Part shown: positions 1-30,055 of the stretch, in pieces | Position numbering within the stretch: position 1 is the first letter of the stretch | Layout: the number at the start of each line of letters is the position of its first letter | IMG/VR virus record: IMGVR_UViG_3300021403_000041 | Location: 1 to 30,055 of that record | Reading direction: 5' to 3' (one strand) | Source: a virus | Length of the DNA stretch: 30,055 nucleotides | Position numbers and translations under genes: made by a program | Notes under the pieces: generated by a model | Seen by the model: the letters and a program-made list of their open reading frames with translations, nothing else | Databases searched by the model: none | What the model was told of the DNA's origin: nothing

Positions 1-2
1 CG

Positions 3-272
3 TCACGATTTAGACGCTCCTGCTCCAGCTCCCGCTCCTGCTCCAGCTCCCGCTCCCGCTCCAGCTCCCGCTCCCGCTACTGCTCCAGCTGCTGCGCCCG
101 CCCCCGCTCCTGCTCCCGCTCCCGCTCCCGCTCCCGCTACTGCTCCAGCTTCCGCTCCCGCTCCTGCTCCAGCTCCAGCGCCCGCTCCCGCTCCCGCTCC
201 AGCTCCCGCTCCCGCTCCCGCTCCAGCTACTGCTCCAACTCCCGCTCTGATCAAAGCCAGCTCGAAGAACAC
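3..272 (-). CDS. Gly-Ala repeat protein or C-terminal extension
   Basis: An 89-residue frame made almost wholly of alternating Gly and Ala after a short start with a GTG codon (FFELALIRAG). A few Val and Glu residues interrupt the pattern. It lies in the same frame as the upstream gene at 279-620, separated only by a TGA and two codons (CGG CGA). It could therefore be a separate ORF with a weak start, a readthrough extension of its neighbour, or a tail cut off by a recent stop mutation. No convincing Shine-Dalgarno sequence precedes the GTG. An alternative minus frame starting GTG at 282 reads Ser-Gly-Trp-Arg, but repeat variation is non-synonymous there, so I prefer the Gly-Ala frame. Function unknown. 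Confidence 0.4.
   Translation of the reverse strand: MFFELALIRAGVGAVAGAGAGAGAGAGAGAGAGAGAGAGAEAGAVAGAGAGAGAGAGAGAAAGAVAGAGAGAGAGAGAGAGAGAGASKS
16..246. repeat. Imperfect hexanucleotide tandem repeat (gctccn)
   Basis: About 38 units of gctccn run from near the left edge to about 246. The last base varies among t, a and c, and a few units are changed (gctact, gcttcc, gctgct). On the minus strand this reads Gly-Ala, and nearly all unit variation falls on wobble positions of that frame. The antisense Ala-Pro frame on the plus strand is equally synonymous, so wobble alone does not tell the strand. Such hexamer arrays change length by slippage without changing frame. Confidence 0.9.
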
Positions 273-278
273 TCGCCG

Positions 279-620
279 TCACTTTTGCGATCTCGGAGAA
301 ATAGTGATTTTAACGGCGTCCACGACCGCGCCGCGTCCCACTATCACGCGCCCGTCAGGAAATGGCTCCACTTCGCCAAACTCGGCCTTCTTCAGCGCGT
401 CTGAGAATCGGCCAGTATCCGCAATCCAGGCCGCATCTTCGATCACGAGCTCATGTTCAGTCACGGCCACGAGTCGGCCGGTGTCAATCATGGTCACGGT
501 GCGAATGAGGTAAACCGCTCCGATCTCCCATGAGGCGTTCTGACACGACGGCACCGATGCACCGCCAAACATCTGTTGAATCGTGCGAATCTCTCCGAGT
601 GTCAACTTATCGAGTTCCAA
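279..620 (-). CDS. Hypothetical early phage protein, TTG start
   Basis: 113 residues, no family recognised. The start is TTG, chosen because a clear Shine-Dalgarno sequence (AAGGAG) lies seven bases upstream. The protein is soluble and mixed in charge, with a probably beta-rich second half (EHELVIEDAAWI, then DGRVIVGRGAVVDAVKI). It is the last ordinary gene of the leftward operon, 10 bases after the stop of the gene at 631-891. It ends in TGA directly followed, in the same frame, by the Gly-Ala tract. An antisense frame (304-513) exists but reads like a Ser/Thr-rich shadow. Confidence 0.7.
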   Translation of the reverse strand: MELDKLTLGEIRTIQQMFGGASVPSCQNASWEIGAVYLIRTVTMIDTGRLVAVTEHELVIEDAAWIADTGRFSDALKKAEFGEVEPFPDGRVIVGRGAVVDAVKITISPRSQK

Positions 621-630
621 TGCGATCTCC

Positions 631-891
631 TTAGGTGACTTTAGTTAACGAGCGCGTGCCATCGGACGCGCCATTGAGAATCTGTCGGTGGCGATGCGCG
701 GCCCGTGCGTAGAACTCCTCGCGGGAGAGATTCGGCGTGGCCCACCACGAATCCATCTTCGGCGCATCTCGCATCGCGGCTTTCTTTGCTTGCGCTAGGC
801 GGTTAAAGTTCGTGTTGTCCTGATTCCACTTGGAGGGCTTTACGGAGCCCTTCGCGTGCTTCGGTGGCTTCAGGTTAGGAACGATGCTCAT
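631..891 (-). CDS. Hypothetical basic early protein
   Basis: 86 residues starting at the ATG that overlaps the previous stop (TGATG). A TTG one codon earlier is also possible. The first half is rich in Lys, Pro and Asn (LKPPKHAKGSVKPSKW), the second half is helical and basic (SREEFYARAAHRHRQIL). The composition would suit nucleic-acid or protein binding, but no domain is recognised. It is translationally coupled to the gene at 891-1097. Confidence 0.65.
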   Translation of the reverse strand: MSIVPNLKPPKHAKGSVKPSKWNQDNTNFNRLAQAKKAAMRDAPKMDSWWATPNLSREEFYARAAHRHRQILNGASDGTRSLTKVT

Positions 892-1097
892 CAAATACGC
901 CGATGCGCTGACACTTCCTGAAGCGCCCGATATGGACTAAAGGCCTTGATATCTCCAGCACGAATGCGACCGCGCACGCGAAATTCGCAGACCTTCCCGC
1001 GCGTGCGATTCTCAAAGTGGTCAATGAACACAGTCCCGTCCTTCAACTCAACGCGAACCTTCTTGCCACGCTGAATCTCGGTGTGCGGCGTCTTCAT
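891..1097 (-). CDS. Small SH3-like beta protein (hypothetical)
   Basis: 68 residues, basic, with alternating hydrophobic strands around KKVRVELKDGTVFIDHFENR and VCEFRVRGRIRAGDIKAFSP. This pattern resembles small SH3-like or Sm-like barrels that bind nucleic acid; this is inference from strand pattern only. The ATG at 1097 lies two bases after the stop of the gene at 1100-1354, with a weak GGGGA upstream. Its stop overlaps the next start as TGATG. Confidence 0.65.
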   Translation of the reverse strand: MKTPHTEIQRGKKVRVELKDGTVFIDHFENRTRGKVCEFRVRGRIRAGDIKAFSPYRALQEVSAHRRI

Positions 1098-1099
1098 TG

Positions 1100-1354
1100 T
1101 TAGTGAATCCCCGTGTCATCATCATTAACAAGCAATGCGCGGATATTTGCGATCAATGTCGCACTGCGCGCAGTTTCATTAGCGATGCTCTTCGTGAACT
1201 GTGAATGCCGTATTTTCTCTGCGTCCCAATGCTGCTGAATCAGTGACGTGCCTTTGTCGAATCCAGCCAGAAAGCCTCGCACGTAGCACATCCGACAGAG
1301 ACAGCCATAGCCTAGAACAACAACTGCGCCTATTACATAAATCTCAGCGCTCAT
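1100..1354 (-). CDS. Small membrane-anchored protein
   Basis: 84 residues. Residues 5-21 (IYVIGAVVVLGYGCLCR) form one predicted membrane segment at the N terminus. It is followed by a Gly/Phe turn (RGFLAGFDKG) and a helical, soluble C-terminal part. Topology is probably N-out or signal-anchor; no catalytic motif is seen. The ATG at 1354 overlaps the TGA of the upstream zinc-finger gene (ATGA), which fixes the start and implies coupled translation. A small inner-membrane protein in an early phage operon could act in superinfection exclusion or host takeover, but nothing in the sequence shows this. Confidence 0.65.
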   Translation of the reverse strand: MSAEIYVIGAVVVLGYGCLCRMCYVRGFLAGFDKGTSLIQQHWDAEKIRHSQFTKSIANETARSATLIANIRALLVNDDDTGIH

Positions 1355-1602
1355 CGCGGCGTCTCTCCCCCTCCGACCGAGGCAAGTCTTTCTGCGATAC
1401 GCGCATCAAGATACGCTGCGATAAGATCACCGACCATCTGGTCTGGATATTCGACGAGCCACTGTTTCAACTCACCCACACTCACCACCAGCACATCATC
1501 GCCGCCGCAGTAGGGTTCATCGCATGAGCCGCAGCGCTCACCGTTATTACAGTTGCGATGATCACAGGCTGGGCATGACCATTCCACATATTGCGGGCTC
1601 AT
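1351..1602 (-). CDS. RanBP2-type zinc-finger protein
   Basis: 83 residues. Residues 8-26 match the RanBP2-type zinc-finger pattern exactly: W-x-C-x2-C-x3-N-x6-C-x2-C (WSCPAC, then DHRN, then CGSC). A further Cys follows in EPYCGGDD. This finger type usually binds RNA or ubiquitin in eukaryotes and occurs in some bacterial and phage proteins. The second half (about residues 36-75) looks helical and acidic (GELKQWLVEYPDQMVGDLIAAYLD) and could be a partner-binding helix pair. The start ATG at 1602 overlaps the stop of the gene at 1599-1859 (ATGA). Function unknown; the zinc site is the firm part. Confidence 0.75.
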   Translation of the reverse strand: MSPQYVEWSCPACDHRNCNNGERCGSCDEPYCGGDDVLVVSVGELKQWLVEYPDQMVGDLIAAYLDARIAERLASVGGGETPR

Positions 1603-1859
1603 GCGGTCTTTTCGTTGGCCGCAAGTGTGGCAATGGTGAGTTGCTTGAAGCGTTCAGGGTTAAGAGTGGTTCCCAACTCAGTCGCGATTCGCATCTTCAA
1701 TGTCAGTCCGGCGATATCGTCTGGCACCACACGTTCAACGGCTGCGATGAATTCATCAAGCAACATCTTGCTCACGACTTGCACCATGTCAGCGCAGAGT
1801 TGTGTCTCACGCTCACTGATTTCGCCATACGCGTTGAGGCCAGTGATCGAGAGCGCCAT
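1599..1859 (-). CDS. Hypothetical early protein with ANEKTA C terminus
   Basis: 86 residues, mostly helical by composition, no family recognised. The C terminus is PERFKQLTIATLAANEKTA, which matches the ends of the three genes upstream in the same operon. Its codons differ synonymously from the others (GAA, ACC). The ATG at 1857-1859 follows directly after the TAG of the gene at 1860-2228 (TAGATG). Its own TGA overlaps the next ATG. The shared ending may be a protein signal or a conserved translation-coupling module. Confidence 0.65.
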   Translation of the reverse strand: MALSITGLNAYGEISERETQLCADMVQVVSKMLLDEFIAAVERVVPDDIAGLTLKMRIATELGTTLNPERFKQLTIATLAANEKTA

Positions 1860-2228
1860 CTAAGCCGTTTTCTCGTTGGCGACGAGCGCCGACAGGCGGT
1901 TCACGAGTTTGCCGATGTTCTCGAATTCATCGAAATGCCATGTACCCACGCGGCCATCGAGGTCTGGATACTCATACTCGTACCGTTCTTGGACGAGGCC
2001 GCATAATTCACAGCGTCGGTGACGGATGGGCGGATTCGTCAGCGCCACGCCATCATCGAGTTTCCATAAGTGATCGTGCGCTGGATACCCCATCACCATG
2101 AAGTTGCCCGCACTAATCCACGCCTGCACATCCTGCGTCACATCCATAACTCTTAAACGCAATGCGTCCAGATCTCGTTTGTATCCTTCAGCCATTACGA
2201 GCGACGCGTCGTTGACTTGATCGCTCAT
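1860..2228 (-). CDS. Hypothetical early protein, CxxC, ANEKTA C terminus
   Basis: 122 residues from the ATG at 2228 (MSDQVNDAS). I chose this start because that ATG overlaps the stop of the upstream frame (ATGA), as at most junctions here. The open frame continues to the next upstream gene, but only because that gene is frameshifted. A CELCG motif near residue 76 and a His in GTWHFDEFEN could form a metal site. The C terminus is NRLSALVANEKTA followed by TAG. No family recognised. Confidence 0.6.
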   Translation of the reverse strand: MSDQVNDASLVMAEGYKRDLDALRLRVMDVTQDVQAWISAGNFMVMGYPAHDHLWKLDDGVALTNPPIRHRRCELCGLVQERYEYEYPDLDGRVGTWHFDEFENIGKLVNRLSALVANEKTA

Positions 2229-2477
2229 GCGGTTGTCTCGTTGTCGGGGAGCGCCCGCAGCCAACTCGTGAATTTCTGAAAGCGTGATGGCGCGGGCTCG
2301 TCCCACGTCATTTTCATGCGAGAGTGCATCGAAACATGATTGCATGGCGGCTCTATCTTCATCGCTCTTTCGCTGAAACTCTGCATCAAACGCGGCGCAC
2401 TCCGCACGATATTTATGCCCGCGTCCATGCGCAAGGTCAAGGATGTCTGGATAGGGAGCGTCAATCTTCCACTTCAT
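2225..2477 (-). CDS. Small early protein, apparently frameshifted
   Basis: The reading frame starts at the ATG at 2477, which overlaps the stop of the RHH gene (ATGA), and gives MKWKIDAPYPD. After about 55 codons (near AMQSCFDALSHE) the coding signal appears to move to another frame that ends PSRFQKFTSWLRALPDNETTA at 2225. The shared C-terminal peptide and better third-position GC support that second frame. The span is 253 bases, one too many for a single frame; removing one base in the AAAA run (plus-strand 2311-2314) gives one 83-residue ORF. Either there is a one-base insertion, a sequencing error, or a programmed slip. Read without the shift, this ORF would fuse to the next gene. Function unknown. 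Confidence 0.5.
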
Positions 2478-2638
2478 GCCGTCTTCTCGTTGGCGGCTAA
2501 GGCACGCAGCAGCAGCCCGCGAATGACCCACGACTGCGATCGATCCTGCGCGCGGGCGAGTCGTTCGATCTGTTCGCGCAATTCCGGCTCCGCTTTGAAG
2601 CCCATTACCTTCGCGCGCTTCTGCTTATGTTTCGTCAC
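2474..2638 (-). CDS. Ribbon-helix-helix transcriptional regulator
   Basis: 54 residues from GTG at 2638. The layout fits a CopG/Arc-like ribbon-helix-helix protein: a short strand (RAKVMGFKAE), then helix one (PELREQIERLARAQ), the DRSQS turn, and helix two (WVIRGLLLRALAA). Such proteins dimerise and insert the strand pair in the DNA major groove. It is the first gene of the leftward operon and faces the divergent control region, so it likely autoregulates and may control the rightward replication operon. The GTG lies only seven bases after a near-consensus -10, suggesting a leaderless mRNA. An internal ATG would cut off part of the DNA-binding strand. The C terminus LAANEKTA is shared with downstream genes. 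Confidence 0.75.
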   Translation of the reverse strand: MTKHKQKRAKVMGFKAEPELREQIERLARAQDRSQSWVIRGLLLRALAANEKTA

Positions 2639-2645
2639 GGCAGAG

Positions 2646-2675
2646 AATATAAACCAACAACAAACGACGTGTCAA
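2646..2675 (-). promoter_or_regulatory. Leftward sigma70-type promoter
   Basis: On the minus strand TTGACA (2675-2670) is followed after 18 bases by TATATT (2651-2646), or after 17 by TTATAT. This is close to the sigma70 consensus. The predicted transcription start is about position 2639, just before or at the GTG of the RHH gene, leaving little or no leader. Confidence 0.7.
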
Positions 2676-2686
2676 GGGTTGTTGAC
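2671..2686. promoter_or_regulatory. Candidate operator (inverted repeat)
   Basis: GTCAA-N6-TTGAC is a perfect 5-bp inverted repeat centred between the two divergent promoters, and its arms are parts of both -35 boxes. A dimeric RHH protein binding here would block both. The symmetry may simply arise from two opposed -35 boxes. Confidence 0.35.
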
Positions 2687-2710
2687 TTGCGAATTAAAGG
2701 GTTCTATAGT
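2682..2710 (+). promoter_or_regulatory. Rightward sigma70-type promoter
   Basis: TTGACT (2682-2687), a 17-base spacer and TATAGT (2705-2710) resemble sigma70 consensus. The predicted transcription start is about 2717, which lies after the best GTG start of the replication gene (2709). So either this box is not used, or translation begins at a later TTG (2745). Confidence 0.5.
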
Positions 2711-3614
2711 GTCCGCTCACACCTATGACGAATACGAGCGCGCCTTGGGCCTGACTGCATTGTGGTGGTGGATTGACCGTTGGAGAAAGTCCACGGCCTA
2801 CACCGATATGACCCTCGAAGAGCAAGGGGCGTACCGTAACCTGTTAGACGAAGCGCATCTGCGCGGGGGCTACCTGCCGACCGATGAACGCATCCTCGCG
2901 AAAGCCTGTGGAGACGCGCTCGCCTGGTCTCGCGTTCGCTCATCCGTTCTTTCGAAATTCACTACCACAGATCGCGGTTACTACAATGAAACATTAGCCT
3001 TAGTGCTTCAAGAATCGGAACGCCGGGCCGACAAGCAGCGCCGCTATCGTGAGCGTCTTGGTAACGATAGACGTAACGGTGACGGTAACGCGGCTGGTAA
3101 CAAGCCGGGTAACAACCTTGGTTCTCCGTCTCCGTCTCCGTCTCCGTCTCCGTCTCCGTCTCCGTCTCCGTCTCCTGATGGATCTCTAGATATAAATAAC
3201 AAGCTAGTTAGAAGCAGCAGTGTCTCTACCACCAGCGCGAACGGCAGCAGCAACGGCCATGCAAAACCTCAGCAGGTGAACGGGCGCAGTAAACATCCCA
3301 TTTTTCAAGGTCAGCGGTTCGTGGTGTTTGACTGGATGCTGGAAGACATGCGCCGTATCCTCGGCCCTGAGAATCTTGATCGCTTTGATGTTCACGAATG
3401 GTTCTTCACACTCGATGCCCGTCTCGCGAAAACCACGGTGACATTGAAACGCAACGATGTGTGGCCGTTCCTGCAATCCGAACTCGTGAAGGAATCGATT
3501 AAGCGTGGAATGCCGATCATCGATCCGAATCAGATGGAAGCCAAGCCTCATGTGAGCAAGCAAACCTCGCGTCTTCTCGCGGCTATCTCGACCATGAAGG
3601 ACACTCTTGACTAA
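2709..3614 (+). CDS. YdaU/DUF1376-like replication protein
   Basis: 301 residues from GTG at 2709, which has an AAAGGG seven bases upstream; TTG at 2745 is the alternative. Residues 15-75 match the DUF1376 (YdaU) pattern: ALWWWIDRW, MTLEEQGAYRNLLDEAHLRG, YLPTDERILAKACG. This winged-helix-like domain is found in phage replisome organiser proteins that bind the origin. A Lys/Arg-rich stretch (ADKQRRYRERL) and a Ser-Pro repeat linker follow, then a C-terminal region (HPIFQGQRFVVFDWMLEDM) resembling those that contact replication partners. As first gene of the rightward early operon, it likely starts phage replication. An origin may lie within this gene, but no iterons were seen. Confidence 0.75.
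   Translation: MSAHTYDEYERALGLTALWWWIDRWRKSTAYTDMTLEEQGAYRNLLDEAHLRGGYLPTDERILAKACGDALAWSRVRSSVLSKFTTTDRGYYNETLALVLQESERRADKQRRYRERLGNDRRNGDGNAAGNKPGNNLGSPSPSPSPSPSPSPSPSPDGSLDINNKLVRSSSVSTTSANGSSNGHAKPQQVNGRSKHPIFQGQRFVVFDWMLEDMRRILGPENLDRFDVHEWFFTLDARLAKTTVTLKRNDVWPFLQSELVKESIKRGMPIIDPNQMEAKPHVSKQTSRLLAAISTMKDTLD
3123..3176 (+). repeat. Perfect TCTCCG hexamer repeat (Ser-Pro linker)
   Basis: Eight identical tctccg units followed by tctcct encode nine Ser-Pro pairs between the two halves of the YdaU-like protein. The unit length keeps frame, so slippage would only lengthen or shorten the linker. The identity of units at the DNA level suggests recent expansion. Confidence 0.95.
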
Positions 3615-4068
3615 CGCACTAATCAAGCTAGCGACGGAAAAAGAATTCGCGATCATCTTCGCGAGGATGGCTACACAGCTCCGGTGGCTGGACGCGGACG
3701 CTGCCGCGATCCAGAGCTATTACGCCGCGCTCAAAGACTTGCCGGACGAAATAATTCACGCGAGCGCCGCGCGTATCGCGAACGAACCAGGCCGAAAGTT
3801 TTTTCCGACAACCGGCGAATGGCGCGAAGTCGCCTTGCTCATCGAGCAGGAAAAGCGTCGCGCCGAATTCAGCGGCCCGCATTCATGGACTGAAGAATGC
3901 GAAACATGTCACGATACGGGATGGGAAGGATTCGACTGCACGGGCGGAAAACACGGCGGGTGTGATCGTGACCGCGAACATCTCCCGCATCACTTCGTCC
4001 GCGTTTGCCCCTGCCGTCCAACGAACCGAACCTATCAGCGCCATCAGTGGAAAGCGAAATCAGCCTAG
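3607..4068 (+). CDS. Putative helicase-loader-like protein with Cys-rich tail
   Basis: 153 residues from TTG at 3607, with AAGGA five bases upstream; the start overlaps the end of the YdaU gene. The N-terminal 90 residues are helical and follow the plan of G39P-type helicase loaders: WLDADAAAIQSYYAALKDLP, then IIHASAARIANEP, then FFPTTGEWREVALLIEQ. The C-terminal part carries Cys and His pairs (CETCHDTGWEGFDC, GCDRDREHLPHH, CPCR) suggesting one or two zinc sites. Coupling to the replication gene supports a role in loading the host or phage helicase. The family call is tentative. Confidence 0.55.
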   Translation: MTNALIKLATEKEFAIIFARMATQLRWLDADAAAIQSYYAALKDLPDEIIHASAARIANEPGRKFFPTTGEWREVALLIEQEKRRAEFSGPHSWTEECETCHDTGWEGFDCTGGKHGGCDRDREHLPHHFVRVCPCRPTNRTYQRHQWKAKSA

Positions 4069-4079
4069 GACGGCCCCCA

Positions 4080-4199
4080 ATGACTGAGCCCACACGCCTC
4101 GATCTCCTGCGTTGGCAGATCGCCTTCCCCCATATTTGTGCGGGCAAGCGCTGCGCGATTTGTCGCTGGGTATGGGAGCATGATAAAACATCACGCTAA
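4080..4199 (+). CDS. 39-residue Cys-rich small protein
   Basis: ATG at 4080 to TAA at 4197. The end contains CAGKRCAICRWVWEHD, giving a C-x4-C-x2-C plus His cluster that could hold zinc. Its stop overlaps the start of the next gene as TAATG. A longer version from 4005 in the same frame would overlap the upstream gene and is less likely. Function unknown. Confidence 0.55.
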   Translation: MTEPTRLDLLRWQIAFPHICAGKRCAICRWVWEHDKTSR

Positions 4200-4552
4200 T
4201 GGCGCAGACACGTCGCGACTTTCTCAAAACACTTGGCCTTGCGGCGGCAGCGGTCTCCTTCGGCTCCGCGCTTCCTTCCGATGCAGGCGGCCCGATGCCG
4301 ATGCCTCAGGCGCTGGACGAAATCCTGCACGTCGGAGATACCTTCACTATCGCTGGCCGTTACGCCATTGATCCCATCACGCGAAAGGCCACCGATGTAC
4401 TTCAGAAATTCATCGTCACAAGCGTCACGACAGATCGCGCCGAACTCGGATTTCATCCAACGCTGAAAACTGAAACTGGGCCATCATGGCCGAAGGTTGG
4501 ACCGCTGGAGCAATTTAATCCTCCTCCACTTCTCACAAGGAAGCTCCGATGA
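4199..4552 (+). CDS. Tat-exported small protein (hypothetical)
   Basis: 117 residues. The N terminus is a textbook twin-arginine signal: TRRDFLK at residues 4-10, an Ala-rich hydrophobic core (LGLAAAAVSFGSA), then a possible cleavage region around SDAGG. This would send a folded protein across the inner membrane. The mature part (about 85 residues) looks beta-rich (HVGDTFTIAGRYAID, FIVTSVTTDRAELGFHP) and Pro-rich at the end; no domain recognised. The ATG overlaps the previous TAA, and the TGA overlaps the next ATG. A Tat signal is unexpected in a phage early region. Confidence 0.7.
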   Translation: MAQTRRDFLKTLGLAAAAVSFGSALPSDAGGPMPMPQALDEILHVGDTFTIAGRYAIDPITRKATDVLQKFIVTSVTTDRAELGFHPTLKTETGPSWPKVGPLEQFNPPPLLTRKLR

Positions 4553-4896
4553 AACTCACGACTCGCGATCAACTCGTGAAGAGGAAGGGCATCGTGATCG
4601 CGGACGGCCAGATGAAATTAGAAGTTGGCGACTACCACGGCTGCGCCGACGCGATGATGGACCTTCGCGAAATAGATGCGCAGATCACGCTATTGGATGC
4701 GCTGCGCGAATCCTTCGAGAAAAACAACGGATTATTCTCAGCTGAGTGCAAGGCAGATCTCTTTCACGCCGTGCGCTACGACATAAACTTCGACGACTGG
4801 CGTTGTCCATGCGGATATCAGTTCCGAGTGATCAGCGTTCCGAAGATGCCAGAAAAAGAAAATGCCGAAACCACAAATAATCAGACGCTATGTTGA
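4549..4896 (+). CDS. Hypothetical early protein
   Basis: 115 residues, ATGA-coupled to the Tat-signal gene. The middle is helical (REIDAQITLLDALRESFEK) and the end holds CPCGYQF followed by a tail of mixed residues. The last 35 bases overlap the start of the next gene in another frame. No family recognised. Confidence 0.65.
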   Translation: MKLTTRDQLVKRKGIVIADGQMKLEVGDYHGCADAMMDLREIDAQITLLDALRESFEKNNGLFSAECKADLFHAVRYDINFDDWRCPCGYQFRVISVPKMPEKENAETTNNQTLC

Positions 4897-5065
4897 CGCT
4901 GCTACGGTCGCAGAACTCTTAGCTTCGCCACGCGCGATGTTTACGCCGACAGGTGCGCGGACGGTGCGTATTGACGCGGATATCGAGACGGATTGGTATA
5001 TCGTTCCAGAAGATGATCCACGCTTAAACACAATCGAAGAAATTCAGAAATCAGATGCCGATTAA
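4862..5065 (+). CDS. Hypothetical small protein
   Basis: 67 residues, MPKPQIIRRYVDAATVAELL at the start and an acidic C-terminal half (DADIETDWYIVPEDDPRL). It overlaps the previous gene by 35 bases and the next by 11, as is typical in this packed operon. AAAAGAAA precedes the ATG, a weak ribosome site. Nothing shows function. Confidence 0.55.
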   Translation: MPKPQIIRRYVDAATVAELLASPRAMFTPTGARTVRIDADIETDWYIVPEDDPRLNTIEEIQKSDAD

Positions 5066-5249
5066 GCGTCTAGAGCCGAACCCAATACCCGAGTTTTATC
5101 ACGCTGATTCGTTTCCGGCTTTCGAGAAAATGCTGTGCGAGTCATGTGGGCTTCCTTGTGGACAACGCCGGATTGGTTCTGGGCTTGAAACCGTGAAGTG
5201 CCCGAAGTGTTATCGCTGCGAGACTTCAGACGAGCGATCCAATGCCTGA
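5055..5249 (+). CDS. Small zinc-ribbon protein
   Basis: 64 residues. CESCGLPCG and CPKCYRC are spaced as a four-Cys zinc ribbon (about residues 28-58). Its start MPIKRLE is almost the same as that of the next gene, and the two share 13 identical bases there (AAGCGTCTAGAGC). Overlaps with both neighbours imply coupled translation. Could bind DNA or protein; not assigned. Confidence 0.6.
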   Translation: MPIKRLEPNPIPEFYHADSFPAFEKMLCESCGLPCGQRRIGSGLETVKCPKCYRCETSDERSNA

Positions 5250-5481
5250 GAAGCGTCTAGAGCGCACACGGGCGAGTCTGCCGCCGTCCTATCAGTTTGG
5301 CGATGCGCGAGAAAAGAATTGGGACTCGCACTACGTTCAACCAGTCGGACGCATGATGCGTGATCCAGCCGCATACGCGGAATATCGCAAGCGCTGCGAC
5401 ATTGCCCGCGAACTTGAGCCGAAAACGCTGTCGCAGATTATTCCTATCTGGCTGAATCCAACGCGCGGCGAGTCTCGCTGA
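5242..5481 (+). CDS. Hypothetical protein just before terminase
   Basis: 79 residues, starting MPEKRLERT. It is basic and Tyr-rich (AYAEYRKRCDIARELEP) with no recognised domain. The last base of its TGA is the first base of the terminase ATG (TGATG). Small terminase genes often sit here, but the length and lack of a helix-turn-helix do not support that call. Confidence 0.6.
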   Translation: MPEKRLERTRASLPPSYQFGDAREKNWDSHYVQPVGRMMRDPAAYAEYRKRCDIARELEPKTLSQIIPIWLNPTRGESR

Positions 5482-6911
5482 TGAGCGAACTCGTTTTTAA
5501 GGGCCAGCATCTTCAGTTTCTCCACGATTATTCCGCCGCGATCGACATCGAGGGAAGCCTTTCGTGCGGCAAGACGACCGTATGCCTCTGCAAAGAATTA
5601 CGGATGCTGAAAAAGTATCCAGGGATGCACGTGTTGATCTGCCGCTGGACCGATGACGCGACGAATACACTGTTGCGTCCAGCGCTGGAACAAATGGCGC
5701 GCATCGAAAACGTGATGCTCACATGGAACGACAAGCTGAAGTACTACGACACAGACAACGGCTGCCGCATTTATGCGTTCGGATTGAAAACGCAATCGCA
5801 AGATCCTGAACAGCGCTACGGCAAGATTCGCGGCTTGCCCGTGTCGCGCATTTACGTGGATCAGGCGGAACAGCTTCCCGGCGATATCGCGAGCGAACTG
5901 CTTCTCCGTCTGCGGCCGGACCTTGAGCAGCGCTTAGCTGGGACAGACTTCCCGCGCCAACTCACGTTCTCCCCGAATCCATGCAACACCGATCACTGGC
6001 TCGCAAAACAGTTTCCCACCGACAACCACGTCAAGGGTCGGAAGTACTACGCGCTGAGCATCTTTGAAAATTCGCACAACTTGCCGGACGGCTTCATCGA
6101 CAATGCGCTTATCACGTACCCTGTCGAACATCCGAAGCACCAGACCGTGATCCTGGGTCAGCGCGGACCAAACATCATCGGTGATCCTATCTACGAAAAT
6201 CTCTTCGACCGCGACTCGCACGTGAAACCGATCGCCGCGAACAGAGATACCGGACTACTGGAAGCGTTCGAATTCGGCAAGCACAATCCCGTGTGGGTGC
6301 TGGCGCAGCGTTCGTATCATGGCGGAATGCGCTTGCTGGGCGGCATCATGGGGAAGCGCCTTATGCTGGAAGATTTTCTTCCCATCATCAAAACGTATCG
6401 CGATGACTGGGCCGAAGGATTGCCGATCCGCACCTGCACCGGCCCGCGTCCTGCGCTGATTAAACTCCTGCGCGATGCGGGCTTCAAAGCCGTCTCGCGT
6501 CCAGATGGAGACGCGCACGATGAACAGCTTGTGCAGATCGAAAACATCTCCACCGCGCTCAGGCGACGTGTCGCGGCTCGCGAAGAAGCGCTGCTTATCA
6601 ACGATGCGAAAGCGCGCTGGCTCATCGCTGAAGACGCGACCGAACGGCAGCAGCCGTTTATGGAGTTCGCATTCAGCGGCGGTTATGTGTGGGACACCCA
6701 CATGGTGCGCACGGGCAACAAAGAACTGCGCCAGCCACTCGCCGACGACGAATACGCGAACGTCATGCGCTGCGTCGAAAACCTCATGCTGAACTTCTTC
6801 GCAGGCCAAAAGACCGAAGAAGAGCGCGAAGCGCAGCGCCGCCGACTCGCCACTGGCCCTCCCCTCTCCGTCGCAGTCCCCACTTCCGATAAGAGCTATC
6901 TAGCCTCCTGA
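5481..6911 (+). CDS. terL: Terminase large subunit
   Basis: 476 residues. The N-terminal ATPase shows a Walker A at residues 25-33 (GSLSCGKTT), a Walker B at 123-130 (RIYVDQAE, with D127 and E130) and a coupling motif near 160 (LTFSPNP). The C-terminal half should hold the RNase-H-like nuclease; FEFGKHNP (about residues 260-267) is the likely first acidic strand. This motor cuts concatemeric DNA and pumps it through the portal. Length is usual for the family. It is the last gene before a 208-bp structured gap, and no small subunit was recognised nearby. Confidence 0.88.
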   Translation: MSELVFKGQHLQFLHDYSAAIDIEGSLSCGKTTVCLCKELRMLKKYPGMHVLICRWTDDATNTLLRPALEQMARIENVMLTWNDKLKYYDTDNGCRIYAFGLKTQSQDPEQRYGKIRGLPVSRIYVDQAEQLPGDIASELLLRLRPDLEQRLAGTDFPRQLTFSPNPCNTDHWLAKQFPTDNHVKGRKYYALSIFENSHNLPDGFIDNALITYPVEHPKHQTVILGQRGPNIIGDPIYENLFDRDSHVKPIAANRDTGLLEAFEFGKHNPVWVLAQRSYHGGMRLLGGIMGKRLMLEDFLPIIKTYRDDWAEGLPIRTCTGPRPALIKLLRDAGFKAVSRPDGDAHDEQLVQIENISTALRRRVAAREEALLINDAKARWLIAEDATERQQPFMEFAFSGGYVWDTHMVRTGNKELRQPLADDEYANVMRCVENLMLNFFAGQKTEEEREAQRRRLATGPPLSVAVPTSDKSYLAS

Positions 6912-6928
6912 AATACCCGTAACTGAGG

Positions 6929-7063
6929 CAAATAGGAGAAGGGTCGATTTTGCCCTAGGACGACGATCGGCAGCCGGAACGACCCCATGTGGCCTTTGGC
7001 GATTCGCGTCGTTCCTAGGGCCTGCCAGGGGCCTTCCTGAGCCTCGGAAAAAGGGTCTATTTG
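6929..7063. other. Nested inverted repeat in the terminase/virion gap
   Basis: In the 208-base gap 6912-7119 an inner pair, CCCTAGGACGACG (6953-6965) and CGTCGTTCCTAGGG (7007-7020), can form a 13-bp stem with one bulged base; GCCC/GGGC extends it. An outer pair, CAAATAG (6929-6935) and CTATTTG (7057-7063), encloses it. GGGTCG (6941) can alternatively pair with CGACCC (6980). This could be a structured RNA, a terminator-antiterminator, a packaging or recombination site, or a tiny mobile element. No good coding frame is seen. Confidence 0.55.
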
Positions 7064-7093
7064 TCGTGTAAATGGGCTTGACTTTCCTGTTTG

Positions 7094-7102
7094 TGCTACA
7101 CT
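7094..7102 (+). promoter_or_regulatory. Possible extended -10 late promoter
   Basis: TGCTACACT is an extended -10 (TGn plus TACACT). A TTGACT at 7078 is too close (13 bases) to be a standard -35. Transcription would start near 7108, about 12 bases before the first virion-block gene, which lacks a clear Shine-Dalgarno. Confidence 0.35.
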
Positions 7103-7119
7103 CGCGTCCACGTTTTCTC

Positions 7120-7449
7120 ATGTCCAATGACGCCTTCAGTCAACTCGCCCTCGCCAGCGATCCGCGCTTCCTCCTGCGTCTCAAGGGCGCATGTGTCGTC
7201 GTGGCCGAACAGATTTTTGCCGAAGATCCTGCCACGCCGAATCATGCCGCCCGTCTCGCCCTCGCGACGAGCGTGTTGAGGACGCCGGAATCTTCAGCCG
7301 CGTTCGCACAGTTTTTCGTCATGCGGCCCAACGTGATTGACTTTGCGACCACCTATGACTTCCATGCGTTACAGGTGACGACGGCCGCTGGCGATGCTGA
7401 TCTGCAATCGCAGATTGCGACGGACTGGAATACACTCACTGCCCTCTGA
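7120..7449 (+). CDS. Hypothetical protein, first of virion block
   Basis: 109 residues from ATG at 7120 (MSNDAFSQLALA); an upstream in-frame start at 7072 would lie in the structured gap and is rejected. The protein is all-helical by composition. Helical segments include FLLRLKGACVVVAEQIFAED and HAARLALATSVLRTP. Placed two genes before the portal, it may be a head-assembly factor. Family not recognised. No strong ribosome site is seen. Confidence 0.6.
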   Translation: MSNDAFSQLALASDPRFLLRLKGACVVVAEQIFAEDPATPNHAARLALATSVLRTPESSAAFAQFFVMRPNVIDFATTYDFHALQVTTAAGDADLQSQIATDWNTLTAL

Positions 7450-7450
7450 A

Positions 7451-7717
7451 ATGGCGGACGATATGACCGTGGCTGATCATCTCGCCGCTTCGCGTGACGC
7501 CCATATTCGCTATCGTAGTCTCCACGATGCTTCGAAAAATGCCGATGCGGTAGGGATGGGGGCGGCCATCCAAGATGCTTTGGATCATCGGCGTGCGGCC
7601 GATTTTGCCGATCCGACGCATAGCGATCCCGCCTGGCAGGTGGATGTCTTTGACGGCAAGCCCGTGTCACATGCGGATCTGATGACGTTCTACGAGACCT
7701 ATCGTGCTACCCACTGA
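7451..7717 (+). CDS. Hypothetical protein upstream of portal
   Basis: 88 residues from ATG at 7451 (MADDMTVADHLAASRDAH), two bases after the previous TGA. Helical, His- and Asp-rich, no domain recognised. Its 3' end overlaps the portal start by 14 bases, so portal translation is probably coupled to it. Confidence 0.6.
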   Translation: MADDMTVADHLAASRDAHIRYRSLHDASKNADAVGMGAAIQDALDHRRAADFADPTHSDPAWQVDVFDGKPVSHADLMTFYETYRATH

Positions 7718-10046
7718 CACCGACGTGGCACCAGACAGCGCGCCACGCCAGACGCGCACCACGCGTCAAACGACCGAATTCATGGCGCTCGCACGCGAGC
7801 GCAAAAAACAAGCCGACGAAGCCGACCAGAAGCAATGCGCGCGTGAGCGCGAGGACATCGCGTTCTACAACGGCGATCAGTGGCCTGACGAAGCGAAACG
7901 CGCCAGAGCTGCGCAACCCGCGACGGGAAACGTTCCTGCTACGTCCGCGCGGCCGATGCCCGTGATCAATAAACTGCGCGAACCGATTCGCAACGTGCTG
8001 AATGATGAGCGCGATAGCGACATTGGTGTTCAGCTCGTACCCGCTGATGACTTCGGCGATCTTGGTCTCACCATCGACGACACCGAAATCAAACTCCGCG
8101 AAGGGCTGATCCGGCGCATTCAGCGCGATTCGTCGGCGGCAGACGCGCGGACGTGGGCGTTTAGTCGCGCCGCCATTGCGGGACGCGGCTATTACGCCGT
8201 GATGACGCGCTTCGTCGAAGGCAAAAGCATGGACAAAGAAATTTTTGTCATGCGCATCTACAACCAAGACGCGGTCTGGATGGACCCGGCCCACGAACAG
8301 CCGGATGGCTCAGATGCGGAATGGGAAGGATTCGGCACGTGGATGTCTTGGGAACGCTATAAAGCGACATGGCCCCATAGCGCCAAACACCCCAACCGCA
8401 TTAGCGCGGGCACCGATGGTGATTTCGCGGCGTGGACCACTGAGCATCCCGATTGGATTCGCACCGAGGGCGACAACAAATCCGTCTATGTCACGGATTA
8501 CTACTACGTCGAATACGAATCGCGTGAACTCTGTAAATTAATCGATGGCTCTACGCAGTGGTGGGACGAGCTCCCCGAGGAGATTACCGACGACATGATT
8601 GTGGATCGTCGGACCTGTGTAGAGCGCAAGGTGAAATGGGCGAAAATTGATGGGATCAATGACGCCCCGTTGGAAGAGACGGATTGGGAGTCGCCGTTTC
8701 TGCCGATCGTGAAAGTGCTCGGCGAAGAACTCCATCCGCACGACAATGAGCGTCGAGCGGAAGGCATGGTCCGCCCTGCGCGATCCTCGCAAGAGGGATT
8801 CAACTACATGATCGCGAAGCAGATTGAGATGGTGGGACAAACCCCCATCTCGCCGCTGCTCGTGGACCCTGAATCCATCGAAGGCTGGGAAGAATGGTAC
8901 AAAGTCGCGCCGTCGCGCCCGTTCTACATGCTGCCGGCCCGAACCTGGGACGATCAGGGGCGACAGTTTCGTGAACCGCATCGGCCCAACGCGGACCCGA
9001 ATATCGTACCCGTCGCGCAATCAACGCAGATGTTTGAGCAGGCGATTCAGAGCACGACCGCTGTCCCGGCCGCCGCGCTCGGCGACATTGATCCAGTCAC
9101 GCGGAGCGGAAAAGCCCTCAGTGTCCTGACAAAAAATTCCAAGCTCTCCACGAGCAACTTCATGGGGAATCTCTCTCGCTCGGTGCGCTATGAGGGATTG
9201 ATCGAGAACAGCTTGCTCTATCCGATCTACGGGAAATCGCCCAATCGGCTGGTGAGAATTTTGATTGGCAACGACAGTCATTTGGCGATGATTGCCGATC
9301 AGAGTCAGCCACCTTCCCCACAAGACGCCGCGTTAGCCCAGCGGGCCAAGGTGGTCGGGAAACTCACCCCAGACGCCCGCTTCAATGTCATCGTCAAAGT
9401 GACGAAGGCCTATGAGGAACGCCGCGACGAAGAGCGGGCGATGCTGGCGGAAGTGTTTACGGCGAGCCCTGAAACATTTACGTGGTTTGCTGACATTTTC
9501 CTGAAAGATGGTGACGGTCCAGGTTCAGAAGAACTCTCTGAGCGCGCGAAGGTGATGCTCCCGCCCCCAATTCAAGCGATGCTCGCCGCAAAGGCGCAAG
9601 GCCAAGCGCCACCGACGCCTCAGGAAATGCAACTCCACGCCCAGAACGCCAAGCTTCAGCAGCAAGTCCAAGAACTTGGGATGAAGGTGCAGACTAAACA
9701 AGTCGAGCAGGAGGGGAAAATGCAAATCACGCAGGTCCAAGAGGCCCACGAAGACCAGAGGGCGGCCATGGATCGCGAAGTAAAAATCGCCGTGGCTGAA
9801 ATTGCGGCGCAAGCCAAGCAAGCCTTGCAGGATATGGCCCTCTTCTATGAAGAGCGCGCCCGTATCGGCGCGCAAATTCATGAACATGCCATCGGCAGTG
9901 CGGACGGAGCCAGAGCCATGGCATTGGCGCACAAAACCGCGCAACTAGAAGCAGGCCAGTCCGTGATTGACCATCAGCATGCGCTCACGGAGAATGTCCA
10001 GCAAGCCGCCTTGCAGCCAGCGCCGACCGAGGGCACGCCAGCATGA
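7704..10046 (+). CDS. Portal protein, P22-type
   Basis: 780 residues from GTG at 7704; an ATG about 26 codons later is possible. The first 550 residues fit the P22-type portal: EDIAFYNGDQWPDE, then VINKLREPIRNVLNDERDSD, RRIQRDSSAADARTWAFSRA and WMDPAHEQPDGSDAEW. The C-terminal 200 residues are a long Gln/Glu/Ala-rich coiled coil (about 640-760), matching the helical barrel of the P22 portal that lines the capsid channel. Twelve copies would form the ring where terminase docks and through which DNA enters and leaves. Its TGA overlaps the next ATG. Confidence 0.88.
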   Translation: MLPTDTDVAPDSAPRQTRTTRQTTEFMALARERKKQADEADQKQCAREREDIAFYNGDQWPDEAKRARAAQPATGNVPATSARPMPVINKLREPIRNVLNDERDSDIGVQLVPADDFGDLGLTIDDTEIKLREGLIRRIQRDSSAADARTWAFSRAAIAGRGYYAVMTRFVEGKSMDKEIFVMRIYNQDAVWMDPAHEQPDGSDAEWEGFGTWMSWERYKATWPHSAKHPNRISAGTDGDFAAWTTEHPDWIRTEGDNKSVYVTDYYYVEYESRELCKLIDGSTQWWDELPEEITDDMIVDRRTCVERKVKWAKIDGINDAPLEETDWESPFLPIVKVLGEELHPHDNERRAEGMVRPARSSQEGFNYMIAKQIEMVGQTPISPLLVDPESIEGWEEWYKVAPSRPFYMLPARTWDDQGRQFREPHRPNADPNIVPVAQSTQMFEQAIQSTTAVPAAALGDIDPVTRSGKALSVLTKNSKLSTSNFMGNLSRSVRYEGLIENSLLYPIYGKSPNRLVRILIGNDSHLAMIADQSQPPSPQDAALAQRAKVVGKLTPDARFNVIVKVTKAYEERRDEERAMLAEVFTASPETFTWFADIFLKDGDGPGSEELSERAKVMLPPPIQAMLAAKAQGQAPPTPQEMQLHAQNAKLQQQVQELGMKVQTKQVEQEGKMQITQVQEAHEDQRAAMDREVKIAVAEIAAQAKQALQDMALFYEERARIGAQIHEHAIGSADGARAMALAHKTAQLEAGQSVIDHQHALTENVQQAALQPAPTEGTPA

Positions 10047-10330
10047 GCCGTGAGCAATTACACTTCGCCACTCATCCAGACGATCATGTCTGCTACGAAT
10101 ACTTCACTGCGTGGTTTCAATTTCTCGACGCACAAGGAGCCCTGACCATGAGCACCGTTGCTGATCTCAAAACATCTGTCGATAACTTGGCCGCTGCGGT
10201 CGCGAAAGTCTCGGCCGAAGTCGCCGCACTGAAGGCTGTGCCTCACGTGGTGCAGAACGTCGAACAGGCTGATCTGGATGCGACCGTGACGGCTGTTGAT
10301 GCCGCGACGGCATCACTTACAGCGCTGTAG
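10043..10330 (+). CDS. Small coiled-coil protein with two possible starts
   Basis: 95 residues from ATG at 10043, overlapping the portal stop. A second in-frame ATG at 10148 has a strong AAGGAG eight bases upstream and would give a 60-residue protein beginning MSTVADLKTSVDNL. The second part is a heptad coiled coil (LAAAVAKVSAEVAALKA). The first part (HVCYEYFTAWFQFLDAQG) may act as a short separate module. Small coiled-coil proteins next to portal or scaffold genes are common in such phages; role unknown. Confidence 0.65.
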   Translation: MSREQLHFATHPDDHVCYEYFTAWFQFLDAQGALTMSTVADLKTSVDNLAAAVAKVSAEVAALKAVPHVVQNVEQADLDATVTAVDAATASLTAL

Positions 10331-10332
10331 CC

Positions 10333-10635
10333 ATGCCAGCGAAATCACGCGCTCAGGAACGCCTAATGCAGGCGGCTGAGCATGGCGCGTCATTTCCGAT
10401 GGCGCGCAAACTGCGTCGGACGATGACGCATGCGCAGTTGCACGATTTTGCGGTAGGGTCAGAGAAGAACAAGCCGTCACACGTGCTGCATCCGAAAATG
10501 CAGCAACGATCGCAAATGGTGAAAGCCGCGCATACCCATCTCGCGCTGCATCTGCCTGGATTCAGGGCGATGCCAGCCGCGAGACGTATGAAAGCTGTAC
10601 AGGCGCACGTCACTCGTCAACTCAAAGGACGCTAA
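10333..10635 (+). CDS. DUF3008-like basic protein
   Basis: 100 residues. The start MPAKSRAQERLM and the later MTHAQLHDFAVGSEKNKP follow the pattern of DUF3008-type proteins (MPAKSKAQ, helix, then MT/S..LxxFA). Highly basic and His-rich. Its TAA overlaps the scaffold ATG (TAATG). Function unknown; it may bind DNA or the scaffold. Confidence 0.65.
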   Translation: MPAKSRAQERLMQAAEHGASFPMARKLRRTMTHAQLHDFAVGSEKNKPSHVLHPKMQQRSQMVKAAHTHLALHLPGFRAMPAARRMKAVQAHVTRQLKGR

Positions 10636-11708
10636 TGGCCGAACAGGAAATCATCGCTCCCGCCGCTGATGCTGATGTCTCGCTCGCTGATCATGAAGCG
10701 AGTTACGCGCCAGCCAATAGTTTTGATGAACAAGTGGCAAATGCTGCCCCTGTGCCAGCGGTCGAAGCTATTGATGAGGATGAGGAACCTGAGTCAGTCG
10801 TTCCCCCGAACGGACCTGCTCCCACACGCCATCGTGCGGCGAGTCAACAAGCGAAGCCCGACGACGTGGCAGCAATTGGAGAACTCACAAAGCGGGTACG
10901 GGCCGCTGAGGCGGAACTCGGGATTACACGTAAGCCCGGCGAGAGTCAGCGTGTCTTCAATCTCAGAAAGCAGGTCGAGATCGCAGAACGGCTCAAGGCC
11001 GTCTCGAAGCCTGCTTCAGTGTTGGCCCCGCCGCTCGCAGCGGCTCCAGTCGTCGCGAATGCGCCTTCTGCCTTTGCTGATCCAGAGCCTACCCAAGCGC
11101 AGTTCATGGATAAGGCCGATCCATACGGAGCCTTTGTCAGTGCCCATACCCGATGGGAGTGGAAAAAAGAACAATTTGATGCCGAACAGGCGAACGCCAA
11201 GACCCAGCAAGCCCAGGAATTAAAAGCGCGTCAAGAGAAATTTGCGGGGTGGGTGAAAGGCGTCGAAGATACCCATACGGCACGAATGACGACCTTCATT
11301 TCGAATAATCAGGCCGTAAAAGCTGAAATGGAAGCCGCTGCTGATCTGAGTATCAGCCCCATTATGTATGGGGCCGTGACTTTGTCTGAGCGCGGTCCAG
11401 AAATCATGTTAGAGTATGCCCGTCATCCTGAGTTAGTGGAAGACTTGTTCCTTCAGACTGAAGGCAAGCCGTTAATCCAGCGGGATGGCACCGTGAATCC
11501 TCTCGTTGCGATTGTGCAACGCCGCCTCATATCGCGCTTGTCGGCCGCCTCGACTGGATCGGCCCCTGCGCGCGTAGCAGTTCCGGTGACTCGTCCTCCC
11601 AATCCAGTGAGGACTGCGCCACAAACGCCGAGCGCCACGCCGCCCGGCGATGGTGCGTCCTTAGCGGATCACGAACGCTTCTACGGACCCAAGCACCGTC
11701 GCTCATGA
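10635..11708 (+). CDS. Scaffolding protein (predicted)
   Basis: 357 residues, acidic at the N terminus and basic at the very end (GPKHRRS), with long helical stretches (WEWKKEQFDAEQANAKTQQA). Position between portal and coat, composition, and a short basic C terminus are the usual marks of a P22-like scaffold, which directs coat assembly and leaves the shell. The motif HEASYAP (residues 20-26) near the start and HERFYGP (346-352) near the end are near copies, both preceded by SLAD. The call rests on context rather than on a conserved domain. Confidence 0.7.
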   Translation: MAEQEIIAPAADADVSLADHEASYAPANSFDEQVANAAPVPAVEAIDEDEEPESVVPPNGPAPTRHRAASQQAKPDDVAAIGELTKRVRAAEAELGITRKPGESQRVFNLRKQVEIAERLKAVSKPASVLAPPLAAAPVVANAPSAFADPEPTQAQFMDKADPYGAFVSAHTRWEWKKEQFDAEQANAKTQQAQELKARQEKFAGWVKGVEDTHTARMTTFISNNQAVKAEMEAAADLSISPIMYGAVTLSERGPEIMLEYARHPELVEDLFLQTEGKPLIQRDGTVNPLVAIVQRRLISRLSAASTGSAPARVAVPVTRPPNPVRTAPQTPSATPPGDGASLADHERFYGPKHRRS

Positions 11709-11743
11709 GGTAACGTCGCGCTGCGGCCTTGAGGGTCGCAGTT

Positions 11744-12979
11744 GTGATTAACAATCTGTTCATTACGCCGCAGTGGGTCGCGACCGATACCGCTGCGGGC
11801 TTTGCAGGGAATACGCGGCTGATCAACTTGTTTTCCCGCGAATGGGATAACACGTGGCGCGATTTGCCGGACGGCGCGAAGATCGGTTACACCGCGCAGG
11901 TCAGGATTGACCAGCGCTGGCAGGTCTTTGAGGGGCAGGCGCTGCAACAGCAGGCCATCCTCAATCAGACCGTTCCGATTACCATCAATCATCAATTCCA
12001 AGTCGCGCATGGTTGGTCTTCGGCGGATCAATCGCTCGTCGTGGAAGAAGTGCAGCGCTACACCCGGACCGCGGGCAAAGCGATGGCGGGCAAGTGGGAC
12101 GTGGTGGCGGGACAGGAAGTCTATCGCCTGTGCTATTACCAGATCGGTTCCCCTGGTGTCCCGCTGAATTCGGATCAGGCGTGGCTGGACGGCGTGGCGA
12201 AGCTCGTGAACGTCGCCGTGCCGGATGACGATTTGTGGGCTGCGCTCGACGTCAAGACGCACTCCAAACTGCTCGGCGCGAACATCGGCGCGTTCAACCC
12301 GCAGGCGCAGATCAGCAAGTACTTTAAGACCGGCCAGTTCAACGAAGGCGCGCTTGGTGTCGAAGGTTGGGTCAAAGATCCCAACATGCCGACGCATACG
12401 ACAGGCACGTTCACGTCTTCGACGCCGCTGGTCAGTGGCGCACTACAGACAGGTTCCACGCTCGTCACGAGCGGCTGGGGCACGTACGCCTTCAAGGCCG
12501 GTGACACGTTCTACATCGCTGGCGTCAATGCGGTGAATCCTGTGACCTACGTGGACACGGGCGATCCGCAGGCGTTCTCATTGCAGGTGGATCTGTCTGG
12601 CGCGGGTTCGGCGACATTCACCGTCTCTCCACCGATCATCACGTCTGGGCCGTTGCAGACGGTGACGGCGTCTCCAGCCAACAATGCGACGATCACATTC
12701 GTCGGTTCGACGGGTAACGTCAACGCGACGATGGCGGCGCAGACATCGAAACAATCGCTGCTCTTCAATCCGGACGCGTTTGCGTTCGTGATGGCCGACC
12801 TTCCCGGGACATTGGCTGGGGCGGTGACTGGGCGATTCGTAGGCGATCCGAAATCGAAGATTAAGGGCCGCTACGTCGATCAGTACAACATTCAGACCGA
12901 CCAACTGCCACGGCGCTACGACACTATCGGCGGCGTGGCGTGCATCCTGCCCTATTTCGCCCTCCGGGCGTGGAGCTAA
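11744..12979 (+). CDS. Major capsid protein, P22 coat type
   Basis: 411 residues from GTG at 11744, preceded by GAGGG eight bases upstream; TTG at 11729 in frame is less likely. The plan fits the P22 gp5 coat family: an N-terminal strand (NNLFITPQWVATDTAAGFAG), a scaffold-facing region, then a Thr/Ser/Gly-rich beta insertion (about 225-335), and the fold end PDAFAFVMADLPGTL. The insertion is in the position where P22 coat carries its I-domain. It forms the icosahedral shell. It follows scaffold directly, as in P22-like phages. Confidence 0.82.
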   Translation: MINNLFITPQWVATDTAAGFAGNTRLINLFSREWDNTWRDLPDGAKIGYTAQVRIDQRWQVFEGQALQQQAILNQTVPITINHQFQVAHGWSSADQSLVVEEVQRYTRTAGKAMAGKWDVVAGQEVYRLCYYQIGSPGVPLNSDQAWLDGVAKLVNVAVPDDDLWAALDVKTHSKLLGANIGAFNPQAQISKYFKTGQFNEGALGVEGWVKDPNMPTHTTGTFTSSTPLVSGALQTGSTLVTSGWGTYAFKAGDTFYIAGVNAVNPVTYVDTGDPQAFSLQVDLSGAGSATFTVSPPIITSGPLQTVTASPANNATITFVGSTGNVNATMAAQTSKQSLLFNPDAFAFVMADLPGTLAGAVTGRFVGDPKSKIKGRYVDQYNIQTDQLPRRYDTIGGVACILPYFALRAWS

Positions 12980-12983
12980 ATCG

Positions 12984-13625
12984 ATGGCACTTGTGCGAAC
13001 GACTCTCACCGCTCCCATCACCTCCAATCAGCTCACCTTCGGTGTGGCGAGCACGCTCAATGCCGCATTTCCTGGCGTTGGCGCGGCTCCGCTCACGTAC
13101 CAGGCAATGGTGATTGATGATGAGGTGATGTTCCTCGTCAGTTGCCCGGCCACGAATGTCGTTACGGTGCGGGGCCGTGGCTCTGACGGGACGGACGCTG
13201 TTCCTCATGACATTGGCTCGTCTGTTGTCACCACGTCGAATGCGCAGGACTGGCCGTCCGCGCAGGCGGGTATGAGCACGCTGCGTCCGCCGTCTACGCA
13301 GGACATCGTGACCTATGGTCAGTCCGGCGTTATCGCGGTGCCAGTGGAAGGGCAGACCACTGTTTATCTCGCGGCCACTTCGGCCGGAGCCTATACGTTG
13401 GGGGCTCCGTCGCTCGCACTGAATGGCATCGAAATGACGATTACCTCGCAGACAGCATTCGCGCACGTCATTGTGGCGACGAGTCTGTTCTTTCCCAGTA
13501 ACGCGGCGGGTCCACTGAGCACAGCGACGTATCCAGGCAACATCGGCGCGACGATGCAGATCGTGGCGCAGAACGGCGTCTGGAACGTGATCAATGCCAG
13601 CATCTCGCCGGTGGTCTTCACGTAA
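12984..13625 (+). CDS. Virion structural protein (hypothetical)
   Basis: 213 residues, beta-rich, low in charge and rich in Ala, Thr, Val and Ser, as for capsid surface or neck proteins. GGAG nine bases upstream supports the ATG. Features include VTVRGRGSDGTDAVPHD near residue 60 and a Gly-rich C-terminal half. Directly after the coat gene, it could be a decoration or head-completion protein. No family recognised. Confidence 0.6.
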   Translation: MALVRTTLTAPITSNQLTFGVASTLNAAFPGVGAAPLTYQAMVIDDEVMFLVSCPATNVVTVRGRGSDGTDAVPHDIGSSVVTTSNAQDWPSAQAGMSTLRPPSTQDIVTYGQSGVIAVPVEGQTTVYLAATSAGAYTLGAPSLALNGIEMTITSQTAFAHVIVATSLFFPSNAAGPLSTATYPGNIGATMQIVAQNGVWNVINASISPVVFT

Positions 13626-13637
13626 GGGAGTTAGCGC

Positions 13638-14075
13638 ATGAGTGTGATCTACGCGCCAGATAGTGCCTATGCCAAGGAAATGGTGAAACACGAGGCGCAG
13701 TACAGCCCGTTCGGTCCTGGCGAGCGGCCGTACGAGTTTCGTCCATATCCGATGATGCTTCACAAGGCTGGACGACCGGCTGGCGGTATGGGACCGGACG
13801 AAATCATCGAGACGAAGATCGTCGAGAGTGATGACGCTGAAGCGCTGGCACGCGGCCAGGGCTTCAGGCCGACACCGCTTCAGGCACTTGAGGCGTTCAC
13901 AAAGGATCAGTTCGATATCGCGGAACTGGCGGCGAACGGTGCCTTTCACGAACGGCGCATGAGTCCAAATGCTCAGGCCGAAGCGTATGCCGCACGCGAA
14001 GAGGCTGGCGTCCACATCGCAGAAATTCCCGCGTTGCCGATCAAGCGTCGCCGAGCGAAAGGGAAGGGTCTATAA
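13638..14075 (+). CDS. Head-region protein with HExxYxP motif
   Basis: 145 residues, start supported by GGGAG. Near the N terminus HEAQYSP (18-24) matches motifs at both ends of the scaffold. It is followed by a Pro/Tyr/Arg-rich region (RPYEFRPYPMMLHKAGRP), a helical middle and a very basic tail (IKRRRAKGKGL). It may contact coat or DNA. Proteins with the IYAPDS start occur near coat genes in podoviruses, but I cannot assign a role. Confidence 0.6.
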   Translation: MSVIYAPDSAYAKEMVKHEAQYSPFGPGERPYEFRPYPMMLHKAGRPAGGMGPDEIIETKIVESDDAEALARGQGFRPTPLQALEAFTKDQFDIAELAANGAFHERRMSPNAQAEAYAAREEAGVHIAEIPALPIKRRRAKGKGL

Positions 14076-14078
14076 ATC

Positions 14079-14384
14079 ATGGCAGCACCGAACGGCTACC
14101 CGTCGTGGGTCTATAACTCCACACAGGCATCATCGCTGATCGTTCAGAATGTCTCGGCATTCCAGGCGTTGCCTGGACCAGGCACATGGACCACGACACC
14201 CTTTCCTGGCATTGGCGGAATTCCTACCGATCCGGGACTGACGGACACGGATATTCGTTTGCAGCAGATTCTGGTCGAAGCGCGTCTTGGCAACAACCTG
14301 ATCGCCATGCTTGGCCCGTTCTCTGACGATCTGCTCACCTGGAGGCAGGACATCGCCGCCAACGATTCTGGTCTGACGACGTAA
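14079..14384 (+). CDS. Hypothetical virion-region protein
   Basis: 101 residues, start supported by AAGGG ten bases upstream. The first half is Pro/Trp-rich (FQALPGPGTWTTTPFPGIGG), the second helical (DIRLQQILVEARLGNNLIAML). A GC-rich hairpin follows its stop immediately. No family recognised. Confidence 0.6.
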   Translation: MAAPNGYPSWVYNSTQASSLIVQNVSAFQALPGPGTWTTTPFPGIGGIPTDPGLTDTDIRLQQILVEARLGNNLIAMLGPFSDDLLTWRQDIAANDSGLTT

Positions 14385-14407
14385 CACGCACGGGCCTCTC
14401 GTGCGTG
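14385..14407 (+). terminator. GC-rich hairpin after stop, no U-tract
   Basis: CACGCACG and CGTGCGTG form a perfect 8-bp stem with a 7-base loop, starting right after the TAA at 14382-14384. The following bases (ccctgtgg) lack a T-run, so it may be a weak or Rho-linked terminator, or an mRNA stability element before the abundant protein at 14476. Confidence 0.45.
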
Positions 14408-14475
14408 CCCTGTGGACCGGCTGACCGACCACTATCAGGGCGTGTTTGAGGCAACTTGTTTTGGAGTATTGACCC

Positions 14476-15105
14476 ATGCCGAATATCACAGCACCAGCGC
14501 TTACATTTCCCACGCGTGCTTTTCCTGGCGCGCAGGCCGGTTCACCGAGCGGTATCGTCGGCGAAGTGAACTTCTCTGAACTCGTCGGTAAATACGCCAC
14601 GCTGGTGAAATCCGGCAAGGTGTTCTACACGTCGGCGATCATCACCGCCCCGGTCATCTTCTCGACCGCCGCGCAGCTCGGCCCGATGATCTGGAATCGT
14701 GCAGCGTCCGGTTTGGACGCGCACATCCTGGGCATCGGCGTCAGCTCGCCGACGACGGCGTCCACGGTCGCTGGCGCGATCAGCTACGCCTCGCAGGTGC
14801 AGCCGACGGCACCGACCACGGCGACGGCCATCACGAGCGTTAACGCCTACTCAGGCGGTGGTGTCTCCGGTATGGGCGGCGTGTTCTCGACCGCGACGAT
14901 TCTTGTGGCTCCGACGAACGTTCCGTTCCCGCTGGTCGCCGTCAACACTGGCGCGATCACCACGGGCGCGCTCACGTCCTGCTTCCAGGACGTCGGCGGC
15001 GCGTTCATCGTCGGCCCTGGCAACGTCGGCTACATCTGCGGCAATGCCACGCTGACGGCTGGCGTGTTCACGATTGGCCTCCTGTGGGCTGAGCTGCCGG
15101 CATAG
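14476..15105 (+). CDS. Putative abundant virion protein (decoration-like)
   Basis: 209 residues, almost free of charged residues, rich in Ala, Thr, Gly, Ser and Val. GGAG nine bases upstream gives a good start. It has its own 91-base leader between two hairpins and ends just before a strong terminator-like hairpin, an arrangement expected of a highly expressed structural protein. Composition suits a beta-sandwich capsid decoration or major structural protein. No family recognised. Confidence 0.55.
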   Translation: MPNITAPALTFPTRAFPGAQAGSPSGIVGEVNFSELVGKYATLVKSGKVFYTSAIITAPVIFSTAAQLGPMIWNRAASGLDAHILGIGVSSPTTASTVAGAISYASQVQPTAPTTATAITSVNAYSGGGVSGMGGVFSTATILVAPTNVPFPLVAVNTGAITTGALTSCFQDVGGAFIVGPGNVGYICGNATLTAGVFTIGLLWAELPA

Positions 15106-15122
15106 TTCGTTCGATGCGCTTC

Positions 15123-15160
15123 GGGATGGACGGCTCGCATGTAGCTGTCCATCCCCCTTT
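15123..15160 (+). terminator. Strong terminator-like hairpin
   Basis: GGGATGGACGGC (15123-15134) pairs with GCTGTCCATCCC (15144-15155) as a 12-bp stem including one G-U pair, with a 9-base loop, followed by CCTTT. It lies 17 bases after the stop of the gene at 14476. The T-run is short, so termination may be partial, letting some transcription continue into the tail genes. Confidence 0.65.
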
Positions 15161-15174
15161 CACTTTGGAGCCTC

Positions 15175-15462
15175 ATGGCCTCTGGTAACGGTTCCGCATC
15201 TCCCCTTAAACTCACTGGCCGAGAGCCCGTCATTGGGCAGCCGCAGATCGTCGGAGCCACGGTACTCGCCGTGGTGAAATGCCCGTGCGGCACGCATCCG
15301 ATCACGCTGGTCTCACAGTTTATTAACAGTCAATGGCTTTCCATGCAGGTGGCATGCGTGCTCTGCCAGACGCCTTACGCGATTCAGGATGTGGCCGCTG
15401 ATCCACAGGGACGGCTGACATTCAATCTTGCGGTGGGCGCGAAGCCCGTGGGTGTGGTCTAA
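15175..15462 (+). CDS. Small protein with CxC/CxxC zinc-like site
   Basis: 95 residues, ATG preceded by TTTGGAG. CPCGTH (about residue 36) and CVLCQ (about residue 62) lie 25 residues apart and could form a zinc ribbon. It lies between the terminator and the gp4-like gene. Its stop and the next ATG form TAAATG. Role unknown; small zinc proteins in this position might act in head completion. Confidence 0.6.
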   Translation: MASGNGSASPLKLTGREPVIGQPQIVGATVLAVVKCPCGTHPITLVSQFINSQWLSMQVACVLCQTPYAIQDVAADPQGRLTFNLAVGAKPVGVV

Positions 15463-16236
15463 ATGAGCACCAGCGGCAATATCATCGTCAATGGTGCGCT
15501 TGAACTGATCGGGGTTAAAGATCCTGAAGCGACTGCCACGGCCGCGATGTTGTCCACGGGTCTTCGTCGGCTCAATATGCTCATCGGGCAATTGAATCTC
15601 AGTCCGTTGAACTCGCCCGTGAATGTCCGCGAAGTCTTTCCGCTCGTCGCGAATAAGGGCGCCCCGGGTCCGAGCACTCCCGCAGGAGGGGAATACACTA
15701 TCGGCCCAGGCGGCGACTTCAATACAACCAGGCCGCAGGATTTAACGTCTGCCTCCGTGCTGTTCACGAATCCTGTCTATCCGAATGAAGTGGAATTGTT
15801 TCTAGCACTGTTGACGGATCAGGATTACAACGGTCTTCTCGTCAAAGATTTGCCTAATTCAACCTGCACGGGCCTCTACTTTAACGAAGCCTATGCCGGA
15901 GGGCTGGCAACGATCAATTTATGGCCTGTCCCCAATACGACGTCGGTGATTAATAACGTGGTGCTCTATCATCGATCGATTTTTGCCAACATCGTCAATG
16001 GGACGGCAACATATGATCTGCCGCCCGGGGCAGATGAGATGTTTGAGTACCAGTTAGCGATGCGTCTCGCTCCCACATACAAGGTGCCTCTTCAGGACTT
16101 ACCGGATGTCGTGACGCTGGCGCGCACCTCGTTGAGCGCGTTTAAGCGAGCGAATGTGGAAATGGCCGATCTCGCCAATGATGCTATTTTTTCTGGAGAC
16201 CCGCGCGGTCTCTATAACATCCAGACAGGTCAATAG
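15463..16236 (+). CDS. Tail accessory/head closure protein, P22 gp4-like
   Basis: 257 residues. The start follows the gp4-like plan: IIVNGALELIGVKDPEATAT, then LSTGLRRLNMLIGQLNLSP. The middle includes LWPVPNTTSVINN and a YDLPPGADEMFEYQLAMRLAP helix pair, then a C-terminal helix (VVTLARTSLSAFKRAN). In P22, gp4 binds under the portal ring after packaging and begins tail assembly. P22 gp4 is shorter, and this protein shows no obvious lysozyme motif. Position ahead of the gp10-like gene supports the call. Confidence 0.72.
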   Translation: MSTSGNIIVNGALELIGVKDPEATATAAMLSTGLRRLNMLIGQLNLSPLNSPVNVREVFPLVANKGAPGPSTPAGGEYTIGPGGDFNTTRPQDLTSASVLFTNPVYPNEVELFLALLTDQDYNGLLVKDLPNSTCTGLYFNEAYAGGLATINLWPVPNTTSVINNVVLYHRSIFANIVNGTATYDLPPGADEMFEYQLAMRLAPTYKVPLQDLPDVVTLARTSLSAFKRANVEMADLANDAIFSGDPRGLYNIQTGQ

Positions 16237-16241
16237 CGCTT

Positions 16242-16622
16242 ATGCCTAATAGTGGTCCCCGTCGCGTTCTCTTACTCGGGACTGAAAATAGCGACGGCAC
16301 GGTGGTGGGGGTGACGAGTGTCTCTCGTGTAGCCATCAGCGCACCTGATCGAGGGATCGCCTCGGTGTATCTGCGCAGCATCGGCACCACGAGCGGCGGC
16401 ACCATTATTATCGAAGAATCCGATAGCACAGAATCGGAGCGAGTTTACAGCGGCACGTGGAGTCAAATGGCGTCCATTGCCGCCAGCAGTTTTACCGGCG
16501 GCGCGCAGAGTGCCAATCACTTTGCGAATTCCGCCTATGGGCAGATTCGCGTGCGGATTAGTTCCCCCATTACGGGGGGCGGTACGATTACGGCTGTCTA
16601 TCGCGATCAGGCTGGCGGCTAA
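16242..16622 (+). CDS. Virion structural protein (hypothetical)
   Basis: 126 residues, beta-rich and Ser/Gly/Thr-rich, ending TGGGTITAVYRDQAGG. It resembles small tail or neck beta proteins. The TAA overlaps the next ATG (TAATG), so it is coupled to the fibre-like gene behind it. No family recognised. Confidence 0.6.
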   Translation: MPNSGPRRVLLLGTENSDGTVVGVTSVSRVAISAPDRGIASVYLRSIGTTSGGTIIIEESDSTESERVYSGTWSQMASIAASSFTGGAQSANHFANSAYGQIRVRISSPITGGGTITAVYRDQAGG

Positions 16623-17392
16623 TGGCGTCATCGAGTTGGACCGGAAATCCGATCGGCGCGCAAGCCCTGCAAGCGCCGGATGGACTAGCGACGGCCCCGT
16701 CGATGGCATTCGCGAGTGAACCGACGACTGGACGCTATCGTCTTGGAACGAACGATGTCGGAGAAGCCGTTAACGGGGCTGCGGTGATGGACTGGACCGC
16801 CACGCGCTTCAATTTGCCCGCTGGCATAGGGCTCGCGTTCGCTGGCGATATCGGGACGAATGGCAAGGTCCTCGTTGGAGGAAGCAATGGGGCATGGACC
16901 GCGAGTCCGAGTCTGACGGGACTCACGCTCAGCGGCACGGCGGCGCTGGCCACTGTGACCCAGACGGGAAAAACCACCACCTATAACGGGATCGCGACGG
17001 CTGGTTTAGGCACGCCTGTGGTGGTGGCGTACGCGCGCGTGACGGCCCAGTCGTCCGCGAATGCGTCTATCGCCACCTACACGGTGGGAGCCTCGGACGG
17101 AACCTTCGCCGTAAGCGCCAACATGAATGTGAGCGCCGTAACAGTGCTATCCACCGTCCTGACGTGCACCTATACCGATGAAACGAATACATCGCGATCG
17201 TTGATTCTGCCGATTGCGCAGCTAGCGGGCACCTTCATCGCCGCTGGCGTGATTAGCGCGACGGGTGTGTGGCAGACCGCCATCATGCACATTCGCGCGA
17301 AAGCCTCGACCGTGATTACGTTGCTGAGTGCTACGGGCACGTTTACGGGCGTCACGTACGCAGCCGAAGGTTTGATGGTTCAAGTGGCATGA
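16622..17392 (+). CDS. Tail-appendage/fibre-like protein
   Basis: 256 residues. Residues 25-60 (PSMAFASEPTTGRYRLG, then EAVNGAAVMDW) match a repeat common in phage tail fibres and appendages (PSIAFASEPTTGLYR). It is followed by a Gly/Ala-rich region and a C-terminal beta domain. It sits between gp4-like and gp10-like genes, an unusual place for a fibre; it could be a short appendage or neck whisker. ATGA overlap with the gp10-like gene. Confidence 0.6.
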   Translation: MASSSWTGNPIGAQALQAPDGLATAPSMAFASEPTTGRYRLGTNDVGEAVNGAAVMDWTATRFNLPAGIGLAFAGDIGTNGKVLVGGSNGAWTASPSLTGLTLSGTAALATVTQTGKTTTYNGIATAGLGTPVVVAYARVTAQSSANASIATYTVGASDGTFAVSANMNVSAVTVLSTVLTCTYTDETNTSRSLILPIAQLAGTFIAAGVISATGVWQTAIMHIRAKASTVITLLSATGTFTGVTYAAEGLMVQVA

Positions 17393-18858
17393 TCCAGCCG
17401 TACCCCAACTTCATCGGTGGGAGTAATCAAACCCAATCGGTCATCGGTGACGCCGAAGACACGATTAATTGGTACTTTGAGCCCGCACGATCGGCTGGTT
17501 CCACGAGTGCTGGTTATTTGCTGCCGACGCCTGGCTATAAGGTGAAGTGGACGACCTCTGACATTGCGGGCCGTGCGCTCTTTGCTGGGGTCTTTAATGT
17601 GCCTGCGGTGCAGACGAATCGCATTTTCGCGGTCATTGGCTCCGACTTCAGAGAATTATTCGCTGACGGCACGTCAGTAAGTCGAGGCACGGTCGCCGTC
17701 AATAGCAATCCAGCCACGATTTGCACCAACGGAGACGGAGGCAGCCAACTCTTTATTACGAGCGGTGATGTTGGCTACTGCTTTAATCTGACGACGAATA
17801 CCTTAACGACGGTCATTGCGAGCGGGGCAACGGTGGGGGGGCAAGCCTACGGCTACTTCATCAGTTTCAATATCGCCAACTCGCAGATTCGCCTGTCGGC
17901 GTTATTTGATGGCACGACGTGGGACCCCACACAGTTCTTGCAGCGATCCATTGGGGCTGATCCATGGCAATCGATGTTAGTGAGCTCCTACGGCCAGATT
18001 TGTCTTCCTGGCAGCAAGACCGGTGAATTTCTCTACAACACGGGAACCTTCCCTTTTCCGTTCGCGCCTGATCCGTCAGGTCTTTTCGCGGAAGGCATTG
18101 CCGCCACCTTTTCGCTGTGCGAAGCTGGCGGATCACTGTGTTGGTTGTCCACAACGGCCAATGGGGGCTATCAAGTGGTGCGCGCCACGGGCTTTACGCC
18201 TACGCCAATCACGAGCCCTGCTGTCTCGTATGCGCTTTCTCGGTACAACCGTGTCGATGACGCGATCGGTCAGACCTATGAGGAAGCGGGCCATTCCTTT
18301 TATCTCCTGACGCTGCCGAGCGCTGGCATTACATGGGCCTACGACTTCACGACGAATCAATGGCATAAGCGTCAGACGTGGATCGCCGAACGGAACATGT
18401 ATGTTGATGAGCATGCGGTGTGGCATGCCTTCGCGTTCAACGCGCACTATATGGCCGATCGGACGACAGGCACGATCTACCAGATGGATGTGAGCTTTGA
18501 AACCGACGTAGATAGTCGGCCTATTCGGCGACTTCGACAAGCGCCCGCTGTTGAACGTCAGAACATGGTGATGTTCTTTCCGCTCTTTGAAGTGATCGCG
18601 GATGTGGGGTACGGCACAGAAACAGGAGCGGCTTCTGACCCGCAGATCGTCGCGCAATTTAGCGATGACGGCGGACAGACGTGGGGCAATGAGCGGCAAG
18701 CGAGCATGGGCAAAGTCGGCCAGTTTGGCACACGCATGACGTGGTGGAATACCGGCAGCGCTCGGAAGCGCGTCAATCGAATCGTCTGTATCGATAGCGT
18801 GCCGCGTCGGATCGTGGATGCCTCTCTCAAGACGAGCGCAGGAAGAGAGGCCGCCTAA
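17389..18858 (+). CDS. Tail hub/DNA stabilisation protein, P22 gp10-like
   Basis: 489 residues from ATG at 17389, overlapping the previous TGA; a longer upstream frame from 17269 is antigenic noise within the fibre-like gene. The start QPYPNFIGGSNQTQSVIGDA and ENWYFE-like region (TINWYFEPA) fit the gp10 family. Later parts include GTTWDPTQF and PAVSYALSRYNRVDDAIGQTY, typical of this beta-propeller-like protein. P22 gp10 is close in length (about 470). It forms the tail hub ring below gp4 and holds packaged DNA in. Confidence 0.8.
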   Translation: MIQPYPNFIGGSNQTQSVIGDAEDTINWYFEPARSAGSTSAGYLLPTPGYKVKWTTSDIAGRALFAGVFNVPAVQTNRIFAVIGSDFRELFADGTSVSRGTVAVNSNPATICTNGDGGSQLFITSGDVGYCFNLTTNTLTTVIASGATVGGQAYGYFISFNIANSQIRLSALFDGTTWDPTQFLQRSIGADPWQSMLVSSYGQICLPGSKTGEFLYNTGTFPFPFAPDPSGLFAEGIAATFSLCEAGGSLCWLSTTANGGYQVVRATGFTPTPITSPAVSYALSRYNRVDDAIGQTYEEAGHSFYLLTLPSAGITWAYDFTTNQWHKRQTWIAERNMYVDEHAVWHAFAFNAHYMADRTTGTIYQMDVSFETDVDSRPIRRLRQAPAVERQNMVMFFPLFEVIADVGYGTETGAASDPQIVAQFSDDGGQTWGNERQASMGKVGQFGTRMTWWNTGSARKRVNRIVCIDSVPRRIVDASLKTSAGREAA

Positions 18859-19341
18859 ATGGCGATCACTTCCGCCCAGTTTCCTGTGCGTGAACCGTTG
18901 GCGGATCGGTCCACTGGCTTAGTTCGTGATCCGTGGCGCATCTGGTTTCGTAATCTGCTGACGGTGCAACAGGCGCAGCCAGTGGTGACGACGCCTGTCG
19001 TGTCGCTCATGGGTAAGTCCGCCTCCGTCGCGCTGGCGGCTTTCAATACAGGGACGCTCGCGATCGGTAACTATCGCCTGAGCTATTACATCACGGTCGC
19101 TACCGCGGCTGGCGTCTCCAGCAGTTTAACTGTGACGGCAAGTTGGACAGATCACAGCGTGGCTCAGACGCGCACGAGCGCCGCGATGACCGGGAATACG
19201 ACGGCGACGAATCAGAGCGAGATATGGCCTATCCATATTGATGCCGCGTCTCCTGTGAGCTATACGCTCACCTATGCGTCAAACCCGGCGAGCGCGATGG
19301 TGTACAACGCGTATATTATTCTTGAAACGGTGGCGATATGA
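18859..19341 (+). CDS. Virion-associated protein (hypothetical)
   Basis: 160 residues. The start (ITSAQFPVREPLADR, then DPWRIWFRNLL) resembles a short module often found after gp10-like genes. The rest is a beta-rich domain (YRLSYYITVATAAGVSSSL). TAAATG junction upstream with AGAGG nearby; ATGA overlap with the GNAT gene downstream. Probably a tail component, not assigned further. Confidence 0.6.
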   Translation: MAITSAQFPVREPLADRSTGLVRDPWRIWFRNLLTVQQAQPVVTTPVVSLMGKSASVALAAFNTGTLAIGNYRLSYYITVATAAGVSSSLTVTASWTDHSVAQTRTSAAMTGNTTATNQSEIWPIHIDAASPVSYTLTYASNPASAMVYNAYIILETVAI

Positions 19342-19772
19342 GTGTACGAGTCGCCACGCTTTTAGATGTGCCGCGCATCGTTGAAATGGGGTCTGATTTC
19401 CTGCGTGAGTCTGAGTATCGATCTGTCTTTCTGGAAAATCCATCACAAATTCAAACACTCGCCACGCAACTAATTATCGGCGAACACGGCATGGTGTTTC
19501 TACTTGAACGCGCGGATCGCGTCGTAGGGATGATCGCCCTTGTTGCCTACGATCATTTTATTTCTGGGCAGCGTGTGGTGGGAGAAGTGGTCTATTGGGT
19601 GGAGGTCTCAGCCCGAGGACTCGGTCTGCGGTTACTTCGTGCGGCAGAGAAATGGGCCAAAAAAAAAGGTGCAGTACTAATTCAGATGATTTCTCCAAGT
19701 GCGCGTACCGACGCGCTCTATATGCGCCTTGGCTATGCGCCGATCGAACGCACGTTTCAGAGGGCGCTATGA
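19338..19772 (+). CDS. GNAT family N-acetyltransferase
   Basis: 144 residues with the GNAT plan: N-terminal strand and helix (VRVATLLDVPRIVEMGSDF), the central strands (MVFLLERADRVVGMIALV), then the acetyl-CoA loop near residues 91-100 (SARGLGLRLL) followed by the helix RAAEKWAKKKGA and the typical end (TDALYMRLGYAPIERTF). It would move an acetyl group from acetyl-CoA to an amine. The loop lacks the first Arg/Gln of the classical motif. Both ends overlap neighbouring virion genes. Similar GNAT genes in podoviruses lie in structural blocks; the target is unknown. Confidence 0.8.
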   Translation: MSVRVATLLDVPRIVEMGSDFLRESEYRSVFLENPSQIQTLATQLIIGEHGMVFLLERADRVVGMIALVAYDHFISGQRVVGEVVYWVEVSARGLGLRLLRAAEKWAKKKGAVLIQMISPSARTDALYMRLGYAPIERTFQRAL

Positions 19773-20344
19773 TAACGGTCCCGACGCCTGATCCAAACAT
19801 CCTTGTATTTGACGACGTACTGGCTGATGCAGACGGCTACCGTGAGATGGCGCTTGGTCTGCCTTATCAGAGCTACACGCTCGGGCTTGCGACGTTTTAC
19901 GGGATCGCGATGGCTCCTCCAGTCGTCAGTGATCTGATTGCGCGTGAATGTCCTGAACGTGCTCCGACGCTGAGTTTTTTTCGCCAGAGTCCAGAAGGAC
20001 AAGCGGAACCGAACTTCATTCATAGCGACAGGTCGATGGGTGCGTGGACTGGCCTTCTCTATCTGACGCCGAATCCGCCAGAGGAGGACGGTACGACGTT
20101 TTGGGAGCATGCGTCAGGCGAGCGATTTGATGCGAGTCCGACGATCGATGAATACGCCACGAATGGTCTACGCTGGATAGATACGGATCAATGGACGCCG
20201 TGGTATCGCGTACAGGCGAAGTTTAACCGTCTGGTCCTCTTCGCGGCTCCGTACTATCACTCACGAGCCATCTTTGAGAACTTCGGAGAAGGCGCATCGG
20301 CGAGATTAGTGAATGTAACCTTTGGGAGTTGGAAATGTCAGTAG
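19769..20344 (+). CDS. 2-oxoglutarate/Fe(II) oxygenase-like protein
   Basis: 191 residues from ATG at 19769 (overlapping the GNAT stop). The iron facial triad appears as H85-x-D87 (FIHSDRSMG) and H164 (PYYHSRA), with R179 as candidate 2-oxoglutarate anchor. The strand after HxD (WTGLLYLTPNPPEEDGTTFW) and RLVLFAAPYYHS match double-stranded beta-helix oxygenases, including prolyl-hydroxylase-like types. It would hydroxylate a protein or small substrate. Coupled to GNAT within the tail block, it may modify virion or host proteins. The family call is by motif only. Confidence 0.7.
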   Translation: MITVPTPDPNILVFDDVLADADGYREMALGLPYQSYTLGLATFYGIAMAPPVVSDLIARECPERAPTLSFFRQSPEGQAEPNFIHSDRSMGAWTGLLYLTPNPPEEDGTTFWEHASGERFDASPTIDEYATNGLRWIDTDQWTPWYRVQAKFNRLVLFAAPYYHSRAIFENFGEGASARLVNVTFGSWKCQ

Positions 20345-20856
20345 CCGCAAGTACGGCTATTGCGCTTGGAACAGCGGCCGCTGGGGCGACTGCCGGTATT
20401 TACGGCGCAAATAAGGCGGCGGGGACAGCAGAAAATGCGAACGCCACCACTGCCGCGTCCAATGCCGCTGCTATCGCGGAACAGCAGCGCCAAGACGCCC
20501 AGCAGAAGGCAGAGTTTGACGCCCAGCAGTCAGCGTTGGCGAACCAATGGAATGCCGAGCAGCAGATTCGCGCGCCTTATCGCGCGGCTGGGCAACAAGC
20601 GCTGGTGCGTCTCGGAGATTTGATAGGCACGAACTTTAGTCCGTCGAGCATCCCCTCGACGCAGCCCTATCAGCCTGCGACCTACACCGGTCCGTCGTCT
20701 AATGGGCCTACGTCTATTGCAGCACCCATGCCGACGACGCAGCCAATGAAGATGAGCGCGATGCTCCCGCAGACCTCGTCACCATTGATGAGTCCTGGCG
20801 CACGCACCGTGATTGATCCAACCACCGGTCAACCGAAAATGGTACTAAATCAGTGA
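20335..20856 (+). CDS. Putative ejection/internal virion protein
   Basis: 173 residues from ATG at 20335 with GGGAG seven bases upstream. The N terminus has a Gly/Ala zipper-like membrane stretch (STAIALGTAAAGATAGIYGA), then a Gln/Ala-rich coiled coil (about 45-85), and a Pro/Ser/Thr-rich tail. This layout recalls internal virion proteins that are injected and cross host membranes in short-tailed phages. Assignment is by layout and place after tail hub genes. Confidence 0.55.
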   Translation: MSVAASTAIALGTAAAGATAGIYGANKAAGTAENANATTAASNAAAIAEQQRQDAQQKAEFDAQQSALANQWNAEQQIRAPYRAAGQQALVRLGDLIGTNFSPSSIPSTQPYQPATYTGPSSNGPTSIAAPMPTTQPMKMSAMLPQTSSPLMSPGARTVIDPTTGQPKMVLNQ

Positions 20857-20862
20857 GGCTGA

Positions 20863-21639
20863 ATGACGCGATGGGGATTCTGTCTTGCGCTCGCGTTCTG
20901 CGTGAGTGCATGCAGTCCGATTTCGCCCAGTAGAGGAACCATCATGGCAGATTTCAGCAGCGTTCCTGGAGCCTATGTCGCGCGAGATGGGAATTGGTAC
21001 GGCCCTGATGGCACGTTACTGGGTCCCAGCGATCAAGCGCCCAACCCTGCTATTGCGACGGGGAGCGGCCCTGGTGCAACGCCTGGCCGAGCAGCGAATA
21101 TCGGCCAACCTGCGGACCCAGTTCCTTCCGATCAGACGACGACACCTCCTCCGAGTAGTGCGGGATTTCAATGGCCCAGTTATACGCTGCCGACGCCATA
21201 TCAGTTCACGCCGTTTAGCTACGATAGTTATACGCCGTTAACAGCGGATCAAGCCGCGCAGACACCTGGTTATGCCTTTGGGGCGCAGCAAGGGCGCGAT
21301 GCTATTCAGACGTCGGCCGCCGCGAACGGGAATGTCTTGAGCGGTGCCACGCTGAAAGATTTATTTTCGTGGGGCGATCAGTTTGCGGGCCAGAACTATC
21401 AGCAAGCCGAGACGCAGAATGAAAATGTCTACAACATGAATCGGAACAATGCCTTTAATAATTGGGCCGGGAATCAGGCGGGCGGACTACAAGCGTGGGA
21501 AGCGAATAATCAGCCCGCCCAGTTTCAGGCGGCGTCGATTAATCAGCCCCAAGCGGCGCTGACATTCGCCGACTTGTTTAATCGCCTCCAGCTCGGAGTC
21601 AATGCTAACACGGCTATTGCGACGGCAGGCGCTTCTTAG
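20863..21639 (+). CDS. Virion protein with optional lipoprotein signal
   Basis: 258 residues from ATG at 20863 (GAGG just upstream). Residues 1-17 form a lipoprotein signal (TRWGFCLALAFCVSAC, lipobox VSAC, Cys17). A second in-frame ATG at 20944 has AGAGGA six bases upstream and starts MADFSSVPGAYVARDGNWYG without the signal. The body is Pro/Gln/Ala/Asn-rich (VYNMNRNNAFNNW) like internal or tail proteins. It may be made in lipidated and plain forms, or the signal may be a separate short reading frame lacking a stop. Sits in the ejection-protein row. Confidence 0.6.
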   Translation: MTRWGFCLALAFCVSACSPISPSRGTIMADFSSVPGAYVARDGNWYGPDGTLLGPSDQAPNPAIATGSGPGATPGRAANIGQPADPVPSDQTTTPPPSSAGFQWPSYTLPTPYQFTPFSYDSYTPLTADQAAQTPGYAFGAQQGRDAIQTSAAANGNVLSGATLKDLFSWGDQFAGQNYQQAETQNENVYNMNRNNAFNNWAGNQAGGLQAWEANNQPAQFQAASINQPQAALTFADLFNRLQLGVNANTAIATAGAS

Positions 21640-21645
21640 GATTCT

Positions 21646-23511
21646 ATGCCGCCGCTCGTCATCCCCTACGCGCCGTCGCAGATTTACCAACCCAATGGGC
21701 GTTTAGTGGATTTGCTGCGTCTACAAGGTGATCAGGCCGCAGAAGGACAGCGACGACTCGGCGAGATTCAAGCCTCGATGTGGGGCAATCTCGGCAACCA
21801 GATCACGCAGACTGGTGCCAATCTGGTCCGTGCCCAACAGGAAGCGCCCATCAATGCGCTGAATAAGGCGAAGGTGCAAGACGCTCTCGATCTGCGGAAG
21901 GGACAGCAGGTCATCGATAGCGCGCTCCAGCCGGTGCAGCCGCAAGGCCCCGTGGAAGAGGGTCAGCCGCCGATGCAGGCGAGTCATCCCTATTTGAGCG
22001 ATGACGGCCTGGTAGACCCCACCAAGGTCACGGCGCTTTTGAACGCCAACGGGATGGGCCACCTTGCACCAGATCTTCTGAAAGGCATCGAGGCGCAGAA
22101 TTCCAGCATCGCCGCGTATAAGGACCATCAGCAGGAAACGGCCACCAAGCAGACGGTCATGCTGGGGAGCGTGGCGAATACCACGCTGGGCCTTATGAAG
22201 GCAGGATTGCCGTTTCAGGATGCCGCCGCGCATGCGTCGAGCTCACTTGTGGCGACCGGGGTGCTTCCTCCTGACGTGGTGCAGAAACAGATTCAGCAAC
22301 TCGCCGCGCTGCCTCCGGATCAGCAGATTGCTGGTTTACAGCAGTTAAAGGCCACCGCCGCACGTCTTGGACCGACAAAGACGCTGAGCGATGGAGCGAA
22401 AGAAGTGGACATATTCGGCGATACAGTCGCTGACAATCCCAAAAACGAGAAACCGCATCCCGTCGAGAAGGCCTCTTTTGGACTCAAGATGGCCGACGGC
22501 ACGGTGCAGAATGCCGAAGGCTTCTTTAATCCGAACGCAAATGGAGGAAAGGGCGGCTATTTCGTTGCCGGTCCTGACGGTTCTCAACAGGATGTGAGTG
22601 CGCGCGTCGTGAAGAATGAAGCCGCGCCGGAACTGACGCCTGAACAACGCCTCGTCAATGGCAAGCCCACGGATGTGATTTTCCACAAGACTGGGGCGCT
22701 CGCTGGGAATTACACACTGCCTGGGAAAACGGACATTGTGCAGACGTCACCCATTCCGCCAGCATCGCTCGTATTGAGAGACGCGCCTGTTCCCCAAGTG
22801 ACATTGAATGCCCATGAAGAGGGCATTGCGAAGGATCTCGCGTCTGGCAAGATGACGATGTCAGATTTCAGCCGCATGTATTCCAGCCGGAGCGGCCAAG
22901 GGCAGGCAGTTAAAGAAGCCTTGTATTCACGCGCTCGCGAACTAAATCCAGACTTCTCACCCGCCCAATTCGAAGCAGGCTATAAGCTGGCCACAAATCC
23001 ACAAGTGGCGCAGCGAGTCGTGGCGATCAATGCCTTGGCTCCAGTAGTAGACAAAATCACCGCGCTCGCGCAACAGGCAGGGAATACCGATCTGCCGACA
23101 TTTAACAAACTGCTCATGGAGGCGAAGTTTCAGGTTGGAGATAAAACGATCACGAATCTTCGTCAGCTTCAGACGCTCCTCGGGGACGAAGCGGGGCTAG
23201 CATTAGGCGTTGGGCAGGCCTCTGATTTGAAAACGAAGCTTGGCCTAGATTTAGTGAATCCGAGCCTGAGTCCATCGAATTTTGCGGACACGATGCAGCA
23301 ACTTCAGTCCATTCTTGGAAGCCGTCGCGATACCTTACTGAAAGGCATGGGCGTGTACGGAGGAGGGCCAGCCGTCGTCCCTATCGCGCAACCACCATCT
23401 GTGCCGTCAAATGTCTCGGCAGCCCTGAAGGGGCAGGCTCCTGGCATTCATACCTTGTCGGACGGCAGCAAATGGATGATCGATGCCAACGGAGCGATTA
23501 CGAAGCAGTAA
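21646..23511 (+). CDS. Large ejection-type virion protein (predicted)
   Basis: 621 residues, AGGA upstream. The N-terminal 90 residues are a Gln-rich helix (LLRLQGDQAAEGQRRLGEIQ). Middle parts are helical with Pro/Gly linkers; VDIFGDTVADNP (about 255) precedes a beta patch. The C-terminal third is helical (AQRVVAINALAPVVDKITAL). Size, soluble helical composition and place just before the fibre gene match the large DNA-ejection proteins of P22-like and related podoviruses. No lytic transglycosylase motif was seen. Confidence 0.55.
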   Translation: MPPLVIPYAPSQIYQPNGRLVDLLRLQGDQAAEGQRRLGEIQASMWGNLGNQITQTGANLVRAQQEAPINALNKAKVQDALDLRKGQQVIDSALQPVQPQGPVEEGQPPMQASHPYLSDDGLVDPTKVTALLNANGMGHLAPDLLKGIEAQNSSIAAYKDHQQETATKQTVMLGSVANTTLGLMKAGLPFQDAAAHASSSLVATGVLPPDVVQKQIQQLAALPPDQQIAGLQQLKATAARLGPTKTLSDGAKEVDIFGDTVADNPKNEKPHPVEKASFGLKMADGTVQNAEGFFNPNANGGKGGYFVAGPDGSQQDVSARVVKNEAAPELTPEQRLVNGKPTDVIFHKTGALAGNYTLPGKTDIVQTSPIPPASLVLRDAPVPQVTLNAHEEGIAKDLASGKMTMSDFSRMYSSRSGQGQAVKEALYSRARELNPDFSPAQFEAGYKLATNPQVAQRVVAINALAPVVDKITALAQQAGNTDLPTFNKLLMEAKFQVGDKTITNLRQLQTLLGDEAGLALGVGQASDLKTKLGLDLVNPSLSPSNFADTMQQLQSILGSRRDTLLKGMGVYGGGPAVVPIAQPPSVPSNVSAALKGQAPGIHTLSDGSKWMIDANGAITKQ

Positions 23512-23514
23512 TAC

Positions 23515-24309
23515 ATGGCTGACGATACTTTGACTGTCGTGAAATCAGATCCGTTACCGACCCTCACGGTAGCTGATGCACCTCCGCCTGCACCTACTTT
23601 TTGGGATACGCATCCGAATACTCGGCGTGTCGTTCGCGGCGCTTTAGACACACTCCCAGCGGTTGGAGGGATGACTGGCGCGGCTCTCGCAGCTCCGGAA
23701 ACAGTCGGCGTAGGAAGTATTCCTGCGGCCGTTGCGGGAACGGCCACGGGGCGATTACTGCGCGATCAAATAGCGGAAGCAATCGGCGTGGATTCTCCGA
23801 CATCGCCATTGTCGAAAGCTGGACGCATTGCTTTAGATTCGGCTATTACCGCCGTCGTGCCTATCGCCGCAAATCGTGCAAAGGTAATGCTGGCGAATCC
23901 TAAGGCCACGCTCGGCGATATTTTGGATGGCATTGTTCATCCGATGAAGGCGGCAGACGATCTCGTTGCCTATCTCCGCGCCTCACCAAGTGTGCCAGCG
24001 TCGGCTCCCTGGAGCGGCTCAAACGCTGAGCCTGTCAAGCTTCCCGATGGCTCGTGGAGCTATAAATCTCTCGCGACTGGAGAACCATTGGCAGAGGGAG
24101 AAACCGCGAACGTCTTCACAAAAGGTGGCAAGACGTTCACCGCTACCGTCCCAGCGCCTATTGATCCTGCCGCAGACTTACGCCAAGCCGAGCTGTTAAT
24201 CAATAGCGGGAGCTCTCCGTCTGAGGCAGCCTCTAAAGTCGCGAACGGCAATGCCTCACGCTTTAGCTCTATTATGGCCTCTGTGATGAAGTCTCGGATG
24301 GTGAAGTAA
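23515..24309 (+). CDS. Ejection-region virion protein
   Basis: 264 residues. The N terminus is Pro-rich (PTLTVADAPPPAPTFWD), then an Ala/Gly-rich hydrophobic region (LPAVGGMTGAALAAPETVG to VAGTATGRLL) that could insert in a membrane, a helical middle and a C-terminal part with YKSLATGEPLAEGE. Similar layouts occur in pore-forming or injected phage proteins. Short gap from the upstream stop and TAAATG downstream. Function inferred only. Confidence 0.5.
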   Translation: MADDTLTVVKSDPLPTLTVADAPPPAPTFWDTHPNTRRVVRGALDTLPAVGGMTGAALAAPETVGVGSIPAAVAGTATGRLLRDQIAEAIGVDSPTSPLSKAGRIALDSAITAVVPIAANRAKVMLANPKATLGDILDGIVHPMKAADDLVAYLRASPSVPASAPWSGSNAEPVKLPDGSWSYKSLATGEPLAEGETANVFTKGGKTFTATVPAPIDPAADLRQAELLINSGSSPSEAASKVANGNASRFSSIMASVMKSRMVK

Positions 24310-25896
24310 ATGGCCGCCGCTACACTCTCTCCCTCCCCGAAAGAGTATTTCTGGAACAGTGTGACGGGCGCACCGCTGGCCGGAGGTTTTGTCTATACCG
24401 TCACGGCGGGTGGCAGTTTCCCAGGGTCCGCCGTTGCCACCTATCAGGATTCCAATGCGCTCATTCCTAATGCGAATCCTATTCCGCTCAACGCCGCTGG
24501 CTATGCCACGATCTATTTGCAGCCAGGGAAGACCTACAAATACATCGTCACTGACGCGAATGGCGTGACGCAGTGGACGCAAGATGGCATTGAAGCGGTC
24601 CCAACGACGAATCTCGCTCTTGATGTCACTGGTACGGCGGGGGCAGCATTTGCGGCAGGGCAGGTGGGTTATCTGGCGCAAGATACGTCTGGCGGTGCTA
24701 CACCCGGCTTGTTCTATCTCGGCGATAGTGCAAATGCATATAGTTCCACCTTGCCTGCCGTTATTGCTGTTGCCACCACGGCCATTCCCTTAGGCGCAAC
24801 AGGCACATTTCGTCAGGGGGGGATTGTCGCAGGGCTGTCCGGCCTCATCGCTGGCTCAAAATATTTTGTGGGTACGGCTGGATCGCTTGTATCTACGTCT
24901 CCCACGAATTCGCGCCTTGTTGGCGTTGCTGATAACACTACTACTCAGTTGGACGTGTCGCCTAGTCCATCGCTCTATAACCTTGTTCTTGTTTCTCCGA
25001 CCATTACCACCTCTGTTACTACTCCCGCAAGTGCGGGCTTATTTTATGGTTGCTGTGGAGGACGGTTGACGCTGACCTCTGGACAAGCCGTCACAACGGG
25101 GGATGTCACGGGAGCGACCTCCGTATTCTTTACGCCCTATTCTGGCAGTCCGTTCGCTGGAAACATCGGTCTCTACGATGGCTCAACCAATTGGACCATT
25201 CTTCCCTTTACGGAAATCTCCGTCGCGTTGGGCACATTGACGAGTGGTCTCCCCTACGATGTATTCGCATTCAACAATAGCGGGGTCGTGGCGCTGCGTG
25301 CGCCTGTGGCATGGACGAGCACGAGTGCGCGAGCGACGGCCTTAGTTCTCCAAAACGGCGTCTATGTAAAAACCGGGGCCACAACAGATCGCTATCTGGG
25401 CACGTTCTTTACGGACAGCACGACGACCACGTCAGATTCCTCCGTTGGCTCTGCGTCCTCGGGACGGCATCTCTCCAATTACTATAACCGCGTGGAGCGG
25501 CCGATGGTGCGGATCGAGCCCGCGAATAGCTGGAGCTACGGCACGAACACCGTCCGTCAAGCCAATGCGAATACGGCCAATACGCTGCAATTTGTGATCG
25601 GCGTGTCGGAAGATCCCGTGTATTTTGAGACGACGGCCATCCTGCAAAACGCGGTGGCCTTTCAGACGGGCATTGGCATCGACACGACGACCATCATCGA
25701 TACGAGCTGCGTCGGTATTACGGTGAATGGGGTCGCGAGCCCGAACTACGTCCAGGCGGGTGCGCGTTTACGGAAAACCGTGAGCGCCGGCCACCATGCG
25801 GCCAACTGGCTCGAAAATGGTCTCGGGGGATCAGCCGTCGTCACGCTGAGTGGCAGCACGCCGCAATCAGGTATGCAGGGGTATGTGACAGGATAA
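24310..25896 (+). CDS. Tail fibre/tailspike-like protein
   Basis: 528 residues. The first 100 residues match the P22-tailspike-type head-binding start: GAPLAGGFVYTVTAGG, then AVATYQDSNALIPNANPIPLN and GKTYKYIVTDANGVTQWTQDG. The rest is Thr/Ser/Gly-rich beta structure with no recognised enzyme motif; NYYNRVERPMVRIEP and a final beta domain (about 400-528) may form the receptor-binding tip. It would attach to the gp10-like hub and bind the host surface. TAAATG junctions at both ends. Confidence 0.75.
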   Translation: MAAATLSPSPKEYFWNSVTGAPLAGGFVYTVTAGGSFPGSAVATYQDSNALIPNANPIPLNAAGYATIYLQPGKTYKYIVTDANGVTQWTQDGIEAVPTTNLALDVTGTAGAAFAAGQVGYLAQDTSGGATPGLFYLGDSANAYSSTLPAVIAVATTAIPLGATGTFRQGGIVAGLSGLIAGSKYFVGTAGSLVSTSPTNSRLVGVADNTTTQLDVSPSPSLYNLVLVSPTITTSVTTPASAGLFYGCCGGRLTLTSGQAVTTGDVTGATSVFFTPYSGSPFAGNIGLYDGSTNWTILPFTEISVALGTLTSGLPYDVFAFNNSGVVALRAPVAWTSTSARATALVLQNGVYVKTGATTDRYLGTFFTDSTTTTSDSSVGSASSGRHLSNYYNRVERPMVRIEPANSWSYGTNTVRQANANTANTLQFVIGVSEDPVYFETTAILQNAVAFQTGIGIDTTTIIDTSCVGITVNGVASPNYVQAGARLRKTVSAGHHAANWLENGLGGSAVVTLSGSTPQSGMQGYVTG

Positions 25897-26376
25897 ATGG
25901 CGGGCGATAGACGGCAGCAACCCTGGGCAGTCATGCTCCAGCAGAATGATGATAAACATGAAGACGCACATCGGCGGTTACGCACAGACATTCGGATCGG
26001 CGAAGCCGAACGGGACGCGTTAACCTTACGGGTGCAAGCCTTGGAAGCGATGTTGGCACAGACACGGCAAATCGTCACGGACAACAAAGAGCAGCCGATC
26101 GACATCGGGAAGATCGTCTTTGATCCGAAGATGGTGGTGGCGATCGTGGGGCTCGCCGTCGCGATTGTCGGCGGCAACTGGTTTATCAATCAGCCGATTC
26201 GTGACGGGTTGACCGTGCTGCAAGGCCAAGTGAGTGGCAATACGAAACTCGAAGATGAACGCGCCAAGGTGTTCAAAGAAGCCGTCGATGGCCTGACGCG
26301 GCAAATGGAAATGCGTCGGCTGGAGATTCAACAGGTGAGTAACAGCGTTCAGCAACTTCAAAGGAGTCCACGTTGA
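25897..26376 (+). CDS. Coiled-coil membrane protein of lysis block
   Basis: 159 residues. A coiled coil (RDALTLRVQALEAMLAQTRQ) is followed by one membrane segment at about residues 79-96 (MVVAIVGLAVAIVGGNWF), then a second coiled coil (RQMEMRRLEIQQVSNSVQQL). This is the layout of some holin-like or spanin-like accessory proteins. It directly precedes the inserted HNH gene, which ends three bases after its stop on the other strand. Exact role unknown. Confidence 0.6.
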   Translation: MAGDRRQQPWAVMLQQNDDKHEDAHRRLRTDIRIGEAERDALTLRVQALEAMLAQTRQIVTDNKEQPIDIGKIVFDPKMVVAIVGLAVAIVGGNWFINQPIRDGLTVLQGQVSGNTKLEDERAKVFKEAVDGLTRQMEMRRLEIQQVSNSVQQLQRSPR

Positions 26377-26378
26377 TA

Positions 26379-26840
26379 CTACGGCAGAAATGTCCAAGAT
26401 CGATTGTTCTTGATCTTCCATATAGCATCCCGTTTAACGCCATAATCTGCCGCGATTAGATGATGTTTCCGAGCATCGTTCCTAATAGCTCTGACCTGTT
26501 GTTCCGAGAGTTTAGCGCCATGTGCGCGGGTATCTGCAAAACGACCTTTACTTTTACAATCAGAGATATTGTCGGCCTGAGAGCCGAGGCGCAAATGAGA
26601 CGGATTTACACATGCTGGCGTGTCGCATATGTGCAGTACGTTCAAGCCTGCCGGAATTGGTCCGTTCGCCATTATCCAAGACATTCGATGCGCGTACATA
26701 TTGCGCCGATTGCCGCTGTGCGAAAAGTAAAAGCAGCCATAGCCTTTATTATTGAGTTGACGCTGCCACAGCCAGCACGTATCTGTTTTCAGAACTTTGG
26801 ACCAAAATCTATCTTCAAGTGGTACGCTGCGGATAGCCAT
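26379..26840 (-). CDS. HNH homing endonuclease (antisense insertion)
   Basis: 153 residues from ATG at 26840. The HNH site is clear: H51 in YAHRMSW, H70 in LHICD, then C77VNP and H82. The end contains an HTH/NUMOD-like DNA-binding part (KLSEQQVRAIRND, then YGVKRDAIWKIKNNRSW). It cuts DNA at a specific site so that repair copies the gene. It lies antisense between two lysis genes and is free-standing. GGAGG ten bases upstream is the ribosome site and sits in a hairpin. A longer start at 26954 would read through both hairpins and is less likely. Confidence 0.88.
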   Translation of the reverse strand: MAIRSVPLEDRFWSKVLKTDTCWLWQRQLNNKGYGCFYFSHSGNRRNMYAHRMSWIMANGPIPAGLNVLHICDTPACVNPSHLRLGSQADNISDCKSKGRFADTRAHGAKLSEQQVRAIRNDARKHHLIAADYGVKRDAIWKIKNNRSWTFLP

Positions 26841-26845
26841 GCAGG

Positions 26846-26862
26846 GATCGCCTCCAGCGATC
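26846..26862 (-). promoter_or_regulatory. Hairpin hiding the HNH ribosome binding site
   Basis: A perfect 6-bp stem GATCGC/GCGATC encloses a 5-base loop. On the minus strand the loop and the start of the 3' arm carry GGAGG, the only good ribosome site before the HNH ATG. This would lower or time translation of the nuclease, as is known for several T4 homing endonuclease genes. Confidence 0.6.
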
Positions 26863-26873
26863 TGTGTGTGGTT

Positions 26874-26910
26874 AGAAGCGCGGCAGGAAGCCAATCCTGT
26901 TCGCGCTTCT
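26874..26910. terminator. Long hairpin at the edge of the HNH insertion
   Basis: AGAAGCGCG-CAGGA pairs with TCCTG-CGCGCTTCT over about 14 bp with a small bulge and a 6-base loop. It could be a terminator for transcripts on either strand, or an RNA end-processing site. The T-run is lacking on the plus strand; on the minus strand no U-run follows either. Confidence 0.45.
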
Positions 26911-26941
26911 CTAATTCTACAATAAAACTCAGGAGGTATTG

Positions 26942-27181
26942 ATGAGCGACACACAATTCAATTGTGTTCTCGGCATTTGCTGTCTCGAACGGCAGCAAGG
27001 GGCGCGTGTGCTTGGCCGGGTCATGGTCGAGAAAGGCATCGCGAAGGATCTCGCGGAAGCGCTGCCCTACTGCGAATTCATGATGAACAACTTCGATCTC
27101 GCGCCGTACCTCTCGCTGGCGAATCTGAAAGCGGAAATCGCGAAATATGCGCGTGGTGCGGATTACGTCGAAGGCGTCTAA
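26942..27181 (+). CDS. Hypothetical lysis-block protein
   Basis: 79 residues with the best ribosome site in the window (AGGAGG five bases before ATG). Helical, mixed charge (VLGRVMVEKGIAKDLAEALP, then YLSLANLKAEIAKYARGA). Cys-rich near the start (NCVLGICCLE). No family recognised. The TAA overlaps the next ATG. Confidence 0.65.
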   Translation: MSDTQFNCVLGICCLERQQGARVLGRVMVEKGIAKDLAEALPYCEFMMNNFDLAPYLSLANLKAEIAKYARGADYVEGV

Positions 27182-27453
27182 TGCCCCCGTGGCTGGCGAT
27201 CACCTTAGGCGTCTGCGGCGTCAGTGTGACGCTCGTAACGCTGATCGCCAAATTAGGCGCGAACGATGGCACGAGTAAAGCGGAGATGAAAGCGCTCTCA
27301 GATCGGGTGGGGTCGAATGAGCGGGAGATTCAACTTCTTCGCGACTGGCGGCATACAGTGGGGAACTTTCAAACGTCCCTGTTAGCGGTCGATATGTTGG
27401 TCAAGCGCACAGATCGGCTGGAGGCCAAAGTGTTCAATGGCGGTGGCAAATGA
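27181..27453 (+). CDS. Single-pass membrane coiled-coil protein (holin/accessory)
   Basis: 90 residues. One membrane segment at about residues 4-24 (WLAITLGVCGVSVTLVTLI) followed by a coiled coil (MKALSDRVGSNEREIQLL). Such proteins next to endolysins are often holin accessories, antiholins or i-spanin-like. TAATG upstream and ATGA-like overlap with the lysozyme support co-translation. Role uncertain. Confidence 0.6.
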   Translation: MPPWLAITLGVCGVSVTLVTLIAKLGANDGTSKAEMKALSDRVGSNEREIQLLRDWRHTVGNFQTSLLAVDMLVKRTDRLEAKVFNGGGK

Positions 27454-27911
27454 CGCCGAACGATTTCGCGGCCTTGCGCGATGCAGTGAAGCAAGATGAA
27501 GCGTTTCGCGCCAAGCCCTACGATGACGCCACTGGACAAGCCGTATTTCCAGGCTACACCCTGAAGGGGAAGCTAACCATCGGATGGGGATGGAATCTCT
27601 CCGATGACGGTATTTCGACGGCCGTCGCCGCCACGATCTTAGATACGACACTCGAACAACGCTTTGCGGAGTTAACACAGACGCATCCCGTGGTGCTCAC
27701 GCTGAATGGTCCGCGGCAGATCGTGCTGGCTAATATGGCCTACAATCTGGGCGTGCCGCGTTTGTCCAGCTTTGTCGTTATGTGGGCGGCGATTGGACGT
27801 GGAGACTTTAACGCCGCGGCTGATGAAATGCTCGCCTCGACATGGGCGCACCAGGTGGGCGCTCGGGCGACTCGACTTGCGACGGAAATGAGAACAGGAG
27901 CATTAGAGTGA
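27450..27911 (+). CDS. Endolysin, GH24 lysozyme
   Basis: 153 residues of the T4-lysozyme type. The catalytic triad pattern E-x(8)-D-x(~17)-T is visible: E17 (QDEAFRAKPYDD), D26 and T43 in LTIGWGWNL. Further family marks are RQIVLANMAYNLGVPRLSSF and the WAHQVGARATRLATEMR end. It cuts the MurNAc-GlcNAc bond of peptidoglycan. There is no signal sequence, so release should need the holin next door. It overlaps both neighbours. Confidence 0.9.
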   Translation: MTPNDFAALRDAVKQDEAFRAKPYDDATGQAVFPGYTLKGKLTIGWGWNLSDDGISTAVAATILDTTLEQRFAELTQTHPVVLTLNGPRQIVLANMAYNLGVPRLSSFVVMWAAIGRGDFNAAADEMLASTWAHQVGARATRLATEMRTGALE

Positions 27912-28249
27912 CTGATCTTTCACCGGCCGCAGAAGCCTTCTGGGGCGGCATTATTCGGCATCTCCTCAGCGCGGCGATGGGCGCGCTGGTTTTGCATGGC
28001 TACGCGACACAGAGCGGCGCACAAGCATACACAGAAGAACTGGTCGGCCTGACGTTGATGGGCGCGACACAGCTTTGGGCCAATCGCATCATCTATTGGC
28101 AGCAAATCCGGGCCATCGTTGGTCGGTCCATGCCCGTCTCTACACATGCCGACGTAGTCGCAAAAGTCGATCAGTTGAAAGAGGCAAACGCGTTACCGTC
28201 GGTGTTTACTCCACCGACCGTTACTCCAAGTTTGGTGAAACCTGCATGA
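27908..28249 (+). CDS. Holin (predicted, two membrane segments)
   Basis: 113 residues from GTG at 27908, overlapping the lysozyme stop (GTGA). Two hydrophobic segments at about residues 13-33 (GGIIRHLLSAAMGALVLHGY) and 45-63 (LVGLTLMGATQLWANRIIY) match class II holins. The soluble tail follows the second segment. It would make the inner-membrane holes that free the lysozyme. No recognised subfamily. ATGA overlap downstream. Confidence 0.7.
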   Translation: MTDLSPAAEAFWGGIIRHLLSAAMGALVLHGYATQSGAQAYTEELVGLTLMGATQLWANRIIYWQQIRAIVGRSMPVSTHADVVAKVDQLKEANALPSVFTPPTVTPSLVKPA

Positions 28250-28659
28250 GAAAAATTATTTGGCTCCCGCTCGTGTTCGCGCTGGGCTGTGTCCATGCGC
28301 CAGCCACGTTGACGCCGCAAGGCACCGCGGATTTCAACGCGACACAGGTCATCAAAACGCTGGACTTGTTGCGCGATGCCGCGATTAACGCGAATGCGCA
28401 GACGCCGCCTCTTCTCACGACGCCAACAACGCGGAAGATCGTCAACTTTCATGCCTTGGCGTTGAAGACGATTGACGCCTCACGGTCTGGCTGGAAACCA
28501 GCGGTCTCCGTCGCTCTCTTTCAGCTCATGGCCGATCCGAGCCTCTTGCCTACCGAGGTGCAGTTTCTACAACCCTATTTCAATGTCGCGAAGGCGATCA
28601 TTGATGCCTATACGCCGCCACAGGCATCGCTCTATCTGGATTATCAGGAGGCCGCATGA
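28246..28659 (+). CDS. Phage lipoprotein in lysis block
   Basis: 137 residues. The N terminus (MRKIIWLPLVFALGCVHAP) is a lipoprotein signal with lipobox ALGC, Cys15 after cleavage. The mature part is about 120 residues, helical (FNATQVIKTLDLLRDAAIN, then VALFQLMADPSLLPTEVQF). An o-spanin is usually shorter and Pro-rich, so this does not fit well; an outer-membrane protein blocking superinfection is another option. Overlaps with both neighbours place it in the lysis operon. Confidence 0.7.
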   Translation: MRKIIWLPLVFALGCVHAPATLTPQGTADFNATQVIKTLDLLRDAAINANAQTPPLLTTPTTRKIVNFHALALKTIDASRSGWKPAVSVALFQLMADPSLLPTEVQFLQPYFNVAKAIIDAYTPPQASLYLDYQEAA

Positions 28660-28847
28660 ATCCCGCGTTACTGCAACTGGTGATCACGGAACTGCCTGAC
28701 GCGATTGCGCTCGTCAAGACATTGTTCGCACAGCAGAATCCAGGCGCGCCCGTGCCGACTGATGCGGAAGTCACGGCGGCCTATCAGCAAGCGTTGTCGT
28801 CATCGCTGGCGAAAGACGCGGACTGGCTCGCGGCACATCCTGAATAG
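28656..28847 (+). CDS. Hypothetical small helical protein
   Basis: 63 residues, ATGA-coupled to the lipoprotein gene. The sequence is helical (LLQLVITELPDAIALVKTLF) with a Pro-containing middle and a helical end (LSSSLAKDADWLAAHPE). No family recognised. It is the last rightward gene of the lysis block. Confidence 0.6.
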   Translation: MNPALLQLVITELPDAIALVKTLFAQQNPGAPVPTDAEVTAAYQQALSSSLAKDADWLAAHPE

Positions 28848-28887
28848 AATTTCGGCGGGTCAGCTTCGTCTTATCGGCTGAGGTAAG

Positions 28888-28986
28888 TTAGTTGGGAACT
28901 TCTACATCGAGTGGGAGATCAGCGTCACCGTTGATCAGAAAGCGGTCTGGGAGATTGCAGCTAGCCCGCGCTAATGGCGTCACCAT
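28888..28986 (-). CDS. Possible 32-residue ORF after the zinc-ribbon gene
   Basis: ATG at 28986 lies six bases after the zinc-ribbon gene stop and the frame ends at TAA 28888. The peptide (ends RFLINGDADLPLDVEVPN) has a protein-like composition, but there is no ribosome site. It could be a small coupled protein or chance. The rest of 28848-28992 shows nothing else. Confidence 0.3.
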   Translation of the reverse strand: MVTPLARASCNLPDRFLINGDADLPLDVEVPN

Positions 28987-28992
28987 GCAGAG

Positions 28993-29205
28993 TCAGGCGT
29001 GAGGCGGCAGCAAGTTCGGCGTCGGCTGGACTGTCTCACCGTTGATGACGAGCGCGGCGCTGCGCGCGATCTCTTGCACGGTCAAGTCGCGTTTGCAAGT
29101 TGTGCAGCGCCAGCCTGGATTGGGACCAGCCGATCGAAACAACGCAACATCGCCACAGATGCCGCACAGAGCGCCATCGATTGGGTCAAACGAATAGCGG
29201 CTCAT
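28993..29205 (-). CDS. Small zinc-ribbon protein, leftward
   Basis: 70 residues from ATG at 29205, preceded by AGAGGA about nine bases upstream. CGICG (about residue 14) and WRCTTCK (about residue 32) form a four-Cys zinc ribbon; the tail is Pro-rich. It faces against the lysis genes and may belong to a separate unit with its own promoter in the 29206-29316 gap, where I see no clear promoter. Zinc ribbons like this may bind DNA, RNA or RNA polymerase. Confidence 0.65.
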   Translation of the reverse strand: MSRYSFDPIDGALCGICGDVALFRSAGPNPGWRCTTCKRDLTVQEIARSAALVINGETVQPTPNLLPPHA

Positions 29206-29316
29206 GAGCTGGTGTCCTCTCTCCGATTGAAGAAACAGTGCTCGCTGGTGGTCCGATTAGGTTGGTCGCGCGCCGGTCGATCTGCGCGTTCAACACGCAC
29301 TCTTGTTATTCCAGCG

Positions 29317-30055
29317 ATGGCAGCGAGCGTGTGCATTCTAGCATTGCTCACGGCCGCGTGTGGAATTAACCCGCCACCCGCGTCTATTCAGGTCCATACA
29401 GAACCGATCCCTCACATCGGCATCAACGGACTGATGTATGGGCAGTATCTCCCCGCGCAGCTCGCGCCGATCTGCCAGTCCTCGAAAGCCTTGACGGTGC
29501 GTGCGCCCGTGCGGTCAGTCGCGGAAGCCAATACTCTGTTAGCCGGGATTACGCCATGCGGAAACCTCTCGGCGCTGCTCTTGGTGGAAAAGCCTGATCT
29601 CGGCCTGGTCGCGTCCCTCCTGAACGTGAAAGATCATCCCCTCGTGATCGGGATTGAACTGACGAACGAACCAGAACTCCAAGGCTTGACCGCGCAACAA
29701 TTCGGCGCGTTTGTGATCGCGGCGCAGCGGCAACTACTCGACGGCGGCTGGACCAAAGACATCCTCAGCGGCGGGCTGTACACCGTGGATGCCGACACCG
29801 TCCAATATCTGCGAGACGCGAATCTCGCATTGATGTGTCATGCGTGGCATTTCTACGGCGAATGGTCTGATGCCATTCTGGCGATGATTCAATCGACGGG
29901 AAGCTGCTGGGCACTGACAGAGACCGGCGCCCCAAGCACCGACGCGGCCTCCGATGCCTATCAATTGCAATATCTGACGCAAGGGCTGGTGATGGCGCAG
30001 CGCGGCGGGGCGCGCTATGTCACGCCCTATCAACTCCTCTACGGGCTCTGTAGGG
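29317..30055 (+). CDS. Putative lipoprotein glycoside hydrolase, clan GH-A (partial)
   Basis: An open frame of 246 codons runs from ATG at 29317 to the window edge with no stop. The N terminus (SVCILALLTAACGINPPP) looks like a lipoprotein signal with Cys15; Arg-rich in-frame codons upstream could add the usual positive start (TTG at 29228 is one option). N117-E118-P119 in GIELTNEPEL is the clan GH-A acid/base motif, and E202 in LTETGAPST lies 84 residues later, as expected for the nucleophile. CHAWHFY (174-180) fits the sixth strand. It would cut a polysaccharide at the cell surface. The 3' end is missing. Confidence 0.65.
   Translation, partial: MAASVCILALLTAACGINPPPASIQVHTEPIPHIGINGLMYGQYLPAQLAPICQSSKALTVRAPVRSVAEANTLLAGITPCGNLSALLLVEKPDLGLVASLLNVKDHPLVIGIELTNEPELQGLTAQQFGAFVIAAQRQLLDGGWTKDILSGGLYTVDADTVQYLRDANLALMCHAWHFYGEWSDAILAMIQSTGSCWALTETGAPSTDAASDAYQLQYLTQGLVMAQRGGARYVTPYQLLYGLCR

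Follow-up and report, generated by a model that had tools for sequence, protein, structure and literature searches.

The locus studied here raises the question of why four consecutive small genes of a phage end in nearly the same short peptide, and whether it is the peptide or the underlying DNA that has been kept. The window, which is the whole virus record of 30,055 bases, carries on its plus strand genes for a portal-like protein (P22-like annotations on top, with at most 25-29% identity among the best 20 matches listed) and a terminase-like protein, whose Pfam score was just below the cut-off and whose tblastn match to a phage terminase reached E 7e-15. The first 2.6 kb of the window is a leftward run of small genes opened by a ribbon-helix-helix (RHH) gene. 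Note that a low-complexity repeat, which reads as Ala-Gly on the minus strand and as Pro-Ala in a different reading, occupies 3-272, at the record's left end, and that Ser-Pro repeats (SPSPSP...) lie at 3120-3175 on the plus strand, within a primosomal-protein-like gene recognized by a PHROGs match.

All genes of interest in the leftward operon are on the minus strand. The first, an RHH (CopG-like) repressor-like gene (2474..2638, 54 aa, GTG start), ends ALAANEKTA; this tail copy, consisting of the last nine codons and TGA (2476-2474), spans 2474..2503 and overlaps the next ATG. It is followed by a frame-broken gene (2225..2477), whose tail ALPDNETTA (2225..2254) is the most diverged copy and whose TGA (2227-2225) again overlaps the next ATG. 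The third, a 122-aa gene (MSDQ..., 1860..2228), ends ALVANEKTA (1860..1889), with its TAG (1862-1860) adjoining the next ATG, and the fourth, an 86-aa gene (1599..1859), ends TLAANEKTA (1599..1628), with its TGA (1601-1599) overlapping the next ATG. Hence the four common ends described in the earlier note were all present, each running right up to its minus-strand stop codon; they comprise three exact NEKTA copies and one NETTA, at junctions of which three are ATGA overlaps and one is GCT TAG ATG. The end of the 83-aa gene after the tail run (1351..1602), GETPR, had been regarded as a weaker echo of the peptide, but we rejected it as a fifth tail copy, as it has one residue of five in common with NEKTA. 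The same gene gave one weak PADLOC match (E 0.018). Upstream of the RHH gene, a promoter-like site facing the leftward operon (2646..2675, minus strand; TTGACA, 18, TATATT) was recognized by consensus only; promoter-like sites occur in both directions within 2646-2710, and their number in the region (2, as compared with 1.3, sd 1.2, in shuffles) was not above chance.

In the frame-broken gene, the frame of the ATG at 2477 (MKWKID...) differs from the frame that ends LPDNETTA at 2225. Of 14 codon-usage windows, 8 favored one frame and 6 the other. Since the ATG frame continues without a stop into the 122-residue gene, a fusion, a frameshift and an assembly error are all possible.

Two related phages bear the tail. 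A scan of viral contigs for AACGARAARACNGCATGA gave seven stretches, and in one of them, L021, the match falls at the C-terminus of an RHH protein (...LLLRALAQNEKTA), whose stop overlaps the next start as ATGA; the next two genes of L021 are without the tail. An alignment built from the window and L021 RHH proteins then found L041, in which the RHH gene and the next gene, encoding an unrelated 82-aa protein, both end ALAQNEKTA. The tail run is therefore unbroken from the RHH gene in each phage, with four genes in the window, two in L041 and one in L021. In tblastn comparisons, L041 matches the window in a small leftward gene (48% identity), in two genes of the replication region (60% and 67%) and over part of the terminase (55%). 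L042, the full contig of L021, matches it in the terminase (39%) and the portal (28%), and also over a portion of the gene at 11729 (36%), which from its position is a putative capsid gene. A scan of viral contigs for L-A-x-N-E-K-T-A with a T after it found six places, distributed over five stretches: three are gene ends, two of them in L041 and one in L021, and three are inside one late protein of other contigs. Among 18 terminase relatives, several of them short fragments, neither the tail nor this RHH protein was found. Note that the tail-bearing phages number three, one of them a 7.7 kb fragment, and that the viral-contig scans may omit records very near the window's own. Another gene of the L041 leftward operon (3521-3781, plus strand; stop 3779-3781) ends ARANFEKTDR directly before TAG ATG, which may be a decayed tail copy.

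A chance origin of the tails was rejected on three grounds. The exact pattern AAYGARAMNACNGC matched four times in the 30,055-base record, in every case at one of the four gene ends, and when read backwards it had no match in the record. With two mismatches allowed the pattern was not enriched (20 matches; shuffle mean 14.88), indicating that the signal sits in the exact copies. We also ranked 52,408 end-anchored pairs of open reading frame (ORF) ends, taken on the same strand and within 4 kb from ORFs of at least 40 aa, in the window and 40 loci, excluding L012-L015, which are pieces of the window, and L021, which lies within L042. The six window pairs ranked 3, 4, 6, 8, 10 and 18, and the L041 pair was second; among the other top pairs, the first was paralogue-like (L023), the fifth consisted of similar cysteine-rich ends (L008) and the seventh was of low complexity (L026). 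Moreover, the tail motif occurred once per record in all 17 other records fetched by tail-like patterns, and twice in L041. In a scan for the A-form of the pattern followed by TGA, which gave 11 stretches, the peptide ended a longer open frame in five (L002, L004 and L005, of one family, and L006 and L008, of another), and in the AACGARAARACNGCATGA scan it also ended putative open frames of 55 and 38 codons in L023 and L024, respectively; there is one copy per record, and the ends in these seven loci were taken as coincidence. As a separate observation, two nearby genes of L023, a contig unrelated to the window, share IAALREPT (minus strand, stops 4369 and 4661 of the reverse complement) and end ALAEDGTPDG and ALAEEGTPDG in near-identical DNA, so that they look like recent paralogues from their sequences.

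The proteins that carry the tail appear otherwise unrelated. In an all-against-all BLASTP of 19 small-protein sequences with tails removed, two of them being the frames of the broken gene, RHH proteins matched each other and the common small leftward gene was recovered (E 7e-22), while tail-bearing proteins of different kinds had no mutual similarity (best E about 0.66). The RHH proteins of the window, L041 and L021 scored 26.3, 22.4 and 24.1 bits, respectively, against Pfam RHH_1 (PF01402), all above the cut-off of 20.5 bits. RHH_1 was not matched by the window's 223-aa ORF, 79-aa ORF or 86-aa protein (E up to 1). The 122-aa gene, scanned as the 223-aa ORF, matched no family of Pfam or PHROGs at E values up to 1; the 86-aa protein gave a sub-threshold Pfam match only (E 0.17), no PHROGs family and no relative in viral contigs; and the L041 82-aa protein matched no Pfam family, RHH_1 included, up to E 0.1. 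The phage collection held no relatives of the 122-aa and L041 82-aa proteins. Likewise, no relatives were found for the portal in viral contigs, for the terminase and the RHH protein in genome contigs, or for the RHH protein in plasmids. In phages, the RHH protein gave four weak matches (E 0.1) inside an ADP-ribosyltransferase gene, and a further phage search gave none; a DNA-level search for similar phages with window 1000-13000 as the query returned nothing useful. The L041 82-aa protein (2917-3165) and the window's 83-aa protein (1351-1602) have a common stretch, EARIAERLPIVAG and DARIAERLASVGG, respectively (BLASTP E 0.008), and are perhaps remote kin.

The DNA-binding form of RHH proteins is a dimer. 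The tail lies at or past the end of the RHH_1 match in each of the three RHH proteins, and the nearest solved PDB chains match the RHH protein only as far as profile position 48 and stop before its last residues. A monomer model from the three-sequence alignment (mean pLDDT 79.3, pTM 0.51; last block pLDDT 69) has helices at 18-31 and 35-53, suggesting that the tail would prolong the second helix.

We compared the last nine codons of the seven tail copies from the three related phages. Of 163 pairwise nucleotide differences, 30 were at first, 24 at second and 109 at third codon positions, and the respective counts were 19, 14 and 85 when the frame-broken copy was left out; across copies, all nine third positions vary, and only four first and three second positions do. 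The column-shuffle p values, approximately 4e-5 with and 2e-5 without the frame-broken copy, are indicative only because the copies are related. The window copies alone gave a similar picture, with 27 of 45 differences at third positions (p 0.005), or 16 of 22 without the broken copy (p 0.0015). The two L041 tails differ at seven sites, all third positions, with seven synonymous and no nonsynonymous changes, and the tails of the 122-aa and 86-aa genes show 7.0 silent and 2.0 other differences. Among the RHH orthologues, nonsynonymous sites differed at 0.37-0.48 in the bodies and 0-0.17 in the tails. The third-position excess and the purely silent L041 pair bear out the reading of the synonymous codon variation as selection at the protein level, and on these sequence comparisons the tail has very probably been selected as a peptide. 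As in a docking motif, it is thus conserved at the protein level, by codon-position bias, and outside the folded domain, by its position relative to RHH_1. The two relatives, for which loss of the peptide with retention of the DNA had been named as the outcome that would speak against a peptide signal, both keep the peptide and not the DNA, although the gene after RHH in L021 is without the tail. One comparison differs from the others: the tail of the frame-broken gene and the L021 RHH tail are identical at 23 of 27 bases, with four nonsynonymous and no synonymous differences. A broken gene derived from an RHH-like end might show such a pattern if its constraint had been relaxed, but the pattern consists of four changes only.

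The alternative is a coupling module at the DNA or RNA level, in which the bases before each start codon form a repeated ribosome-binding or structural element and the peptide is incidental; it draws on the fact that the copies abut start codons and on the purine-rich GARAAR. The estimated anti-Shine-Dalgarno pairing at the seven tail junctions was -1.7 to -3.0 kcal/mol (the stretch for the RHH junction being offset by one base), and at 30 other window starts, some of them unproven, the median was -5.35 kcal/mol, with 8 of 30 weaker than -3.0; a standard anti-Shine-Dalgarno sequence was used for these estimates. RNA folding of the seven junctions gave z-scores of -1.39 to +0.41 and differing structures with no common fold. 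A hairpin around AACGARAARA, judged from third-position covariation by eye and not counted pair by pair, was also rejected; it gave no consistent fold. Third-position drift, weak ribosome-binding pairing and the lack of a common fold together argue for a selected peptide, and such a module was ruled out as the main cause and appears most improbable as the explanation. Of the two readings left side by side in the earlier note, that of a shared C-terminal signal is consequently the one favored, by the third-position changes, the weak pairing and the presence of the L041 tail on an unrelated gene. Nevertheless, an additional translation role of the tail region is possible, since every copy abuts the next start codon. 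A related proposal, in which the nascent peptide acts on the terminating ribosome and favors restart at the overlapping next start, is in line with the position of all seven copies directly before a start codon and with the weak pairing, but these operons also have many tight junctions that lack it (for example, from the 83-aa to the 84-aa gene), and we know of no precedent for such a peptide; we consider it very unlikely.

The explanation that we favor is that the tail would be a functional C-terminal peptide with the consensus A-L-x-[A/Q]-N-E-K-T-A and a free carboxyl end, common to the RHH repressor-like protein and the series of small, otherwise unrelated proteins that are translated immediately downstream of it. 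One common partner, of the phage or the host, would bind the NEKTA end as a docking tail and so gather the repressor and the small early proteins at one site or in one complex. The unbroken run from RHH in each phage suggests that the tail first belonged to the RHH gene 3' end and then passed to adjoining genes. Taken as a whole, this is the most likely mechanism, with about an even chance of being right on the present sequences, and docking would keep a similar chance if protein-level selection is accepted. Against it stand the small number of phages (three only), a partner that was not found, the four nonsynonymous changes without a synonymous one noted above, and the L021 next genes and 18 terminase relatives that are without the tail. 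A broader scheme, in which any gene landing behind RHH gains a NEKTA end and a single phage or host receptor recruits or turns over all of the products, is possible but doubtful. The unbroken runs and the frame-broken and L021 tails, which differ by residue changes only, are also what would be expected if the RHH 3' end were merely copied when genes were inserted behind it, leaving a tail that matters on RHH only. However, when non-RHH copies are compared with one another or with RHH copies, silent sites have changed almost to saturation and residues are kept, which free drift would not produce; this suggests that the copies on unrelated proteins mattered as peptide, and a mere relic is distinctly unlikely.

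The main rival to docking is a putative stability tag, by which the tail would determine how long the repressor and early proteins persist, either as a C-degron recognized by a protease or adaptor of the host or as a polar tail that shields them from proteolysis at the C-terminus. In Arc, an RHH protein, polar C-terminal tails alter stability, and a repressor and early proteins would be plausible candidates for quick turnover. The ssrA tag ends LAA and is added by tmRNA through trans-translation, whereas the NEKTA tail is gene-encoded, ends KTA or TTA, and has last residues that are mostly polar or charged, with no ssrA-like LAA end. C-terminal motifs target ClpXP substrates, phage MuA among them (PMC8138137). 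Like the NEKTA tail, the ssrA tag and C-degrons are short C-terminal peptides common to unrelated proteins. We regard the stability tag as unlikely, and as second in likelihood to docking.

The docking tail can be set beside other known systems. The acidic tip of single-stranded DNA-binding protein is a conserved C-terminal docking peptide of one protein family; the NEKTA tail is likewise a short conserved end outside a folded domain, but unlike that tip it is found on at least five unrelated kinds of protein. With respect to RHH/CopG/Arc-like phage repressors, the first tail-bearing protein is one of them, and the tail is also found on non-RHH proteins. The start-associated sequences (SAS) of Cluster K mycobacteriophages, in the passages of PMC3203893 that describe them, are a 13-bp DNA word, GGGATAGGAGCCC, with a strong AGGAG before start codons. 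As in our phages, a short repeat recurs there, within one phage group, at junctions of several non-structural genes that belong to different families, and it sometimes holds the upstream stop codon (PMC3203893). However, SAS are described as conserved as DNA (PMC3203893), whereas in our phages it is the peptide that is kept, with variation at third codon positions and weak pairing, and the word GGGATAGGAGCCC had no match in the window with up to two mismatches. Among the literature matches listed, which mostly did not cover subscription papers, nothing on point was found on C-termini common to several proteins or on the tail peptide itself.

Functions are known for few of the small early phage proteins, and a shared end-peptide is a handle on the whole set. 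A binder of NEKTA, if found, would at once name a partner common to five unrelated kinds of protein, and would also show how a phage operon passes a targeting signal to newly gained genes.

Follow-up and report, generated by a model that had tools for sequence, protein, structure and literature searches.

In phage P22, the genes from the head closure protein Hc3 onward are ordered 10 (Hc3), 26 (needle), 14, 7, 20, and 16, and in phage T7 the order is 11, 12, 13, 14, 15, and 16. P22 gene 14 (DUF2824, PF11039) and T7 gene 13 (PF11090) have both been linked to virion assembly, but how they act is not understood; T7 gp13 is reported to be necessary for virions to take up other essential proteins (PMC5592923). 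A cobavirus GNAT acetyltransferase (pc40 of SIO1) has already been proposed as the counterpart of T7 gp13 (PMC6775973). Likewise, in Lentibacter phage ICBM2 and Roseobacter phage CRP-4, a GNAT gene is located at the gene-13 position, between the tail/structural genes and the first internal virion protein gene. Pam1 also carries a GNAT gene nearby, but 5' of its needle gene. In Burkholderia phage JC1, the published description places a GNAT close after head closure and regards it as a moron, with no oxygenase. The GNATs of SP6-like coliphages are similar in sequence but are encoded before the head-tail adaptor, and we rejected them as gene-13 counterparts. No oxygenase partner or fusion was seen in the cobaviruses and their relatives (SIO1, ICBM2, CRP-4), and phage GNATs and 2OG oxygenases appear only as separate auxiliary genes in PMC11288001. 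In the open-access literature searched, we found no description of a GNAT–oxygenase pair and no mention of DUF6445. Thus, GNATs at this position and 2OG oxygenases in phages are known, whereas their conserved pairing and fusion in the ejection loci of P22-like phages are apparently new.

The stretch of DNA that we analyzed (hereafter, the window) is the 30,055-base IMG/VR record IMGVR_UViG_3300021403_000041. It belongs to a short-tailed, P22-like phage, with a P22-like structural block in which the profile search detected the portal (phrog_156), a P22-type coat protein (phrog_283), and Hc3 (phrog_578). The original prediction placed two enzyme genes, overlapping by ATGA, between the tail hub and the ejection-type genes. 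Two open reading frames with this overlap were indeed present (Table 1), and their location in the tail/ejection block held, whereas "tail hub" proved to be a loose term, the pair being preceded by a needle-position protein and, before it, by Hc3. The GNAT gene, lying after Hc3 and the needle position and before the ejection genes, is the positional counterpart of P22 gene 14 and T7 gene 13.

Table 1. Features surrounding the GNAT and oxygenase genes in the window (aa, amino acids).
Feature	Position	Strand	Basis or remark
Head closure Hc3 (P22 gp10-like)	17389..18858 (probable start)	+	phrog_578, E 2.1e-74, from residue 48 of a long ORF
Needle/short-tail-fibre-position protein, 160 aa	18859..19341	+	Upstream neighbour of the pair; placed by position
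ATGA stop-start overlap, upstream gene/GNAT	19338..19341	+	Sequence
GNAT acetyltransferase, 144 aa	19338..19772	+	PF00583, phrog_1249, alignment, AlphaFold2 model
ATGA stop-start overlap, GNAT/oxygenase	19769..19772	+	Sequence; AGAGGG just 5'
2OG-Fe(II) oxygenase (DUF6445/phrog_1644), 191 aa from ATG	19769..20344	+	Profiles, invariant residues, AlphaFold2 model
First ejection-type protein, 173 aa	20335..20856	+	Start within the oxygenase gene
Second ejection-type protein	20863..21639	+	phrog_598 "DNA ejection", E 1.4e-6

The Hc3 of the window was 44% and 40% identical to those of two relatives (L006 and L007, respectively). Its mechanically called ORF begins at a GTG (17269), but the ATG at 17389, which overlaps the upstream stop codon (gene end, 17392) by ATGA, fits the homology better and is probably the start. 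The needle-position protein gave no convincing family match in the Pfam and PHROG profile searches; its homologues are present in many relatives, likewise immediately 3' of Hc3. An HMM built from the first ejection-type protein matched genes labelled "DNA ejection" or "DNA transfer protein" in phages VvAW1, P26218, BA3, and DSL-LC05, and this protein may be a substrate of the pair. Because the needle-position, GNAT, and oxygenase genes are joined by stop-start overlaps and the first ejection-type gene starts inside the oxygenase gene, the four genes would form one coupled chain. Farther downstream, the window encodes an endolysin-like protein (27450–27911; phrog_7, E 1.5e-12) followed by a holin-like gene (27842–28249; PF23987, E 1.7e-4, under the cut-off).

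The first enzyme was identified as a GNAT, as had been predicted. It matched PF00583 (E 5.8e-9; 36.7 bits against a cut-off of 20.7 bits) and phrog_1249, annotated as "acetyltransferase" (E 1.3e-22). Its AlphaFold2 model had a pLDDT of 95.1, and the best structural match in BFVD was the GNAT of Roseobacter phage CRP-4 (TM 0.92). The assignment of the GNAT fold is therefore well supported by profiles and the predicted model. A single-sequence scan for close relatives of this GNAT confirmed none. By alignment, the phosphate loop of the window GNAT (ARGLGLRLL) falls short of the canonical [R/Q]xxGx[G/A] by about two residues. A short loop was also found in most of the paired GNATs, typically as RGxG[VLI]RLL, with RG and the second G mostly kept. 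The phosphate-loop motif varies among GNATs. The short loop makes standard use of acyl-CoA less assured without affecting the fold assignment, and acyl-CoA use by this GNAT may be non-standard.

P22 gene 14 and T7 gene 13 share the slot with the GNAT gene and encode proteins of similar size (138–151 amino acids). Neither P22 gp14 nor T7 gp13 had a Pfam GNAT match, and the window GNAT had no Pfam match to PF11090 or PF11039. When the GNAT profile was compared with these proteins using hhalign, T7 gp13 gave E 0.007 over just 17 N-terminal residues, and P22 gp14 gave a non-significant E of 0.084; homology to either protein was not established in this way. The GNAT could nevertheless be a non-catalytic assembly factor, equivalent to T7 gp13 or P22 gp14, so that only the oxygenase, if either, would be an enzyme. 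The gene position and the short phosphate loop common to most paired GNATs agree with this explanation, and T7 gp13, which is known as a protein required to assemble the virion and not as a catalyst, points the same way. However, the GNAT profile still matched solved GNAT acetyltransferases (E 1.8e-8), and across 69 GNAT sequences E83 was invariant and Y128, R93, G94, G96, and L99 were at least 90% conserved. We consider a non-catalytic GNAT unlikely.

For the second enzyme, the profile evidence was graded. The match to PF20043 (DUF6445) was marginally over the 24-bit cut-off (24.2 bits, E 3.7e-5), and relatives of the oxygenase scored 33–37.5 bits against the same family. The match to phrog_1644 was strong (E 4e-21), and the direct match to 2OG-FeII_Oxy_3 was weak (E 0.023). 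Relatives were gathered from viral contigs by a single-sequence scan followed by a profile scan, the latter of which found 546 viral-contig stretches encoding one. Among 71 aligned relatives, H85, D87, H164, and R179 were invariant, as were R72, G108, T109, R154, and F185. From knowledge of the superfamily, we take H85, D87, and H164 to be the iron ligands and R179 to bind 2OG; both the HxD...H triad and the distal arginine are thus present throughout the alignment. The AlphaFold2 model, for which (as for the GNAT) the alignment rows were the window and contig sequences only, had a pLDDT of 94.5. In a Foldseek search of the PDB, all 50 matches listed were 2OG-Fe enzymes by name or known members of the superfamily, including SnoK, SnoN, HygX, ColD, OGFOD1, Tpa1, AlkB, proline hydroxylase, and HalA, with TM scores of about 0.43–0.58 on the query length among the matches listed. 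These results support well the predicted double-stranded beta-helix fold of the 2OG-Fe(II) superfamily, and with them the original reading of the HxD...H motif as that of an oxygenase; the invariance of the residues together with the fold rules out a chance HxD motif. A structure search without any oxygenase fold had been named beforehand as a refuting result, and it did not occur.

Small-molecule tailoring enzymes are among the best PDB matches of this fold, and cyanophage 2OG oxygenases have been proposed to act in host 2OG levels (PMC3037559). Both points would suit a metabolic or nucleic-acid-directed pair, serving 2OG/nitrogen signalling, small-molecule tailoring, or DNA modification. A pattern scan of 84,980 prokaryote species returned a single oxygenase locus, a count that is a lower bound because the pattern was restrictive; an alignment of the whole family, cyanophage members included, diverged too much for such a scan, and a closer set was used instead. 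With only this one locus, the oxygenase looks viral rather than metabolic, and a family nearly absent from cellular genomes argues against such roles. So do the regular placement of the pair between needle-position and ejection genes in P22-like contigs and the lack of any recognised DNA-modification gene among the scanned genes of the window. We therefore regard a metabolic or DNA-directed pair as very unlikely. The cyanophage oxygenases (phrog_1644; syn9 gp52) belong to the same family by profile and have the same invariant H, D, H, and R; syn9 gp52 is encoded within a gene cluster with several annotated 2OG oxygenases, where no GNAT partner was found. Two PHROG labels, "minor coat protein" (phrog 1644) and "DNA endonuclease V" (phrog 274), are attached to proteins with the 2OG-oxygenase fold and are probably misleading, which bears on the annotation of the relatives of this oxygenase that carry the former label.

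To assess the linkage of the two genes, we searched all loci with HMMs of our own and removed duplicate records of the same contig. The original prediction had called an oxygenase an unusual partner for a GNAT, which we also found, and had named a failure of co-conservation as a possible refutation. The pair was in fact conserved: 57 distinct contigs, the window among them, carried the two as separate adjacent genes, and the 4-nt ATGA/GTGA overlap was retained in 37 of these. A few of the 57 (L134, L139, L140, L145, L155) had about 0.2–0.6 kb between the two matched domains. In 14 further contigs, the pair was fused in one reading frame, 12 in the order GNAT-oxygenase and two in the order oxygenase-GNAT (L136, L154). 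In all, the pair was adjacent or fused in about 70 phage sequences besides the window. Compared with the GNAT domain of one fusion relative, the GNATs of the cobaviruses and their relatives showed only about 28–31% identity. A tree of 73 non-redundant oxygenases, built by a quick method, required at least four changes between the fused and separate states. An origin of the fusions from assembly frameshifts is unlikely, given that two are reversed and that the fusions group into clades drawn from different samples. Among close relatives, dN/dS was about 0.11–0.21 for the GNAT and 0.08–0.16 for the oxygenase, indicating purifying selection on both.

Among 80 loci chosen for the oxygenase alone, 70 had a GNAT gene. 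The other ten also had no detectable Hc3 gene, and those inspected had other contexts; every oxygenase-selected locus with a detectable Hc3 gene had a GNAT. In a sample selected by Hc3 alone, the oxygenase was present at only three of the 61 loci, and a GNAT was present at all three, compared with 27 of 61 overall. This association pointed in the same direction but was weak alone (p = 0.08). The linkage of GNAT and oxygenase is thus well supported. Among the P22-like phages seen here, the oxygenase was confined to GNAT-carrying loci, and we conclude that the slot is more widely occupied by the GNAT, the oxygenase being a lineage-specific addition. Among the phage records searched, we found no cultured phage with the pair.

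The lasting adjacency and occasional fusion of the two genes suggest joint action. We propose a two-enzyme module, expressed late and coupled in translation, which modifies an adjacently encoded virion protein during assembly, a reading to which we give a probability of roughly 0.5. The GNAT, using acyl-CoA, and the 2OG-Fe(II) oxygenase would share a target or a complex. The target would most likely be a neighbouring virion protein, either the needle-position protein or one of the ejection proteins, modified post-translationally while the virion is assembled. The GNAT would work at the step of T7 gene 13 and P22 gene 14, and the oxygenase would have been added to that step. This proposal builds on the folds, the intact metal and 2OG ligands, the conserved GNAT residues, the overlaps, the co-conservation, the fusion in both orders, the purifying selection, and the position of the genes; from these we infer late expression, catalysis by both proteins, a viral-protein substrate common to both, and timing in assembly. 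Relatives of the oxygenase that stand alone in other phage types speak against a two-enzyme module. As a narrower form of the proposal, the two enzymes might act sequentially on one site of the virion protein, with the oxygenase hydroxylating it and the GNAT acylating the new or a neighbouring group. Such a sequence seems a doubtful prospect, but if true, it would be an undescribed compound modification of an ejection or needle-position protein, tuning assembly or membrane passage.

Since the pair adjoins the ejection genes, and since its encoding in the structural block would put both proteins within reach of packaging, both enzymes could instead enter the virion, be ejected with the internal proteins, and modify targets in the host as infection begins, in takeover or counter-defence. 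On the other hand, GNATs are similarly placed in phages that differ greatly, as do their hosts, which fits morphogenesis better than a host-specific effector, and we hold delivery into the host to be unlikely. The locus offers an approach to the role of T7 gene 13 and P22 gene 14: at the same slot, dozens of contigs pair a confident GNAT with an oxygenase whose active site is complete, sometimes as one polypeptide. The question of slot function thereby becomes one of enzymology, with a few candidate substrates encoded next door.

In other relatives, the slot held a GNAT alone, a cupin-like protein, or nothing recognised, which indicates that the proposed modification is not a universal requirement for assembly. 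The cupin-like protein, so labelled from a weak PF07883 match, is found in the slot of VvAW1, BA3, DSL-LC05, and P26218-type phages. Cupins belong to the double-stranded beta-helix folds; we found no sequence relation between the cupin-like slot proteins and the pair. A GNAT and a cupin occurred together in none of the 49 loci with the slot fully visible (Fisher p 0.0018, with kinship ignored).

Several further slot proteins were noted. A cupin-like protein carries a C-terminal SET domain in L053 (10809–11735; PF00856, E 4.7e-6) and, with a weak match, in L008 (7732–8607). SET-domain proteins elsewhere are lysine methyltransferases, which raises the possibility that protein-modifying enzymes are drawn to this slot. 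By eye, the slot GNAT (355 amino acids) has an N-terminal sulfotransferase-like domain in L092 (3808–4875) and L096 (3232–4299). Small slot proteins in L009 (8821–9192), L013 (7438–7803), and L015 (8596–9003) also look GNAT-like by eye, with weak or no family matches, and are possible links towards P22 gp14-like proteins. Outside the P22-like loci, an oxygenase without a GNAT was seen in another phage type, possibly of Bacteroidota (L170, 5430–6468; L002, 4426–5480), and in L170 it is located directly 3' of a GroES-like gene (phrog_13932) and 5' of terminase-like genes.
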